Below, one piece after another: positions 1 through 64,000 of a stretch of 64,000 nucleotides of DNA. The stretch comes from Symbiodinium sp. CCMP2592. Lineage: Eukaryota; Sar; Dinophyceae; Suessiales; Symbiodiniaceae. The DNA lies in contig CAJNDT010000009.1 in assembly GCA_905221615.1 (NCBI GenBank), positions 213,020-277,019 on the forward strand, read 5' to 3'. Within the stretch, counting starts at the first letter, position 1, and each line of letters opens with the position of its first letter. Made by a program: the position numbers and the translations under genes. The notes under the pieces are model-generated. The model was not told the DNA's origin. It worked only from the letters and a program-made list of their open reading frames with translations, and did not search any database.

Positions 1-1135
1 GAAATTGAACTGCGCCCCAGTAGTCGCAATCACATCCGAGGAAACCCTCGAGATTCCTCAATTACTTGGATGTCCTGACTCTGCGCGCAATCTCATTCTC
101 GTGTGCTCGTCCATGCGACGTCTTGCTGAGGGCAATGAGCCTCGACAAGACTGCACTCACGCCAGAGCTTTTCGCCCAGGCGGCGACAACACGGACACCA
201 CGTCTGCCCTTTTGCAGCCTTTGCCCGTCACGGTTCTCCTGTGCCAGGCACTGGGCGAGGTGCAGCTGCATGCGCCGCCAAGTACCTCGGCGAGGGTTGG
301 AAAGTTGGGACTCGAACTCGAATGTTTGAGACTGGGAGCCCTTCTCTGCCTTGATCTCTTGTCTTGTTGTTGCATGAGCCATGAGCCAAAAACGTGTCCT
401 GCAAACCGTCTTCCGAACTTCTGCTTGGGGCAGTGCTGCCAGAGCAGTGGCAGTGGAAGCAGACAAGCAGACAGTTGGATGTAGCGGGATCTTAAAGGCA
501 GTTGTGCTGCAGCGACGACCCCATCGATGGTCTCATATCGTAAATGTGTTTCGTTTTCGCATGAGGGCATTCCGTTCCGCTCCCGTCCGTGCAATGTCGC
601 TGCAGCCTTAGAACCTGCTGCTTACATCTCAGTGCCGCGAGTGCCGTCTTGGCAAATCCTCGATGCTGAAGCCTGTCTTTCACAGGGTAAGCTGGAGCAC
701 TCAGGAATACTTGACGACATCTTTGGCAAGCTCCAAGCTGAAGCTTCAGTTTCCGCTGGTGCTTTCATCATGTTTTGCACGTTCGACCAGCTTCAGGGCT
801 GCACGTGCGCGGTCTGCACATGGACATCTTGCCAGGGCTATCCTGGGAGACCTGGGTAGCGGTGGCAGAGCACACCAGGAAGTTGATCCCCGTGGAGAAC
901 CGGAAGCAGGCAAAGCCTGCTTTCGAGGATAAGTCGGTAAATGGGCCCTTGAACGACAGGCGACGTTTAGCGATCTGGAGTTGGAGCAGCTGAGGAGAAC
1001 GGGTCGGGGGGCGCTGGCTGTGTGTGTAGGGGATTTCCATCCTCTTAGCAGCGCGCCAGGATGGCTTTCAACCTACAGGGTTTCGCAAACGGCTTCTGAT
1101 CAGCACAAAGCCCTCACAGTCATGAGTGGCATCGT

Positions 1136-3395
1136 GTGATACCTCGTGCGATGAATGGCAATCAAGGCTATGTCTCCATGGGCGCGCTTCTCTGGATGCT
1201 TTCTGATTCTGGGATGCCGGTCAACAAGGCACAGCTTTCCCTACCTGAAGCAGCTGCGAGTGGAGTTCTTATCAAGTCTTCCCTCCGGGTTCGTCTTGTT
1301 GTGCTCTTTGCTGGAGGCCAGCGGAAGACGCGATCTGCACCTCAGAGAAACACCAAGCTTAGGTCACAGCCCGGCACGCATTTTCCCCAGTCCTGATGCG
1401 ATCAGTTGGGGCGAAAATGTGAGGCGTCAATCAACTGGCAGCAAGACTGAACAGAAGAGAAGTTCTGAGATTCTGAGGTATGTGAGTTTGGACAAGGCCA
1501 GGAAAGTGGCCTTGGAGTCCGGCGTTCCCCCGGAGGCACCGGGCTGACAGGGTGTCTCTGCCTCAGCGCAGAGCTGGCAGAGCAGCTATCTGCTGCAGTC
1601 ACTGCAGTGCAGGCCGTCGGCCGGCCTGGCAGCCCTCGGGTTCGCTTCTACCCCGTGGCAGCTGGCTGAGTTGGGATGGAAGCGCCACAGATCTTCCAAG
1701 TCTTATAAAGCTGAAGGGCACCTACACAGTGCAAGTATTTTCGCGCTGCTCATTGTCTGCACTCGAACTTAGGTTCATCTGGTGCGAGCCTTTCTCCGAA
1801 ATCAGCAGCAGAAGACATATGAGCCTTGGATTTCACGTCCGGCGGCCTCGCATCACATGGGATTGGACTGCTAAGACTCCGATCTGCTAAGGAACGCGAG
1901 GAAGCGGCGATGAGGTCCGACCACGACCACAGACGTAAACACCTAGGGAGTGCAAGTGCACCGTAAGTAAGGGAGCTGGCAAGGAGACTTCGAGATTCAC
2001 AGAATGGAGGAAAGTGATCGAATATCGGACAAGCAATAAACAGCCGATGCAAGTTGTCGCTCAGAGGATCAGCAAGAAAGCGCGGGCAGGAGGTAGACGA
2101 TAAAGGTGATCAGGGCTGTGTTCCAAGTATGAAATGACAGCTTATCAGTGCTCTACAGGTCTGGATGTCGGTGAGTTGGGGAATGATTTGGTTTTTAATT
2201 CAACGTGATTAATTAGACAGAAATTCGTAAGGCCGTCTGTTGAGTCGCAAAATTCAATACGAAACTGAGACTTCGGCGGAAGCTTCGCACTTGTCTGTTG
2301 AGCTTGATTTCGGCCTCGTTGAATCGTCTGTTGAAAGCCTTGATGGTTTGCTCTGGGTTGGGAAGGTGGCGGTTGCCCTGTTTGTCCAAACTTGGCATTA
2401 GGATTGGAAAGTTCAACTTAGCCTACATGGCTCTCCTCTTGCAATCTTCGATGGCCGTGGTGAATCCTCTCCATGCCATCCTTGCCAGGGCGGTTCGCTT
2501 CTCCTCCGCCGAAATCCAGGAGCTTCGGACACTCTTCGAGAAGGAGGCGCGATGGATCCCAAGTGGTTGGCTGTAGCGAGAAGCAGGCAGCCTATGCAGC
2601 TTTGCATGCTACTGCAGGCCAAGGAGGCGCAACGAGAGCTGTGGGGGGACGAACCTCGTCCGCGAGACTTTTGGGGTGGAAAGGGCGTGTTTTTTTTCTA
2701 CAGTCGGATTGCATCACGGCTGAGGAGGAGGAGGCGACCAAGCGGAGCCTGGGTTCTGTGGTGCGAATGCTCTGCAACTCGCAGCAAGTAGAACGAAGAT
2801 GCTTGTTACTTCTTACTGTCTCTGACACTCGTCCCAGTTGCTCCCACGTTGTGTGTAGTCGAAATGGCCGGGCCCTGGAAGAGTGCAGGAAGGCAGCAGT
2901 GCCATTGCAGAGTGATGCACGCGACATCTCTTATGCTTGGCCTGCTAAAGGTCCCAAGGAAAGGTGCAGCATCTGCAGGACAGCAGTGAAGTGTTTCAGA
3001 ACATGTGGGTTCGAGTTCTTCAAGATGCTTGTCGCTGTTTCCCAAGACACAAACACCAAGTGTGCAGCAGTTCTTAGGTCAAGAAGCTCGCGTCCCAATC
3101 AACCGCGTGATCCTCTTCACATCCCGAATCGGTGCACGGATCAAGATTTCGCAGAAAGAGGACACACAGCATCACTGGCTCCCGCAGCTCAGTTTGGCAG
3201 CAGCGAGTCGTTCGTTTGTTGAGGAGCTGTATATCAAAATCCGTGAGATAAGCGCTCTCGACACCGGAGATGTGTTGCTTGGCTCATAGAGTCATAGAGT
3301 GCCTCGTCGGCGGTTTCTCCGAAACGATCAGCCCAGGCAGCGCGGGATCGACTTCCCCAGCTTCCTGCAACTCATGCTCCTCGGCACTGTTTCGG
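1136..3395 (+). CDS. EF-hand-like gene, copy 1 (scattered exons, partial)
   Basis: Several short exon-like patches point to a calcium-binding EF-hand protein. About 1150-1215 reads MNGNQGYVSMGALLWMLSDSG, a loop-plus-helix shape with the first Asp missing. From 2489, just after a CAG acceptor, comes RFSSAEIQELRTLFEKE, the entering helix typical of calmodulin-like proteins. About 3119-3165 reads SRIGARIKISQKE, 3222-3263 reads IREISALDTGD, and from 3337 (after CCCAG) comes GIDFPSFLQLM, the second half of an EF-hand. The same series of peptides recurs at 16.4-19.0 kb. Exon order and joining are inference, and the sequence between these patches is presumably intron. Which EF-hand family this is cannot be told (channel, kinase or sensor). 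No start or stop codon could be assigned, and the gene may begin before the window. Confidence 0.33.
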
Positions 3396-6300
3396 CTACG
3401 GTTCCAATTTTTCTGGTTTTTTTTGCGTGGCAGGCAGTGGATGGTGGACTGCAATTTCGGGGACATCAACTCAGCTGCGGAGCGAGCCCTCAATAGATAA
3501 GCTCTCGGAGAGTCTGGCCAGACACACAGCCCACAGCTTTACAGCTGTGCGTATACAGCTGTTTTCAGATGCTCGGCATCTGCCGCAGTCGCTGCGCCGG
3601 CGGGGTACTTTGCCTCCTATAGGACCGTTATTTCCCACCAAGTCCAGCAGGTGAGGCCCCGTCCAAGCCGGAGGTTTCGCTAATCTGCGGATTGCTTGGT
3701 TAATTAAAAAGATCGGTCCGTTGGAGTGTCAGCCCTGCACTGGCCCCATCAGATTTTTTTCACGTGGGACAGAGGCTTCATTTTGCGCAGCCCGCGCATG
3801 CACAGGCTTCGTGTGAGGATGTGCCCTGAAGTGATAATTATACAGACAATTGAAAGAAAGAGAACGTGTAAAAGTCACGGGTTCCGAAACAAGCGCGCAT
3901 TGCTGATGCTTAGCATTTCGCAGCTCAAAGCCGATCGGGGCCAGAACTTTTTCGGAAACGGAAGGAGAGAGGAAGAACTGCATTGTTCTGCCGCTGCTAT
4001 GTCAAGAAGCATTCGGATTCAAGCTTAAGTTGGTACCACTCTGTAATGTGCACGTTGACGCCGGTGGATGCTGCCCGCGAGTGTTGGTTGGGCGATGAAA
4101 ATTAAGTAGTTCTAGCAGAGGGAAATTGACGCAGACATAGCTTAAAACCTGCATGCATTGCCAATTGATGATGCTTTGCCGTCTTCAGTTTGCCAACTTT
4201 GACACTGTTAGGACGGACTGAACAGCAATATGGTTTGAGACTAAAGACACGGAGTAAACGAACTTGAACAGCCTGGCCTTCAACATTTCCAACTTCAACA
4301 TGCCGAGGAACGAGTTTGATTTTCCAGAAAAAAAAAGGAGGAGCCTGCAAACTTGGGCAGTCACTGAACCTGGATTCTACGGTTCGTCATTTTGGTCTTG
4401 TGGAATGGGGGTAGAAATCTCACCTGTTGCCATCAGTTTTGGATATGAAGCATTTAACCACCGAACAGCATAAAGCCAGGCGCACATGAACAACTGACAA
4501 AAGCTGTGCTGCTCAACTCTTGTTTGTAGAACCATTGTGAACGACCGAACCGTCCAAATGTTAAAACACAGCAGAATCGCATGCTGTGATCATGTCGAAG
4601 CTTTGTCAAAACGGAGCACACTCGAAACCATCTAAAAGACACGTATAGAGCTCGCGTTTTCTGAAACGTTGCAACTCCCAAAAAGCCCAAGCTCTACTTA
4701 CCTGCTCTGTTGGTTCTTTCCTGTGAGCGAGCTCTTCTCGCAGTCAACCAGAAAACATGGAGAAGCCTTGCCTTCGACGCCTCTGACAGCCCAGAATCTT
4801 AATGCAATCTCGTAACCTTGTCCATGATCGTTCCGCATGAGAGGAATTCGACCAGTTCAAAGCGTTGCCAAGGCCGCCAACAAATGTAAAGGGAAGGCAT
4901 GCTGCGTGTATACATTCAATGCGGCACATGAGCACAAGTGTTGATGTATGTATGAACGTAGGTATGCAGGTATGTATGTATGTGTCTGAACACGTATGTG
5001 TACATGACTTTTATTTATGTGCGCAGACACGCACACACGCACGCACGCATGCATGCACAAATGCAAGCAGCACGGTTGTTACTTTCATGCATCCGCTCAC
5101 TCGCGCAAAACAATAAAGGCATGAGTGTGCATACTTTTACGTGTGTATGTTTAGGTATGCACGCATGCGGGCACGCACACCTGTGTCGATGCAGAGTACG
5201 TGCGAGTATGTTTGCATGGACATGCAAAATGACTCAGATGTACAGCCGCCTGACCAACTCCATGTTGCCCCAAATACATAGCCAAGAGACAGAAATGAAC
5301 GAACATGCAATGCACACTTGCAGCCACATATCCATCCGCTCTGGGCGCATGCTCTGATCACAGAAGCAATTCGGAGATTTCGGTCTGAAATACCAGTAGT
5401 GCCGTGATGATACATCCGCGGAGTTACATCAGGATTGAGTTCCATGTCAAAACCACTCCGCTGGTGGGATCACCACCTAGGTTGAAGTTAGGTCAGTGTC
5501 ACCTCAATCTCGCCCTCCACTAAGTGGAGGTGCTGTTAGTGTGCCAGGGAGAACCGAGCAGCGTGGGAGTGCGTAGCGCAGCAGGCTCACACTCACACTG
5601 CCAGCTTGCTTTCAACGATGATGGCCTTGCAAGAGCTTGGAAGACACCGTGACTCCTGATTGCCGCAGGCCGTTAGACTCAATAGGCATCATGGTGCAAC
5701 AGCGGATGCCGGAGTTTGTAAACCTTGCAGTGTGATGCAGCGAAGCTGAACTAGCAGCTATACACTAAGACTAGCTGCGAGTCCATGAGTAGCTCGTGTG
5801 CCTGTTGGACTTGACCTGAGATGATACACCGCCGATGTTCCAGATGCCGATCACACGAGGCGAAGGACAGCCGACCGCCGACCGCCGACCCGAGCGAAGT
5901 GACTCGCAAGATCTGAAGGAGGGTCGTCCAATGGGCGCAGTCGCAACCGTGGCGGATCTTCGCCGTGCAGTGGGAGCCTTGGCTTCTCCTTTGCCTCGCA
6001 AAACTTCTCGGCTCCGTCAGGTCCGCAGAGCATCCGAGTTGCGCGGGACCTGGCCGAAGAGGGGAGGCGAGGAAGAGCACGGCAATGGCAGCATGGCACA
6101 AGCAAGGCACAAGTGCCACAACACCGTTGAGTGGGTGTTTCCCCGAGTGCAGGTGGTCTTCTCCAGAAGCAGGCCTCCCAGGACGCACCGCCGGGACTCG
6201 CCAAGAGAAGACGAGCTTTGGTCCTGATTCGAAGGACGAGAGCCATGTCGACCGGCAGAAGACGGAAGTGCTGAACCAGGCGTTGTGCGTCAAAAGCCCG

Positions 6301-7899
6301 ACCAAATGGGGAGAGATAGCGAGAGGTTAGTGATATGTGATTATGAGACCTTCGGCAGGTGTGCAGGGACGGACATGAAACATGCGTATCGTAGTGTCAG
6401 CATGTTGATCATTCAGAAGGGGTTCAGCAGGAGTGTTCCCAGCTACTCCGGATTGTTTGGTTTCTCGCCTTCTGCACGATCGTCTTGTGAAGGTTCTGTT
6501 TTCTGCGACCAGGATGCAGGCACGGCATGGTCTTGCTAGTTTTGCCTGGTTTGAGCAGGGACGGAGCTGCAATTCTCCGAGACTTCCTCGAGTCTGCAGT
6601 GCAGGTCCTGGCTCAGCGAGCACGGCTCCCTCCCCGACGAAGAGACTCGAGAGCAGAGCCGAGGTCAGGTGCTCTTGCCAGTCACGACGACCGCTCACCA
6701 CCACAAACCGCTTGCTCATGCCGTCCCGCCGTGGCGGTTGTCGAACTGGCCTGCCTGGTGTTTCCAGCTGAAATGATGCAGATCTTAGCTCTGAGACTTT
6801 CAGCTCTTAGCTCTTGCAGGAGGAGAGCATTCGCTTGGCCGAGCACCAGCCACGTCGGAAGGCACGCTGTTTGGCAACCTCCAGCTGCAGATCACGGTAG
6901 ATGAAAGCTAAGTTCTGTGCAGATTTAGCTCAGGCAACCTGCAGGAGATTAGGTGTTTGGAGGCAAATTGATTCGATTGTGGACTTAGCCTGTTCACTTT
7001 TGTCTACCACATTCACCTGCCTCTCCTCAGGCTGGCCACCCCCCTCTCCCACCCTCTGCCTTTGTATTCTCTTGTTGGGGCTGTTCCCAACTACTTGACG
7101 TTTTCGATGCTTTTGTATGCATCTTTGTCGGCAAACTGCGGCCGGCACAAAGCTGCCCCATCGAGCTTGTTTTTCCTTTTCTCCAAGCCTTGTCTTAACA
7201 GGGGCCTGGCGTACTTGAGCGACTGGCTGCACCCTGACCACATGAGTTGCACTGTTTGGAAAGCTTTTGCCACATGTGGCCGAGACTTGCAGTGGAGGCT
7301 GGTTCCCAGCGTCGAAGAAAGCTTGAACAAGTTCTGGGCTGATGAGCTCAGCCGCCTGGCGACACTGGCCCCTCTCGAGCGTCAGAGCCATCAGCCATCA
7401 GCTTTTTCGCCAACTCCTTGACTTAGGTTCGATGTTGCAGGTTGTCAGACCTGTCAAGAAACTCTGAGTAGGGCGCAGTATGTTGAAATGTTCTGAACGC
7501 AGCAGGCTCCGATGATCTGCTGCGTCTCCGGGTGGTTTTCCGATCCATGTCCGAGGAGCCTTGTCCCGCGAGTCGCGTGCGATCATGGATAGCCTTAAGC
7601 AGCCTGTGGCGTCATCGTCTTGCTCTGCTTTTGCTCTGACCATCTTCAGACCTTCAGATTCCATACAAATGACGAATCATGGCATGGTAGCGGCAGAGGA
7701 AAACAAGTTTGGAAGAGAGACCGTAATGGCAGGTTCACATGATTTCACATGACCATGAGCAGTAGTCGTTGCTTTTTAGCACGTGCTCACGTCGTTGGTC
7801 CGCCCCCCGGTTTGCCTCTAGGACGGACTTCATGTTCCTCGAGCCGCCCTTCGCGAGCTTTCGGTTCGCCTCGGCCTCCGCACCGTGAGCCCTGACAGG
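3396..7899. other. Region with no recognised gene
   Basis: I see no protein family signature here on either strand. The sequence contains AG-acceptor and GT/GC-donor-like sites, so unrecognised exons or long introns of the EF-hand gene are possible. It includes a simple-repeat tract near 4935-5200 and a small 7-bp stem at 5514-5530. Open frames around 5750-6330 are open on both strands and look like composition effects. Confidence 0.4.
4935..5175. repeat. TGTA/CACG-type degenerate microsatellite
   Basis: Runs of TATG/TGTA (about 4940-5000) followed by alternating CACACG/CACGCATG (about 5028-5065 and 5155-5185). The tract is purine-pyrimidine alternating over much of its length. No coding signal. 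Confidence 0.75.
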
Positions 7900-8066
7900 T
7901 CGCTGCGGATCGCCTTGCCCCGCTCGCTGCGCGTCGCTCTGAAGTTTGTTTTGCGACATCCTGGAAGGAGTGAGGAGCTCTTGCGGCAGATCACCAACTT
8001 CGACAACTTAGACTTCCAAGACTTCTGCGACTTCTGTGAGCGGGCTTTAGTGGATCCATGGCGCAT
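7900..8066 (+). CDS. EF-hand-like exon
   Basis: The + strand reads RSEELLRQITNFDNLDFQDF and then CDFCERALVDPW. The core LDFQDFCDFCERAL matches the pattern of the second half of an EF-hand (loop end, conserved Phe, exiting helix), although the loop before it lacks the usual run of acidic residues. It may belong to the copy 1 EF-hand gene or to another. The 5' limit is not clear. The frame closes shortly after the helix near a possible GTGAG donor at 8069. A chance open frame cannot be excluded. Confidence 0.27.
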
Positions 8067-8109
8067 GATGTGAGTTCTTGTTCTGGCAGCACAAGCCGAT
8101 GAGTAGATT

Positions 8110-8390
8110 CGTTATAGTGATGATGCTAGTAGGTCGGGGAGGTATGGGAGGTGGAGGTGGATTCGTTTTGTTCTTGTTGCTGGCGGTGGTGGTCGTGCGG
8201 CGGCGGTGGTAGTGGGAATGGTGGTGGTGGCGACGGTACTCGTGCTGCTGCCGGGGTGGTGGTGCTGGTCGTGCTCGCATAAGGACCATCAAACCAACAA
8301 AGAGTACTAACAACAACTAATGCCGTCGAACCACCGACTAGTCCAAAGCGGACACGGACAAGCTTACCACTGCTGCTGCTGCTGCTGCTC
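8110..8390. repeat. GGT-rich and CTG simple repeats
   Basis: About 8120-8275 is dominated by GGT, GGA and GGC triplets, and 8361-8388 is a CTG run. The minus-strand reading of the GGT tract is only His/Pro/Arg low complexity. The stretch from 8391 to about 9340 shows no family signature. Weak exon-like patches lie at about 8640-8770 and 8904-8967; the latter ends at a GTAAGC donor. Confidence 0.7.
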
Positions 8391-9343
8391 CGAGCGTGTT
8401 GTTTGCTTTTTGGCTGCGGTCATTGCTGGATCGTTGTGCTTGTTGTTGGTGGGTCTGGGAGTCATGAGCTCCAGTCGGTTCGGCTGAAGTGGCCGAAGCT
8501 TCGGGCTCTGCCATCCAGATGTCCTTTTAAAGCGGAATACGCAATTGCAGAGCCTGTATGACTGTATGCATTATATTCCAAGGTGGAGCGTCAAGCGTTT
8601 CAGCGCTTGCTCCAAACTTGGGATCCCAATCCAGGCGACAATGCGCCCGGGCCTGCAAGCAGATGCTTTGCGTTTTGGCACTCGCCGTCTTGACCGGCGT
8701 CTGGAGTGTGGAAGCTGAGTTTGTCGGAGCCATCGAGCACGTGCAGGGCTTCATGCGCAGCTTGCAAGTGGTTTGCAGCAGGCTTGCTGGGAGTCCAAGG
8801 GTGGCAGAAATGCCTGCTTTGCAGTGTATCTGATCGATTGTTTAAGTATTGAATGCCGTTGAGAATTTGGCTGAGCATCGTAACTGAGACGGACTTTAGC
8901 GCTTCACATCGTGAGGAAGACCGTGCAGGACATCCTCGATCTTGCTGGATTGAAGGCCCTTGGACCATGTAAGCACATGTACACTCTGGGACCTTGTCGC
9001 TTCTGTGAAAATCTCTCAGGATCAGCCCTGCGACACCTCGCAAGAGATTCTGCGGTAGCTCGTCGACTCGTCGGGCTTAGGAGTGCGGGAGTTCGAAAAG
9101 GCTCGCCTTTGAGGCTGCTCCTTTTCTTGTCGTGGCTTCTTGGTATTGGCCGTGCCGTTCACAGCTGAGGTTTCTGGCTGCGCATCACTCTTGTGATGGG
9201 TTCAATCATGAGGAGAGCGGTTTAGCAGGTGCAGCTGTCGCTTTAACTTCTGAAGAGGCCCATGCGCCTGCACCCCTGTATTTGTGCTCGAGCATTTGTT
9301 ATTTTTCGTCCGGTGTGCGCCCTGTGCATTTCGAAGTCGAACG

Positions 9344-9770
9344 ATGGGCTGCACTGGTTCCACCCCAACACAGGGCAAGGCCGACCCAGCCATGAAAATT
9401 CTGGTGAGGAAGAGCCAGGAGGTCAAGGGTATCTTGCAGGTGGAGGATCGTCTCATCTTCGAGTGCGACGAGCCGCCGCTGTTCCAACACTACGATTCCT
9501 GGCGCCATGAGTTGGACAGCTATGACAGGCACGCGGTCGAAAATGGACATGGCATGCCAATCAACAAAACAGCTCATCTCCAGCTGGCAAAGGACATGAG
9601 GCACGCGGTTCTTGAGCTTCTCAGGGATCCTTCCGCGCTTGAGCATGCCGTTAGCTCCCGTCGCCAGCTCAAGGAGGAGATGACTTCTGTAGTATTCTCT
9701 GCCGCAGAGGGCAATCAGACCCGGGCCGACGGCCCGGAAGCACTACCACGGCCTTCGCAGAGAAAGACAG
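9344..9770 (+). CDS. First exon of a possible N-myristoylated protein
   Basis: The chosen start is the ATG at 9344 because it yields MGCTGSTP, which fits the MGxxxS/T rule for N-myristoylation, with Cys-3 available for palmitoylation. This would place the product at a membrane. The exon then reads as soluble charged protein (about residues 15-120) with helical segments such as LAKDMRHAVLELLRDPS, and ends in a Ser/Arg/Pro-rich stretch. A CAG|GTCAGT donor at 9771 fits an exon end after 142 codons, just before a run of hydrophobic residues and a stop that look intronic. I do not recognise the family. A possible later exon ends at an AAG|GTAAGT donor at 10054. Function unknown. Confidence 0.45.
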
Positions 9771-10756
9771 GTCAGTCCATCATCATTTCGACATGAGCCT
9801 TTCGGGTAGCTGTAGAGGCTGGGTTTGCTAGGCTTCTTCTCAAGGAAGGGGCCGAGCTTTTGGTATTTGTACGATCAAACGTGCGGGTCTATTCCCGACT
9901 TTCTGGCTTTCATGCCGCCCCTTTCCAAATCCCTTTATGTTCTCACGGTCCCCGCATCGAAAAGAAGAGTGGCCTCCTTGTAGAGCTTCGATTTTCAGGA
10001 GCCACATCTTTCAAAGGGCGGAAAGACCGTTCCAAAGGCAATGTGCTGCCAAGGTAAGTACCGGATGAATCTCGAGAGACATCTTCTGCAGCAAGCTGCA
10101 TAACTTCCATGACGTGTGGTGCGAGGCCATGCCCCTTGCAGGTCCTTCCATACGCTTCTCTTGATGGCGGATCTTTGATGCCATAAATATTGCCAGTTGA
10201 TTTTCCGATCGCGTTCGACAAATTTTGAACGACTGAGGCAACAATGCCGACTACTTCTGACCTATCTAGCAGCATCGTTCCCTTGATAGCCTTACCTTCG
10301 TCAGCGGTTTACTCGGCTGTTTTGCTTCCAAAGCGTGACTTCTAGGGTCCCGCCCTCCCTCTGCTTGCATGCGAGCCAGAGCAGCGTGATTCCGACATAT
10401 TCCGACAGCTGCAGCGTGCTGACAATGCAAAAAGCTTGCGTTGCAGATGTACCATCCGCACAGTGCTACATGCCAGCTTCTGTGGCACTTAGCAGAGACG
10501 TTTTCTTGCAGAATCAGACATGCAACACCACCAGAGAGCCATGTTGATTCTGCATTCCGCACGCAAAGAACTGTTTCCCCGTTGTGGCTCGCGTCAGGGG
10601 ACCCCCCTCTGGGATAGTCGAAGCAGTCAAGCTTTCGGCGAAGGCCCTCAAGATTGCAGAAGCCCCTCGCTCCCGAAGGAGCTTGCAGGGATCGTCGCAG
10701 CTTTCGATGCATGTGAGGAAGAGAGGCCGCCTGCTTTAGGGGCCTCGCTCTGCTGG

Positions 10757-10779
10757 CTCCCTCTCCCTCTCCCTCTTTG

Positions 10780-10833
<54 letters not shown>

Positions 10834-10847
10834 TCTCTCTCTCTCTC

Positions 10848-10884
<37 letters not shown>

Positions 10885-10890
10885 CTCTCC
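10757..10890. repeat. (CT)n microsatellite
   Basis: An almost uninterrupted CT dinucleotide repeat with a few CA or CG interruptions. It makes long Ser/Leu or Glu/Arg open frames on the two strands that are not genes. Confidence 0.95.
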
Positions 10891-11369
10891 ACCCACCCTT
10901 AACCTTAAACCGGTGTGCCTCCTGTCTCGAGGCCCAATCCGGGTCCAGAGGGCCGCTTGGCCAAGTCATCGGCACTGGAGTCGGCTTTGCTGTGACTTGG
11001 CTTGGAGCGTTGACGAGGTTCGGTATGGAAGCTTTCTCTCGTATTTCTTCTTCCTTGCTCATGTTGGTGAGCTTTGTGCAGAGAGGCATGAACTTCCAGT
11101 GGGGTTCACGACGTGCTTGCCTCGAGTTCTCTTTGCGATGTCAGGACATTTGGTGGGATCTATTTCGTTGAGGAGTGGCGGAAAGTCAAGAAGAAACTGA
11201 AGGCCTGCTTCAGCCTGCGGCATGCCCAATGTTGTAGTGGAGCTGACTCATGCCAGGCTAGAGGACTCCAGCATTCGAGTCTCGGAAGCACGAGAAGCAA
11301 GCGTCTTCACATACTGTGAGCTGTGCAGCCAGCCGGTTCGAGCGGCTGGCGAAGGAGCTCCAATGGAAT

Positions 11370-11577
11370 CTGCTTCTTCGAGTTTCTTTTTACGGCACGC
11401 CGGATCAGAGAACGCGAGCTAAGAGCCGTTGCAGATGCTCTGCTGAATCTGGCTGTCCTGCTCACACGGAGATTCAGGACTATAGAGGAAGCGCGCCCAG
11501 CTTCCTTGAGCATGCCAGTCTGAGGATGAGTTTGATGCCCTTGACACTGACCGAGATGGTCTCATCTCTGTCGAAGT
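11370..11577 (+). CDS. Exon(s) with an EF-hand calcium-binding loop
   Basis: From 11519, directly after GCCAG, the sequence reads SEDEFDALDTDRDGLISVEV. DTDRDGLISVEV is a textbook 12-residue EF-hand loop with Asp at positions 1, 3 and 5, Gly at 6, Ile at 8 and an acidic residue (Glu) at position 11 rather than the usual 12. The frame continues only to about 11580, where a GAA|GTGACC donor-like site occurs. Upstream, about 11400-11490 reads RIRERELRAVADALLNLAVL, a plausible amphipathic or membrane-adjacent helix in another frame, possibly a preceding exon. It lies between the two EF-hand clusters and may be part of the long copy 1 gene. Parent gene unknown. Confidence 0.4.
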
Positions 11578-12151
11578 GACCTGACTCACTGTCGCACGAA
11601 CTTTGTGCCTGGCTCGTGCGGTGCTTGGCAACGAGGCTCTGCGTGCACTCTGCCACCCCCTGGGCTTCACCTTGGTTGGCTCCGAGATGACGGAGTTCTG
11701 TAAGCTCAGAGGACTTCCTTTTTGGTGTGTAGCGCTTGCAACTTTATGTGCGTTGCCTGTGTGACTGAATGAAGGAGTAAGTGAAGACAGCTTCTTAAAT
11801 GTGGAGGCTGCGTGGGACTTCGTTCAGACACTCGGCTGCGCAATCTGCAGGACGCAGACCTCTGTAGTTAGGCGGAGATGCATCTAAGCCTGTCACCCAC
11901 TGCGCGGCGAATGCTGAGGCAAGTGCGAAACTGCCACGGCTTCACGGAAGTGGAACGCGAGCCGCTGCTGCGATTCAGTCAACAAATCCAACAAAGCTTC
12001 CGGGTGGTCGTCATGCAAGCGGGTTAGCCGGCTAGCAAGTGCGATTTGAGCTTGTTTTGCTTAACGTTCGGCACCCGGAAGGGAAAGTAAAATTATGATC
12101 CTCTCAGTTTGCTGGGGGTCTGGAATGGTGACCCTCCAGGGTCAGGGCATC

Positions 12152-12213
12152 AGGGGTCTGAAATGGGTCTTTAGGCATTTTAGACCCTTCCCGGCTTCCC
12201 ATTTCAGACCCCT
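12152..12213. repeat. Inverted repeat, 16-nt perfect arms
   Basis: AGGGGTCTGAAATGGG at 12152-12167 is the exact reverse complement of 12198-12213. A nested 6-bp stem (GGGTCT/AGACCC) sits inside. Related GGGTCT-AAATGG words recur near 14680, 14704, 15048 and 15107. Could be a fragment of a small transposon; no target duplication seen. Confidence 0.6.
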
Positions 12214-12829
12214 TAGCAAAGACTCTTGGATGTCGGTGTTAATGTCGGCTGCAAGCTGCGAAGGATCAGACCGCAGGAGCTCAGAAGAAGCATAACATCA
12301 GCCAGCATCAGCAGATTAGATCGTGTTCCCCCCTTCCTTTTTGGAGACTGAAATGGGGGGGGTTACACCGCCGGAACCCATTTTAGTTTAGTTTCGTTCG
12401 GGCTTACACCCAGTTGTCCGTATATGCGCGCCATAAACTGTATCACGCACACAAGCAACCAGCTTCGCCATGCTTCGCCCGAAGAGCCATTTAGGGTCAA
12501 CTTTCTGGGGGTTTGCCTCGGGAACGTTCAATCCAGACCTTTTCGCTGGGTTTGGATAGCATATTCTCGGGTGCCGTGGTTCAAAACGCCGAAGCAATCC
12601 AGACCCGCACCCAAAACACAATTCAGACCCCAAGAGATCCCAACAACAAAATACATGTGTGGTTTTCGGCTCGATGCCGGCAGTCAATGGCACTGATGAG
12701 TTTCGGTTCTGGCCCCAAACCAAAGCAGCGCGGCACTGTCCCAAACTGTTTGGACGAATAAGAACGTTCGGATTCTGTATGATACCCTGGCTGTAATTGG
12801 TTGTGCCATGTTGTGAGAACCCAAAACTT

Positions 12830-13530
12830 TAAACCCAGACGCCTTGAACCCAGAAGCCCAAGACATCTAAACCCAGAAACCCGGAACAGCAAGGCCTTAA
12901 ACTCCTACACCAGGAACGGGGAACCCCGGACCAACAAACCCTGAAACTGTAAACCCCACCCAAACCCTTGAAACCCAGAAACCCTGCATCCAGAAATCCT
13001 GCACCCTGAAGCCCTAAACCCACAGACCCCGAACCTCGGAACCCTAAATCGCGAAAGCCTAAACGAGAAACCCTAAACAACCTAGAAAACCTGGACCCCT
13101 AAACACATCAACGCTGAGCCGAGAAACCCTAAGCTCAAAAACCCTAAACCAGGAAACCTTGAACCAAGAAACCAGAAATCTGAAACAGACAAACATCCAG
13201 AACCCTGAACCCAGAAACCCTACACCCAAAGCCTCTGAGCCCAGAACTCCAGAACCCAAAAACTCCAAGCCCAAAAAGGGCGCTCTCAGGATTCCAGGAG
13301 TGAGTGAGTGAGTGAGCGAGGGAAGTGAGTGAACGAGGGAGTGAGCCCAAACCCTCAACCCTGCAAGCCCTGCCGCGCACACACGCACATACAGAGTCGC
13401 ATGCACACACGCACTCACACGCGGCCCAAGCCCCTTTACCCGCAGTTCAAAACCCTCTGAAACTTTAAACCCGGAAGCCTTGGACCCAGAATCCCTGAAC
13501 CCAGAGACCCTATACCCCGAAATGACTGCT
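12830..13530. repeat. Degenerate telomere-like CCCTAAA/CCCAGAA tract
   Basis: Dozens of imperfect 6-8-nt units such as AACCCTAAAC, AACCCAGAA and AACCCTGAA run along the + strand. The unit resembles the C-rich strand of the TTTAGGG telomere repeat known from plants and dinoflagellates. A GAGT-repeat interrupts it at about 13303-13345 and a CACAC-rich stretch at 13375-13420. No coding signal. Confidence 0.75.
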
Positions 13531-14056
13531 CCGGGCCAGCAGATGATGAGACTCTTTGCTCTAAGCAGCACAAAGGTTGGGCCGCGACCCGTTCCCCCCC
13601 CCTCGTTCCAGAGCCGGAGCCCGGGCCCGACAGACCGCTCTTTTACCACCGCGGCCCGGGCTCCGTTCAGGGAAGCGAGGTGGGGGGGGAACGGGTCGCG
13701 GCCCAGCTTTTGTGCTTCCGTGCAGGGTCGCTACTAGGAAGTGCCTACTGGCCCGGAGTGGTCACGAGTGAAGTTCGCTTCAGGGGTTTAGGGTTTCTGG
13801 ATTCAAGGTTTCTGGGTTTGAGGCTTCTGGTTTCCAGGGTTCAGGGTTTGGGATTGCCGGGTTCTGGGGTTTGGGGTTTCTGCGTTTTCGGGCTTCGGGG
13901 TTTCTGAGTTCAGTGTTTTTGCATTCGAGGTTTCTGGGTTTAGGGCTGCTGGGGTTCAGGATTTATGGGTGCCGGGGCAAACTGTAGCATAGTCTTATTG
14001 CCTACTGGCCCGGAGCCGTCATTTCGGGGTATAGGGTCTCTGGGATTCTGGGTCCA
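13481..14056. repeat. Large nested inverted repeat
   Basis: The outer arms are 13481-13542 and 14002-14056, reverse complements with one small indel and a few mismatches. The inner arms, about 13568-13650 and 13650-13715, form a GC-rich hairpin that includes a nearly exact pair starting GGGCCGCGACCCGTTCCC on the left. The structure sits where the C-rich telomere-like tract switches to the G-rich tract. Confidence 0.7.
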
Positions 14057-14175
14057 CGGTTTCTGGATGTTTCTGGGTTCAGGGGTTTGGGTTTTTGGAT
14101 TTCTGGGCTCAAGCTTTCTGGGTTCAGGGTTTTTGCGTTCAGGGTTTGGGGTTTAGGGTTTATGGGTTGAGGGGT
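13770..14175. repeat. Degenerate telomere-like TTTAGGG/TTCTGGG tract (opposite orientation)
   Basis: Units such as AGGGTTTAGGG, TTTCTGGGTTC and GGGTTTGGGG run along the + strand. This is the complementary orientation of the tract at 12830-13530, so the two are head to head. Confidence 0.75.
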
Positions 14176-16419
14176 TCTGTGCCTGTCTCTCGCTCTTTCT
14201 CTCTCTTTATATCACTTTTTTGCCTGAGTAAGAAACAGGGGTGCAGCCCCCTCCTCTGCTCTCAATGCGCGCCCCGCATTGTATGGGAAGCACAAAGAAT
14301 AAAGGCGACACCCAAAGCGCGGACGACTGTACAGCCGCACGCACCGTGCTACTTCCATGGCTTCCCGTGCTCTGCGACCGATGGCGATGAGATGCGACGA
14401 GACCCGCGCGCACGTTAACATGGCTCGCTACCGCATGCCTTTCCTCCCCCCTGCATCACCGGGAAGCTTCCATGTTCAAGCCCGGCCCCCCAAGCAGTAG
14501 GTAAAATCAGGTAAGTATTCCCAGGGATATTGTTCCAGAACTCGGTGGGCCCCCTGAATAATGAAACAAGGATCCTCGCACATTCTTCACCCCAGTCCCA
14601 GGGAACAGGTCACAGCAAGGAGTGCACTCACGATGTGTCGTTTCGTCTGCATGTTTTGTATGCGAAGTTACTATGTTTGGGGGGGTCTGGATTGACCCTG
14701 CCGGGGGTCTGGATTGCTCCGCGGAGCACCTCAGACCTTCGGCCGAATTGGTCTGCAGAGCCGGGTCTGAAGTCCCCCTCCCCAGTCGCTGCGTGCTTGC
14801 ACACTCGCACAGTCGCAAGCACGCATGCCGTTTCGTACAGCCCATATATCAACCCATGTTAGTTACATCTACATTTTAGTTTTGCGGAAGCTTGCGCCCA
14901 CCCATTTTAGGCTAGATCAAACCACTTAAATAGGGTTTTAACTTCGGCTGGCAGTAGCAAGGGGATTATGCGAATTTTTGGCAGCTTGGTCCAGTGCCCA
15001 GGTTTAGAGGGCAGATCCATAGCCAACACAGAGCAAGTCCATAGCCAGCATAGGGTCTAAAATGGTTTTTCCGGATTGCTGCAGTTCCTAAGGAAATAGC
15101 ACCATGAGGGGTCTAAAATGGCCGCCCAAGCCCCCCCCCCCTTACACCCTGAGGGGATAAATTATGCGGGTTTGCTTGCCAGGGCCTGGCCTGGCAACTC
15201 TTCCTTCCAGGGTCATAAATCGCAGGCTTCGTGCTGGTGGCGCACCCCTTCTAACTATTCTACAGATCAATGCCAGGTCGATTAGAATGCAGTGCTTGAT
15301 GTGCCCCCTGCTTGCCAACTCTGATCACTAAGCCCGCACGCTATAGTAATCTGGGTTTCCAGTCTCCCAAGCATGCGGTACAAGCAGCTGCTGGGGGAAA
15401 AACACTGTCCCTGAGTCTCTCTCCAAATCTTCGCCTCACTTGCTCGCACTTTCTCACTTTCTCTCTCCATTTGTCACAGTCTCCCTATCTCTCCCTGCTT
15501 CTTGTTACTGCTTTTCTGCAAGGCAATGGGAGGTCACGATGGCGCACCGTAGATTCCCCTTTGCGAGTTGGCGACCTTCGGTTCTTAATAGTGCGTCTAT
15601 ACTGTAGCCATCGTGAATCATTTTTTTCGAAGGTGTAAGTCCACACAGAGCACATAAAGGTAGGTGAAGAGGGACGAAAGAACCGCAAAGAGCCAGTTGC
15701 ATCGTGGCCCAGGAAGAGCTCCTCCGCAGTTTCCTGCGCTTTTCGGGCGGCAGCGGCGAGTTGGCCACTGTGAAGGTTGGACCCCGCTTCACAAAACGCA
15801 TGCGGCTTTTTTTTGAGCTGTGCTGAAGTGCTGCCAGGTCATGGAACTCCTGCAATGGCTCGGAGCTGAGCGGATGGGCAGGGCGTCGAGGGGGGGGCGG
15901 AAGCGCCTGAAATGGCAGGCTCGGGCTGGAGGGAAACATTGAGGAAGCCCGGGACATGCTTCGCCTCCCGGCCAGAGAGTGTAGAGTGTAGAGATAGGAC
16001 GGGGACAGGTCACTACCAGAGTTCTGTGAGAAGGCGAAGGGGGGGGGGGGGGCTCGGCCCATGGGCCCCTCTCCCCCCCCTCCGCTCTCCGCTCGTCTCT
16101 TCCGCTTCTTCGGGAGTGCAATCTTCTTGCTTCTCTATGCAGATTCCACGCACGGGAGGCCGAGGCCGCAAGAGAGGTGAGGGCAGGACGGGCAAGTCCT
16201 GAGTCCCGAAGACCACTCCAACCTATCTCCGCAACATCAGCTGAGCAAAGCGAGGAGAGATAAGCCGTGAGAAAGTAGGGGAGAGAGCGAGAGAGTGCGT
16301 TGCTCTCCCATTTCTGCCGAAGGGGTTTTACCGGGGGTGGCTCAGCTTTCGAGCTGTTGGTAGAGGAAGCGGCCGAGGATGCGTGCTTTGGCAAACTCGT
16401 AACTCGTCTTCTTGGTAAG
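14176..16419. other. Region with no recognised gene
   Basis: No family signature is visible on either strand. The region includes CT-rich patches (about 14190-14215 and 15410-15500), C- and G-homopolymer runs (15129-15141 and 16040-16052) and repeats of a GGGTCTGGATT word near 14680-14720. It could be intergenic DNA, or 5' introns of the EF-hand gene that becomes visible at 16420. Confidence 0.4.
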
Positions 16420-18197
16420 GCATGGTGGACTTTAACTTCAGTGGAACCTTGGACCGAGTGGAGTTCCTGCGCCTGATGCGATTGCAGAAGGTGGGGTTGC
16501 AGCTTCCTACCTTTGCGAGTCTTTGTGCCGAGGTTGTCTGTTCGGCGGAGCTTGCAGTTTTGTCGCGACTGAAGGAGAAGAACTTGAACGCCTACACCAA
16601 GGCCTACGTCTCCAAGAACTTGGACAAAGATCTTAGCGAGAGCACCGTGGCAGCAGCAAATCGTGAAGCTTATATTGGCAGGGGAGATCCATCCTGCACG
16701 GGTTTGCAGGTCATCTGGTTGCCGCCCTTGCAGACTGCGCGGTGCATCCAGAAAAGCAGACTCTGCAGGAGCTTACAAGGCAAAAGGCGCAGAGGTCACC
16801 GTTGAAGATGCGGAAATGTCATTGGAGGCTGAGCCTAAGCCTTGAAGCCTTGAAGCTTCGCCGAGTCCTCAGGAGGTCTTTCGGCGGCAGAAATGGAAGC
16901 CAGGCGATTCGCCTCTCAGTTGGGAAGCGTCACCCGGCTGGACGAAGACCCTCTGCCGCTTCCATACTGGTTCTTACTCGTGCAAGTCCAAGGTGGGTTT
17001 GCATAGCCGAGGAGGCCAGTCTTGAAAATGGTGGGTCCGGGATGGCTGATGGCTCTGCAGTGGCTTTTGCAGGTGCGGAAGATGGCCCCGGTCTGGAAGC
17101 GACGCCGTGCAGGATTCTCCGAGATTCAGGCCCGTCAGAGCACCGAATCTCCGTTCTCTCTCCGCAGCTCTCGGGGGCCTCTCTTGCTATGCCAGGTCAG
17201 AGAACTCCAGGCAGCTTTCCGGGGTCCAGAGTCCGTGCCCGGGAAGACCGGTCCGGTGGTGGCGGCTGGGACAAGAAGGGAAGTAGAGCAGCGGAGCAGC
17301 GTCCACTTCGTCTTCGTGCTTTGCCTCTTTCGGACGGGTGCTCTCTCTCTCTTTGAGGTCAGCGACCTGCTATGGATGCTCCTCGACTCAGGCCCGTGCC
17401 TGCGTGGCGCTGTAGCCGCTCCTAGCTGTTGAAGTCTCTCGACTCGAGGCATGAGAATTCACCGGGCTGAAGAGCGACGGGAGTTCCACCAGGCAGATGG
17501 AGATGGGTTTGGCTGCTTGGCCGTTCCGCTCTCTTTTCCTTTCTGGGGGGGCCTGGGGCGCAGCAGGCGCTGGATCGTGCCAGGCAAGAGGCTTTGGAGG
17601 CCGGAAAGCTGAGCCCTCACATTCACATCATTCACATGCCTCTGCCTCTCGTTTGCCGGAATTGGTCAGGCTGGCATCAGCCCGAAGGACGTTGGCGAGC
17701 TTGGCGGCTGCAGCAGCACAAGGAAACTTATAGTAGATCCGGTGTTGCCGGCGCACGCTAACTCAGGTAGCTTAGAACTCTACTTCGCCCCGTTCCTGCA
17801 CCTGGTCCGGGCGTGTCTCGGCTCCAAGATCTCTTGTACAAACTCGCTCGAAAGAGATCTGGCTCATCTGGATTACTTCTCTTGCTCCCTTGTAGGCATG
17901 TGCGCGTTATTGAGCAGCAGCAGATCCAGAGGGAAGAGCTTGCCATGAGGCCGGCTCGCGTTACAGATCTGTTCGGCCGTGTGAGTAACATTCCTCCATG
18001 CAGGAGCGTGAGCTTTTCAGCGGAAGAGATTGCAGATCTCCGGTGTATCTTCAATCGCCAGGTTGGTCAAAAAAGCTTGCAAATCCAGCTGAATGCTTTT
18101 CATCTTTCTTTGCAATTCCTCTTCCGAAGGCCAGCGAGGCCCGACAGAAGGAGGCCGTGGAGGCGACTCTAGCGGTAGGGAGATTTTTCTGGGAGCG

Positions 18198-18255
<58 letters not shown>

Positions 18256-19020
18256 AGGCCCCGGCCGTGTGCCACCCACTCAGCGCCGCCGTCTTGAACC
18301 TTTGCAGCATCTCACGGCTGCCGTGCTCGGAGGCGCTGGGGGCAGACTCGCTAACATTGCTCGGTATACTGGCTCCGTACTTCGTTGTGAAGATGAACCC
18401 AGTCGGGATTTAAGCCGAAAGCCAGACACCCAAGTGCTCCCTAGGAGAGTCTTGGACATGTGCGGTGCCCAGCAGCTGCTGCCTTGCAGGTCGTGCATCT
18501 GGCCGGCTGCATCGGGGTGCGAATGAAGACGTCGCAGAAGGAGATGTCGCTCGGTGGCACCGTGAAATGCCCTTTTCTGCACAGTAGACCTGTTCTGCAA
18601 GCTTCTACGGAACCTGGTGGCTTAGGCTCCAGCGGAAGATCAGAGAGCTTTGTGTTCAAGGTGGGCGGGGAAGAATGAAGCATCGATGTAGAAATTGTAG
18701 CCGTGCCGACGCAGGTCCCTTCCTGCAGCCATCCGCTACCAAGAAAGAGGCCGGTCATGCTGTTCGGCCACATGTCGTAGCGTCTGCCAAGATGCCAAAA
18801 CAAAGCTTCTCCAAGGCCTCAGCGCGATCATGCCGCTCTGACGAGGACGGTGAGCAAGGCACCTCGTGAATCGCAGCGTCGATCCCGCTTATGTTCAGCG
18901 AACCACGTACCATGTGCAGAAGAGTCAAATGAAGGTTTGCAGCTGAACTGCCCTTACAGGCTTGGACCTGGATTTCGCGGAATTCCTGCACATCTTCCAG
19001 TGGATGACTGACTGCTGCTT
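16420..19020 (+). CDS. EF-hand-like gene, copy 2 (scattered exons, partial)
   Basis: Exon-like patches in order: 16420-16490, after a TAAG acceptor, encodes DFNFSGTLDRVEFLRLM, an EF-hand with D-x-N-x-S-G-x-L-x-x-x-E spacing; 16565-16660 reads LKEKNLNAYTKAYVSKNL; from 17358, after a pyrimidine-rich CTTTGAG, comes VSDLLWMLLDSGP; 17896-17980 reads VIEQQQIQREELAMRPARV; 18004-18061, bounded by CAG and CAG|GTTGGT, reads SVSFSAEEIADLRCIFNRQ; from 18490, after CTTGCAG, comes GCIGVRMKTSQKE; SDEDG near 18838-18851 joins by GT-AG splicing to GLDLDFAEFLHIFQWMTD at 18960-19013. Each piece has a counterpart at 1.1-3.4 kb. Phases do not close at every junction, so the model is incomplete. It is a calcium-responsive protein by family knowledge; the target is unknown. 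Confidence 0.42.
18199..18254. repeat. (GA)n microsatellite
   Basis: Uninterrupted GA dinucleotides, lying in what appears to be an intron of the EF-hand copy 2 gene. Confidence 0.95.
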
Positions 19021-22000
19021 GCCCTAAGAGTAGGGCGGCCTCGCACAGTCCACCTTTAGTTCATGGCAAAACGTGAAATCTGTAGCTTGTGCTGACAGGC
19101 AACTTCTGCAACATCAACGACGTCGCCGAGCGGTTTGTTCAGACATCTTGGCGTCGACCTTCCATTTAAGTGTCTGGTCCACGGCACGCGTTTTCAGAAA
19201 AGGTGGAAGTTGAGGACTGCATGACTCTTGATTCTAGATAGGCCTCTATCTCTATCCGAGTGTTCTTTTGCTGAAGCAACAAGACGGGTGCAGAAAAAGA
19301 GTTGCCAGTCTGGTCGAAGAAACCTTCCCAGAACTGGAACCCTTGGGTTTCCTCACAGGCGCTTTGGCCAGAGAGAACTTTTTCAGCTAGATGTGTGGGA
19401 TTGCATCATGGATTCTGCTGTAGCCTAACGATGGATCCTTCACAATACTTCTTCTCCTTCTCGTCTCACACTGTCTAGCGCGATTTCATCAACTTTAACT
19501 TTAAATCTTTGTGGGCGCGATCTGTCAGACACAGACAGCAGCGGTGACTTGTAGCGCGTGTTTTCACCGCGGTGCTCATCCCACTCGCGAGTTTTGCATT
19601 CGTAGGCGGCTGGACAGCTTGTCGGTTTCAGTAGACTGCTGTTTTGCCAAGCGATGCAACTTGGCGGCTTAGCGTCGCCGGTCATTCTGAGGCCGCACGC
19701 CCAGAAACGGCGGCGAATTTGAATTCTCAATGCTAACTGGCAGCTAACTACTTAGCTGCTTGTCAATGAATGCTTGGCTTTCCGCGGCTCGATCGAGACA
19801 ATATCGTTGTAGCGCAAGGAGGTGGAGTGGCCGATAGAGCTTCATGATTGAAGCTGGTGTTCCTGTTGTCGTCTTGTCTCCGGAGAGCAGATGCTGTGAG
19901 CCGGCCAAATTCATCGCATGTGACGGCTTGCTTTTTGCTTGCAGCACCGACGAAGCGCAAGCACATAAGCAAAGGCTGGACTTGATTGAGCCTCTCTGGC
20001 CGACTTTTGAAAAGGGGCCCGCTCAAAACTGCACTGCGCACGCCGCTCGGTGCTTTCCCCCGTTGTGTCTGTAGTCTGAAACTTTTGAGTATCTTATGTA
20101 TCTCGGAGTGAGTGCAGCAGACTGTGTCGAATCGGTTCTATGAGCTTGCAAGCGCAGCCCTTAACCGCCACAGACATGGTGTTCTTGCCGTTCCCATCCG
20201 GCACCTGTCACAGGCCGCAGGTTACCGGCGTCGAGATGCGAAGGCCGGTCACTCAGTCTCTTGCTGTTGCTGGGGTCTCTGTGATCTCACGCAGGGCGGC
20301 GCCTGCGCCTCCGAGCTTCGAGGCGATCTTAAGCAAAGGGCCCTCTTTCTGGAACTGCTCTGTCTCTGACGAAAGGCCGCCATCCCAGCCACTTGGCAAA
20401 ACCGCCGGCGGTCTATCTGAGAGCCTTTACGACGCTTTTTTGCTGCCACAGCCGCCTTGCGTAAGCTTTGCTGTTCCACTGGCTTCAGAGTCGCAGTCGG
20501 AGGGAGGTACAGTAGTACGGTACCATCACCAGTACGGTAGAACTCCACTTCAGCCTTGGCTGCGGCCGGCATGCCTCCAAAGTCGGCTATGGAGCTGTGT
20601 CCACCGTGTCAAACCTGACATGGGGATCTAGACATCCATCGCTGAGACAGCTGGGGCCTTCCTTCAAGTTGAAGCTGACGTCTTCAGCCTTTGCTGCCTA
20701 CGCTGATTTAAGTAAGTAGTGCTCTGTAGATCATGTCAGGAAGCACTGTATGGGTGGCCTTAGCATTCAGACGAAGCTAGTTGTTGCGAGAGTATCGGAT
20801 CCAAGCAGGCCTCCGACCATTCAAGGCCGCTGGCGAAGGGTGTGCAGCCCACAGTGCGAGGAAGGCGCTAGGCACGAGCCTCCTTTGACATGGGATTATG
20901 TCGAGCAGTCGAGCAGTGATGCACGTCGAGCCTGAGCGATGTAATCGACTATGTAGCGCAATCTGAAATCCATCGCAGCTCGTAGATGCATCTGCAACGG
21001 CCGACAGCAATCCCAGCAACAGTCAGTACCCTGTGAGTTTCGAGCCAGTCCCTCGGTGTGAGCAAATCGCCGGGGCGCGTGGCGGATTTAGTCATGGCCT
21101 TGCGGCGCTGGGAACACTTCAGGGGCCTGGGTGGGATTGAACGGACGTTGCCGCGTCATGTGCTCCAACATCGTGCCAAGTGTGCTTTCAGTTAGCCCCT
21201 GCTCCCAGAAGGCAAGGACAAGGAGTGCAGACATGCGCTCGCCAGCAGCAAATCTGCAAACGGAGCTGCACGACTGGCAGACTAGCGATAGCCAACGGAA
21301 AACCATCATCTCGGACCATAGGGTGCAGGTTCGGGTTTGCTAGTGCCTCGTCAGTGCGGCTCCGGCCACCTGTGCCAAATGCCCGTGCCAACAGCTGTGC
21401 AAAGCATCGCTGGCCTTGACAACGACTGAGACAGGCAGAGACCGGTCAAGCTCGAGTGAGAGCAACAATGTGATCGAGAGCTTTTCGGAGGTTGTGTTTG
21501 TGCATTAGTTAACATAGCTTGCAGTGGAGTTCGGTTTGCCTGCGGTGATACAAATCGTTCTTGGCTGAGTTCCCTTTCCTGTTCCACTTCTGGGTGAGCC
21601 TGGTAGCTAACATTTCGGATGAGCCGCTCCAAGTGTTTTTTTGCATCGGGCTCGGTTTTGGAGTTTGGAGTGCGATAAAGTACAGGATACGGCGTGTATC
21701 TCGGACATTTTAACATCGAGCGAGGCTTTGGAGTACGATGAAACATTGGATTCGACTTTCTTGCTTCGGCTAGCTTGGGTTCCATGTGGTGAAGCACATG
21801 CCCAGACAATTTGCTTGACGCCAGGCTCGTGCGATGAGGGCTCGAACAGTTGCCGCTGCCATCTTGCGAATCCTTATGAAGTCGGGCGCGCTAAAGTGCT
21901 AAAGGCTGCTGTGTTTCTGGGATTTGTTGGCTTCAGACGATTGCCGACGAGCTAGATTCAGTGCTGATTGGAGTTCATGCGGCTTGACGGGGTCTTCGGC

Positions 22001-25000
22001 TGTTGACGTATCTATCAAACTTAGGGTGGTTTCCAACAAGAACCTGTGATGTGTCATGCATGTCACATTGCAGGATGCTTTGTCTGGGCTGATAAATAGG
22101 CACTCAACCCCGCTGTGCACTTGATCTCGGCTCGCAGAATCTCGCAGAACTTCGGTGCCTGGTCACAGATGCTCACATGTGCCAGTCAGCCAACCGGAAC
22201 AGCGGTTTTGTTGCTCGTGCTTCTATCGGCCTCCAGCCACTGACTGTATCGACGCCACTGCCCGTCGTCTCCAACTCTGACGGGCTGGGATGCTGCATTT
22301 CGAGCAGACATCGCCGCATGCTTGCAGCTGCGACGCTGCTCTTCCTGCCAGGCGCGAAGCGTTAAACCGAGACTGTCTCCCCACCAACCTTGGGGCTCCG
22401 GATTCCAGGAGTCGTTGCGCCTGCGAATCTCAGGCCGGCAGGCCGGGCCCCTGGCGGAGACTTCAGACTTCAGACGCCTCTGACAAAGTCCGTGACCGCT
22501 CTGGCAGGTGCCCTCAGTGCAGCGAGCCTTGCAACCTTGCTGGGCGACGAGGCCGGAGGGCAGCAAATGGCCCTCATTGACCCCAATTCCGGCCGAAATT
22601 GGGCTCTATGTGTTTTTTTAGGATCGCGTGGTTGACTTGTTCGAGTGGAGTCGTGCAATCGGTGAGCGCTCATTGTAGGAAGCAGTTGAACGGTGGATAT
22701 GAAGCTGACAAGTCGGAAGTGGGAGTGCGTATGCAGGCCGCGCGCTTGCCTGGGACTGAGTGTTGAGTCGAAGCGGGCAGCGCCCACGGAGTTGAAAGTT
22801 CACAGGCAGACACGCCTTTCAAGAATTCGCAACTCGCAACAACTTGCTGTGCTTTGAGGCCATACCTCAAAAGCTTGCCCGTTTCGCAGTGCGTCCGACA
22901 CGGAGGTCGGGTCCCGTCGCTCACCGACTCACGATGATACTGTGGACTCCTTTGCATTCAGCTGTGCTAATGTATAGCTGCTCTGCAGGAGGGAGCGCAG
23001 AAGGAGGGCCGCCCACGCTCAGCCCTTGGCTCTCAGAGTGCGAAAGGAGATCTCACCAGAACTCTGTGTCGCAATCAGAGACCTCGCTTTTTATCGCCCG
23101 TATCGCCACCGCAAGTGGGCGGACTGCTCCAGGCTGCATTGGGTCTGCTATCATGCCTGAGGTATTGGCGCGGCTTCGCGTCGGTTCTGAATCAGCAACT
23201 GCAATCTCCGTCTAGGCAGATCCTGAGCCGTGACAGTTGAGGGAGAGACAGGAGGTGTCTTGTCAGAGGCATGGCTGGCGGCGATTCCTCGGTCATGCTC
23301 TGCGGCACCTGCGTTGTCGCGGCAAGTTGCTCAAGGCAGCGAAACAATGCACACTGCTGTGACGGCTGGAGCTATCGCAAGAGAGGCCTGTCCTGACATC
23401 ATCGAGTTCTGTCCCCTGGGTCTTCTGCAACTCCCTTAGCCACACAGACCATGAAGACGAATGAAGAAGGGATGTTTACGGGCCGTCTTGATGGTTGTGC
23501 TTGTCAGTTCTGCGCACATCCTGCTATTGCTCAGCGCGTCGGCGGCCCGGTGACTCTTAAAGGTCATGATGCGTCGCATGAAGTAGTGTATATTAGCCCG
23601 AATGGGCAATCTGTGAGGCCGCGAGCATATGGTCTGGATGGGCGGCTATTCCTGCCATCAGTGCCTTGTCACAGATTCGAAGTCATGAATTGACTGTAGG
23701 TGACAACGGACGGTCTGCTGACAGCCGAGGCACCAGCACATCCCCTGGAACAGTTGGGCTGCGAACTCGGGGCGATGTGACAAAAACCGGTCCAGTGCTG
23801 TACTGAGGACGATGTTACAGCTAAGGTGTGGGACTGGGATACTTCTTGTGGAACCCCACTGGCTACAAGCCAGGCTCCAAGGACGTCAGTGTCGTAGCCT
23901 TCAATGCAAATCCAAGAACATCTGCACGAATTGCCGGCTGCTGCTGCGGCACGAGAGATGCCAACAAGCCAGGGCCTCTCAGGCCCATGGCCGGCCCAAG
24001 CCGGAAAGGCCTCCGAGATCTCGCGTCAAACGTGTTCACAACAGGCAAGAGGCATCGACCGGAGTGTGACCCTGTGATGGCCTTCCAGCGCCCCATCCTG
24101 GCTTTGTCCTGCTCTGTGCCTTCTTGCTTCCCCTTTCCGCCTTTCCACGGGTTGCAGCTTTGAAAGCTCCGAGCGGTCGCCCCACATCGGCCACCCACAA
24201 TCGAAGTTTGCAGCGAAGTTCCTGCTGGTGCTTTGGCCGCGCCGTGCCGCCGTGCGAGGCTGAGGGACCTCGTCTACAGCGGCTGGCCGATCTTCGCGCT
24301 GCTCCGCGAGCTGCGCTTGAAGCTCTCGAGGCCCGGACCGGGAGCAGCATTCTTCTTGGAGACAGGAGCTGGACGAAGAGAGATCAGCGTGATACAGTAG
24401 CCATGATGGCTGATTTGAGAGCGGGTGCTGTAACAGAAGCCAGTCTCTGCCTTGCGCTTGCTCAGCCCTCCGAAATATAGTTGAAAAAGAAGTACGCGCG
24501 CCCAGGGTCTTGACGAGAATGGCAGTGCTGCAGATTTTGCAATCGGGGCGTTGAAGGAGGGGCTGCTTTCCGGCGCCTCTGCCGGAGCGTTGTCGCAGGC
24601 TGCCGATCATGCCGGACATGGACACTAGCCAGGCTCCTATATTGTGACAATCCATAGATGTGATATTTGTTTGCGTTGGCAACACCGTGAGCATTGAACT
24701 CTGCAGTGTTCCGTGTTTGAACCCTTGGTTTCAGATCAGCCTTGACGAGTTGAAGCACATCTCCCGGATGCGGCAGCACTTGTCTCGGCAGCTGAAAGCT
24801 TGGGTGTGTCGGGGACTGTGTGCTCATCTCTTCAACCCAAGTAGAATTAGTGAGTTTCCGCAGCTCGACATGTATACTCCCAGAACTCTATTTGCCGGGA
24901 AAGGTCAACCGGCACTTCGGACGACCTCGACAGGGCCTTATTACAGCTTTGGCATTGCCATAGTTCTGACGCGTGTAGCTTTGGCCCATGTGTGAGCGGA

Positions 25001-26990
25001 TGTGCGGATGCCTCTTTGCACTTCCATCTCTTAGGTGAGATGGGCCACTGCGCAGTTCCTGTGCGAATACCGCCCACAGGCCCATCATCTTCGAGACAGC
25101 TTTTAGACCCTCCGCTCCGCTGCTGTCCCGGGGCAACTTGCGATGGCCTTGCCGTGAAGCGCACGCTAAGCTGTTGCAGGGTGCAGCTTGCCCTTTCCTC
25201 GAGGAGGGGGCGACGGTTGCCGGGGTTTTGCGCTGTTCCTCCATCGTGCTCTCGCTGTTTGGGGCAGTATAGGGATGTGGCTGGCGCGAGGCCGAACACT
25301 TACTGCAGCGGGCAGAGGAGCGAAGCGAGCCTTGCCATGTGGTTTCATGCTCTCGGCTTCTAAACGCTCGCTCTTCGCCATTGGCAACGAGGAGATCTTC
25401 CGTAACGCGGGGAGTAGTTTCGGCAGGCCAGAGCAGCGGTATCAAAGGTGGCTGGGTGCAACAGACTTGCATGCAGAGAGATCTGCATTGAGGTCTTCTA
25501 TGAGGCACAAGCGCTTTGATGATGCTCTCGATGCCGCGGAGAGCTCGCCAGAGACCCACAGAGCGACCAGTTGCGGAGCGTCCCACGGAGCAGAGCGGAC
25601 CATGATTCTGGTGCCAGGCTCCAGCGGCTGCTCCGCTGGTTTCACCCCCCGTCCTCCCGCGCCTCCTTGGGGCCAGCGGCACGTCTCGCGGCAGGCCGCG
25701 AAGACCGAAGCTGCAGAGTTCCCCGCTTGTTTTTGAATGTGGAGTCAAGAGTCAAGGCATCCTCATCGCCGGAGACATAGCAGGGTGCTTATATCTGGAG
25801 TGTGTGTACGAGCTCTGTGCGATGCCGGGCCTACGAGGCCCTGCCCCGACTGGAGCGATTGCAGCGGCGAGTAAGACAGCTGCATCTTCGGACGAGGCGT
25901 GCGCGAGCCTCGGATCTGCAGGGATTTGCTCCTGTACGTAGGACTTCTCTTTCTGATTCTGACGGGTGAGGCGATGTTGTCAGCGGCCGACAGGACTGGA
26001 GCCTGCTCCTTTTGCTGTCTCCTCATGGCTTGTGGTTGTGGTAACTACTCCGGAGGATGTATCCCGTGACGGAGAGCATCTTGGAGCAGGGTTCATTGAT
26101 TGCCGAGGTCACCTGAGTTGTTTCGGTAGAGTGTGGGCGCAAGCGTGGGGGCTTGAGCCGGCAGAGGCGAACTTCGTCTCAGCTCTCCACCGACAGCTCC
26201 AGGGCAGGCGCATGTGCCGGGGTCTGCATCTGCAGAGAAGCAGAGCTCTCTGCGAGCCTGCCCAGGCCAGGTCCGAAGCCTTTGGCAGAGCAGCAGACGG
26301 AGGAGCGGAGGAGTTTCAAAATCACGCAGACTCTAACGGTCTCTGACTTGAAAACCTCCGTCCATCCGGCCCATGCAACATACTCAGACATACTCCTGCT
26401 CCTGCTCCTCTCCGCCGCCGTTGTGTTTGGTCACAGGCCTGGGTCGCCCTCCTCTGGGGAGGCCGAGGCAGAGAGGCCCCCCTCGGAACGGGGGGGGAAA
26501 GCAAAAGCTTTGAGGCTCTTAGAGCGCTCTTTAGAGCTTTCGTCAGAAAGCGGTTAGTCCTTGGCCTTAACCGCGGCTACGAAGCCGCAGTCATCCAGTG
26601 GAAGCCTGCAGAACCATCAGCAATCCTTGACGGTGATGAAAATGAGAAGCGGTCAGGCCGAACGCCGCGCCTTGCTCTACTCCGAGGTCACAGACGCAAG
26701 TTTCGGAGAGTGCAGTTTCAGGGCTTGAGCCCCATTCCACCAGGCCATCCGCACACTGGCCTTCTCGACGAGAAAGGCCGAGGTGTTCGGGACGGGCTTT
26801 GCTGCTTTCCTTCGCATGTGCGGCCTTGAGCCGCAGATGTTGCATGATTGGCATGGCTCCATCATTCGCACCTCATTGCAATCTCCTTGCATCCGCCGCG
26901 GGCCGCTTAGACCTCGAGACTGCTGGCCCAAAACGCCTCTTGTAAGGCTTTTAGGTCATGCCAAAGGCCGGGGAGGGGAAGCTATTCACA
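19021..26990. other. Long region with no recognised gene
   Basis: I found no protein family signature here. Some stretches have protein-like composition on the + strand: about 19844-20030 (LSPESRCCEPAKFIACDGLL), 20160-20340, and 24690-24830 (FQISLDELKHISRMRQHL). The last could be a further helix of an EF-hand or regulatory protein. None has a clear exon frame on both sides. It most likely holds introns and unrecognised exons of the flanking genes. Confidence 0.35.
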
Positions 26991-27040
26991 GTCGCAGCCC
27001 GCATTCGTCAAGACAGGACTGGTCTCATGACGGTGCTACA

Positions 27041-27365
27041 GCGCTGGAAGATGTCGACAGCGAGTTGACGTATTCAGGGCGTGTCACCAACGTGGGCCAG
27101 CAGCTGGATGAAATGAGGCTGCTGTTAGGTCTTGATTGTGGCACCTGCCCGAGAAATCTGTGAAAGCATGTTTCCCGGATGGCCAAGGTATGGCGTCTTC
27201 GTAGACTTCGGGGCGGTGAAGGATGCACTTCTCAAAGTCCCGACAAAGCCGCTGGGCGATTTGAGGTACAGACTTTCATTTGCCTGGACGTGACTCATCA
27301 AAGGGTCGGCCGGCGCTTGAAGAAGGGCATGGATGTGGATGGCTTGACGATCTTGCCTGTTGGCT
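27041..27365 (+). CDS. S1 RNA-binding repeat 1 (three exons)
   Basis: This is the first of three S1-type OB-fold repeats. Exon a, to 27099, reads GATALEDVDSELTYSGRVTN and ends ..VGQ. Exon b, 27188-27265, reads YGVFVDFGAVKDALLKV and then PTKPLGDL. Exon c, from 27304, reads VGRRLKKGMDVDGLTI. Joining a to b with a GC donor (CA|GCAGCT, intron 27100-27187) gives VTNVGQYGVFVDFGAVKDA, the classic S1 core with G-x-V and the aromatic/Val surface that contacts single-stranded RNA or DNA. Joining b to c with GAG|GTACAG and an AAAG acceptor gives DLRVGRRLKKGMDVDG, the usual linker into the next strand. The words GATALE and YGVFV return in repeat 2. Where the protein starts is not resolved. Confidence 0.65.
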
Positions 27366-28270
27366 GCATCTGAGGGATATGTCGTATAATCGTATAGCTT
27401 GCAGACCTGCGGTTACAGGGCCACAGAGTTCGCTTTGACCCAGGAGCATCGACGCTGCGGCTGGCAAGGCGACTCGGAGTCGGACACGGCTGACTTGATT
27501 TGAGAAGGTCCTGAAAGAGCAGTGACGCAGTCGTGCCCGCCGACAGGTCGTGATGGAAGCAGATGAGTCCCAGTTCGAGGATCTCCCATCCAGGCCAGCA
27601 GAATCCAGTTTCGGGGGCCTTGCCGCTCTCTCCCTCAGAGGCCCCGGAAGCCTGCGGCCAAAGCGAAGAGCGGCGCAGCGCCGAAAGCAGCCACGAGGAC
27701 GGACGCCGCATGCCTTCGTGGATGAAGGAACTGGGAAGGAACCCAGAGACCCTGAACGGAACGCACACACACACATACACGGACACACGCACGGCTTGAA
27801 GATGCGGCTGTCGTTCGCGCAGAGCCAGAGCCGGCCTGTGCAGACTTTCTCAGGACGCGAAGCCGGCCACGCAGAACTTGGGATCACTCAGGCAGGACGG
27901 ACTGGGGCCAACTCTGGGATGCAGTGCCTACTCTCTCTACACAGAGTCGACACTGTGAACGGCGGTCGCCCTAGGCCCTGTAGGCATTGTAGGCTTGAAG
28001 CAAACTCGTGCGCAGCCACTCGCAGACGACAAGTCCTTGGTAACAGGTCGTGGGTACGAACTTTGTACTGGTCCTAGGCCTGTCTCCCTCCCGGCTTTAG
28101 TGCTTAGCAAGATGCTCTCGACTCTTCAGCCCCGGGCTCTCGCAAACGGTCGTGTCCCTTCACGATGCCGACGAGCAAGGCAAGGCGGCTGTAGATCCAG
28201 GTCGACAAACGTCCAAGCCGAGAACTTATCGACTTGCTGATCCCGGGAACCGCAGCGTTATGGCTCGTCC

Positions 28271-29800
28271 ATGCTTGTGCATTCAGGTGCTTGCACAATT
28301 ACACACGGCCAGATGACTGCAACAGCACCGCAAGCAGTAACACAGAATCGCCATCTCGGCATGCTGAGGCAGCTGAGGCCATGGTTTCCGCGTTGCGTCT
28401 GTTCGAAAAGCGGCACCTGGACGAGACAACTGCCTGCTTCATTGGTGTGCGTCACTTCTGCACGGAGCAGCCACTCAAGACCGCAGCAGGTACCAGGCAA
28501 TAAGCGCAACCGCGCGATGCAAAGGCCCAAAGAAAATTTCTATGCACAGACAGGTCGTACGGAGTCCCAGCTCCACTTCCTTATAGCTCCCGTGGACACT
28601 GCTGACGTGCCACGCGATCCAAAATACGCTCGATGGCGCGGCCGCCTGAAGAAGGCGAAAACTTCTGAATCCCTGTTGGAGATGCTCAATCTCGCTCGCG
28701 AACGTGATGAGGTTGATGGTAGTGTGATTGGTGCATCTATGCAGAAATGTGGTCATGGCCGATGGTGGTCTGCCTTGCTTCAGGTCGAAAAGCTGCAGCT
28801 GGAGAACTTTGTGCACCTTTCGATTGTTGAGCGTTCCATTTTCTTAAATGCGATTGCTTCGTGCCTCAAAGACACTGGCCTTTCTGAAAAAGCGCTTGTC
28901 GCTCGACAGGACGAAGCCTTGCAGAAGGGTAGGCGAACTTGGCAGAGCATGCCGGATGCTTCGAACGAGATAGAGTTCAACTGTGCCCTCGGGAGTGCCT
29001 GGAATCTATGTGCCTCTGCAGGGTCCGAGGCAGCTTGTGACTGGGCGACAATCTTGCACGAGTGGTCGTGCTCCCAACCGCATGCAAAAAACATTGTCAC
29101 CTATGCATCCTTCCTGACGTTGCTCGAGAGCCGTGGATACCAGGAGCGCGTGGACGAATTATTGGACAAGATGGTTCAGCAGGAAAAGCTGTCTTTGAAC
29201 GAGGTTCTTCTTGGCAGTCTTGTGAATGCAGCTGGCGGTGCTTTCGACTGGCAGCGTGCCGAGCGACTCTGGCAGATATTTGTGACCGAACATGGTGTGA
29301 GGCCCAACGTGATCTGCTACACGGCGCTTGCAAAAATCCACACCTTGTCCGGAAGACCCCGTGCTGCCCTTGAAAGCCTGAATGGTATGCTTAAGGCGGG
29401 AGTCGGGGCCAGCGATGCCCAAGCGGCCTTGTGCTACCTCCAGGTCTTTCTGATCTGTTGCCATTCTGAGCCAACAGAGTCAAGCCTCGCTCGACTCATG
29501 GAGAGCCTAACTTGGGGCGAGTCTACCATGGCTGCAGGCACAAGGCAGATACAAAAGGATTGGGAGCACCTGGCGGCCTTGGCTGAGCGGCTTTGCCGAG
29601 ACAAAAGCTCGCTGCAGTTCCACCAACTTCTTGTCCAAGAAAATGCCCGGAAGAGCAAGATGAAGGATTGGCAGAACTATCCAGCGGGCTCAAAGTACTT
29701 GCGCGACGTCCCCGAGCAAAAACATCTCATACGGGATCCGTTTTTCTTGCCGTTCGTCTGGTTGGCTCTCAGGACTTTAACTTATTGGGTTGCTACATGA
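28271..29800 (+). CDS. PPR-like helical repeat protein (large intron-free frame)
   Basis: A 509-codon open frame, exceptional for this part of the window. Residues about 270-400 carry helix-turn-helix repeats of PPR type: NIVTYASFLTLLESRGYQER, DELLDKMVQQEKLSLNEVLL, AERLWQIFVTEHGVRPNVIC and YTALAKIHTLSGRPRAALES. Each contains the V-x-T/C-Y-x-x-L signature near the start of helix A. PPR proteins bind organellar RNA through such helix pairs, and dinoflagellates have many, often intronless. The first 80 residues are low quality; true translation may begin at an internal Met near 28517 or after the GCAG at about 28492, in which case this is an internal exon. The last 20 residues (FFLPFVWLALRTLTYWVAT) may be read-through into an intron. 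S1 repeats on both sides, same strand, allow a PPR-S1 fusion (inference). Confidence 0.6.
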   Translation: MLVHSGACTITHGQMTATAPQAVTQNRHLGMLRQLRPWFPRCVCSKSGTWTRQLPASLVCVTSARSSHSRPQQVPGNKRNRAMQRPKENFYAQTGRTESQLHFLIAPVDTADVPRDPKYARWRGRLKKAKTSESLLEMLNLARERDEVDGSVIGASMQKCGHGRWWSALLQVEKLQLENFVHLSIVERSIFLNAIASCLKDTGLSEKALVARQDEALQKGRRTWQSMPDASNEIEFNCALGSAWNLCASAGSEAACDWATILHEWSCSQPHAKNIVTYASFLTLLESRGYQERVDELLDKMVQQEKLSLNEVLLGSLVNAAGGAFDWQRAERLWQIFVTEHGVRPNVICYTALAKIHTLSGRPRAALESLNGMLKAGVGASDAQAALCYLQVFLICCHSEPTESSLARLMESLTWGESTMAAGTRQIQKDWEHLAALAERLCRDKSSLQFHQLLVQENARKSKMKDWQNYPAGSKYLRDVPEQKHLIRDPFFLPFVWLALRTLTYWVAT

Positions 29801-29962
29801 ACCATAATAAGAAGGTTAAAAGAACTTTTAGGACGGGTTCAGAAGTCAGCCAAGTTTTGATGTGCCCAATGCAATCCAGAGTTTGGGTGAACTTCCGAGC
29901 CTTTCCCAGCCTGCTCCCATCGCTAGCCGCCGTTGTTCGGTCGAGCGTCCGTGTCGCTCCAG

Positions 29963-30349
29963 GTGCCACGGCACTGGAAGAGATCTCGGTTGGCGATGTC
30001 TTCGAAGGCCAGCTGGATGTCCTGTGCCAGAGGGTAGATTAATGCCCTTCAACGCGCAGGCCAAGTTACCAATGTGAGCGTGTACGGTGTCTTTGTTGAT
30101 GTGGGCGCAGCACCTCGGCAATCGTACGAAGCCGAAGATGTGTACATTTTCCAATATCTTGCTCTGGGCAGTAAGCGAACCTCGCGGTGAACAATGGAGG
30201 GTGATCCCGTAGCCTAAATCGGATCCGGCCAATCCCAAATTGAGCGAACGCCGAGGTGAGAGATGCCCGCCTGAACATCCCCGCTGCCATTGGGCGAAGG
30301 TTTAGCATCGGCGACGCCGTCCCTGACACACGGCCTCGCAATTTGAGAG

Positions 30350-30390
<41 letters not shown>

Positions 30391-30730
30391 TTGCGTGAGC
30401 ACAAAACAATAGTAACTCGAGTATGTGTCAGCAGCCAAACCAGGGGGACTCACAGACCTCACATGATAAACATACTTGGTTCCTGCAATGTGAGCACAAC
30501 CCTGGCAGCTCTCACATCTCAAAGCCCCAACACACAAGGGGAGGGCCAAGGGGCCGGGTGATCTTGCACATTCCCCTTAAGCCTTAACGAAGAAGAAGAG
30601 AAGAAGAGAGTTGGAGAGAGAAAGGGAGCGGGCAAAAATGTCATCCGCCTTGACCTAACATCAGGAATGCGTGATCGAGACCGTGGACCTCGAACAGCAG
30701 CGCATGTCTGCCAGTCTTCCGGATGCCGAG
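29963..30730 (+). CDS. S1 RNA-binding repeat 2 (three exons)
   Basis: Exon a, 29963-30007, follows CTCCAG and reads GATALEEISVGDVFEG. Exon b, 30060-30109, reads QVTNVSVYGVFVDVGA. The join uses an AAG|GCC donor and CAG|GCC acceptor, so the intron (30008-30059) is only about 52 nt and starts with GC. The spliced reading GDVFEGQVTNVSVYGVFVDV is a canonical S1 beginning, G-x-V-x-x-V followed by Y-G-V-F-V. The part after VDVGA, normally K-x-x-L-L-H, was not located; another GC donor (GCA|GCACCT) follows. Exon c, 30665-30730, bounded by CAG and GAG|GTGTCT, reads VIETVDLEQQRMSASLPDAE, which matches the last S1 strand (V-x-x-V-D-x-x-x-x-R-x-S-x-S-L). Expected role: single-stranded nucleic acid binding in transcription, translation or RNA decay. 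Confidence 0.62.
30347..30389. repeat. (GA)n microsatellite
   Basis: A GA dinucleotide run within a presumed intron of the S1 gene. A CT run of similar length lies at 31109-31138. Confidence 0.9.
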
Positions 30731-31139
30731 GTGTCTGCGGAAGTTCGGATGTTGTTTCATGGCTTTGTCTACGATTAGGCTCGCCAAGGTTACCTGCTAT
30801 GGGTCCTTATAGGTAAGTGAACTCATCAAGTGCAGCGTGGGGTTGCCAGACAAATACCGACACACAAGTTTCTGTGCTGCTTAGCATTTGCACCTGATCC
30901 AGGCTGTGGTTAGAGACCTTCCGCCAAAGGCGCAGAGTGAGAGAGAGGGATCTGCGCTGCTTGCCGGCCGGTGAGTGCATAGCGATGCGGCTCCGCTGTC
31001 TTCCAGGAGCGAGCACCGCGTCCTGCCACCAAGGCCCAGGCCAGGCGTACTCACTTACAGTTAGTCTTTGCATGCGCTGCTCAAGTCTCAGAGTCACTTC
31101 TCTTCTTTTTCTGTTTTCTCTCTCTCTCTCTCTCTCTTT

Positions 31140-32870
31140 GCTTTTTCGCCAGGCGAAGCCCAAGCCCAAGGCCGCCGCAGCTCAGCGGGCGCAGTCGCCA
31201 CGGCCGCAGGCGAAGACTCAGCCCAAGGCAGGGGGGCGTGGCAGGGAGATGACGTTCGTAGCAAGAGCTGTTCAACCAGCCGAGCCTGCATCATAGTGTT
31301 TAGAAGTCGCTTTCTTTTTGACAAGCATGGTGTCTTCTCAGAACCACCGACACCGTGGCTGCAAGGCGAAAGCGAAAGGGGCTGGCAAGGCCCGGCAGTC
31401 TGCAGTCTGCAGCAGCGTCGTCCCATCTTCAAACCAAGCCTCATGGAATTGCGACCGTGCGGAGGGCCGTGTTGTGGGACTCTTTGGGTTGGCTGGACTC
31501 GGCCGTTTCTCCTTGCTGACCGTGTTCCCGCCAGTGGGATCGACTCGCAAGGCACCTATGCACTCCCAGCAGGCTGCCTGTGTCCTAGCTGGTAAATGAA
31601 GGTCGTCCGCATCAGCTTCTGTTGATCGTGCAATACAGCCGCTTGAATCATGGAACGGGCCTGTTGTGGACTATATCGTGCATTTTCCAGAGAGGTTCTG
31701 CCGCGAGAATGCACCGCTATGCGAGGGGAAGGACGTTTCAAGGTCAGCTTGAACGGCAGCCCGTGGATGCCGATCGATGCAAGAAGTCCAAACTCGTGCG
31801 TGTGCCGGGGATGTTGGCCACGCGTGTGGCAGCCGTACTGTGTGTGGCATGTTTTCTGCGAGCACCGGCCTGAGACAAGAAGACTCCGAAGCTGACCGGC
31901 GGCTTTGCACCTGGTTCCAGGCAGCAGATGAGAGAGACCTGGAAATGGAGCGCCTGCGAAAGGACGCTGGGAAAGGGCATAGGCCATAGGGCCATAGGCT
32001 TAGGCATCAGGGTCGTCATGAGGCGGTTCGGTCGATACTAATTGTGCTTGCCTCACCCTCCCACCGGTTACCAGCCCCGTTCAATTTGAACCCTGAACCG
32101 TGAAACGGACACATCCGGACAGGAGCTCGAGGCGATGAAGGCAGGGACTTCGCCCAAAGGGGTGTGCATCGGTGAAGGGGACTGCCAGAAAATTGGCCAT
32201 ATAATATGGCCATATCATATCATGCCATACTGTATCTGTCCTTCCAGTGCGATCAGGCTGCCATGCGCGGCATGCCGATGAAGGAGCTCTCGACCTGCGT
32301 CGATTCGCTCGCTGAACTTCTTTCATCTTAGTTCCGCATCAAACTGGAAGGAGCAGGGAAGGGCGCCAAAAGCTGCCGCGCAGCCGGCGCGGGCATCGCC
32401 GAAGGCCGGCATGATTGCGCAGCAGACCGATCCAGATCGATGTTGATTCAGACGTCAGCTTTGCTTCATCCTTTCCTGGTTGGCAAAGTCTCAGGCCGCC
32501 GCCAGATCGCAATCACCAAAGCCCAAAGCAGCGCCCAAGGGTACGGCCAAAGCGGCGCCCAAGGCTACGCCAAAGGTGGCAACGGCGAAGGCGACGCCGA
32601 AGGCCTTGCGAGAACGGGGTCTGTGACTGTTAAAGAAGCGCAGCACTTAGAATCCGCACTGCATTCCGAGCAACCCTCAATTGAGGCTGTCGCAGCACAG
32701 AGAGTTTTTAATGAAAATGGCTAGAATGGCTAGAAACAGTCACCATTAGATGTATGAAAAGCACGGGTGACAGATGCGACAAGGCGAAGTCTGCTACGGC
32801 GAAGGCGCGCTCCGCATCGCCAGCGCCTGCAGGGCGGCGTGCGGAAGAAGGCCTCGCAAAAAGACCAAGC
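31140..32870 (+). CDS. Lys/Pro/Ala-rich linker exons, probably of the S1 gene
   Basis: Three patches read as basic low-complexity linkers on the + strand. About 31150-31255 reads AKPKPKAAAAQRAQSPRPQA. From 32495, after CTCAG, comes SPKPKAAPKGTAKAAPKATP followed by more K-A-T-P units, ending near 32620. From about 32775 comes DKAKSATAKARSASPAPAGR. The shared AAGCCCAA/GCGAAGGC codon style and their position between S1 repeats 2 and 3 suggest disordered, nucleic-acid-friendly linkers in the same protein (inference). Low complexity makes the frame call uncertain. The surrounding sequence, including 31290-32490, shows no other signature. Confidence 0.33.
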
Positions 32871-32973
32871 GAGAGCTTTCATCATGTGGCTCCATTTCGT
32901 CGTGCAGCCATCAAGTCACTGTTACTAAGTCTCTAGTCCCTGCTCAAGCTCTCATTGCTCCGTCCGCATGCAG

Positions 32974-33400
32974 GGATTCCCATCGAGAAGCTCCGGGTTG
33001 GTGCCAGCGTGGATGGCATAGTCACCAACAAGAACCAGCCGCCGGGCCTGAGAGCACTAACTGAGCACTAGTACTGTAGGATCAGTAGGATCGCCGAAAC
33101 GACGAAGAGTGGTGCCCCTCACAGCCTGTTTCTGGGTTTAGGTACGGCGTCTTCGTGAACATTGGCTGCTCCAAAGACGCTCGCCTCAGCGTCTCCAAGG
33201 ACTTGGCCAAGGCAGGGCTCCCCCAGCTCCCCGCTTCGCTGCTCCTCGCTTCGCACGTCGCGTCGCTCGTCGCTGAGAGGATATGCGGAAGGGCGACGAG
33301 ATCTATGGCATGCTCATCGAGTCTGTTGCCGGCAGACTGCACTACGGCTAAGCGCCCTTGGCGAGAAGAGACTCACGCTGTTGCTGAGGATGTGGAAAAG
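32974..33400 (+). CDS. S1 RNA-binding repeat 3 (at least three exons)
   Basis: Exon a, 32974-33037, follows CATGCAG and reads IPIEKLRVGASVDGIVTNKN. Exon b, 33142-33211, reads YGVFVNIGCSKDARLSVSKD and then LAKA. A GC donor (CA|GCCGCC) joined to TTTAG|G gives VDGIVTNKNQYGVFVNIG, as in repeat 1, with an intron of about 104 nt. A second GC donor (AAG|GCAGGG) leads to exon c from 33280, DMRKGDEIYGMLIESVAGRL, in phase. EKRLTLLL near 33360 resembles the final S1 strand. All three S1 repeats thus have an intron at the same place, one base before the YGVFV codons, which supports origin by internal duplication. After about 33480, acidic/Pro text (ELYVEEEAPPPRR) may be the tail. Confidence 0.65.
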
Positions 33401-33479
33401 AACCAGATCTCTTGCTTCTTGGAGGACACTGCCGGAAGGCCAGAATTCCTAGGTCTCAGAGCTGGCTGACGGCTTGAGG

Positions 33480-34540
33480 ACCCGGAGCTCTACGTGGAGG
33501 AGGAGGCACCACCTCCTCGAAGGCCGCCCCGGCGATGAGCCACAGGCATCCGTTGTTTGTGCACCAACCGCAGCCGCAAAGCTGCAGCGGTCAGCTGTGC
33601 GGCAGAGTGTTGGGTGCACCTCGCCTAGCTGGCGGCGATTCAAAAGAGCAAAAACATCAAGGCAAGAAGAGCCCAGCAAGCGATCTACCAGTTCAACAGT
33701 TCAACATGGCCGGAACGACACTCGCTTCGGATCCCATGGTTCGTGCAAAGAGCTCATCCGGGCTGAGCTTTGGAGTGAAATGGATCGCTGGCTGACCGAT
33801 AAGTTGGTGTTGTAAGCTTAGGGCAAAAGGAAGCAGCTGGGCGAGATTAAGGCTGTCTTTCAATGCTTCGCGTTAACAGAAGGCAGCTAGTCAGCTAGTC
33901 CGAGCAAGACAGGATGCGTTTCAGAAAAATGCACATCACCTGATTGTCCGGGATCTGCCCCGCCTTGCACCAGCCATATCAAGCCATGTACGCAGTGCGG
34001 AGGTCTTGGACGATTGGGTTGACAAGTAGTGGGGGCTCGCAATGGCGTCCACGAGTCCCAAGAAAGTGAACTCTTGTCGCTAGTTACCGATGTTGGAAGT
34101 CAAATCGAACCACTCTACGCACTGAAGTCGTATTCTAAACTTTCTGAACTACACATATTATGGGAAAGGATGTGTGGAGGGCATTGCAGCTGGAGATCCT
34201 CGTACAACGCATGAGATGTATTGTGTACTACCGATTACATTTTCAACACTGGTCGGAAGACACGTGGGACCCGCGCCTGGCTTCAACAGGCATGCAGATC
34301 GTATCGACTGAGCACGCGATCCCACGAGTCCTCCTAACACTTTCGTGTAGAATGCTGTCATCCCCGTTTGAAAAAGGCGGCGCCTGCCCACATCTGCGCA
34401 ATGTGTCTGCATGTCTTGCTTCAAGTCAGTATGATGGATAGGCTCCTCGCCGGCGACCTTTCATTGTATTGGCCGTCGGCGAGCTTTCCGGCGAAGTGGT
34501 GAAGGATCCTGTGCCGCATCCGCTTGGGCGGTGTCAGTTC
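33480..34540. other. Region with weak or no coding signal
   Basis: Apart from an acidic and Pro-rich patch at 33485-33530 that may end the S1 gene, I see no supported exon. Open frames here lack family motifs. Confidence 0.35.
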
Positions 34541-35317
34541 CAGGGATATGTTTCCGTGGTTGCTTGCAGCCTCGAGATTCCCCAAGAGGAGTTGACGATG
34601 CACGGCTTGGAGGTGCGCGACGTGGCTGAGATGAACCAGCCCAGCTCTTGGCACCAACCTTTCTCCTAGCGAGAGCGTGTGCCAGTGATCCTGCTGAGTT
34701 GCGAGCTGAGGAGCCTACCGGCACTTGAGAAGCTGCTGCCCCCAGCCAGGCAGATTCTGCTGCAGCACCCTGTCGGATCAAATTCTGCAGAGCTTTCGGA
34801 GGCAGGGTGCCGGAGCCTGGTTCCAAGAGAGAGGCCCAGGGGTTTCTTGGTTTCGGCAGTCTTATCTCTCTCTGGGGGACATGCTTTGCGCCCTGAGGGC
34901 TGTCGCCAAGCTTTCCCCAGCTCGCTGCCTGGGCCCTGCCCTTTGACCGGGCCCGGGGCCCGGTGCCCGGCTTTGTCCTTGTTCTTCTGCCAATTTCTTG
35001 GTTTGGAAGGTTGTGATTCTCGACGTGCGAAGCCCAGTGGAAGCCCAGTGTGCTCTGCAGAAAGGCCTACAAAGGGAAGATGTGTGAGCAGTCCGGGTGC
35101 CTGGAGGCAGACACACTGGTCCTGGAGAGCTGCGATGACACTTACCTGCACACCTGCTCCGTGTGCTCCGCCGGGCCAAGGGTTTCTATCTCCACCTCGC
35201 CGCCTCGCATTGAGGAGCTTTTCGATTTGGGCGCCGTCTCGGTGGCCTCCGGCTATGAGATGCACCAGGACTCATACCGTCATACGCAAAAGAAGGTTCC
35301 TGTGAGATGCTACGCAG
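34541..35317 (+). CDS. Unrecognised exons, one Cys-rich
   Basis: From about 34541, after a CAG, the + strand reads FQGYVSVVACSLEIPQEELT and then MHGLEVRDVAEMNQ, which has the texture of folded protein. A second exon, 35061-35317, is bounded by CTCTGCAG and ACGCAG|GTAGTA. It contains seven cysteines, with KMCEQSGCLEADTLVLESCD and HTCSVCSAG as the densest parts, followed by IEELFDLGAVSVASGYEMHQ. The Cys spacing (C-x4-C, C-x2-C) could bind metal, but I do not recognise a named zinc finger. Whether the two exons belong together, or to the upstream S1 gene, is not known. The retroelement begins about 550 nt downstream. Confidence 0.35.
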
Positions 35318-35558
35318 GTAGTATCTCAGACTCCCCTTTTTCCCCGAGGAGCAACTTGATCTTTCTCGGCATGATGGAAGACGGGAGCCCAAGTTCAACT
35401 GTTCAAGGAAGGAGCATCTTAATTTTAACGCTACGCCGCCCGCCTCGGCTGTGTAGCGGCAGGGCGAGGGGGCAGTCGATGTTTTTTAATGCTAGGGCGG
35501 CCTGTCAAACCCCAACCTTTACACGGTTGTTGATACGAGGAGAACGGGTACAAGCGGG

Positions 35559-35608
35559 TGGGGGGGGAGGGAGGGGGGAGGGGGGGGGAGGGGGGGGGAG
35601 GGGGGGGG
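35559..35608 (+). repeat. G-rich tract with G-quadruplex potential
   Basis: At least five runs of six or more G separated by single A or T residues. It lies about 260 nt upstream of the putative primer-binding site of the retroelement. Confidence 0.8.
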
Positions 35609-35862
35609 TGAAACCATAAACCTCTAAAGGGGTAGCTCTAACAGGTACCTACAGCAATGGCTGCATGCTCATACATATACATTCCGCTGCCCATTGGCTC
35701 ACAGTGGTTTTACCATATTGAGACAAGACAAGCTCTCCTTGCGTAGCAAGACAAAACAACTACTGTCCGTGTGCAGGGCGCTGCCCTTTGATCCTTAGGG
35801 AATAACTGGTCATACACCTCCTAACAAGGAGTATTCCTTGTGGGTGTATAGGCACAGTTTTC

Positions 35863-35876
35863 TGGTAGCGGAGCCC
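35863..35876 (+). promoter_or_regulatory. Putative primer-binding site
   Basis: TGGTAGCGGAGCCC resembles the site complementary to the 3' end of initiator-Met tRNA used by many copia elements (TGGTATCAGAGC type), with two mismatches over the first 12 bases. It lies 83 nt before the gag ATG. The sequence just upstream does not end in the usual CA, so the 5' LTR edge is not confirmed. Confidence 0.35.
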
Positions 35877-35958
35877 GGAAAGGGCCGCCCGCCTCACAAA
35901 GTCCGCTACAGCGGTCGGCCTCGCCGAACGCTTGACCAAGCGGATAAGAGGCAGCACA

Positions 35959-38331
35959 ATGTCGAGCTCGCATAGCGAAGCCGACGGCAGTTCCCAATCC
36001 TCCGGGGGATATGAGAACGAAGAGACCTCCCAAGGTCCAGCCACTTATGTCGCACAGTCATTTGCAACATCTGACCGCATGCTTGCATCATTAGGCATAA
36101 CGCCCAAGATCGCGCCTGCCTATGATGGCACCACTTCGTGGTTTGAGTATGAACAGTTGATTGACGACTGGTGCGACATAACAACGCTGGATGACACCAA
36201 AAGAGGTCCGTCTCTCAAGACGAGGCTCTCCGGATTGGCCGCAGTACAAAAAGAATCACTTAACCGAGAAAGGCTTGCAGCCCCAGATGGAGTAGATTAC
36301 TTCAAGAAGAAGATGCGTCCATTTTTCGTGAAAGGAGAACAGTACGTTTTCCTGTGGCGTTTCCTCGGCCTATTCAAGGCATGGAAGGGCAACCAAGACT
36401 TTGTGACTTGGATTGCTAAGTTTGAGATCGTGCTACAGCGCGTGAAAAACTCATGGATGGATCTCTTACCAGAGATAGCTCTGGAAGATGCCCATCCAGA
36501 TTTCATGCAAGCTGTGCAGGCAGACCGAACCTTCCTGGGCCTACAGGAAGCAGCCGAGAGAGACACATACGCCGCACGCTATTTCGAAACATGGAACAAG
36601 GAACGCCTTGATAATCATCGAAGAGCGTTTCCTCTGAATGATAATCTCCTAGCTCTTCTCTTCCTAGTGCAGTCCGACCTAAATGAGATGCAACGTGAGA
36701 GGTTGGTAACAGCATTGACCAACCAAGGTCACCGAATTGAGACCTATACGTACCCTGTGGTACGGCAGACCATGTTCGATCAGTTCTCAACGACCAGAAC
36801 TGGTCTGCAGGATCCCAACATTCGGCACTCTTCTCACAAGAAGGACCGCCATGGAAGGAGAGACCAACGCCGCAAACGCGGAGGTCGAAACTTCCTCATC
36901 CTCGATCAGGGTGAATACGACGGAGTCGATGGATTCTGGCTCCAAGACGAAGACACCCTTGAGGAAGGCTTTCTTGCCGCCGAGGATGAAGAAGCTGTCT
37001 TCTGGACAGTTGACGACCATGAAGCCTTCGTTGCAAGGAGATTCAAAAAGGGAAGAAGACCAAGAATGCGTCCCGGATCACCGGGAAGAGCAAAGGGTGG
37101 CAAGCGAAAAGGACGTGGCCGTTTTAGGTCATACCGCGGAAAAGGGAGAGCCAACCAGGCAGAACATGATCCAACTGATTCCAGCTATTTCGGTAAAGGT
37201 AAAGGAAAGGAAAAAGGAAAAGGTGGAAAAGGCAAAGGAAAAGGAAAGGACAAAGGAGATAAAGGAAGCTCCTTCAAGGGCTCAAAAGCAAAAGGCAAAG
37301 GTAAGGATACAGCTAAGTCTGCCTCCTTACAAGGAGACCAAACTGGATCTCCACAGGCCTATGAAAGTTCCACCGCACCGAGCTGGGATTCATGGTATGA
37401 GGACAGTTATTATACTGACTCCAGTTGGAATTATGCCGCTTATGACGATCAAACGTCTTATACATACTATGCATCACAAGCCTCAAGAAGAAAAACACGG
37501 AGAAAGAAGAGAAGAAATCAAGCAGGATCATCAGGTAGAGGCACAGATCCGAGCGCGCACCAAGAACCCGTGTTCAACTCATCAGTGAGTTACGTGCCCC
37601 AGGTCTCTGAACCATCCGAGGGGCAAGGTGTGGAGACTGCAACAGCAGTGTTTCCGTTGCAGCACACCGTCCTATCTGCTCTCACAGAGCGGATCAATCT
37701 TGATAAGAGCCCTACCTTTGTCATACTTGACTCTGGTTGTACTAGGGCTATGGGTTCCCGCTATGCGGTGAACAGGCTTATCAAGGCCGTGAAGCAACAT
37801 GCCCCAGGCATGATTGATTTCACTTTTTCACCTTCGAACACGAAGTTCTCTTTCGCAGATAGTGAAACAGCTCTTATCAAGGAGCGTGTAACTCTATGGT
37901 TCAACACAACTCCAAGAAGAGATACAACCATAGAAGTTTTGGATCAGGGGAGAGTCCCCATTTTGTTTTCCATCGAACAGATGAGGAATTTAAGAATGAC
38001 CCTCGAGTGTAGTCCCACAGCTGACCTAGCAACGTGTGAAGCTTTCGGTTTGTATAAAACCCCTCTTCCGATTAGTACCAATAACCATTTGGTATTGGAC
38101 CTTCTAGGCTTCACTTCCACCAGGAAGTATCTCCCTAAGTCAGGTACGTCGTTCAGTGCGACGGAGACTGCTCTAGGAGCCAAGAAGCCTTATACTAGGA
38201 TACCGGAAGGTCGCTGTCCAGCCTGTGCCGGACAGAAAAGGGCTCACACGTACCTCAAGGGTTGCGACAAAGCACCTGAGGGAGCAGCTGATCCACCACC
38301 GAAGAGGATTTCAGGTAAGAGAAGCCTCTGA
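35959..38331 (+). CDS. gag: Gag-protease polyprotein of the copia element
   Basis: The ATG at 35959 is the first in the frame (790 codons); the frame stays open a little further upstream with no ATG. Residues about 50-290 form a helical gag core beginning with AYDGTTSWFEYEQLIDDWCD. About 300-450 are charged and Gly/Lys-rich (KGKGKGK runs), likely replacing the CCHC knuckle in RNA binding. About 470-530 are rich in Tyr and Ser. The aspartic protease follows with FVILDSGCTRAMGS, catalytic D-S-G at residues 591-593. Near the end C753-x2-C756-x6-H763-x5-C769 could bind zinc. The stop at 38329 is only 10 nt after the pol frame opens, in the -1 frame. Gag packages the RNA and protease matures the polyprotein. 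The frame is intact, so this copy is young or recently active. Confidence 0.88.
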   Translation: MSSSHSEADGSSQSSGGYENEETSQGPATYVAQSFATSDRMLASLGITPKIAPAYDGTTSWFEYEQLIDDWCDITTLDDTKRGPSLKTRLSGLAAVQKESLNRERLAAPDGVDYFKKKMRPFFVKGEQYVFLWRFLGLFKAWKGNQDFVTWIAKFEIVLQRVKNSWMDLLPEIALEDAHPDFMQAVQADRTFLGLQEAAERDTYAARYFETWNKERLDNHRRAFPLNDNLLALLFLVQSDLNEMQRERLVTALTNQGHRIETYTYPVVRQTMFDQFSTTRTGLQDPNIRHSSHKKDRHGRRDQRRKRGGRNFLILDQGEYDGVDGFWLQDEDTLEEGFLAAEDEEAVFWTVDDHEAFVARRFKKGRRPRMRPGSPGRAKGGKRKGRGRFRSYRGKGRANQAEHDPTDSSYFGKGKGKEKGKGGKGKGKGKDKGDKGSSFKGSKAKGKGKDTAKSASLQGDQTGSPQAYESSTAPSWDSWYEDSYYTDSSWNYAAYDDQTSYTYYASQASRRKTRRKKRRNQAGSSGRGTDPSAHQEPVFNSSVSYVPQVSEPSEGQGVETATAVFPLQHTVLSALTERINLDKSPTFVILDSGCTRAMGSRYAVNRLIKAVKQHAPGMIDFTFSPSNTKFSFADSETALIKERVTLWFNTTPRRDTTIEVLDQGRVPILFSIEQMRNLRMTLECSPTADLATCEAFGLYKTPLPISTNNHLVLDLLGFTSTRKYLPKSGTSFSATETALGAKKPYTRIPEGRCPACAGQKRAHTYLKGCDKAPEGAADPPPKRISGKRSL

Positions 38332-41300
38332 TCCCGGATCCGGCAGAATCATCTGCCAAGAAACTTGATCCACCAGAACCATCTGGTGATGCTCCTGAGC
38401 CTTCCGGACCATCGGAACCATCATCAGGCTCTAGGGACAAACCTGCAGAATCCTCTGCACCACATGAACCTCCAGAAGAAGAAAGACTTGAGGTCCCACC
38501 TGCGAAGATAAAGACTCCAAAGGGTCTTAAAAACCTTCTGAAGAAATCCCGCAAATATGCGGTTAAACCTCCTGTTGAAGAGAAGTCTAAGGTCCCAGGA
38601 GCTGATGACGGGACGGAGGTAAGACCACTTGAGTCAAGAGAATACCCGGCTCCTGGTACAGACTCACCTACAGGTGAAGAGATTGTCGCAGAACCATCGC
38701 CATCTCTTCCCATTGCTCTTCGCAGGATTCATGAGAAGCTTAAGGACCCTGTAGAACTCTATAAGCTTCACCTTAAGCACCGTCATATGAGTACGGATCA
38801 GTTCAAGCGACGCACAAAAGCCTTACAGATCCCAAAGGAGATATACGAGCTATATGACCAACTGGTCAAAAAGTGTTCAGCCTGCCAGGAACATGTGAGA
38901 GCTCCTTCAAGAGCGAAGATTTCTGGTTTAAGATCAGAGACTTTCGGTGATCTCACCTTCGTAGATCACGGTGAGCTTCCAATTCCCGGCAAGGATAGTC
39001 GCTTAGTATTTCTTATTCTCTATGATGGAGCAACAAACTTGTTGACTGCCGAAGTAGTCCAGGATAAAGAAGAACATACTACAATGTCGATTATGAATGA
39101 CTACTTTGAGAAATTTCAGATCAACCCAAAGGTTGTAGTTGGAGATCAAGCATTCATGACTCCAAAAATGGAGGCTTATTACAATCGGCAGAATATCAAG
39201 CCTGTGGCAACAGGACCTGGAACACCATGGCCCAACAGGGCCGAAGCTGCTGTAAGATTGCTGAAGCATCAGATTAAGCTCATACTTCAGATCCTGAAGG
39301 ATGGTGACCCGCAGTATAACGGAATCACCATGAAGTATGGCAACCTCGTTCGCCAAGCATGTTTGGCAAGAAACTCTTCGATTACCTACGGAGGAGTTAC
39401 TCCTTTAGAAATGGCCTTTGGAAGGCGTCCTCGAGATGTTATAACACCAGAGAACGCTGATCCCAATCAGTTGACAGGTAATCCAACTGATACGGAAGTC
39501 ACTGCGAGAGCCATTAAGGAGCTTGCCAACAGGGCTTACCAAGAGGCACGCCAATCTGATGATCTGCGTAGAGATCTTGCAGCCAGACTGTCAATGACCC
39601 AAGGACCTTTCTCTTTGGGAGATAAGGTTTTCTACTGGTCAGAAGATAAGTCTAAGATTGGATCCACTGGGTCCAAACATGGATCTTGGCTAAAAGGAAA
39701 GGTGATCTCCGAACTCGGAGGATCCATGGTAGGTGTGGATCTTGGAACACGCATCGTCCGCGTCAATATCTCAAAACTGAGGAAAAATTATGACATAACA
39801 TCTGATGTGGAGATTCCTCTCGCGCCTGATGAGGAAACTCTGACGTCAGAAGGTTCTGACCACGCAAGTTGCATGGTCACCTTCGATGCTTCCCTGCAGT
39901 CGACAGACCTAACGGTTCCACATCAAGAGTGTCACTGGCAGGTCACCAGCACTGGGAAGATTGACTTCCTAGAACTCTACGGCGGATCTCCCCGCATGAG
40001 TCACAAAGCTGCCCTGTCAGGTCTGCGAGTAGGTCAGCCAGTCGATTTGCGTAGCGGTCTAGATCTTGAGCAACCGCAAGGTCGCTCCAATCTTCTTAGG
40101 ATCATCAAGGAACAAGAACCTACTATTATTGTTATGTCACCGGACCATTCTCAGTGGTCTAGCTGGTACTCACAGTGGAAGAAAGGCTCTGCCAAGAGAC
40201 TTTCTGTTTTAAAATTCTGTGAATCGGTCGCAGACCACCAAATGAAGCTCGGACGTTACTTTGTTCTTGAGAACCCATACTACAGCAGGCTCTGGTCTTC
40301 ACCAGAAGCAAAACGCCTGTTTTCTAACCATAAGATCAGCTATGAGGTCTGTAACCTACAAGCCTATGGCATGAAAGATCCAAAAGGATACTATGAATCG
40401 AAATCCTCGATTTTTATGCACAACCTGCCACCGCAAGTTTTAATTCCTCTCCAGAGGCATTCTGCCAAAACGAAATCTCCAACATCTCCACCAGGAGACG
40501 AAAAGGGTATTCAAGGCTACGGTCTTAAAACGAAACTCGCACAAGTGTATCCTTATGAATTCTGTGAGACCTTTGCCTCGTGTTTGGCAAGATTCCTGAA
40601 GCGAGATGCGTATGCATCTCATCTGTCTTTGGTCACAGACATACTAGAATACTCTGGAGATGAATGCCTCCAGGGACTTTCGGAACTTCTTGATCAGGAG
40701 TATTCACTTTTGACAACAAATCCTCTCAAGGATTCAAAACTCCTGCAAGATCCGAAAATCAGATCACTTGTTGCTAGAGTAAATTCCTTATCGAGTAAAA
40801 CTGAATTACCATTGCATCATTCCAAACCATCACCGTCCCTTGATGCCTTGGTGTCAGACATTACTCGCCTTAGATCAAGACTCTTACCAGGGTCTGGTTT
40901 CGAACAGTGTACTCTATACAGAGGTACATTTGGAACAGTCAAAGCACTCACCAGTGTAACTGATGGCGTTCTTGTCTTTTGGAACAAGAAGAAGCCCAAT
41001 TCGACTATGACGTGTTGCTTGCCGCACCAGGTTTCCTGGAACAAGGTACACCCATCAACCTTCTCGGGGGTGCTATTCCAGATGACAGGCGGCAAGACTT
41101 CACCGTCCGTGCGAACACCGCCGGATGTAATCATGTCGGACGAAGAGGTTTCGCCGTCAGACCCGTCAGAACCAATGAGCACTAATCGCTCACGGATCAC
41201 ATCTGACGATGTCTCTATGCCGGAACCAGATCAGCCGATGCCTCCCGGCACACCGCCGTCGCGTCCTCCTCCTCCCATACCTCCACCGCGACTACCGGCA

Positions 41301-43826
41301 GTTTCCTCCGATGAGCCCGTGGCTCCTGCTCGGGCTAAGCCTCGCGTGCATCCGCCTCCTCGCGTTCCGTCTCCTCGGCGTCTGGGGGGTGATGTGTCGC
41401 CAAGGTCTTCATCGGAAAGGAAAGTTTCGCCGCACAAACAGAAATCACCTTCACAGGTGCCGACACCAAAACCTAAACCGAAGGCACATCCACAGGGACC
41501 CATTCTTCCGTTACAACAAGATGAAGAAGACACTGAAGAAGAACTGGTCCCAGACGACCCCGGACAACCGTCCGCTCCTCCTCACACTTCTGGTTCACCA
41601 GAACCGGAGAGCGATGCCGAGTCAGAAAACACAAGGTATTACTCTGATGAGGAAGGTGACTTGGTCGTAGATGAGAAGGACTGGGTCCTTCTCACAGAAG
41701 AACAGAAACTGTGCAGTAACACAGGTTCTTTCTCCATGCCTCGGTACATGCATGGCGGACCCGTAGACATCAGAGAGGTAACATCAAGAGTGAGGTCAGA
41801 CCGAACACGGTATAAACCCACCAAAAGGTTCCGATCTGACATTCGTGAAGAGTACGATCTTCTCACGGAAGAGGACAAGGCCTTATCCCTAAGTTCCCCC
41901 AGGAACTCAGCGAATCTGACCCAGAAGGCACAACGGAAGGAGGCAACTGCCAAGGAAAAGCGTGAGATGAAGAAACAGTTTGATGAAGCGAAAGCAGCAG
42001 AATATCAGAGCTGGCTAGACAATGATGTCTTTGAGCTCGTCGATACACGGAAACTCGGAAACATCCGAAATTATGTCACTGGTCGATGGGTCCTGACTCT
42101 AAAAAGAGACAAGGACGGAAACTTCCTTAAGTGCAAGGCCCGATGGGTCCTGAGAGGTTTCCAGGATCGACAGAAGGACATTCAGCAAACTGATAGTCCT
42201 GCTGCGAGTCGCCCAGGTTTCCGCTTAGCGATTCAACTAGCAGCTAACAAGCTGTGGAATCTGACACACATCGACCTAAAGACTGCTTTCCTGCAGGGTG
42301 AAGCCTATGATGAGTCGAGAGACATAATCTGTCAGATTCCTCCTGAAGCAGGTTATCCTCCCTACATTGCAGCGAGGATGAAGAAACCCGCTTATGGACT
42401 TAACGATGCACCTCGAAGATGGTGGAACATCGTTGATAAGGCACTCCTGTCTTATGGCCTGGTGCCAACCCGTGCGGATCGCTGTACATATGTTCTGTAT
42501 GGTAAGAAGTCTGCAACAGCAGATGCTGAGCTCAAGAAGTCTCAGCCAAAGACCATGGAATCAGCGATTGACTATCTCCTAGATCCCATAGCAGGCAACA
42601 ATGCCAAGGGTAGACAGGTACATGGAGTAGTCTGTTTGCATGTAGATGACCTGTGCATGGCCGGTGATGACACCTTTCGTAAGGCCGTGATTGAATCGAT
42701 CAAAAAGGAGTTTGCAGTAGGTTCTGAAGACACGAATGATATCATGTTTGTAGGACAGAGATTAGTCTGGAAGGATGCTACAGCATCAGTGCCAGCACAT
42801 ATCTCAGTAAATCAGAACCTAGCTGTTGAAGCTCTAGAAGAAATTGTTTTTGATAAGAAGCTCAACAATGAGCAACAATGCACACCACAGCAGCACACTG
42901 CTTATAGAAGTGTTTTAGGACAGATCAACTGGCTACAAAGCCGGACTCAAGCTCACATCTGTTATCGCTTCAGTCGGTGTGCGAGCAAGGCTGCCAAGCC
43001 TACTATCGGTGATATTCGAGAATTGAACAAGCTTGTTAGGATTTTGAAGTCTACCGAAGTAGAATTGCGTTTTTGGCCGCTGAAAGGAAATCTCAGAATC
43101 CTCGGTTACCCTGATGCTTCCTACAGGAACAATGATGACAAATCATCTCAGAGAGCACATGTTATTTTCCTTGCTGAAGATCGAAATCCAAAGCTAAAGG
43201 GAATGAAACAATCAGCAGCAGCTGCTTCTTCCAAGAAGAACGATTTCTCTGAATCCTCTATTAAGGAAACATCCTCGAGAGGTAGCCTGGTGGATTATGA
43301 GTCTCACAAGATTACGACAACCACAATGTCCACAACAGTGGCAGAGCTTAACGCACTGATGCGTTGCTTTGGTACCTGCCTGTTCCTCAAGGGACTTTGG
43401 GCAGATCTCTCATCAGAGACCGTACCTATACATATCAGAACAGATGCGAACAATCTTGTGACAACAGCAGGCACGACACACCTTCCAGAGCAGAAGGAAA
43501 CTCACCATCTTATACAGATGCTTCGTAAGGAATCCAACTCTGGATCTTTAGATGACCTAGCTCATGTAAGCTCGAAGTACTGCCTAGCTGATGCATTAAC
43601 AAAGCATTCGGCGCAACCTGATGAGCTTATCAAGGCTCTGGAAACAGGAAATTTACCAGAAACAGACATTCATCCACCCTTCCGTGAACTTCTTCAACAT
43701 AAAGCTTTCACTGTTCGGTGGATCATAGACAACCTTAAGAATGCCGCTACAGCGGTAGCCTTCCTTGGAATTGATGTCTCAACAGAGATTTACCGATTAT
43801 TTTACTGCCAAGGAACATGGTGGTAG
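38319..43826 (+). CDS. pol: Pol: integrase, methyltransferase-like domain, RT and RNase H
   Basis: The frame opens after a TAA at 38316 and runs to TAG at 43824; the first ATG is at 38787, so expression probably needs a -1 shift from gag. Numbering is from that ATG. The HHCC zinc motif uses His at 38769/38778 and C30-x2-C33. The integrase core has D60, D120 and E153. Residues about 391-600 resemble a DNA-methyltransferase fold (FLELYGGSPRMS, SPDHSQWSSW, VLENPYYSRLW). A Pro-rich linker spans about 800-1010. Reverse transcriptase runs from GRWVLTLKRDKDGNFLKCKA, with the first Asp in HIDLKTAFLQG, to LHVDDLCMAGDD (42639-42668). RNase H carries GYPDASY, TVAELNALM, RTDANNL and ADALTKHS, so all four acidic residues are present. 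All catalytic residues of copia pol are intact. Confidence 0.92.
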   Translation, partial: EKPLIPDPAESSAKKLDPPEPSGDAPEPSGPSEPSSGSRDKPAESSAPHEPPEEERLEVPPAKIKTPKGLKNLLKKSRKYAVKPPVEEKSKVPGADDGTEVRPLESREYPAPGTDSPTGEEIVAEPSPSLPIALRRIHEKLKDPVELYKLHLKHRHMSTDQFKRRTKALQIPKEIYELYDQLVKKCSACQEHVRAPSRAKISGLRSETFGDLTFVDHGELPIPGKDSRLVFLILYDGATNLLTAEVVQDKEEHTTMSIMNDYFEKFQINPKVVVGDQAFMTPKMEAYYNRQNIKPVATGPGTPWPNRAEAAVRLLKHQIKLILQILKDGDPQYNGITMKYGNLVRQACLARNSSITYGGVTPLEMAFGRRPRDVITPENADPNQLTGNPTDTEVTARAIKELANRAYQEARQSDDLRRDLAARLSMTQGPFSLGDKVFYWSEDKSKIGSTGSKHGSWLKGKVISELGGSMVGVDLGTRIVRVNISKLRKNYDITSDVEIPLAPDEETLTSEGSDHASCMVTFDASLQSTDLTVPHQECHWQVTSTGKIDFLELYGGSPRMSHKAALSGLRVGQPVDLRSGLDLEQPQGRSNLLRIIKEQEPTIIVMSPDHSQWSSWYSQWKKGSAKRLSVLKFCESVADHQMKLGRYFVLENPYYSRLWSSPEAKRLFSNHKISYEVCNLQAYGMKDPKGYYESKSSIFMHNLPPQVLIPLQRHSAKTKSPTSPPGDEKGIQGYGLKTKLAQVYPYEFCETFASCLARFLKRDAYASHLSLVTDILEYSGDECLQGLSELLDQEYSLLTTNPLKDSKLLQDPKIRSLVARVNSLSSKTELPLHHSKPSPSLDALVSDITRLRSRLLPGSGFEQCTLYRGTFGTVKALTSVTDGVLVFWNKKKPNSTMTCCLPHQVSWNKVHPSTFSGVLFQMTGGKTSPSVRTPPDVIMSDEEVSPSDPSEPMSTNRSRITSDDVSMPEPDQPMPPGTPPSRPPPPIPPPRLPAVSSDEPVAPARAKPRVHPPPRVPSPRRLGGDVSPRSSSERKVSPHKQKSPSQVPTPKPKPKAHPQGPILPLQQDEEDTEEELVPDDPGQPSAPPHTSGSPEPESDAESENTRYYSDEEGDLVVDEKDWVLLTEEQKLCSNTGSFSMPRYMHGGPVDIREVTSRVRSDRTRYKPTKRFRSDIREEYDLLTEEDKALSLSSPRNSANLTQKAQRKEATAKEKREMKKQFDEAKAAEYQSWLDNDVFELVDTRKLGNIRNYVTGRWVLTLKRDKDGNFLKCKARWVLRGFQDRQKDIQQTDSPAASRPGFRLAIQLAANKLWNLTHIDLKTAFLQGEAYDESRDIICQIPPEAGYPPYIAARMKKPAYGLNDAPRRWWNIVDKALLSYGLVPTRADRCTYVLYGKKSATADAELKKSQPKTMESAIDYLLDPIAGNNAKGRQVHGVVCLHVDDLCMAGDDTFRKAVIESIKKEFAVGSEDTNDIMFVGQRLVWKDATASVPAHISVNQNLAVEALEEIVFDKKLNNEQQCTPQQHTAYRSVLGQINWLQSRTQAHICYRFSRCASKAAKPTIGDIRELNKLVRILKSTEVELRFWPLKGNLRILGYPDASYRNNDDKSSQRAHVIFLAEDRNPKLKGMKQSAAAASSKKNDFSESSIKETSSRGSLVDYESHKITTTTMSTTVAELNALMRCFGTCLFLKGLWADLSSETVPIHIRTDANNLVTTAGTTHLPEQKETHHLIQMLRKESNSGSLDDLAHVSSKYCLADALTKHSAQPDELIKALETGNLPETDIHPPFRELLQHKAFTVRWIIDNLKNAATAVAFLGIDVSTEIYRLFYCQGTWW

Positions 43827-43866
43827 TCTTGTTTGCTGGTAGCACAACCATGTGCTGGATTTTCTA

Positions 43867-43888
43867 TTTAGACTGTTTTCCGTCTAAA
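43867..43888 (+). promoter_or_regulatory. Small stem-loop between pol and ORF3
   Basis: TTTAGAC and GTCTAAA (7-bp stem) flank an 8-nt loop, 41 nt after the pol stop and 163 nt before ORF3. It might matter for ORF3 expression, but short stems are common by chance. Confidence 0.3.
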
Positions 43889-44050
43889 AGAAAATTTGTG
43901 TCTGCAGGCTGCGTTTTCATCAAGATCGGACATGTTCATGAGAACTATATGTTCTGTATCATCCGCAGCCGCTTTCAGCCTCGAGCCTCACAGCAATCAG
44001 CCTTTTGAGCTAACCAAGCATTCCTGATCCTGTTTGGTCATCGTGCCGTA

Positions 44051-46764
44051 ATGAGCACACGATCAAACTTCCGTAGCCGTGATGGACACGCCCTACCCAG
44101 GGCAGTACAGGCGTACCATGAGCGACATCCACACATGGATAGCTCGTACCCCGAGTCTCGTCGGGAAGCATCACGTCGACACACCGAACACGGTGGACAC
44201 CGATTTCACAAACGTGAGAAAAATCACGAGCCTCCATACATTTACATGGGTCACCAACAGGTGTTCAATCCGCATCCAAGAGATCTTGCTGAACTGATCT
44301 CACGATGTGGCCATGCGAGTCGAGCAAGGCTCACTCCAATCTCCAGACATGGAGTCAGGCTCTACGAAGGAGTCCTTCAAGGACCATGGGACAACAGTCC
44401 CCTTGTATACTGGGATAACAACGTGGGTAATCACGCTCGTGATCCACGCCAGTTTTGTACGATGCTTGCACATCACCTTCAGACAGGCCTCCCACCGGAG
44501 GTAAAACAATGTGTGAGTCTTGATGCATCCGGAGAATATGACTATTCCTCCTCAGTGCCAAGACTGGCAGAGGTAACAGGTCTCTCACCAGAGATGTGCT
44601 TCCACATTCTTTCCAAGACCAACAGAGTCGGAAGGTGGTTGGCACACTCAACAAGACACCTTCAGAACGATCGCCCTGATCTCTTTACTGGCCAACACAA
44701 TTATCTTCTGGACATGTTCAAGTTGGCCGATTCACAGCTCGCACAGTATACACCGCAAGAGATCGCGCTTGGTGTCCTCCTCAACACTAAGTCCAGGTTC
44801 GTGGTCACTATGGTTTATAACCAAGATGGCAAGGCCGAAACCACAGATGCCGCCGTTACCATCCCACCGGATGCAAATGTGCTGACCATGACCAAAGTTT
44901 TCCTCTCGGCAGTGGGAGGACACGGTTCACGACGAACTCTACCAAGAGTTGAAGAACCAGATCCTGAAGAAGAGAGGCCAAGGTCACACATGACCATCTC
45001 AGACTTCATGGCAACGGGCAGCAATCCAGTGCAGTCCCGTGCACAGCGTCTCTCCACTAACGCGCCGAGACCCGTAGGCATGGAGGATTTTGTTCGACAG
45101 AACAACCCTTGTTACATCATGCATGCCACGGACCTACAGGCATTATCCTCAATCCTGAGGCACGGTCTGGTACCATCAAACCTCCTATCGCAGGTGGTTA
45201 CATCACCAGGTCTTCAAGCTCTCGTGAATGAAAACAGTCGTTCCAACAGGGACACTGTTCAGTTTTCAACGCTAGACCTGGCGAATCCTAATCCGACCAT
45301 GTTGCGTGCCAACAAGGCACTGCTTCTAGTATTCGACGCAAATAACGTAGTGAACGAAGTCACAAACATGTGGCAGTCGCAAGCAGGGATGTTTGCTACA
45401 CCAGAGGTAGTGCATGCCCGTACTCTTAGCGCCGTATTCGCACCCTCTGAACCACTCTGGGTATCATCGCAATACGATGAGCTCAAGAGCATCGGACCAT
45501 GGTGGGCAGACCACTGCTCCGAACAGATGCCGTCAGCGACTTACGAGTCGAAGAAATGGTGCGCAAATTACGGCCAAGAGATCGAATCGACACTTCGGAA
45601 GGTGTCAAAGCGAAATCTGCCTCCAGAGCCTCCCAAGGCTAGATCTTCTCACAAGAAGTCTTTCTTTCTGCCAAATACAGAGGCTGACACAGCTCCAAAC
45701 CTGGAGCAAACCGCTTCTGCAGGTGAGGTACCTCCGAAAACGGAGACTACTACAAAGGACATCCATCCGAGATCCAAGCTCGCCCGGCAGGCCGAGGCAG
45801 ACAAGGATCCGGACAGTCTTATGGGACAGCTCTGGAACTCCGACGGCACCAGAAGCGCCACTGAAGTTCTTAAGATAACGACAGGTCACAAACCTCCAGA
45901 ACCTGTTCAGGATACTTCTGCCAACGTAGTTCCTCCCAAGGAAGAATCTTCTGGAACAGAGACGGAACCTGAGGAACCAGATCCTAACCAGGATTGTGAC
46001 GAAGAATCAGACGTTGAGTCGGCATCAAGCGAAAAGAAAAGAGCGAAAAGAGCTCAAAATCTTCGTCATCCTCAGAACTCCGAGTTGATGTTAATCCGTC
46101 TCACAAGACGAACTCTGCACCTGCAGCGTCAGAGGAGAAGAAAGAATCTCCCACGGAAGAGATCACAGAGAAACTTGAGAAGGTCAAACTTGACCAACCA
46201 AAGCCTGAAACAGAATATGTTCAGAGTTCAGACGAAGAGCCAAGGAAACCAAAATCTCCTAAAAAGGAGAAGGAAAAATTCCTAGTTCTCTTCGATCCTG
46301 AAACAGAAACTTATTATCGAGTCAACAGAAGCAAGCTCAACCTCGAATACGAGGAGCCTGCTGATGAGGAAGACCTCGTAAGAGAACATGAGCGCATCAG
46401 CGCTCGAATTCGAGAAAATCGCAAGCACCGAATCTCGAAGTCATCGTCTAACCCGGCTATGCAACAGGAAATGCAAGAGAGAATCTGGGTTAGTCGATGG
46501 AATCGAAAAATCCGAAGTCCACTCATGATCAAAGATTCTGAGGCTCCTGACGAAGAGGAGTGGGATAGACCCAGAGAGTCGGCATCTTCCTCCTCTGCAC
46601 CTCCTACCAGGGAGAGATTTGTAGGAGTACGCAGGACAGCTTTAGGGTTCCACTGGCTAGGTTGGGGAGTGCTTGACGGCGTGGGCGGGGTTGGCTTGTA
46701 TCCTGTCCGCGGTGGCATCGGGTACCAATACATTCTCGAGAGACGGGGCATGCCTCACTTCTGA
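44051..46764 (+). CDS. ORF3 with Tpt1/KptA-like ADP-ribosyltransferase domain (internal frame change)
   Basis: It starts at the ATG at 44051, 224 nt after pol. The first frame runs to 46285. Its last 85 or so residues turn abruptly from acidic to Arg/Gln-rich, while the -1 frame, open from 46018 to 46764, carries on the acidic Lys/Ser/Glu style and ends in a Gly-rich tail. A -1 shift or one-base indel near 46025-46060 (A-rich) is therefore likely. Residues about 345-475 resemble the catalytic lobe of Tpt1/KptA RNA 2'-phosphotransferase: CYIMHATDLQALSSILRHGL (His358 at the H-G-T position), then VQFST (403-407), then MLRANKALLLVFDANNVV (Arg419). Family enzymes remove a splice-junction 2'-phosphate using NAD+. 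The N-terminal part is not recognised; the C-terminal third is disordered. Such an ORF is not standard in copia. Function unproven. Confidence 0.68.
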
Positions 46765-47101
46765 GTCGACCGTCCGCCGGGGTTCTATAGCAAAGGCGCA
46801 GGCTTGAAACTTAGCTATGATTGTTCGGAAATGCGCTTGAAACATGTCCCTTGTCGCACCTCAGAATGCTATGACATACATAGGCAACGACCGTGACACG
46901 AGCAAGACTGTCCTCACCCCGAGGCGCCATGATGAAGTTCATACACGAATTTCAGTGTAGCGCAAGTCTCCGAATGGGACAGAATGCTTGATAGTTGAGC
47001 AGCTTTTTGGATATCAACTGTAATCTCGTGCTTGTCCAGATGTCATATACCGCAACTAGCTTGTCGTTTGGTGTAGTTGGCCGCATTCCCTTGTGGCGCC
47101 A
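46765..47101. other. Gap after the retroelement
   Basis: Expected to hold the 3' LTR. By eye it does not match 35640-35862, and no polypurine tract plus TG...CA edge stands out. A terminator was not identified. Confidence 0.4.
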
Positions 47102-48457
47102 ATGGCCCGTTTTTGTTGGGCACTGGTGCTCTCAATGTCCTTGCTGGCCAGCAATGCTTTTCTTAACATGCTGCAAGCCAACACCATACAGCTGGCCGGC
47201 AGACAGGTTGTTGCAAAAGAGCAAGTGGCCTCAACTCTCAGAGAACTGTTGTCGGCGGGAGGGAAGTTGTCTCGTCAGCAAGTTTCTGTCAAAGTGAATG
47301 CTGCTATGACTGAAGCTCTGGCGGCAGATATTCCAAACAGCAATCCTGTGCATGAGCCGTTCATGGGAATTTTTTATGCTGGTCGAGTGTGCCAGCTGGT
47401 TGGAATTCCATGTGCAATGGATCGGCTGCCCGGCATGCAAGGAATCATGGCTGTTGATGATGTGGATGAAAGCAGTGTGGTAAGCGCAAACGAAAGTGTG
47501 GCTGGTGCTTTGTCTCTGGTGCCTGTGTCAAAAGTGGCCGCTGTGGAAGCAATTGACTTGGAGAGTGACGAAACGTCGGGAGTGCACGCGGGGCATGGTG
47601 GAGCCAGTGGAGCACCTGGCAACTCTCCATTGGGCAGGGCAGTGGTGCTCTGGCAGGGCAGCAAACGAAGACGAACTTCAGCTGCTGGTGATACCGGTGT
47701 GCAGACTGAAACTGAAGCAGCCCGACGTCAGCATGACCTTAGGGAGGCTGCAGCTGCAGAACGTGCTCAGCTGGCGCAGTTGGATGTGCCTGTATTAGTC
47801 ACGAAGCTGATGCAAGCCACTACATCCTCCGAGAAGAAAACCGCACGTATTCAGCAATTGCAAGCCCAAGTGAGGAACCTGAACAAGAAGCTCGCCAATG
47901 CAAAGAGAAAAGAACAGGCAAGCAAAGCATTGGCGCTGAAAGCAAAGGAAGACATCAACGTATTCGAGATGGAGAAGCTTGGCAAGAAGAGAGAGGGCAG
48001 GGCTGGCCGGTGGTCGTTGCAGTCCAGGCTGTCCATGGGCTTCCGCTGCAGTCTATCGACAGTCGCCGCCTGTGATTTCGGCTTGATTAGTATGGTCGAC
48101 ATCTCGAAGCAGACGGTGCTAAGGGCAGAGCGCATCACCGGCGCCGCTGTGGTGACATTGATGCAATCCTTCGCGAAGGAGGGTCTCGGATTAGCGCTGG
48201 CCGCGTCAGAGGCCGGCAACGGTGGCAGTGGTGGCGACTGGTCCCTGTTTGGTGTTGGGTTTCGGAGCGATGCAACGAATGCCAGTGTTTGGCGCCGCAA
48301 GAAGTTACATGTTCTGGAGGGCCGGGTGATGTATGTTTCCGACGCCGAGCAGCTGCGGCTGGGCGATTTTGAAGCAGCAATATCATCTCGGACTTGTGTG
48401 CGACGTGATGGCATTTGGCGTCTTAAAGTTACAGCTGATAACTCATTTGTTGATTAA
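47102..48457 (+). CDS. Unrecognised protein with hydrophobic N-terminus and coiled coil
   Basis: The ATG at 47102 is chosen because it gives MARFCWALVLSMSLLASNAF, which looks like a signal peptide or anchor; if this is an internal exon, that resemblance is accidental. Residues about 130-200 are acidic and Ala/Ser/Gly-rich. About 235-300 are a heptad-rich coiled coil (IQQLQAQVRNLNKKLANAKR). About 345-445 form a folded tail with DWSLFGVGFRSDATNASVW and VMYVSDAEQLRLGDFEAAIS. The tail could be the start of a transposase-like catalytic fold that continues in the next large exons on the same strand (inference from adjacency). The frame ends at 48455; a GC-type donor may occur slightly earlier. A 1-kb intron with triplet repeats would separate it from the next exon. 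Confidence 0.5.
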   Translation: MARFCWALVLSMSLLASNAFLNMLQANTIQLAGRQVVAKEQVASTLRELLSAGGKLSRQQVSVKVNAAMTEALAADIPNSNPVHEPFMGIFYAGRVCQLVGIPCAMDRLPGMQGIMAVDDVDESSVVSANESVAGALSLVPVSKVAAVEAIDLESDETSGVHAGHGGASGAPGNSPLGRAVVLWQGSKRRRTSAAGDTGVQTETEAARRQHDLREAAAAERAQLAQLDVPVLVTKLMQATTSSEKKTARIQQLQAQVRNLNKKLANAKRKEQASKALALKAKEDINVFEMEKLGKKREGRAGRWSLQSRLSMGFRCSLSTVAACDFGLISMVDISKQTVLRAERITGAAVVTLMQSFAKEGLGLALAASEAGNGGSGGDWSLFGVGFRSDATNASVWRRKKLHVLEGRVMYVSDAEQLRLGDFEAAISSRTCVRRDGIWRLKVTADNSFVD

Positions 48458-48499
48458 CGACTTCACAGCTTCACAAGATAATTAATTCAGTGTGAAGCT

Positions 48500-49380
48500 A
48501 ACTGCTAGCAGCAACAATAACAACAAGGATGACAACGACAGCAGCAGCAGCGGCGGCAGCTGCAGCAGCAGCAGCCAGCAACAGCAACAGAAACAAGCAA
48601 CGGCAACTCGGCGACGGGAAGCCGCGAGCGACACCATGCAATAACACAGCCTGCAACCGCCAGCAGTAATCAACAAGTCCAGAAAGCAATTGACGTCCCA
48701 CTAGTGATGCCGAAACTGCTGCTGTTGCTGACAAACCGACCATTGGTGGTCATGATTCGGTGATGATGGTGAGCTGGTCAGGACGACGACCATTGTCATG
48801 TGATGTTCAACATGGCATCCAAGGTCGGACCTTCAGACCGTGGAGAGCAATGCGACGGCAATGGACATACTGGCCTTGGTGCTGAAGCAGCTTGCAGCGT
48901 TGGGCGTTCCGGGCCCTCATGACATCGCAAGGTTGCAGAGGACCGTATTCGATCACGTAGAATGTGCACCCCGTGCCCGTGTTGCGGCTGCTTGCTTTTG
49001 ATGTTGTTGTTGCTGTTGACGTTGACATGACGTTGCTCTTCTGATGTCTACTGTTCTTGAGTTCTTGTTATTGTTTTTGTTTGCCGTCGTTGTCGGCCGT
49101 CGGCGTCGTTGTCGGAGTCATGGTCGTTGTCGGGGTCGTCGTCGTCGTTGTGGTTGTTGTTGTTGTTGTTGTTGCTGTTCTTGGTGTTCTTGGTGTTGTC
49201 TTCGTCCTTGTCCCTGTCTGTCCGCTTACTTTGTCCGAGTTCCTGTCTTTGTCCCTTGTCGTCGTCGCTGCCGTCGACGTTGTCGTTCTGCGTGAAGAGC
49301 TGCGTGCAGGTTCGTTGCACTCTTGCTTGTGAGCTCCAACATAATCAGAAGCCAGAAACCCAAACCCAAACTTAAAAGGG
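48500..49380. repeat. Triplet-rich, presumably intronic tract
   Basis: CAG/CAA/AAC repeats lie at about 48500-48600. GTT/GTC repeats lie at about 48995-49290, purest at 49140-49182. The open frames they create on both strands are Val, Cys, Ser or Asn homopolymers. Between them, 48620-48980 shows nothing recognisable. Confidence 0.75.
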
Positions 49381-49424
49381 CTAACAGGGTTGGTTGTTGG
49401 GCCAACAACCAACCCTGTTAGCCC
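49378..49424. repeat. 47-nt near-perfect palindrome
   Basis: Two exact 23-nt arms (49378-49400 and 49402-49424) around a single G. It sits just upstream of the exon starting at 49447. Could be a transposon footprint or a cruciform-forming site. Confidence 0.85.
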
Positions 49425-49446
49425 CGTTAAGTTGTTGGCAACTCAG

Positions 49447-50476
49447 GGAAGGACGAATTGATCCTCTTGCGTCCGTGTTTGTCATGGCAGACACCACAGA
49501 CGCCGGTGCGGACCAGGCGGCACGCCGTCGGCACATGATGTCGGCTGTGGCTGATCTCAACGGCTTCTTCTACATTGATGTGAACTGTGCCCTCCATCAA
49601 TTTCATTTGATGGTCAAGGATAACCTGCAGATCCTGGATAATTTTCTGGGCTCGCTGCCTGCCTGCTTCAGTCAGGGTTTCGAAGCCTACACCTCCAATC
49701 TGGCGAAGTGTGCGAATTTCTGGCGAACGCACGTGTCGGATTTTATTGATTCATGGGAGGCCATTCATGGGCCGAGCAAAGCCAGCAACAGAACCAAGCC
49801 AGAGCCTGTTGCCTACAGGCGCTTTCCGCTGCAAGTCATTTCAGGCAGATGGGGAAGTATCGAGAGCTGCGAATCCTTCTTTGTAGAACGGTCCAGGCAA
49901 CTTCTCGAGCCAGTGTTCCTTTCAGTTCTCTCCAAATATATGAAGGCCGCCGGTGCAAAAAAGAAGCCGAAGAAGACGGCGAAGGAATCGAAGGAAGATG
50001 GGGCTGCTGCCGCAGCTGGATCTTCGGCCGACGCGCCCGACCAGCAACAGAAGCGCGGTGCCGATCTTCTGGATCAGGCAGAAGAGCGAGAAGCTTACCG
50101 CTTGAAACTGAGCAAGTGGGCGGATGGGGCGCTGAAGACCATCAAGAGCCCGCTGTTTTGGCTTTTCTTGCATGTTGGCAGTCAGGCCCGATCTCCGTTG
50201 TCGAAATTTTTTGCGTGGGCTCAGAAGAATTCCGACAAGCGTCTCATTCAGCAGCTAGTCACTGGCCGAGCGCAAGAGTTCCAGGAGGAGTTCGACAAAC
50301 TGATACAGACGTTTTCCGCTTGGTTTGCCGCTGCTGTGAAGGACGCAGGTGCGGAAGGATTGCCAGCCGAATTGATGAACTTGGCACGGACTTTGGCCTT
50401 CAAACTTGTGGTTCATGCTTCGGCAAGCTTTTCCATGCGGGTGACGACACAAATGCAGAGGCGCATGATGCTGAAT
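49447..50476 (+). CDS. Transposase-like exon (hAT-like RNase H segment, weak)
   Basis: The exon probably starts after ACTCAG at 49446, in frame with GRIDPLASVFVMADTTDAGA. The part FYIDVNCALHQFHLMVKDNL resembles the C-x-x-H-x-x-x-L pattern in the catalytic domain of hAT-type transposases, where a Cys/His pair precedes a Leu-rich helix. About residues 150-240 contain a Lys/Ala/Gln-rich spacer. A likely end is AAT|GTTTGT at 50476; splicing an 89-nt intron to CAG at 50565 keeps the frame and gives RRMMLN-LKPPETIFQS. This fold is also found in domesticated, non-mobile proteins. No terminal inverted repeats were identified around the whole gene, so whether it is mobile is open. Confidence 0.45.
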
Positions 50477-50565
50477 GTTTGTAGACGTGTGACAGATCAT
50501 GTGACATCAGCCAGGCTAGTCGGCAATTGCCCCACTCGGCTTTCATCCTAATGTGTTTATATCAG

Positions 50566-51495
50566 CTGAAGCCGCCTGAAACCATCTTCCAATCTTATGA
50601 GTTTGCTGTCGCCAGGTACCCTTACAAGTTGTTTTGGATGCTGAAGCGGGCTCCTTTCTCCCGCTGCTCGGACAGGCAGCGGATCGCGAAAGAGATTTTG
50701 GATTCCGCCTCTGAGCTATTGGAGTCAAACTGTCGCAAGCTCAAGTTTCTTTATTTGTCCGAGCTCCGATTCGTCGCAGAGGAAGGCCGGTTTGATCAAA
50801 GCGCCAGCGAACAAGGTTCCAGGCTTTATGCAGTCATTTCGACTATGTCCGAACTGTTGAAAGGCGACACCCAACTTGTCGAATCCATAAACTCGATTAT
50901 CCGCCTCATCAGCACAAGATGTCCTTCCATTGATTTGGAAACCCTTTCTGCACGTATTACTGTGAAGAAAGCGTTGACACCTGAGTTGCCTGCGTCTGGC
51001 AAAGGCAAAGGCTATGCCAACAAGCGATGGTCTGTGGTGTCATCGCACGCGAAGCCTTTGCTCATGGAGCTTAGTCTAGCAGGGACTGCGTACAAACAGA
51101 CGTTGGACAACGTTAAGCGATTCAGCCAGCCGATGCGAACAAACATGCCTGCTCTCGAATCTACGCTCCAGAACACGGACTTGTCAAGGGCTTTGCCGGA
51201 CATGCGGCGCACTCCCCAGAAGCAGTGGGTGTCATCGCAAGCTACAAAGCTCAAAGCATCCATCGAAGCAGCGCGCCGCGAGTCAGCTAGATTGAAGGCT
51301 TTTGCGCCTTTGCGGCCGGCGTGCTTGACAGTCTTCTGTATAAGACGTGCTTCAGACCGCCAAAATCAAGACTTTTACTTGCAGCTGTTGACGTACCGCT
51401 CGCTGCTGTTGGTTGTTCGCCTCAAGTGTGAAGCAGATGGTTCTTTGCGTTTGCCGCAGCGCAGTGGGACGGCGACTTGGCATAGGAACAATTGA
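50566..51495 (+). CDS. Transposase-like exon, C-terminal part
   Basis: It reads on in phase from the previous exon (inferred). YPYKLFWMLKRAP and RIAKEILDSASELLESNCRK lead to LKGDTQLVESINSIIRLIST. The last segment has the look of the helix near the third acidic residue of DDE transposases, where E lies in a short acidic/Ser-rich turn followed by N-x-x-I. About residues 190-270 are basic and Ser/Thr-rich. The frame runs to TGA at 51493, but the exon may end at a donor such as TTG|GTTGTT near 51411. I do not recognise a specific transposase family, so the assignment rests on general shape and neighbours. Confidence 0.42.
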   Translation: MKPPETIFQSYEFAVARYPYKLFWMLKRAPFSRCSDRQRIAKEILDSASELLESNCRKLKFLYLSELRFVAEEGRFDQSASEQGSRLYAVISTMSELLKGDTQLVESINSIIRLISTRCPSIDLETLSARITVKKALTPELPASGKGKGYANKRWSVVSSHAKPLLMELSLAGTAYKQTLDNVKRFSQPMRTNMPALESTLQNTDLSRALPDMRRTPQKQWVSSQATKLKASIEAARRESARLKAFAPLRPACLTVFCIRRASDRQNQDFYLQLLTYRSLLLVVRLKCEADGSLRLPQRSGTATWHRNN

Positions 51496-51638
51496 TCCAT
51501 CAGTTCCGTGTCGGTGGTTAGGCAGTGGCTAGGGTAGTGTTTAAGTCTTTTGCCAAAAAGGACTAAAGAAACACTCGTAGAACGGAAGCCCCATGCCCCA
51601 CGAATCCACGAAGATGCAACCGCACCTTGCTCAGAAAG

Positions 51639-53042
51639 GAGATCTTCACTACCGTGGAACTGCTGACTGGCCTTCACTCTGGCTGCTTTGACCCCGTGGC
51701 GCCCCAAACTTTCGAAGTTTTCTGCATGAGCGCAATGCATGTGGATGGTGCACGCTTGATGTGCTTGGATGAGCAGAGCGTGAATGTTGGGTCTGCTGCT
51801 GGCCTGATCGGCCTGAGCTCAACCACGGCATCTCCGCTCGGGCAGGAAGCCATCACCTACATCAAGATGGAAAAAGTTGAGAAAGCCACTGCAGCGCCCA
51901 AGGCAGCCGTGTCAGAGGCCATTGCAGATGCTGCAGGCCCGACTGATAGTGACAGTGATTTGTTGAACTCCGGCTACGGCTTTGCTGAGGACGTTGAAAA
52001 TTCCAACGCAGAAGCAGCCAAGATGGACGAGGAGCTGGGAACAGAGCTCATCGAGGCGGAAAAAGCTGCTCGCATTCGAAAAGCAGTTTCTGGCAAGAAA
52101 AAACCCGACGCACAGTCGTCAGGGACAGCACCTTCCATTGGCGTGCAGTGCACAGATATCTCCCTGCTTGATGAAGCGGTGCAGCTCGTGGAGAATATGC
52201 ACTCCCACCACGGTTTGTCTCGCGATGAACTGGAAGAAGAAGCAGTATTGATGCTGGTGCGCGCTGCACAGGACAAGCCCGCCAAGCCCCCTGCGTCAGG
52301 TCAGGCCGACGAGCTGCAGCAGCTGTTAGTCACCCCACCTGAGCGCAAGCAGCAGTACGCTTGCTTTGAAGACGATCAATCGTTTCTTCAGCGTATCCTT
52401 GGCTCAGGGGACCCGGACGCAGAGGATGCAGGTGCAGATGGATCGGACACTGAAGAAGCCGATGCCAGCATGGCACAGCCTGTCGCTGTGCTCGCGGCAA
52501 CATCGGAGGTTTCTTCCAATCCTGTGAAAATCGAGGCTGCGCTGGAGAGGCGCCAACTCAAAACAACGCAGCGAGCAGCTACACTGTGGGCAAAATCCTT
52601 CTCAGCCACACTCGCAAGCATTCTGGACAGGAGCCGAAGAATGCAGTGCGGCTTGGGACACAACGAGGAGGTATCCTTGCTAGCCACACGTCCGTGCGAC
52701 ATGCTGGCGCAGTCATTTAGTGCTGACGCTGCAAGCACACACGGCCAAGATTCGGCAATTGAGATTGTGTGCGTGAAATGGACGGATCCTCTCAAAAGAG
52801 AGGGCCGAACTGCTCGCATAGATGCGAAGATGCGTGTGGTCTGGGCTCCCGCTCAGCTCTTCGGCAAACCAGTGCCGACGCAATCTTTCTCAATGGACGA
52901 GTACACTGATTTGTTGCACGCAAGCGGCGCGCAGTCTCGCCGTTACAGGGGACAGTGCCGAGATTCTTTTCCAGAGCATGTGATCAGATTTGTGGCTTTC
53001 TGTCGCTTGATCTGCAGCTACGCAAATCAAGCACCTCGGTAA
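51639..53042 (+). CDS. Unrecognised acidic protein or exon
   Basis: The frame is open from 51627, and AAAG|GAG at 51638 is a plausible acceptor that keeps the phase. The first 50 residues are hydrophobic and folded (VELLTGLHSGCFDPVAPQTF). Residues about 85-330 are acidic and Ala/Ser-rich, with blocks such as NAEAAKMDEELGTELIEAEK and DAEDAGADGSDTEEADASMA. The last 120 are folded again (IEIVCVKWTDPLKREGRTAR, MRVVWAPAQLFGKPV). No catalytic signature is apparent. Same strand, close spacing and similar codon style suggest it belongs with the exons at 49.4-51.5 kb and the zinc-motif exon at 53146, perhaps as one large nuclear protein (inference). Confidence 0.48.
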   Translation, partial: EIFTTVELLTGLHSGCFDPVAPQTFEVFCMSAMHVDGARLMCLDEQSVNVGSAAGLIGLSSTTASPLGQEAITYIKMEKVEKATAAPKAAVSEAIADAAGPTDSDSDLLNSGYGFAEDVENSNAEAAKMDEELGTELIEAEKAARIRKAVSGKKKPDAQSSGTAPSIGVQCTDISLLDEAVQLVENMHSHHGLSRDELEEEAVLMLVRAAQDKPAKPPASGQADELQQLLVTPPERKQQYACFEDDQSFLQRILGSGDPDAEDAGADGSDTEEADASMAQPVAVLAATSEVSSNPVKIEAALERRQLKTTQRAATLWAKSFSATLASILDRSRRMQCGLGHNEEVSLLATRPCDMLAQSFSADAASTHGQDSAIEIVCVKWTDPLKREGRTARIDAKMRVVWAPAQLFGKPVPTQSFSMDEYTDLLHASGAQSRRYRGQCRDSFPEHVIRFVAFCRLICSYANQAPR

Positions 53043-53145
53043 CATCCAGAACAGTTTCATTTTCAATACTATTAATTATAGCTGTGTTGTTGAACTATTG
53101 AACTACTCCCACCAGCCAAGCCGGCCTCACTTGACCCACGTCTAG

Positions 53146-53525
53146 TTTCGAACCCTTATGAAGTTGCCGATGAGAGTCGCTTGTTTCAAGCCTTCCTCCA
53201 CGGGTCTCAGGATCTCGATGAGTCAGTGCCGCCGCGGGCATCCAATGAGTTCGCCAAATGTGTGAAGTGCCGGCAGCCCTGCGGAAGTCATGCTTGCCCA
53301 GTCTGCTTTCAAATCTGGCATCCAGGGTGCGCTTCGTCAATGTTTCCTCATGTTAGCAGAGCAGCGCTTGATGTACTGTCTGCAGAGCATGCCAGAGCAT
53401 TCCGTGAATTACCGCCATGGATGCATGTGTTCCTGGACACGCATTCGAACCTTGCTTCATCATCTTCTGCAGATGCCCCCGCCAACTGCAACAGGACAGA
53501 TTCCTGCAATTTGCGAACTGTGTGA
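53146..53525 (+). CDS. Terminal exon with a Cys/His zinc-binding motif
   Basis: After a TCTAG acceptor the + strand reads SNPYEVADESRLFQAFLHGS. A compact metal-binding motif follows at about 53260-53332: CVKC, C, H, CPVC, then WHPGC. The spacing is C-x2-C-x3-C-x2-H-x1-C-x2-C-x4-H-x2-C, reminiscent of PHD or RING-like cross-brace fingers but shorter. The exon ends at TGA 53523 after a Ser/Ala/Asn-rich tail. I could not close the phase with 51639-53042 using the CTCG|GTAACA donor, so the connection is tentative. Such fingers bind histone tails, nucleic acids or partner proteins; which applies here is unknown. Confidence 0.5.
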
Positions 53526-54409
53526 ACAGAGCGGTAGACTTGAGACTTTAATTATACTGCTTTATACACTGACGGTCGTTTGGCATCTCTTCGATTGTCG
53601 CACACAGCTTTGGTAGTGCAATGCTGCGCTGTGTAACGGCTGTCGCTAGACACACTGTGAGGACACATCTGCCGTGTGAGCTGTGTCAAGGGCTCCTGTT
53701 GGAGCTCAGGCGGCTGGTGCCCCAGTTACGAAGTGCACGCCTGCAGGTCAGGTCTGTAGGCTGCTAGTGTTGCAAGGGGTCAGACGGGTCAGAGGCCTTG
53801 TGTGGAGACAGCAGCATTGCAATTTGTCGGCGATGAATCAAGCTTGAGTGAGAACTGAACGATGGTGTTTTGGCTGCTTGCAGGCTGTGTAGTCTTAGTT
53901 TTTGCTAATAGCGGTAGTTACGGTAGTTTGCTGCCTGCCTTTGTGCGCAGATGGCCGGGAACCGTCCAGGTGCCTGAGTGACTTAGGTTCCCAATTCTAA
54001 AACTCGTAGTTTGGGGTTTTGCGTAAGACTTTACGGTTTAGGTGCGCTGCCAATCGTCGCAGGTTTTCATGTCTTGTCATAAGTAAGGACTTCTGCTTGG
54101 TGAGCGTTCAGAGTTGAAGGCCCGGAGACTAGTTTGGGGTTTGGGCTTGGGCCTGGGTCTGGATGGTTTGTCGGGTCTTTTTGAATGTTCCAAGCGTATA
54201 TAGGAGCTGTGTCACCCCAAAGCAAGCCTCCCATACTCCTTTGCAATCGCCGTCCTTTATTGCAGCTCAAGGGCTCACAGGTTTCTAAGCGGATTCGGTA
54301 GGATGTTCACAATTTTCAAAGCGTTAATCTACGGACTGTGGCGGCGGTAGCTTGATACCTTGGCCCTGTACCCCATAAACTCGTAGACCCTCCTCCACCC
54401 CCATGTGTC
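53526..54409. other. Region with no recognised gene
   Basis: Nothing with a family signature on either strand. It probably contains the 3' end of the upstream gene and intergenic DNA. Confidence 0.45.
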
Positions 54410-54750
54410 CACCTGCCAGGTGCGAAGAGGTGCCGTGACCACTTCAGCTCCGACTCCGAGTTTGAGCTTGACAAGGTCTTTCCTGTTGCGGCTTCTGATC
54501 CCCCCAAAAGTCCGCACCTTAATCAGTGAGGACTTAGCCCGACGCCCTGAGCTTTAGACTCCCTATAATCAAAGCTCTAGCCTGGTGCGTTCCCTCCCAG
54601 GTGCAAAGCGGGCAAGGAGGTGCCGTGATAACTTCAGCTCCGACTCGGAATTTGATTTCGACAAGGTTTTCGACACCGACGAGCCCGATGTTCCCGGCGA
54701 GACGCGCCAGAGGGAAGTTTCGACGGGAGGCTTGCAATATTGCTAGTGTT
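54410..54750 (+). repeat. Tandemly duplicated exon-like block
   Basis: Two related blocks, about 54415-54530 and 54596-54748, both read R-C-R-D-x-F-S-S-D-S-E-F on the + strand: RCRDHFSSDSEFELDKVF in the first and RCRDNFSSDSEFDFDKVF in the second. Each follows a CCCAGGTGC(A/G)AAG sequence containing an AG acceptor. Similarity fades after KVF. The second ends at TAG near 54748. Most likely an acidic exon duplicated about 183 bp apart; the parent gene is unknown. Confidence 0.5.
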
Positions 54751-54839
54751 TGCACGGCGCCGTGAGTCGTGTCAGCTGTGTGTTTTGCGGACTCACGCTA
54801 CATAAAAGAACTTTGCAGCTTCTGCGCAGGAAAACAGCG

Positions 54840-55106
54840 CGGAGACACGACATCTGCCGCGCTGTCGGCGGCTTCGGCAGTTTCTTCGTCGTCACCACTG
54901 CCATCGAAGCCGGCAGTTTCTTCGTCGTCGCCACTGCCATCGAAACTGACCAAGGCCCCAAGTGCCTCTGGTGCTTCGGGCTCGGAAGGGTTTTCGTCTT
55001 TGGAGTTGAAGACACAGCGCTGACGCTGGATGCTGCGGAAGAATTTCCATGCTCTCGGGCACCTCCCGCGAACTTGAACAGGATCTGGCAAAACCCGACC
55101 TTTTGA
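54840..55106 (+). CDS. Ser/Ala-rich exon-like stretch
   Basis: One + strand frame reads SAVSSSSPLPSKPAVSSSSP with an internal repeat of S-S-S-S-P-L-P-S-K, ending at 55021. The opposite strand gives an acidic Gly/Asp-rich frame over the same span, so strand is uncertain. No known domain. Between here and 55470 there is one more weak patch (SPKDMLSETLRSLGVAVGDW, 55275-55335) of unknown meaning. Confidence 0.28.
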   Translation, partial: RRHDICRAVGGFGSFFVVTTAIEAGSFFVVATAIETDQGPKCLWCFGLGRVFVFGVEDTALTLDAAEEFPCSRAPPANLNRIWQNPTF

Positions 55107-55479
55107 AGCGCTAGCTGCCCACTCAAAAAGGCGTGAACAAGCTTGGCTCAACAAAAGCTGACCAATCAGGCTTAGTACCAATGCTTCCTTTGCCCGTCGC
55201 CCAGGCTTTCCTGAAAATCGTCGTGGCAGCGGCGATGCCGGCAGGATGAATGGGTTCGAGGACTTTTCTTTGTGGCTTCACCAAAAGACATGCTTTCAGA
55301 AACCTTGCGTAGTCTGGGTGTCGCGGTTGGGGATTGGTCAAGCTTGCGGTGGAGCGTCGGTGCTCGAGTTGCGCATTCGAAGTTGGCAGCAAGCTCCAGG
55401 TGCATGTATACATTGTGGATGTTGAGGTCGGGAGTGCTAATTAACAATGCTTGAGAGTGCGAAACCGCAGTGTAGAAAG

Positions 55480-56360
<881 letters not shown>

Positions 56361-56429
56361 GACGGTGACGACGACGACGCTCTATGTATAAACAGCATAT
56401 ATTTCATTCCGCGCCCACGCCTTCCTGTG

Positions 56430-57150
56430 CGGGAGAACCCCGTCCACGCCTCCACAGAGCGCGGACGAAGTTCGTCCACGCCCCGGACCCGCGGACGAAC
56501 CCCGTCCACACCCCGACACAGCGCGGACGGAGTCCGTCCGCGACCCCTGGGCCCACGCCCCGACAGAGCGCGGACGGAGTCCGTCCACGCCACGGGCCCG
56601 CGGACGAACCCCGTCCACGCCCCGACAGAGCGGGGACGGAGTCCGTCCACGCGCCCTGGGTTCGCGGACGAACCCCGCCCTTGACAGAGCGGGGACGGAG
56701 TCCGTCCACGCCCCTGGGCCCGCGGACGAACCCCGTCCACGCCCCGACAGAGCGCGGACGGAGTCCGTCCACGCCCCTGGGCCCGCGGACGAACCCCGTC
56801 CACGCCCCGACAGAGCGCGGACGGAGTCCGTCCACGCCCCTGGGCCCGCGGACGAACCCCGTCCACCCCCCGACAGAGCGCGGACGGAGTCCGTCCACGC
56901 CCCTGGGCCCGCGGGCGAACCCCGTCCACGCCCCGACAGAGCGTGGACGGAGGGTCCGTCCACGCCCTGGGCCCGCGGACGAACCCCGTCCACGGTCCAC
57001 CCAGAACCCCTGGACCCGTGGACCACACCCCGACAGGGTGTGGACGGAGTCCGTCCACGCCCCTGGGCCGCGGACAAACCCCGTCCACGGTCCACCCAGA
57101 ACCCGCACCCGCGGACGAACCCCGTCCCCCGACAGAGCGTGGACTAGGAC
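56430..57150. repeat. 63-bp GC-rich minisatellite
   Basis: About ten imperfect copies of a 63-bp unit, each containing CGGACGAACCCCGTCCACG and GCGGACGGAGTCCGTCC. The unit length is a multiple of three and lacks stops in most frames, so long open frames appear on both strands without implying a gene. Each unit can fold a GGACGG-AGT-CCGTCC hairpin. Decayed copies extend to about 57340. Confidence 0.92.
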
Positions 57151-57179
57151 TAGGATCCACGCCCCACGGGACAGGTGCA

Positions 57180-57247
57180 AAAGGTGCAAAAATTTATGAT
57201 GCGCGCGCGCGCGCGCGCGCGCGCGCATCATAAATTTTTGCACCTTT
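57180..57247. repeat. 68-bp perfect palindrome with (GC)13 centre
   Basis: AAAGGTGCAAAAATTTATGAT and its exact reverse complement flank 26 nt of alternating GC. It interrupts the decaying end of the minisatellite. The alternating GC centre could adopt Z-DNA and the whole a cruciform. Confidence 0.95.
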
Positions 57248-57394
57248 CGCAGGTCTGAAAACCGACCTCATGAACCCGACCGATTCCGTCCACGCCAGCA
57301 CTCGCGAACAAACCCCGTCCACGTCGGACGGCTTCGTCCACCACAAGAAACACACACAAAAATAGAATTGATGCATAGCGGCAGCACCGACAAC

Positions 57395-57615
57395 AGCACC
57401 ACCGCCAACAACAACAACAACAACAACAACAGGCGTACCCAAAACGGAGCCACGAGAAGAGAGACCACAACAACAACAACAACAGGCGTTCCCAAAACGG
57501 AGCCACGAGAAGAGAGACCACAACAGCAGCAACAACAACAACAACAACAGGCGTTCCCAAAACGTAGCCACGAGAAGAGAGACCACAACAGCAGCAACAA
57601 CAACAACAACACATT
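57395..57615. repeat. (AAC)n with a triplicated 52-66-nt unit
   Basis: Three copies of a unit starting GGCGTTCCCAAAACGGAGCC (57431, 57483 and 57549), each ending in an AAC/AGC run of variable length. Confidence 0.88.
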
Positions 57616-57660
57616 GGAGGAACAAGGTTTTAGTTAACAATTTGCAGGATCTATGGATGA

Positions 57661-57792
57661 GTTCACAGGCTGGTCGCTGCTGTCTCAGAAGGTTATCATC
57701 AAGCCTTCGAAATTGATACCTTTCAAGTTCACAGGCTGGTCGCTGCTGTCTCAGAAGTTTCGCATCAAGCCTTCGAGCCTGATACCTTTCAA
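57661..57792. repeat. Tandem duplication of a 66-bp unit
   Basis: 57661-57726 and 57727-57792 both start GTTCACAGGCTGGTCGCTGC and end TTTCAA, with a handful of differences. No coding meaning seen. Confidence 0.9.
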
Positions 57793-57803
57793 GTAAGATC
57801 ATG

Positions 57804-57920
57804 TGCATCTTTTAGAAGGGGCCCCCGCCCCATAATAGTGGTATAATAGAATATATAATAGGGCCCTATATAATCCTTATAGTCACTATTACAGGGTGGG
57901 GGCAACTTCTAATGCATCTT
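57804..57920. mobile_element. MITE with 8-bp target duplication
   Basis: The element body is 57812-57912 (101 bp). Its ends are inverted repeats starting TTAGAAG, 24 of 29 positions matching. It is flanked by perfect direct repeats TGCATCTT at 57804-57811 and 57913-57920. The centre is A/T-rich. An 8-bp duplication is typical of hAT-type elements. Non-autonomous; no coding capacity. Confidence 0.8.
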
Positions 57921-58083
57921 AGATTGTAAGCTAAGCATCATTGATATCAGTCGAAGCGCTTGACTCTAGCCTTTTGATTGTTTGCCATTGCTTTCAGGTT
58001 CCGAGGTTTGGGGTTTGGGACCCCGGGGCTCACCGCGCACTTTGACATGAAGTGTTGGCTTGTGCAGGGCTTGTTAAGGAGTT

Positions 58084-58194
58084 CCCAGAGACTCCAATAT
58101 GCCTTAATTAAGGAATATACACCTTAAATCATATAAGGGATCCTACCATAATTTAAAGAAGATTCCTTAATCAAGGTATATTGGAGTCTCTGGG
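58084..58194. mobile_element. MITE-like element with 33-bp terminal inverted repeats
   Basis: Arms 58084-58116 and 58162-58194 are reverse complements at 31 of 33 positions and begin CCCAGAGACTCC. The 45-bp centre is A/T-rich. Only TT is shared by both flanks, so the target duplication is uncertain. Confidence 0.72.
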
Positions 58195-58336
58195 TTACTG
58201 GATGCAGGGATTTTGATCTCGAGCCACCAGTGGGAGTGGGCGGCCGTTGCGCCACTGCTGGTGATGATGTTGTTAGATGTTGTTGTTGTTGCCCCCGGTG
58301 TTCTTTGGTTTTGCTGTGAATGTTGCTGGTGCCATT

Positions 58337-58476
58337 CTAGTCTACTACTACTACTACTACTACTACTACCACTACTACTACCACTACCACTACCACTACC
58401 ACTACCACTACCACTACCACTACTACTACTACTACTGCTACTATTATTATTACTACTACTATTATTACTACTACTA

Positions 58477-58559
<83 letters not shown>

Positions 58560-58680
58560 CTACTGCTACCGCTACTGCTACTGCTACTGCTACTGCTACT
58601 GCTACTGCTGCTGCTGCTGCTGCTACTACTACTGCTGCTGCTGCTGCTGCGGCTGATGCTGCTGCTGCTGCTGCTGCATT
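58337..58680. repeat. (CTA/TAC)n grading into (TGC)n
   Basis: About 58340-58560 is CTA-type triplets with ACC and TTA variants, then 58560-58677 becomes TGC triplets. Poly-Tyr, poly-Thr and poly-Ala frames here are artefacts. It ends about 150 bp before the methyltransferase start codon. Confidence 0.95.
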
Positions 58681-58829
58681 GTTTATCCCGATTGAACAGA
58701 CTTGAGGTCGGCGATGTGTGCCCAGCAACCTCAGCAACACCGGCATGTGCTTATTGCGCCTAATTCCATTCCACTTTGCAGCAGGATCGATGCATGCACA
58801 CACCGCTTTTGTTGAGTCTCCAGACAGTC

Positions 58830-61124
58830 ATGCCGCCATCAAAAGTATTTTGGATTGGTTGGTTCGCAGGCTTGTTTCAAGCTGTGTCACGTAGAATAGA
58901 TGCAGTATGGATCAGCATGGACGAGGTCAAAGACGAGGTCCATGAGCATGAGGTGCCGAGGGGCCGCGACAGCCCCCCAACTAGGAGGCTGCGCGTGAAA
59001 ACGCCTCCCAAGAGCTACAAGAAAGAAAAGGCCACAGCTGTGAAGAGTGCAGCCAAACCGGCTGCGCCTGCTAGCTCAGCAGAAGCTTCTGTTACAAACT
59101 GGAGCCCGGCTCACCAGGCGAATGCGGTCAAGCTGCTGTTCTCCTGGCCCAGACGTATGTGGGACGCCTTTGTGCAGTTTCGTCGCAGCGTGAAAGATGC
59201 TGAAGGACGGGACCAGGCTCACTTTGAGGCTGCCGGTGCTGTCGTGAGAGCAAGCAAGCGCCAGAGAACCGAGTGGAACTCGGATGGTGTTTGCGAGACA
59301 ACGCCGGCAAGCTCTCGAGCAGAGCAGAACCAGGAAGAGCGCACCGCGATCTTGCAAGGTATGCTTGGCGTTTTGTCCGAGTTCACAATGAGCACAAGCT
59401 TCAGCGGTATAGATGCCCCAACAACAGCCTTCCTGTCGCTGGGCTTGGGTTTGTGCCAGAGCTTGGATTTGAGCGCGGACCATTTGCCGCGCCCGCGGAG
59501 CACCTTTGCAGTCGAGTGGCAAGCTTCTTGCCAGCAAGAACTTTTGCGTCACCCTCATGCCGCAGAGCATGTGTTCGGGGACATCAACGATTTCTTCCAG
59601 CCAACCCTCCGGACCAAGCTTGACAGCATTGTGGCCGAAGGGAAGATCCACTCAGTCTTGTGGCCATTGATCAAGTCTGGCAATGCCATGCGGAAGGAGG
59701 CTTTTTGCGTGAAGCACCAGAAGATGTGTCAGGCAGGGGCGGGTGCTGTGTAAGTGTAGGTTGGCATATAGCGGTCATATCTCATTGTTCGTAGGTCTTG
59801 CGCTGTAGGGTGATTCCACTTGTGCGTTGGCTGGCAGCAGCGCCGTGCCTCTGCCACGGTATGCTTGTGCAGGTCGACACGGCTCGATGCCACTGCGGGG
59901 GCACGCCGTGCACGGATTATTCGATCAGAGGGCTGCAGCTCGGAACCGAGGGAACAACGTTCGTTCCCTTCTTAGCCTTCTGCGGCATGAGAATTGTCTT
60001 GCAAGAGCCAGTTGTGATACAGGAGAATGTAGACAACTTCGAAACGGATCTGCTTGAGCGCTACCTCGGGCATCTGTATCACATCTCAGTAGAATCTTTG
60101 TCGCCCGACCAGTACGGCTTCCCGGTCCTAAGGCCAAGGAAATGGACGATTCTGAGGCACAAGTATAAAACATCATGCTGGGCATCGCCGTGGTCAGCCT
60201 TTGCGAAGATGTTTCAGAGTGACATGTGGTTCGGAGCGTATGCAAGCAACATTTTTCATGACGTTCCTGCTTGGGTTGTGTATTTTGATGCTGACGCAGA
60301 CGAGTTGTTCGAGGAGCTGTGCTGGGCATGCAGCCGTCCCGAAAGCTTGTCGAAAGATTCAGGGTGCCCTTTTGCTTCAGCAGTCGAGCTGAGAGAGGCC
60401 ATGCTCAAGGACCCAGAAGCTGTTCGTTCCGCTTTCCTTGCAGCTTTGACAGCAGCCGAAAGCAGCTTCTTGGATCACTACCAGGCGAGTCGACCTGGCC
60501 AAGTCTTTGCACTGAACCAGAATCCCGAAGTGAGCTTGACGGCAAGCCAGCAGACACATCTGCGCACCATCATCCGCAACACCGGCATTCTTTGGCGCCC
60601 TGCCAGCAGTAATCTTGCGATTGTCTTGTGGCGGGGGTAGAGGGGACCGGGTAGTCACGCAAACAAGCCCAAAGTGTGGAGAACAGCCATTCCCCGCCCC
60701 ACCCCTAGCTGACACTCATGATGATCGCTTTTGGTTCGCGGTTTGTGGGTTAGGGGAGGTGGGAGAGAGTCGAGGGCAGAAGGGACAGGGCAGATCTGAA
60801 ACCGAAAGCTTTAACTCAATGCAGCTAATCCGATGTCCCAGGTCCGACCGCCACGGGCGGTGGATGACAGCTTCTGAAACCTTGCGAGCTCAGGCTTTTC
60901 CTGTTTCGGTTGAGTTGAGTGATGGGGTCCCTTTGTGTAGTTTTGCTTGCTCTGGAAGTACTGGGTCCGGACGCACAGCCCGGACCGCACAAGCAGGAAA
61001 CAGCATGCATTGTATGATTGCGGCCATTGCAGTGCTGTACGCCGCTGCAGAAGTCAAGCTTCAGAGGCCACGGAGTCTCTCTTCATCACTGTTTAATCTT
61101 GCGGCGCGGCTACGAGCAGGATGA
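58830..61124 (+). CDS. Cytosine-5 DNA methyltransferase-like protein (three exons)
   Basis: Family enzymes move a methyl group from AdoMet to C5 of cytosine. Exon 1 (58830-59732) has a charged, Lys/Pro-rich N-terminus, then motif I FSGIDAPTTAFLSLG (Phe191), FAVEWQASCQQEL and FGDINDF. Exon 2 begins at 59873 after TGTGCAG; joining it to CAG|GCAGGG (GC donor, 140-nt intron) keeps the frame: HQKMCQ-VDTARCHCGGTPC. Motif IV is GGTPCTDYS, catalytic Cys at 59909-59911; motif VI is IQENVDNF; motif VIII is YGFPVLRPRKW. Exon 3, probably from 60825 after AATGCAG, has motif IX WMTASETLRAQAFPV and motif X AGNSMHCMIAA, ending TGA 61122. The exon 2/3 junction is not exact. Start ATG 58830 is the first that gives a protein-like N-terminus. 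All key residues are present, so it is probably active. It may act on DNA or, less likely, RNA. Confidence 0.78.
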
Positions 61125-61683
61125 TGTGCCGATCAGCGTGTTTAGTCGGAGGGCCAGGGCCATACGGGTCACTGCTTGCAACACTCGGCGTAGGCGTTGA
61201 AAGGTTCAGTGAGTCGGGTTATCAGTGGTAAACTGTGTACTGTATTGTATGGAGTTCCTTGGAGTCGAGCAACCGACAAAGTAAACCAAATAAATGATTG
61301 GTATGCTCACTGCCGGGAAATTCGAACCTCGTGAGTGCAGCCGGTGCAGCCTGTGCTTTGTAGTCGGTTGCGGAGTTGAACAGTTAGGATCATTTGGTAT
61401 TGAGCAGGAAGCATGCACTTGCGCCGTGAGGGGTGTATGCCCAAGTCCACTGCCCATCTGACCAGCGTGCTGTTGCAAAACATGTTGAGTGCGGTGTGGT
61501 TGTGTGAAGCGGGAGTTGGCTGTGTGAGATCTTGTGCGACGGCACTGTTGCACGTTGCGATGGCTCGAAATGTTCGGGGACAGCGACGGCCGACTTTCCT
61601 GTGTGTTAGCTGGCCTGCGGCATTCACTCCGCATCTCGTTGTACAGTTGTAGTTGTACAGTTCAGTGCAAGTGCATCGCGTGC
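61125..61683. other. Intergenic region, nothing recognised
   Basis: No coding signal that I can support on either strand; presumably the 3' end of the methyltransferase gene and the 5' region of the next gene. Confidence 0.4.
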
Positions 61684-64000
61684 ATGACAACGTCAACATC
61701 ATCGAAGGATACGAAGGGCAAGCTTGAGACGGGAGCGCCGGGAGCGCTGGAAGCCGCAAGTGATGCGATTTGGGGCAAGCGGAGTCTCAACGAGCGTTTC
61801 GGTGATGCCACGGGCAAAGAGCTCCAGACCAAGATTTTTGAAATGTATGAGGTGGGCGACACATACAGTGCTCCAGTTGTTTCCTTGTGATGTCTCATGT
61901 GAAGTTGTCATTGACTTTTCATCCTGTAGATTGCTCGTTTGATCTCCGTGGCTTTGGTTTTGCGCAGGTGACCAAGGCCGCAGGTGGAGTGCGAGTTGAC
62001 TGGTACATGGCTGACAAATCGCGGAATATTGTCAGGCATGCTTGCAATCAGAGGAAGCAACAATCCATTCGACGGTCTTATGTCCGGGCTATCCTCGAAT
62101 ACGGAGTGGCCGAAGGATGCAGAGGTGAGTGCTGGTTGGTGGAGTTCCTTTCCTTCATAAGCTGTAGACTGTAGCGTCCTTGCGGCACAGGCTGTTTAGC
62201 AAGATCGCTGTGTCATGTGACGAGGCCAGCGCAACCGGGCCAGCCATACCAGGCCATTACGTTTGGCACGCTGCCGAGCCCTCGGCAGGTAGTAGCATTT
62301 GGAACACAGCATGCGTGGGAGGCCAGTGAGGCCAGTTCTTAGGCATGGCTGTCGCGAGTAAGGTCGGAAGCGTTCTATGAGGCAGATGAGAAGCATAGCG
62401 AGAATCCGCAGGTTGTGGCTACGCGCAAGAGCGGAATCAGAGCACGTGTGTTTGCGAGCAGAACACCGAATGACATACTCACGCACCTTTGTCATCACCT
62501 TTACTGTCTGAGTCGAGTCTCTTCAGCAAGTCATTTGTCAAGTTTAGTGTGAAAGATTTGAACAATCAGTTCCACCACGGCGGCTCCATCAGCTTCATCG
62601 AACTGGTCAGCGGCGTCACAGATGTCGACCAGGTCACTGCTACGGTGTTGTATGAAGGTGAGTTTGTTTCGAGGTGCTTCTTTGCACGACTCGTGGGCTT
62701 GCTGCAGGCTTTTCACGCCTACGCAGACCGGGCTCGAATCACATCGAGAAACTCCAACTACCACGAGCAGCGCAACTCGTGGTTGCAACAGTCGGAGTTT
62801 AAGGAGACATGGTGGGTGTGCAGAGTGCTGTCTTGCTCCGACATGGTTTTCTCTCCCTGTTTTTTAGGCGGCTAGGAGTTCAAAGCGAGGGCAGGGGCAA
62901 ATTGCCGGGCATCGTGTGCATGTTCTACTGGTTGCAATGAAAAAGATGTCTCTGCAGGAGAAATATGATGCTGCTTCTTTCAAAGTGTCTCGCGCTTTGC
63001 GCAACAAGCTGAATGCGTGGGGGCTTTTCCAGACTTTCGATGACTTCTACGGCGAGCATGCAGATTTTTTGCATCAAGAGCTTCCGAAGGCAGAAACCAC
63101 CCTTGCCACTATGAACAGTTTCGCTACCATGTTGGAGTCCCGCTTCAGTGGCCAACCTCCCGCGTTGGTTGGTCAAGTCTTTTTCGAAATCTCCAAGTTC
63201 TGTGTCATGCCCTGAGAGTATAGAAGAGCGGCATCTATCTGTCATTTGCGAGTGCTGCAGCTCTAGAGTCCAGTGTAAGTCTTTAGATGTGCGAAACATT
63301 TGTGATGGTTAGGTCCCACTGCTTTCGGGAGATGATGGAGGACGTCAGCCGCCGTTCTTGTTCAGCAAAGGCCCCGAGTCAATAGCTGTGTCAGAGGCGC
63401 AACAACGGCTGTGCTGTCCGGTAGCTGGGGCCGTGTTCGTCAAAAAACTGGCGACGAAGGGGCAGCCTCAGAGTGCCGACGCAGCGCCCAAGAAGAGACC
63501 CAGGGTTCCGGATTTGAGTGATGCGGTGCCCAAGAAAGCATCCAGAGCAAAAGGTAAGGCCAAGGCGAAAGCCAAGGCTGCGTCGGGAAAAGATGCAGCC
63601 AATGCGTTGGAGAAGGAAACACAGGAATCGTTGCAGGCGGATGTGGAGTTCGCGCTTGGCGACGAAGCAACCGATGGGCAGCAAGGATTGCGTGCGGGGT
63701 CAAGACAGCGGCTTTGGTTGGATGATGTCCTAGCAGCGCTGCAGCGTTGTCAGACAGGTCCTTTCGCAGCTGCTGCATCGAGCAAAGCTGTGGGGCAATT
63801 GGTTTCGATGCTTCTGTCATTTGCCGTTGAGTTCGCCTTTACCGGTTCCGTGCGGCTGCAAAAGGCAAAGCCATTGAAGGTTTGGTCTCAGGCACCCCGG
63901 TTCAGCAGATCAGTTCGAGCACACATGGATTTACTGTTTACTGAAAAGAGCCTGAACCCTGAACCTTATAAACCGAGGTTCGACCAGCACTCCAGAACCT
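61684..64000 (+). CDS. Multi-exon gene of unknown function, cut by the window end
   Basis: Exon 1, ATG 61684 to 61851 (56 codons, GAG|GTGGGC donor), reads MTTSTSSKDTKGKLETGAPG and then KRSLNERFGDATGKEL. Exon 2 is 61968-62124 (GCGCAG acceptor, AGAG|GTGAGT donor), with VRVDWYMADKSRNIVRHACN. A patch at about 62527-62657 (VKFSVKDLNNQFHHGGSISF) ends GAAG|GTGAGT. 62708 to about 62811 lies between TGCAG and ATG|GTGGGT, but its frame is ambiguous. From 62959, after CTGCAG, comes EKYDAASFKVSRALRNKLNA. From 63313, after GTTAG, an exon open to the window end has VPLLSGDDGGRQPPFLFSKG, then a Lys/Ala-rich stretch (KASRAKGKAKAKAKAASGKD), then VGQLVSMLLSFAVEFAFTGS. I recognise no domain. The basic stretch hints at a nuclear protein. 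Independent of the methyltransferase upstream as far as can be seen. Confidence 0.5.

Follow-up and report, generated by a model that had tools for sequence, protein, structure and literature searches.

Does the third open reading frame (ORF3) of a copia-type retrotransposon in a dinoflagellate encode an enzyme of the Tpt1/KptA kind, and, if so, what might a retroelement do with it? Tpt1/KptA is widespread, and its purpose outside tRNA splicing is often unclear. The DNA analyzed here (the window) is a stretch of 64,000 nucleotides from Symbiodinium sp. CCMP2592, and an earlier note, made from its letters, had proposed that ORF3 carries a Tpt1/KptA-like fold on the strength of several short strings. 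Those strings are real, and all lie on the plus strand in the single frame of ORF3 in the interval and order that the note gave, as follows: CYIMHATDLQALSSILRHGL is ORF3 residues 354-373 (45110-45169, plus strand), VQFST is residues 403-407 inside SNRDTVQFST (398-407), MLRANKALLLVFDANNVV is residues 417-434 and SQAGMFATPEVV is residues 443-454. The features concerned are:

44051..46285, plus strand: ORF3, 744 aa, which follows ORF3 of copy L019 (2304 aa) collinearly up to about residue 662-666 and then loses its frame
45071..45412, plus strand: Tpt1/KptA-like NAD (ART) lobe, residues 341-454, with H358, T360, R400 and R419 (profile and alignment)

Homology of ORF3 to the Tpt1/KptA NAD lobe

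The sole Pfam match listed for the window ORF3 is PTS_2-RNA (PF01885, Tpt1/KptA; E 0.014, residues 344-450, below the gathering cut-off); a 520-aa piece of it matches this family at E 0.0056, and the family is also the top Pfam match of copies L019 (residues 225-480), L016 and L017, with E values of 0.00089, 0.015 and 0.00063, respectively. All ORF3 sequences scored (15.1-20.3 bits) fall below the PF01885 gathering cut-off of 26 bits, and we therefore call the domain Tpt1-like and do not file it as a PF01885 member. In alignment A3, which has seven members, four show a PF01885 match with E no higher than 10; P0003, a protein 52-56% identical to ORF3, matches it at E 0.025, second behind an unrelated family, and PF01885 was absent at E 1 from the Pfam search with P0004. 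A 256-aa piece gave no Pfam match to other ART families (DarT etc.); up to E 10 it lists only PF01885, DUF7002 and DUF4732, in a listing from which HMMER's filters remove most matches above 0.1. PDB sequence searches with ORF3 gave no Tpt1 match.

A Tpt1 profile was built on 29 canonical sequences: viral contigs supplied 18 of them, plasmid records and this genome 5 each, and a bacterial genome 1. Residues 120-485 of the window ORF3 score 21.5 bits with this HMM, where the best of 2000 shuffles reaches 4.8, and P0003 and P0004 score 19.1 bits and only 11.2 bits (E 0.25), respectively. Taken by itself, the NAD lobe reaches 22.7 bits in the window copy and 23.8 bits in P0003, and 0 of 2000 shuffles were as high for either. 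The window has 578 open frames with a length of 60 aa or more; ORF3 comes first among them with 18.9 bits, and the next has 4.5. Profile-profile comparison (hhalign) of ORF3 with Tpt1 gave a probability of 94.7% and a score of 57.5, compared with 27.0 for the best of 200 column shuffles and 13.6 for the reversed alignment; with a profile of only six Tpt1 sequences the probability was 26%, and the reverse search, an ORF3 NAD-lobe profile against the 29 canonical Tpt1 sequences, was weak (best 9.6 bits).

Because of these HMM, hhalign, shuffle and frame-ranking results, homology of ORF3 residues 341-454 to the Tpt1/KptA NAD lobe is well supported though remote, the domain being strongly diverged, and the earlier note's proposal stands for this lobe. 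The weak individual Pfam scores and a failed structure model (below) would fit a chance resemblance in a frame unrelated to ART enzymes, but such an origin is very improbable given that none of 2000 sequence shuffles and none of 200 profile shuffles equaled the true score, that ORF3 leads the 578 frames by a wide margin, and that the NAD lobe of P0003, a relative about 56% identical, scores so well on its own.

Conserved and degraded motifs of the NAD lobe

How much of the Tpt1 NAD site does this lobe retain? Against 12 canonical Tpt1 NAD lobes it aligns nearly without gaps apart from one 22-residue insertion, at 16-25% identity, with IMHATD on LYHGT, GL on GL, RDTVQFS on RkHVHLS, LRANKALLLVFDANNV on GkRhGkpvvLevdA and MWQSQAGMFATPEVV on kFYqsENGVwLTdhV. 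It thus shares with Tpt1/KptA (PF01885; CthTpt1, as described in the text of PMC6333775) the order HxT - GL - R..V.(F/L)S - R - hhhD - S..G...T. H358, T360, R400 and R419 align with CthTpt1 His101, Thr103, Arg121 and Arg139, respectively, the column identities coming from the text of PMC6333775 set against the motifs; the earlier note had numbered His358 and Arg419 correctly and expected them at these positions. According to the same text, His101 and Thr103 of CthTpt1 hold the adenosine ribose, and the NAD phosphates are held by Arg121 and Arg139, of which Arg121 also completes, as its last residue, an essential Arg-His-Arg-Arg tetrad; tetrad-to-Ala mutants of human TRPT1 are described as unable to ADP-ribosylate 5'-P RNA (text of PMC6582358). 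ORF3 therefore has equivalents of the NAD-contacting His101, Thr103 and Arg139 in H358, T360 and R419. Other Tpt1 motifs are degraded, HVHLS to TVQFS and ENGVWLT to QAGMFAT; of the N-G-x-F-type turn that the earlier note described, the turn itself is present and the N is A (QAGMF for ENGVW).

Conservation of these residues was assessed in 28 rows, of which 25 are distinct (the window copy, the C2248 copy and one C2469 copy were each entered twice), made up of 20 genomic copies and P0005, which are mutually close, and the more independent P0001-P0004 (50-56%). H358 and T360 are invariant in 25 of 25 distinct sequences, and R400 and R419 likewise show no change in the 24 and 23 sequences, respectively, that cover them.

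ORF3 as part of a copia-type LTR element

The element that surrounds ORF3 has the following features:

35609..35857, plus strand: 5' LTR of about 249 bp (TGAAACC...GCACAG), with a poly-G tract as its insertion site, 99.6% identical to an LTR of the C2248 copy
35932..38331, plus strand: gag-side part of the gag-pol region, no Pfam match
38787..43826, plus strand: pol ORF, an integrase-like stretch followed by a copia-type reverse transcriptase
38958-39227, plus strand: integrase-like stretch, pol residues 58-147 (rve, E=0.022, weak, below cut-off)
42021-42500, plus strand: copia-type reverse transcriptase, pol residues 1079-1238 (RVT_2, E=3.4e-17, over cut-off)
46640, plus strand: end of the match of the window copy to the C2248 element (position 11027 of 15907; alignment)

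The integrase-like stretch (weak) lies upstream of the RVT_2-type reverse transcriptase, which is the Ty1/copia order, and ORF3 starts 227 nt past pol. A copia pol is upstream of ORF3 on the same strand in all nine copies whose surroundings were read, with a spacer of 226-228 nt (227 nt in both L016 and L017), in agreement with the earlier note's placing of the frame in a copia element. The copy on contig C2248 is bounded by 249-bp LTRs at both ends that are 99.6% alike; it is 15.9 kb in total and has ORF3 between pol and the 3' LTR. Its insertion is flanked by poly-G on both sides, so a target-site duplication is indistinguishable there. Its gag-pol is split in two frames, one copy on C2469 has gag and pol in a single 2652-aa frame, and the two are in separate frames in the window copy. 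Like Ty1/copia, then, the element has LTRs and an integrase before the reverse transcriptase, and it is unlike Ty1/copia in its 15.9-kb length and in the extra ~2304-aa ORF after pol.

The window copy matches the C2248 element from base 1 to base 11027 at 99.6% and keeps only the 5' LTR. ORF3 is 2304 aa in copy L019; the window copy is broken and 3'-truncated, and its 744-aa frame is a decayed form of the ~2304-aa ORF. In the 1.098-Gb assembly that contains the window, the 60 copies of ORF3 scored from 3446 first-look candidates are 89-100% identical, and among them ORF3 is in a 2318-aa open frame in 16 and in a 2321-aa frame in 3. The 401 bases of the NAD lobe are identical in 32 of 40 scored copies, the window's included (735 candidates). 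These many genomic copies exclude the possibility, raised in the earlier note, that the frame occurs only here, and relatives at 50-56% identity are found in other records (P0001-P0004). The reading upstream of the P0003 ATG resembles, by eye, the pol-ORF3 spacer of copy L063, which suggests the same pol-ORF3 arrangement there. A search of viral contigs for ORF3 relatives found none.

Two Symbiodinium sp. CCMP2592 proteins match parts of ORF3 at 93 and 96% identity, and one gene model of this organism, P0005 (named BSL3), fuses pieces of pol and ORF3 with a PF00149 protein. That fusion might be taken to mean that ORF3 is a host gene that merely sits beside the element; this reading is refuted by the LTR-bounded C2248 copy, in which ORF3 is inside the LTRs, and it fits poorly with the position after pol in nine of nine contexts.

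The full-length ORF3 also has a B-box-like zinc finger at residues 876-903 (E 2.6e-4, below cut-off), and its remainder has no convincing Pfam match. A hydrophobic stretch at residues 1731-1751, seen by eye, is a lead only. An endonuclease/exonuclease/phosphatase-like series of motifs, also picked out by eye at about residues 1072-1504, was rejected: it had no such Pfam match and no PDB match, and against a three-sequence LINE endonuclease HMM the region scored -1.9 and -1.7, with 141 and 146 of 1000 shuffles as high.

A putative RNA lobe

Is the NAD lobe preceded by the RNA-binding lobe of Tpt1? Two features bear on this:

44615..44923, plus strand: putative Tpt1 RNA-lobe region, residues 189-291, with R202 H203, K247, R249 and LSAVGGH (MAFFT auto, L-INS-i and hmmsearch agree; E-INS-i differs)
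44951..45085, plus strand: linker, residues 301-345, in which the amino acids hardly differ between copies

MAFFT auto and L-INS-i align GRWLAHSTRHLQ to SKFLSYVLRHKP and LLNTKSRFVV to the NDKkRFel wing, and in this favored register R202, H203, K247 and R249 fall on Tpt1 R18, H19, K66 and R68, respectively. The HMM independently gives the same register for residues 217-253, and for the RH pair too when it is run as the RNA-lobe half alone. E-INS-i instead puts the first helix of the RNA lobe at residues 134-142 (LRH over A140-H141-H142), with loss of the R18 arginine. We abandoned a register chosen by eye, with LRH under LQT at residues 143-145, as MAFFT auto, L-INS-i and the HMM give about 194-253, with TRH under LRH. 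With 2000 shuffles of each sequence, the RNA-lobe HMM score was matched or beaten 3 times for the window copy, 29 times for P0003 and 103 times for P0004; hhalign on the RNA lobe gave an insignificant 14.4, and all 8 listed shuffles of 100 were higher. The IRAxQGH motif is reduced in ORF3 to LSAVGGH (residues 285-291). R202, H203 and R249 are kept in 25 of 25 distinct sequences and K247 in 24 of 25 (Q in P0003). The ORF3 counterpart of the tetrad R18 H19 R68 R121 would be R202 H203 R249 R400, of which R400 is in the firmly aligned NAD lobe and the first three are placed by the weak RNA-lobe alignment.

An AlphaFold model of ORF3 residues 1-520, made with six sequences, was poor (mean pLDDT 37), and with values of 23-31 in the NAD lobe it gives no structural confirmation of the ART fold. 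Block means were 56-68 at residues 151-200 and 231-260, and the order of helices and strands from 180 to 287 in this low-confidence model would fit the Tpt1 RNA lobe, at best a weak argument for it. Overall, a diverged form of the RNA-binding winged-helix lobe of Tpt1 probably precedes the NAD lobe, a weakly supported extension of the homology. ORF3 resembles Tpt1/KptA in having the NAD-contact His, Thr and Arg at aligned positions, and in the favored register would share the tetrad too; it differs from Tpt1/KptA in the 22-residue insertion, the degraded IRAxQGH, HVHLS and NGV motifs, a longer interlobe linker and its being part of a 2304-aa ORF.

The firm homology is confined to the NAD lobe, as would be expected if the domain were an ADP-ribosyltransferase retargeted to a host protein or nucleic acid, in counter-defense or interference with silencing, and did not act on the element RNA. 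This is a serious rival that we nevertheless judge unlikely, in that the residues at the RNA-phosphate contacts of Tpt1 appear to be kept, though the alignment there is weak.

Selection on ORF3

Does the family maintain the protein that ORF3 encodes? Simple pairwise estimates of omega (copies are shared between pairs) for the whole of ORF3 in the five pairs with uninterrupted ORF3 are 0.26, 0.25, 0.30, 0.13 and 0.51, the last from a pair with only 8 synonymous changes. For the NAD lobe, four of these pairs gave 0.42, 0.25, 0.16 and 0.09 and the fifth had no changes there, and four further pairs gave 0.15-0.25. Over residues 131-300, where the putative RNA lobe lies, nine pairs gave 0.29-0.47, and the linker (301-345) has 0.00-0.03 in the eight of nine pairs with synonymous changes there, with at most one amino-acid change per pair. 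These estimates indicate that ORF3 is under purifying selection, or retains a recent memory of it, in a multiplying family.

They also bear on a second serious rival, which is that the domain derives from Tpt1 and is now catalytically dead or a structural relic, serving as an RNA- or NAD-binding module of the large ORF3 polyprotein. The degradation of IRAxQGH, HVHLS and NGVwLT and the scores below the Pfam cut-off are what such decay would leave, but none of the 25 distinct sequences departs, where it covers them, from the His, Thr and Arg of the NAD site (or from the tetrad, if the favored register holds), and the NAD-lobe omega values of 0.09-0.42 point the same way; we consider loss of activity rather unlikely.

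Canonical Tpt1 in LINE-type elements of the same genome

Of the 1550 candidates that a PF01885 search of this genome produced, 150 were scored, giving at least 152 matches; every one of the 150 listed exceeds the cut-off, and about 85 of them are in a 665-aa open frame. The in-genome canonical Tpt1 copies score 137-176 bits. These copies, along with the possible part of an RNA lobe and the broken state of the window copy, are additions to what the earlier note described. One representative of each of three LINE-type groups was read. In C890 a 665-aa ORF has a weak PARP-like stretch and a full Tpt1 (E 8.5e-40), and the adjoining 1572-aa ORF has, besides RVT_1 (E 4.8e-22), a weak endonuclease (E 0.008) and a ubiquitin hydrolase domain (E 3.3e-8). 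In C2857 a single 1501-aa frame combines Tpt1 (E 2.4e-45) with endonuclease (PF03372, E 2.3e-10), and RVT_1 (E 2.7e-21) is in the next frame. In C1360 a 757-aa frame has Tpt1 (E 4.0e-38), and both endonuclease (E 1.2e-5) and RVT_1 (E 1.3e-18) lie downstream of it. These LINE-type copies have the tetrad motifs. The Tpt1 copy on C4512 may be the host gene.

Twenty-two of the 29 canonical Tpt1 rows went into a tree with long branches and a midpoint root, 7 near-duplicate phage rows having been omitted; in it the five canonical rows from this genome form a single clade (100/98), separate from the bacterial, archaeal and phage rows. ORF3 was left out of the tree because it is too diverged, and because of the long branches the tree does not allow Tpt1 captures to be counted. 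The LINE-type copies are thus like ORF3 in being retroelement-borne Tpt1 with tetrad motifs, and unlike it in having full PF01885 matches over the cut-off and in lying beside, before or fused to non-LTR endonuclease and RVT_1 frames, whereas ORF3 is the third ORF of an LTR element. It is tempting, at somewhat less than even odds, to see Tpt1 as a recurrent tool of retroelements in this dinoflagellate lineage, canonical in at least three LINE-type groups and diverged in the copia family, whose NAD-dependent action on 2'- or 5'-phosphates of RNA (removing the scars of ligation so that reverse transcriptase can pass, or capping ends) would aid retrotransposition.

Discussion

Building on the sequence results for homology of the NAD lobe, place in the element, conservation and purifying selection, we put at roughly 0.6 the probability that ORF3 of this copia-type LTR family holds a strongly diverged Tpt1/KptA-like domain, consisting of the NAD lobe and probably a diverged RNA lobe, that acts on phosphates of the element RNA. 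The domain would be catalytically active and would bind NAD+ through H358, T360, R400 and R419, and the putative tetrad R202-H203-R249-R400 would act on RNA phosphates of the element's own transcript. Its most likely role, we infer, is NAD-dependent processing of 2'- or 5'-phosphates on element RNA, which could take either of two forms: removal of 2'-phosphates from the element RNA or primer might let the reverse transcriptase pass (on the assumption that the enzyme stops at a 2'-phosphate), or ADP-ribose capping might protect 5'-phosphate ends of the element RNA or primer.

Retroelements with captured nucleic-acid enzymes are a known kind. Symbiodinium retrotransposons carry DNA methyltransferases (SymbioLINE-Dnmt and SymbioDIRS-Dnmt3; PMC5890265); these resemble the ORF3 element as dinoflagellate retroelements that captured and amplified a nucleic-acid modifying enzyme, and differ from it in the enzyme and in belonging to the LINE and DIRS classes and not to copia. 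KptA domains are reported in viruses, namely jumbo phages, a sawfly NPV, Bodo saltans mimivirus and Beihai picorna-like virus (text of PMC9503650); these too are selfish elements with a KptA-type ART, unlike the present case in that the hosts of the domain are viruses, and the words "retrotransposon" and "retroelement" have zero occurrences in the main text of that paper. A literature search for Tpt1/KptA/PF01885 with retrotransposons, dinoflagellates or Symbiodinium, with subscription papers mostly outside its coverage, found no such report; PMC4053983 lists PF01885 as a gene family, not inside an element. A Tpt1-type enzyme is an unexpected one for a retroelement to have captured, and with this limited coverage of the literature its novelty is unproven.

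That retroelements carry Tpt1, keep its NAD-site residues and multiply it suggests a function, open to selection, on RNA destined for reverse transcription. The long-standing question of the purpose of Tpt1 is thereby made testable with recombinant domains from the LINE and copia elements, and an RNA-phosphate/ADP-ribose enzyme would join the DNA methyltransferases described from Symbiodinium retroelements (PMC5890265).

Constraint and divergence among ORF3 copies

The linker that precedes the NAD lobe of ORF3 (residues 301-345, window 44951-45085) shows omega values of 0.00-0.03 between copies, with hardly any amino-acid change, and is under strong constraint. Farther along the frame, at residues 1590-1900 of ORF3 in the genomic copy L019 (L019:450-7361), synonymous divergence from a second copy, L063, is 0.27-0.42, compared with 0.05-0.18 in the other measured regions, a pattern like that left after recombination between subfamilies.

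Insertion sites and gene models

Both of the copia element insertions examined lie in poly-G, in the tract at window 35579-35608 and in the flanks on contig C2248, and poly-G is perhaps a target preference of the element. Two database gene models from Symbiodinium sp. CCMP2592, P0005 and P0006 (one of them named BSL3), join pieces of the element's pol and ORF3 to other protein sequence; these fused models are likely mis-annotations.

Other features in the window are as follows:

28271-29800, ORF of 509 aa whose matches to pentatricopeptide repeats are weak (E 0.001, under the cut-off)
55841-57611, repeats that overlap one another in a block
59798-60640, ORF weakly matching C-5 cytosine DNA methylase (PF00145; E 8e-4, under the cut-off)

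The last may be a fragment of a retroelement that carries a methyltransferase, of the kind described in PMC5890265. GC skew and AT skew are both strong in the 56-58 kb bin.

Canonical Tpt1/KptA in LINE-type elements

A profile search of the same genome found at least 150 PF01885 matches over the cut-off, and canonical Tpt1/KptA (PF01885) lies near endonuclease and reverse transcriptase in three LINE-type groups:

L029 (G000:C890:325000-334999)
L031+L064 (contig C2857)
L035+L065 (contig C1360)

The first of these also carries:

L029:663-1956, (-), second ART-like stretch in a 665-aa LINE ORF (PARP, PF00644)
L029:4095-8810, (-), LINE reverse transcriptase ORF whose final domain is a ubiquitin carboxyl-terminal hydrolase (PF00443, E 3.3e-8)

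The PARP match has an E of 2.6e-4 with the whole ORF and weakens to 0.12 once Tpt1 is removed. Three Tpt1 copies stand on C890 at 10,106-base spacing, as in a tandem array.
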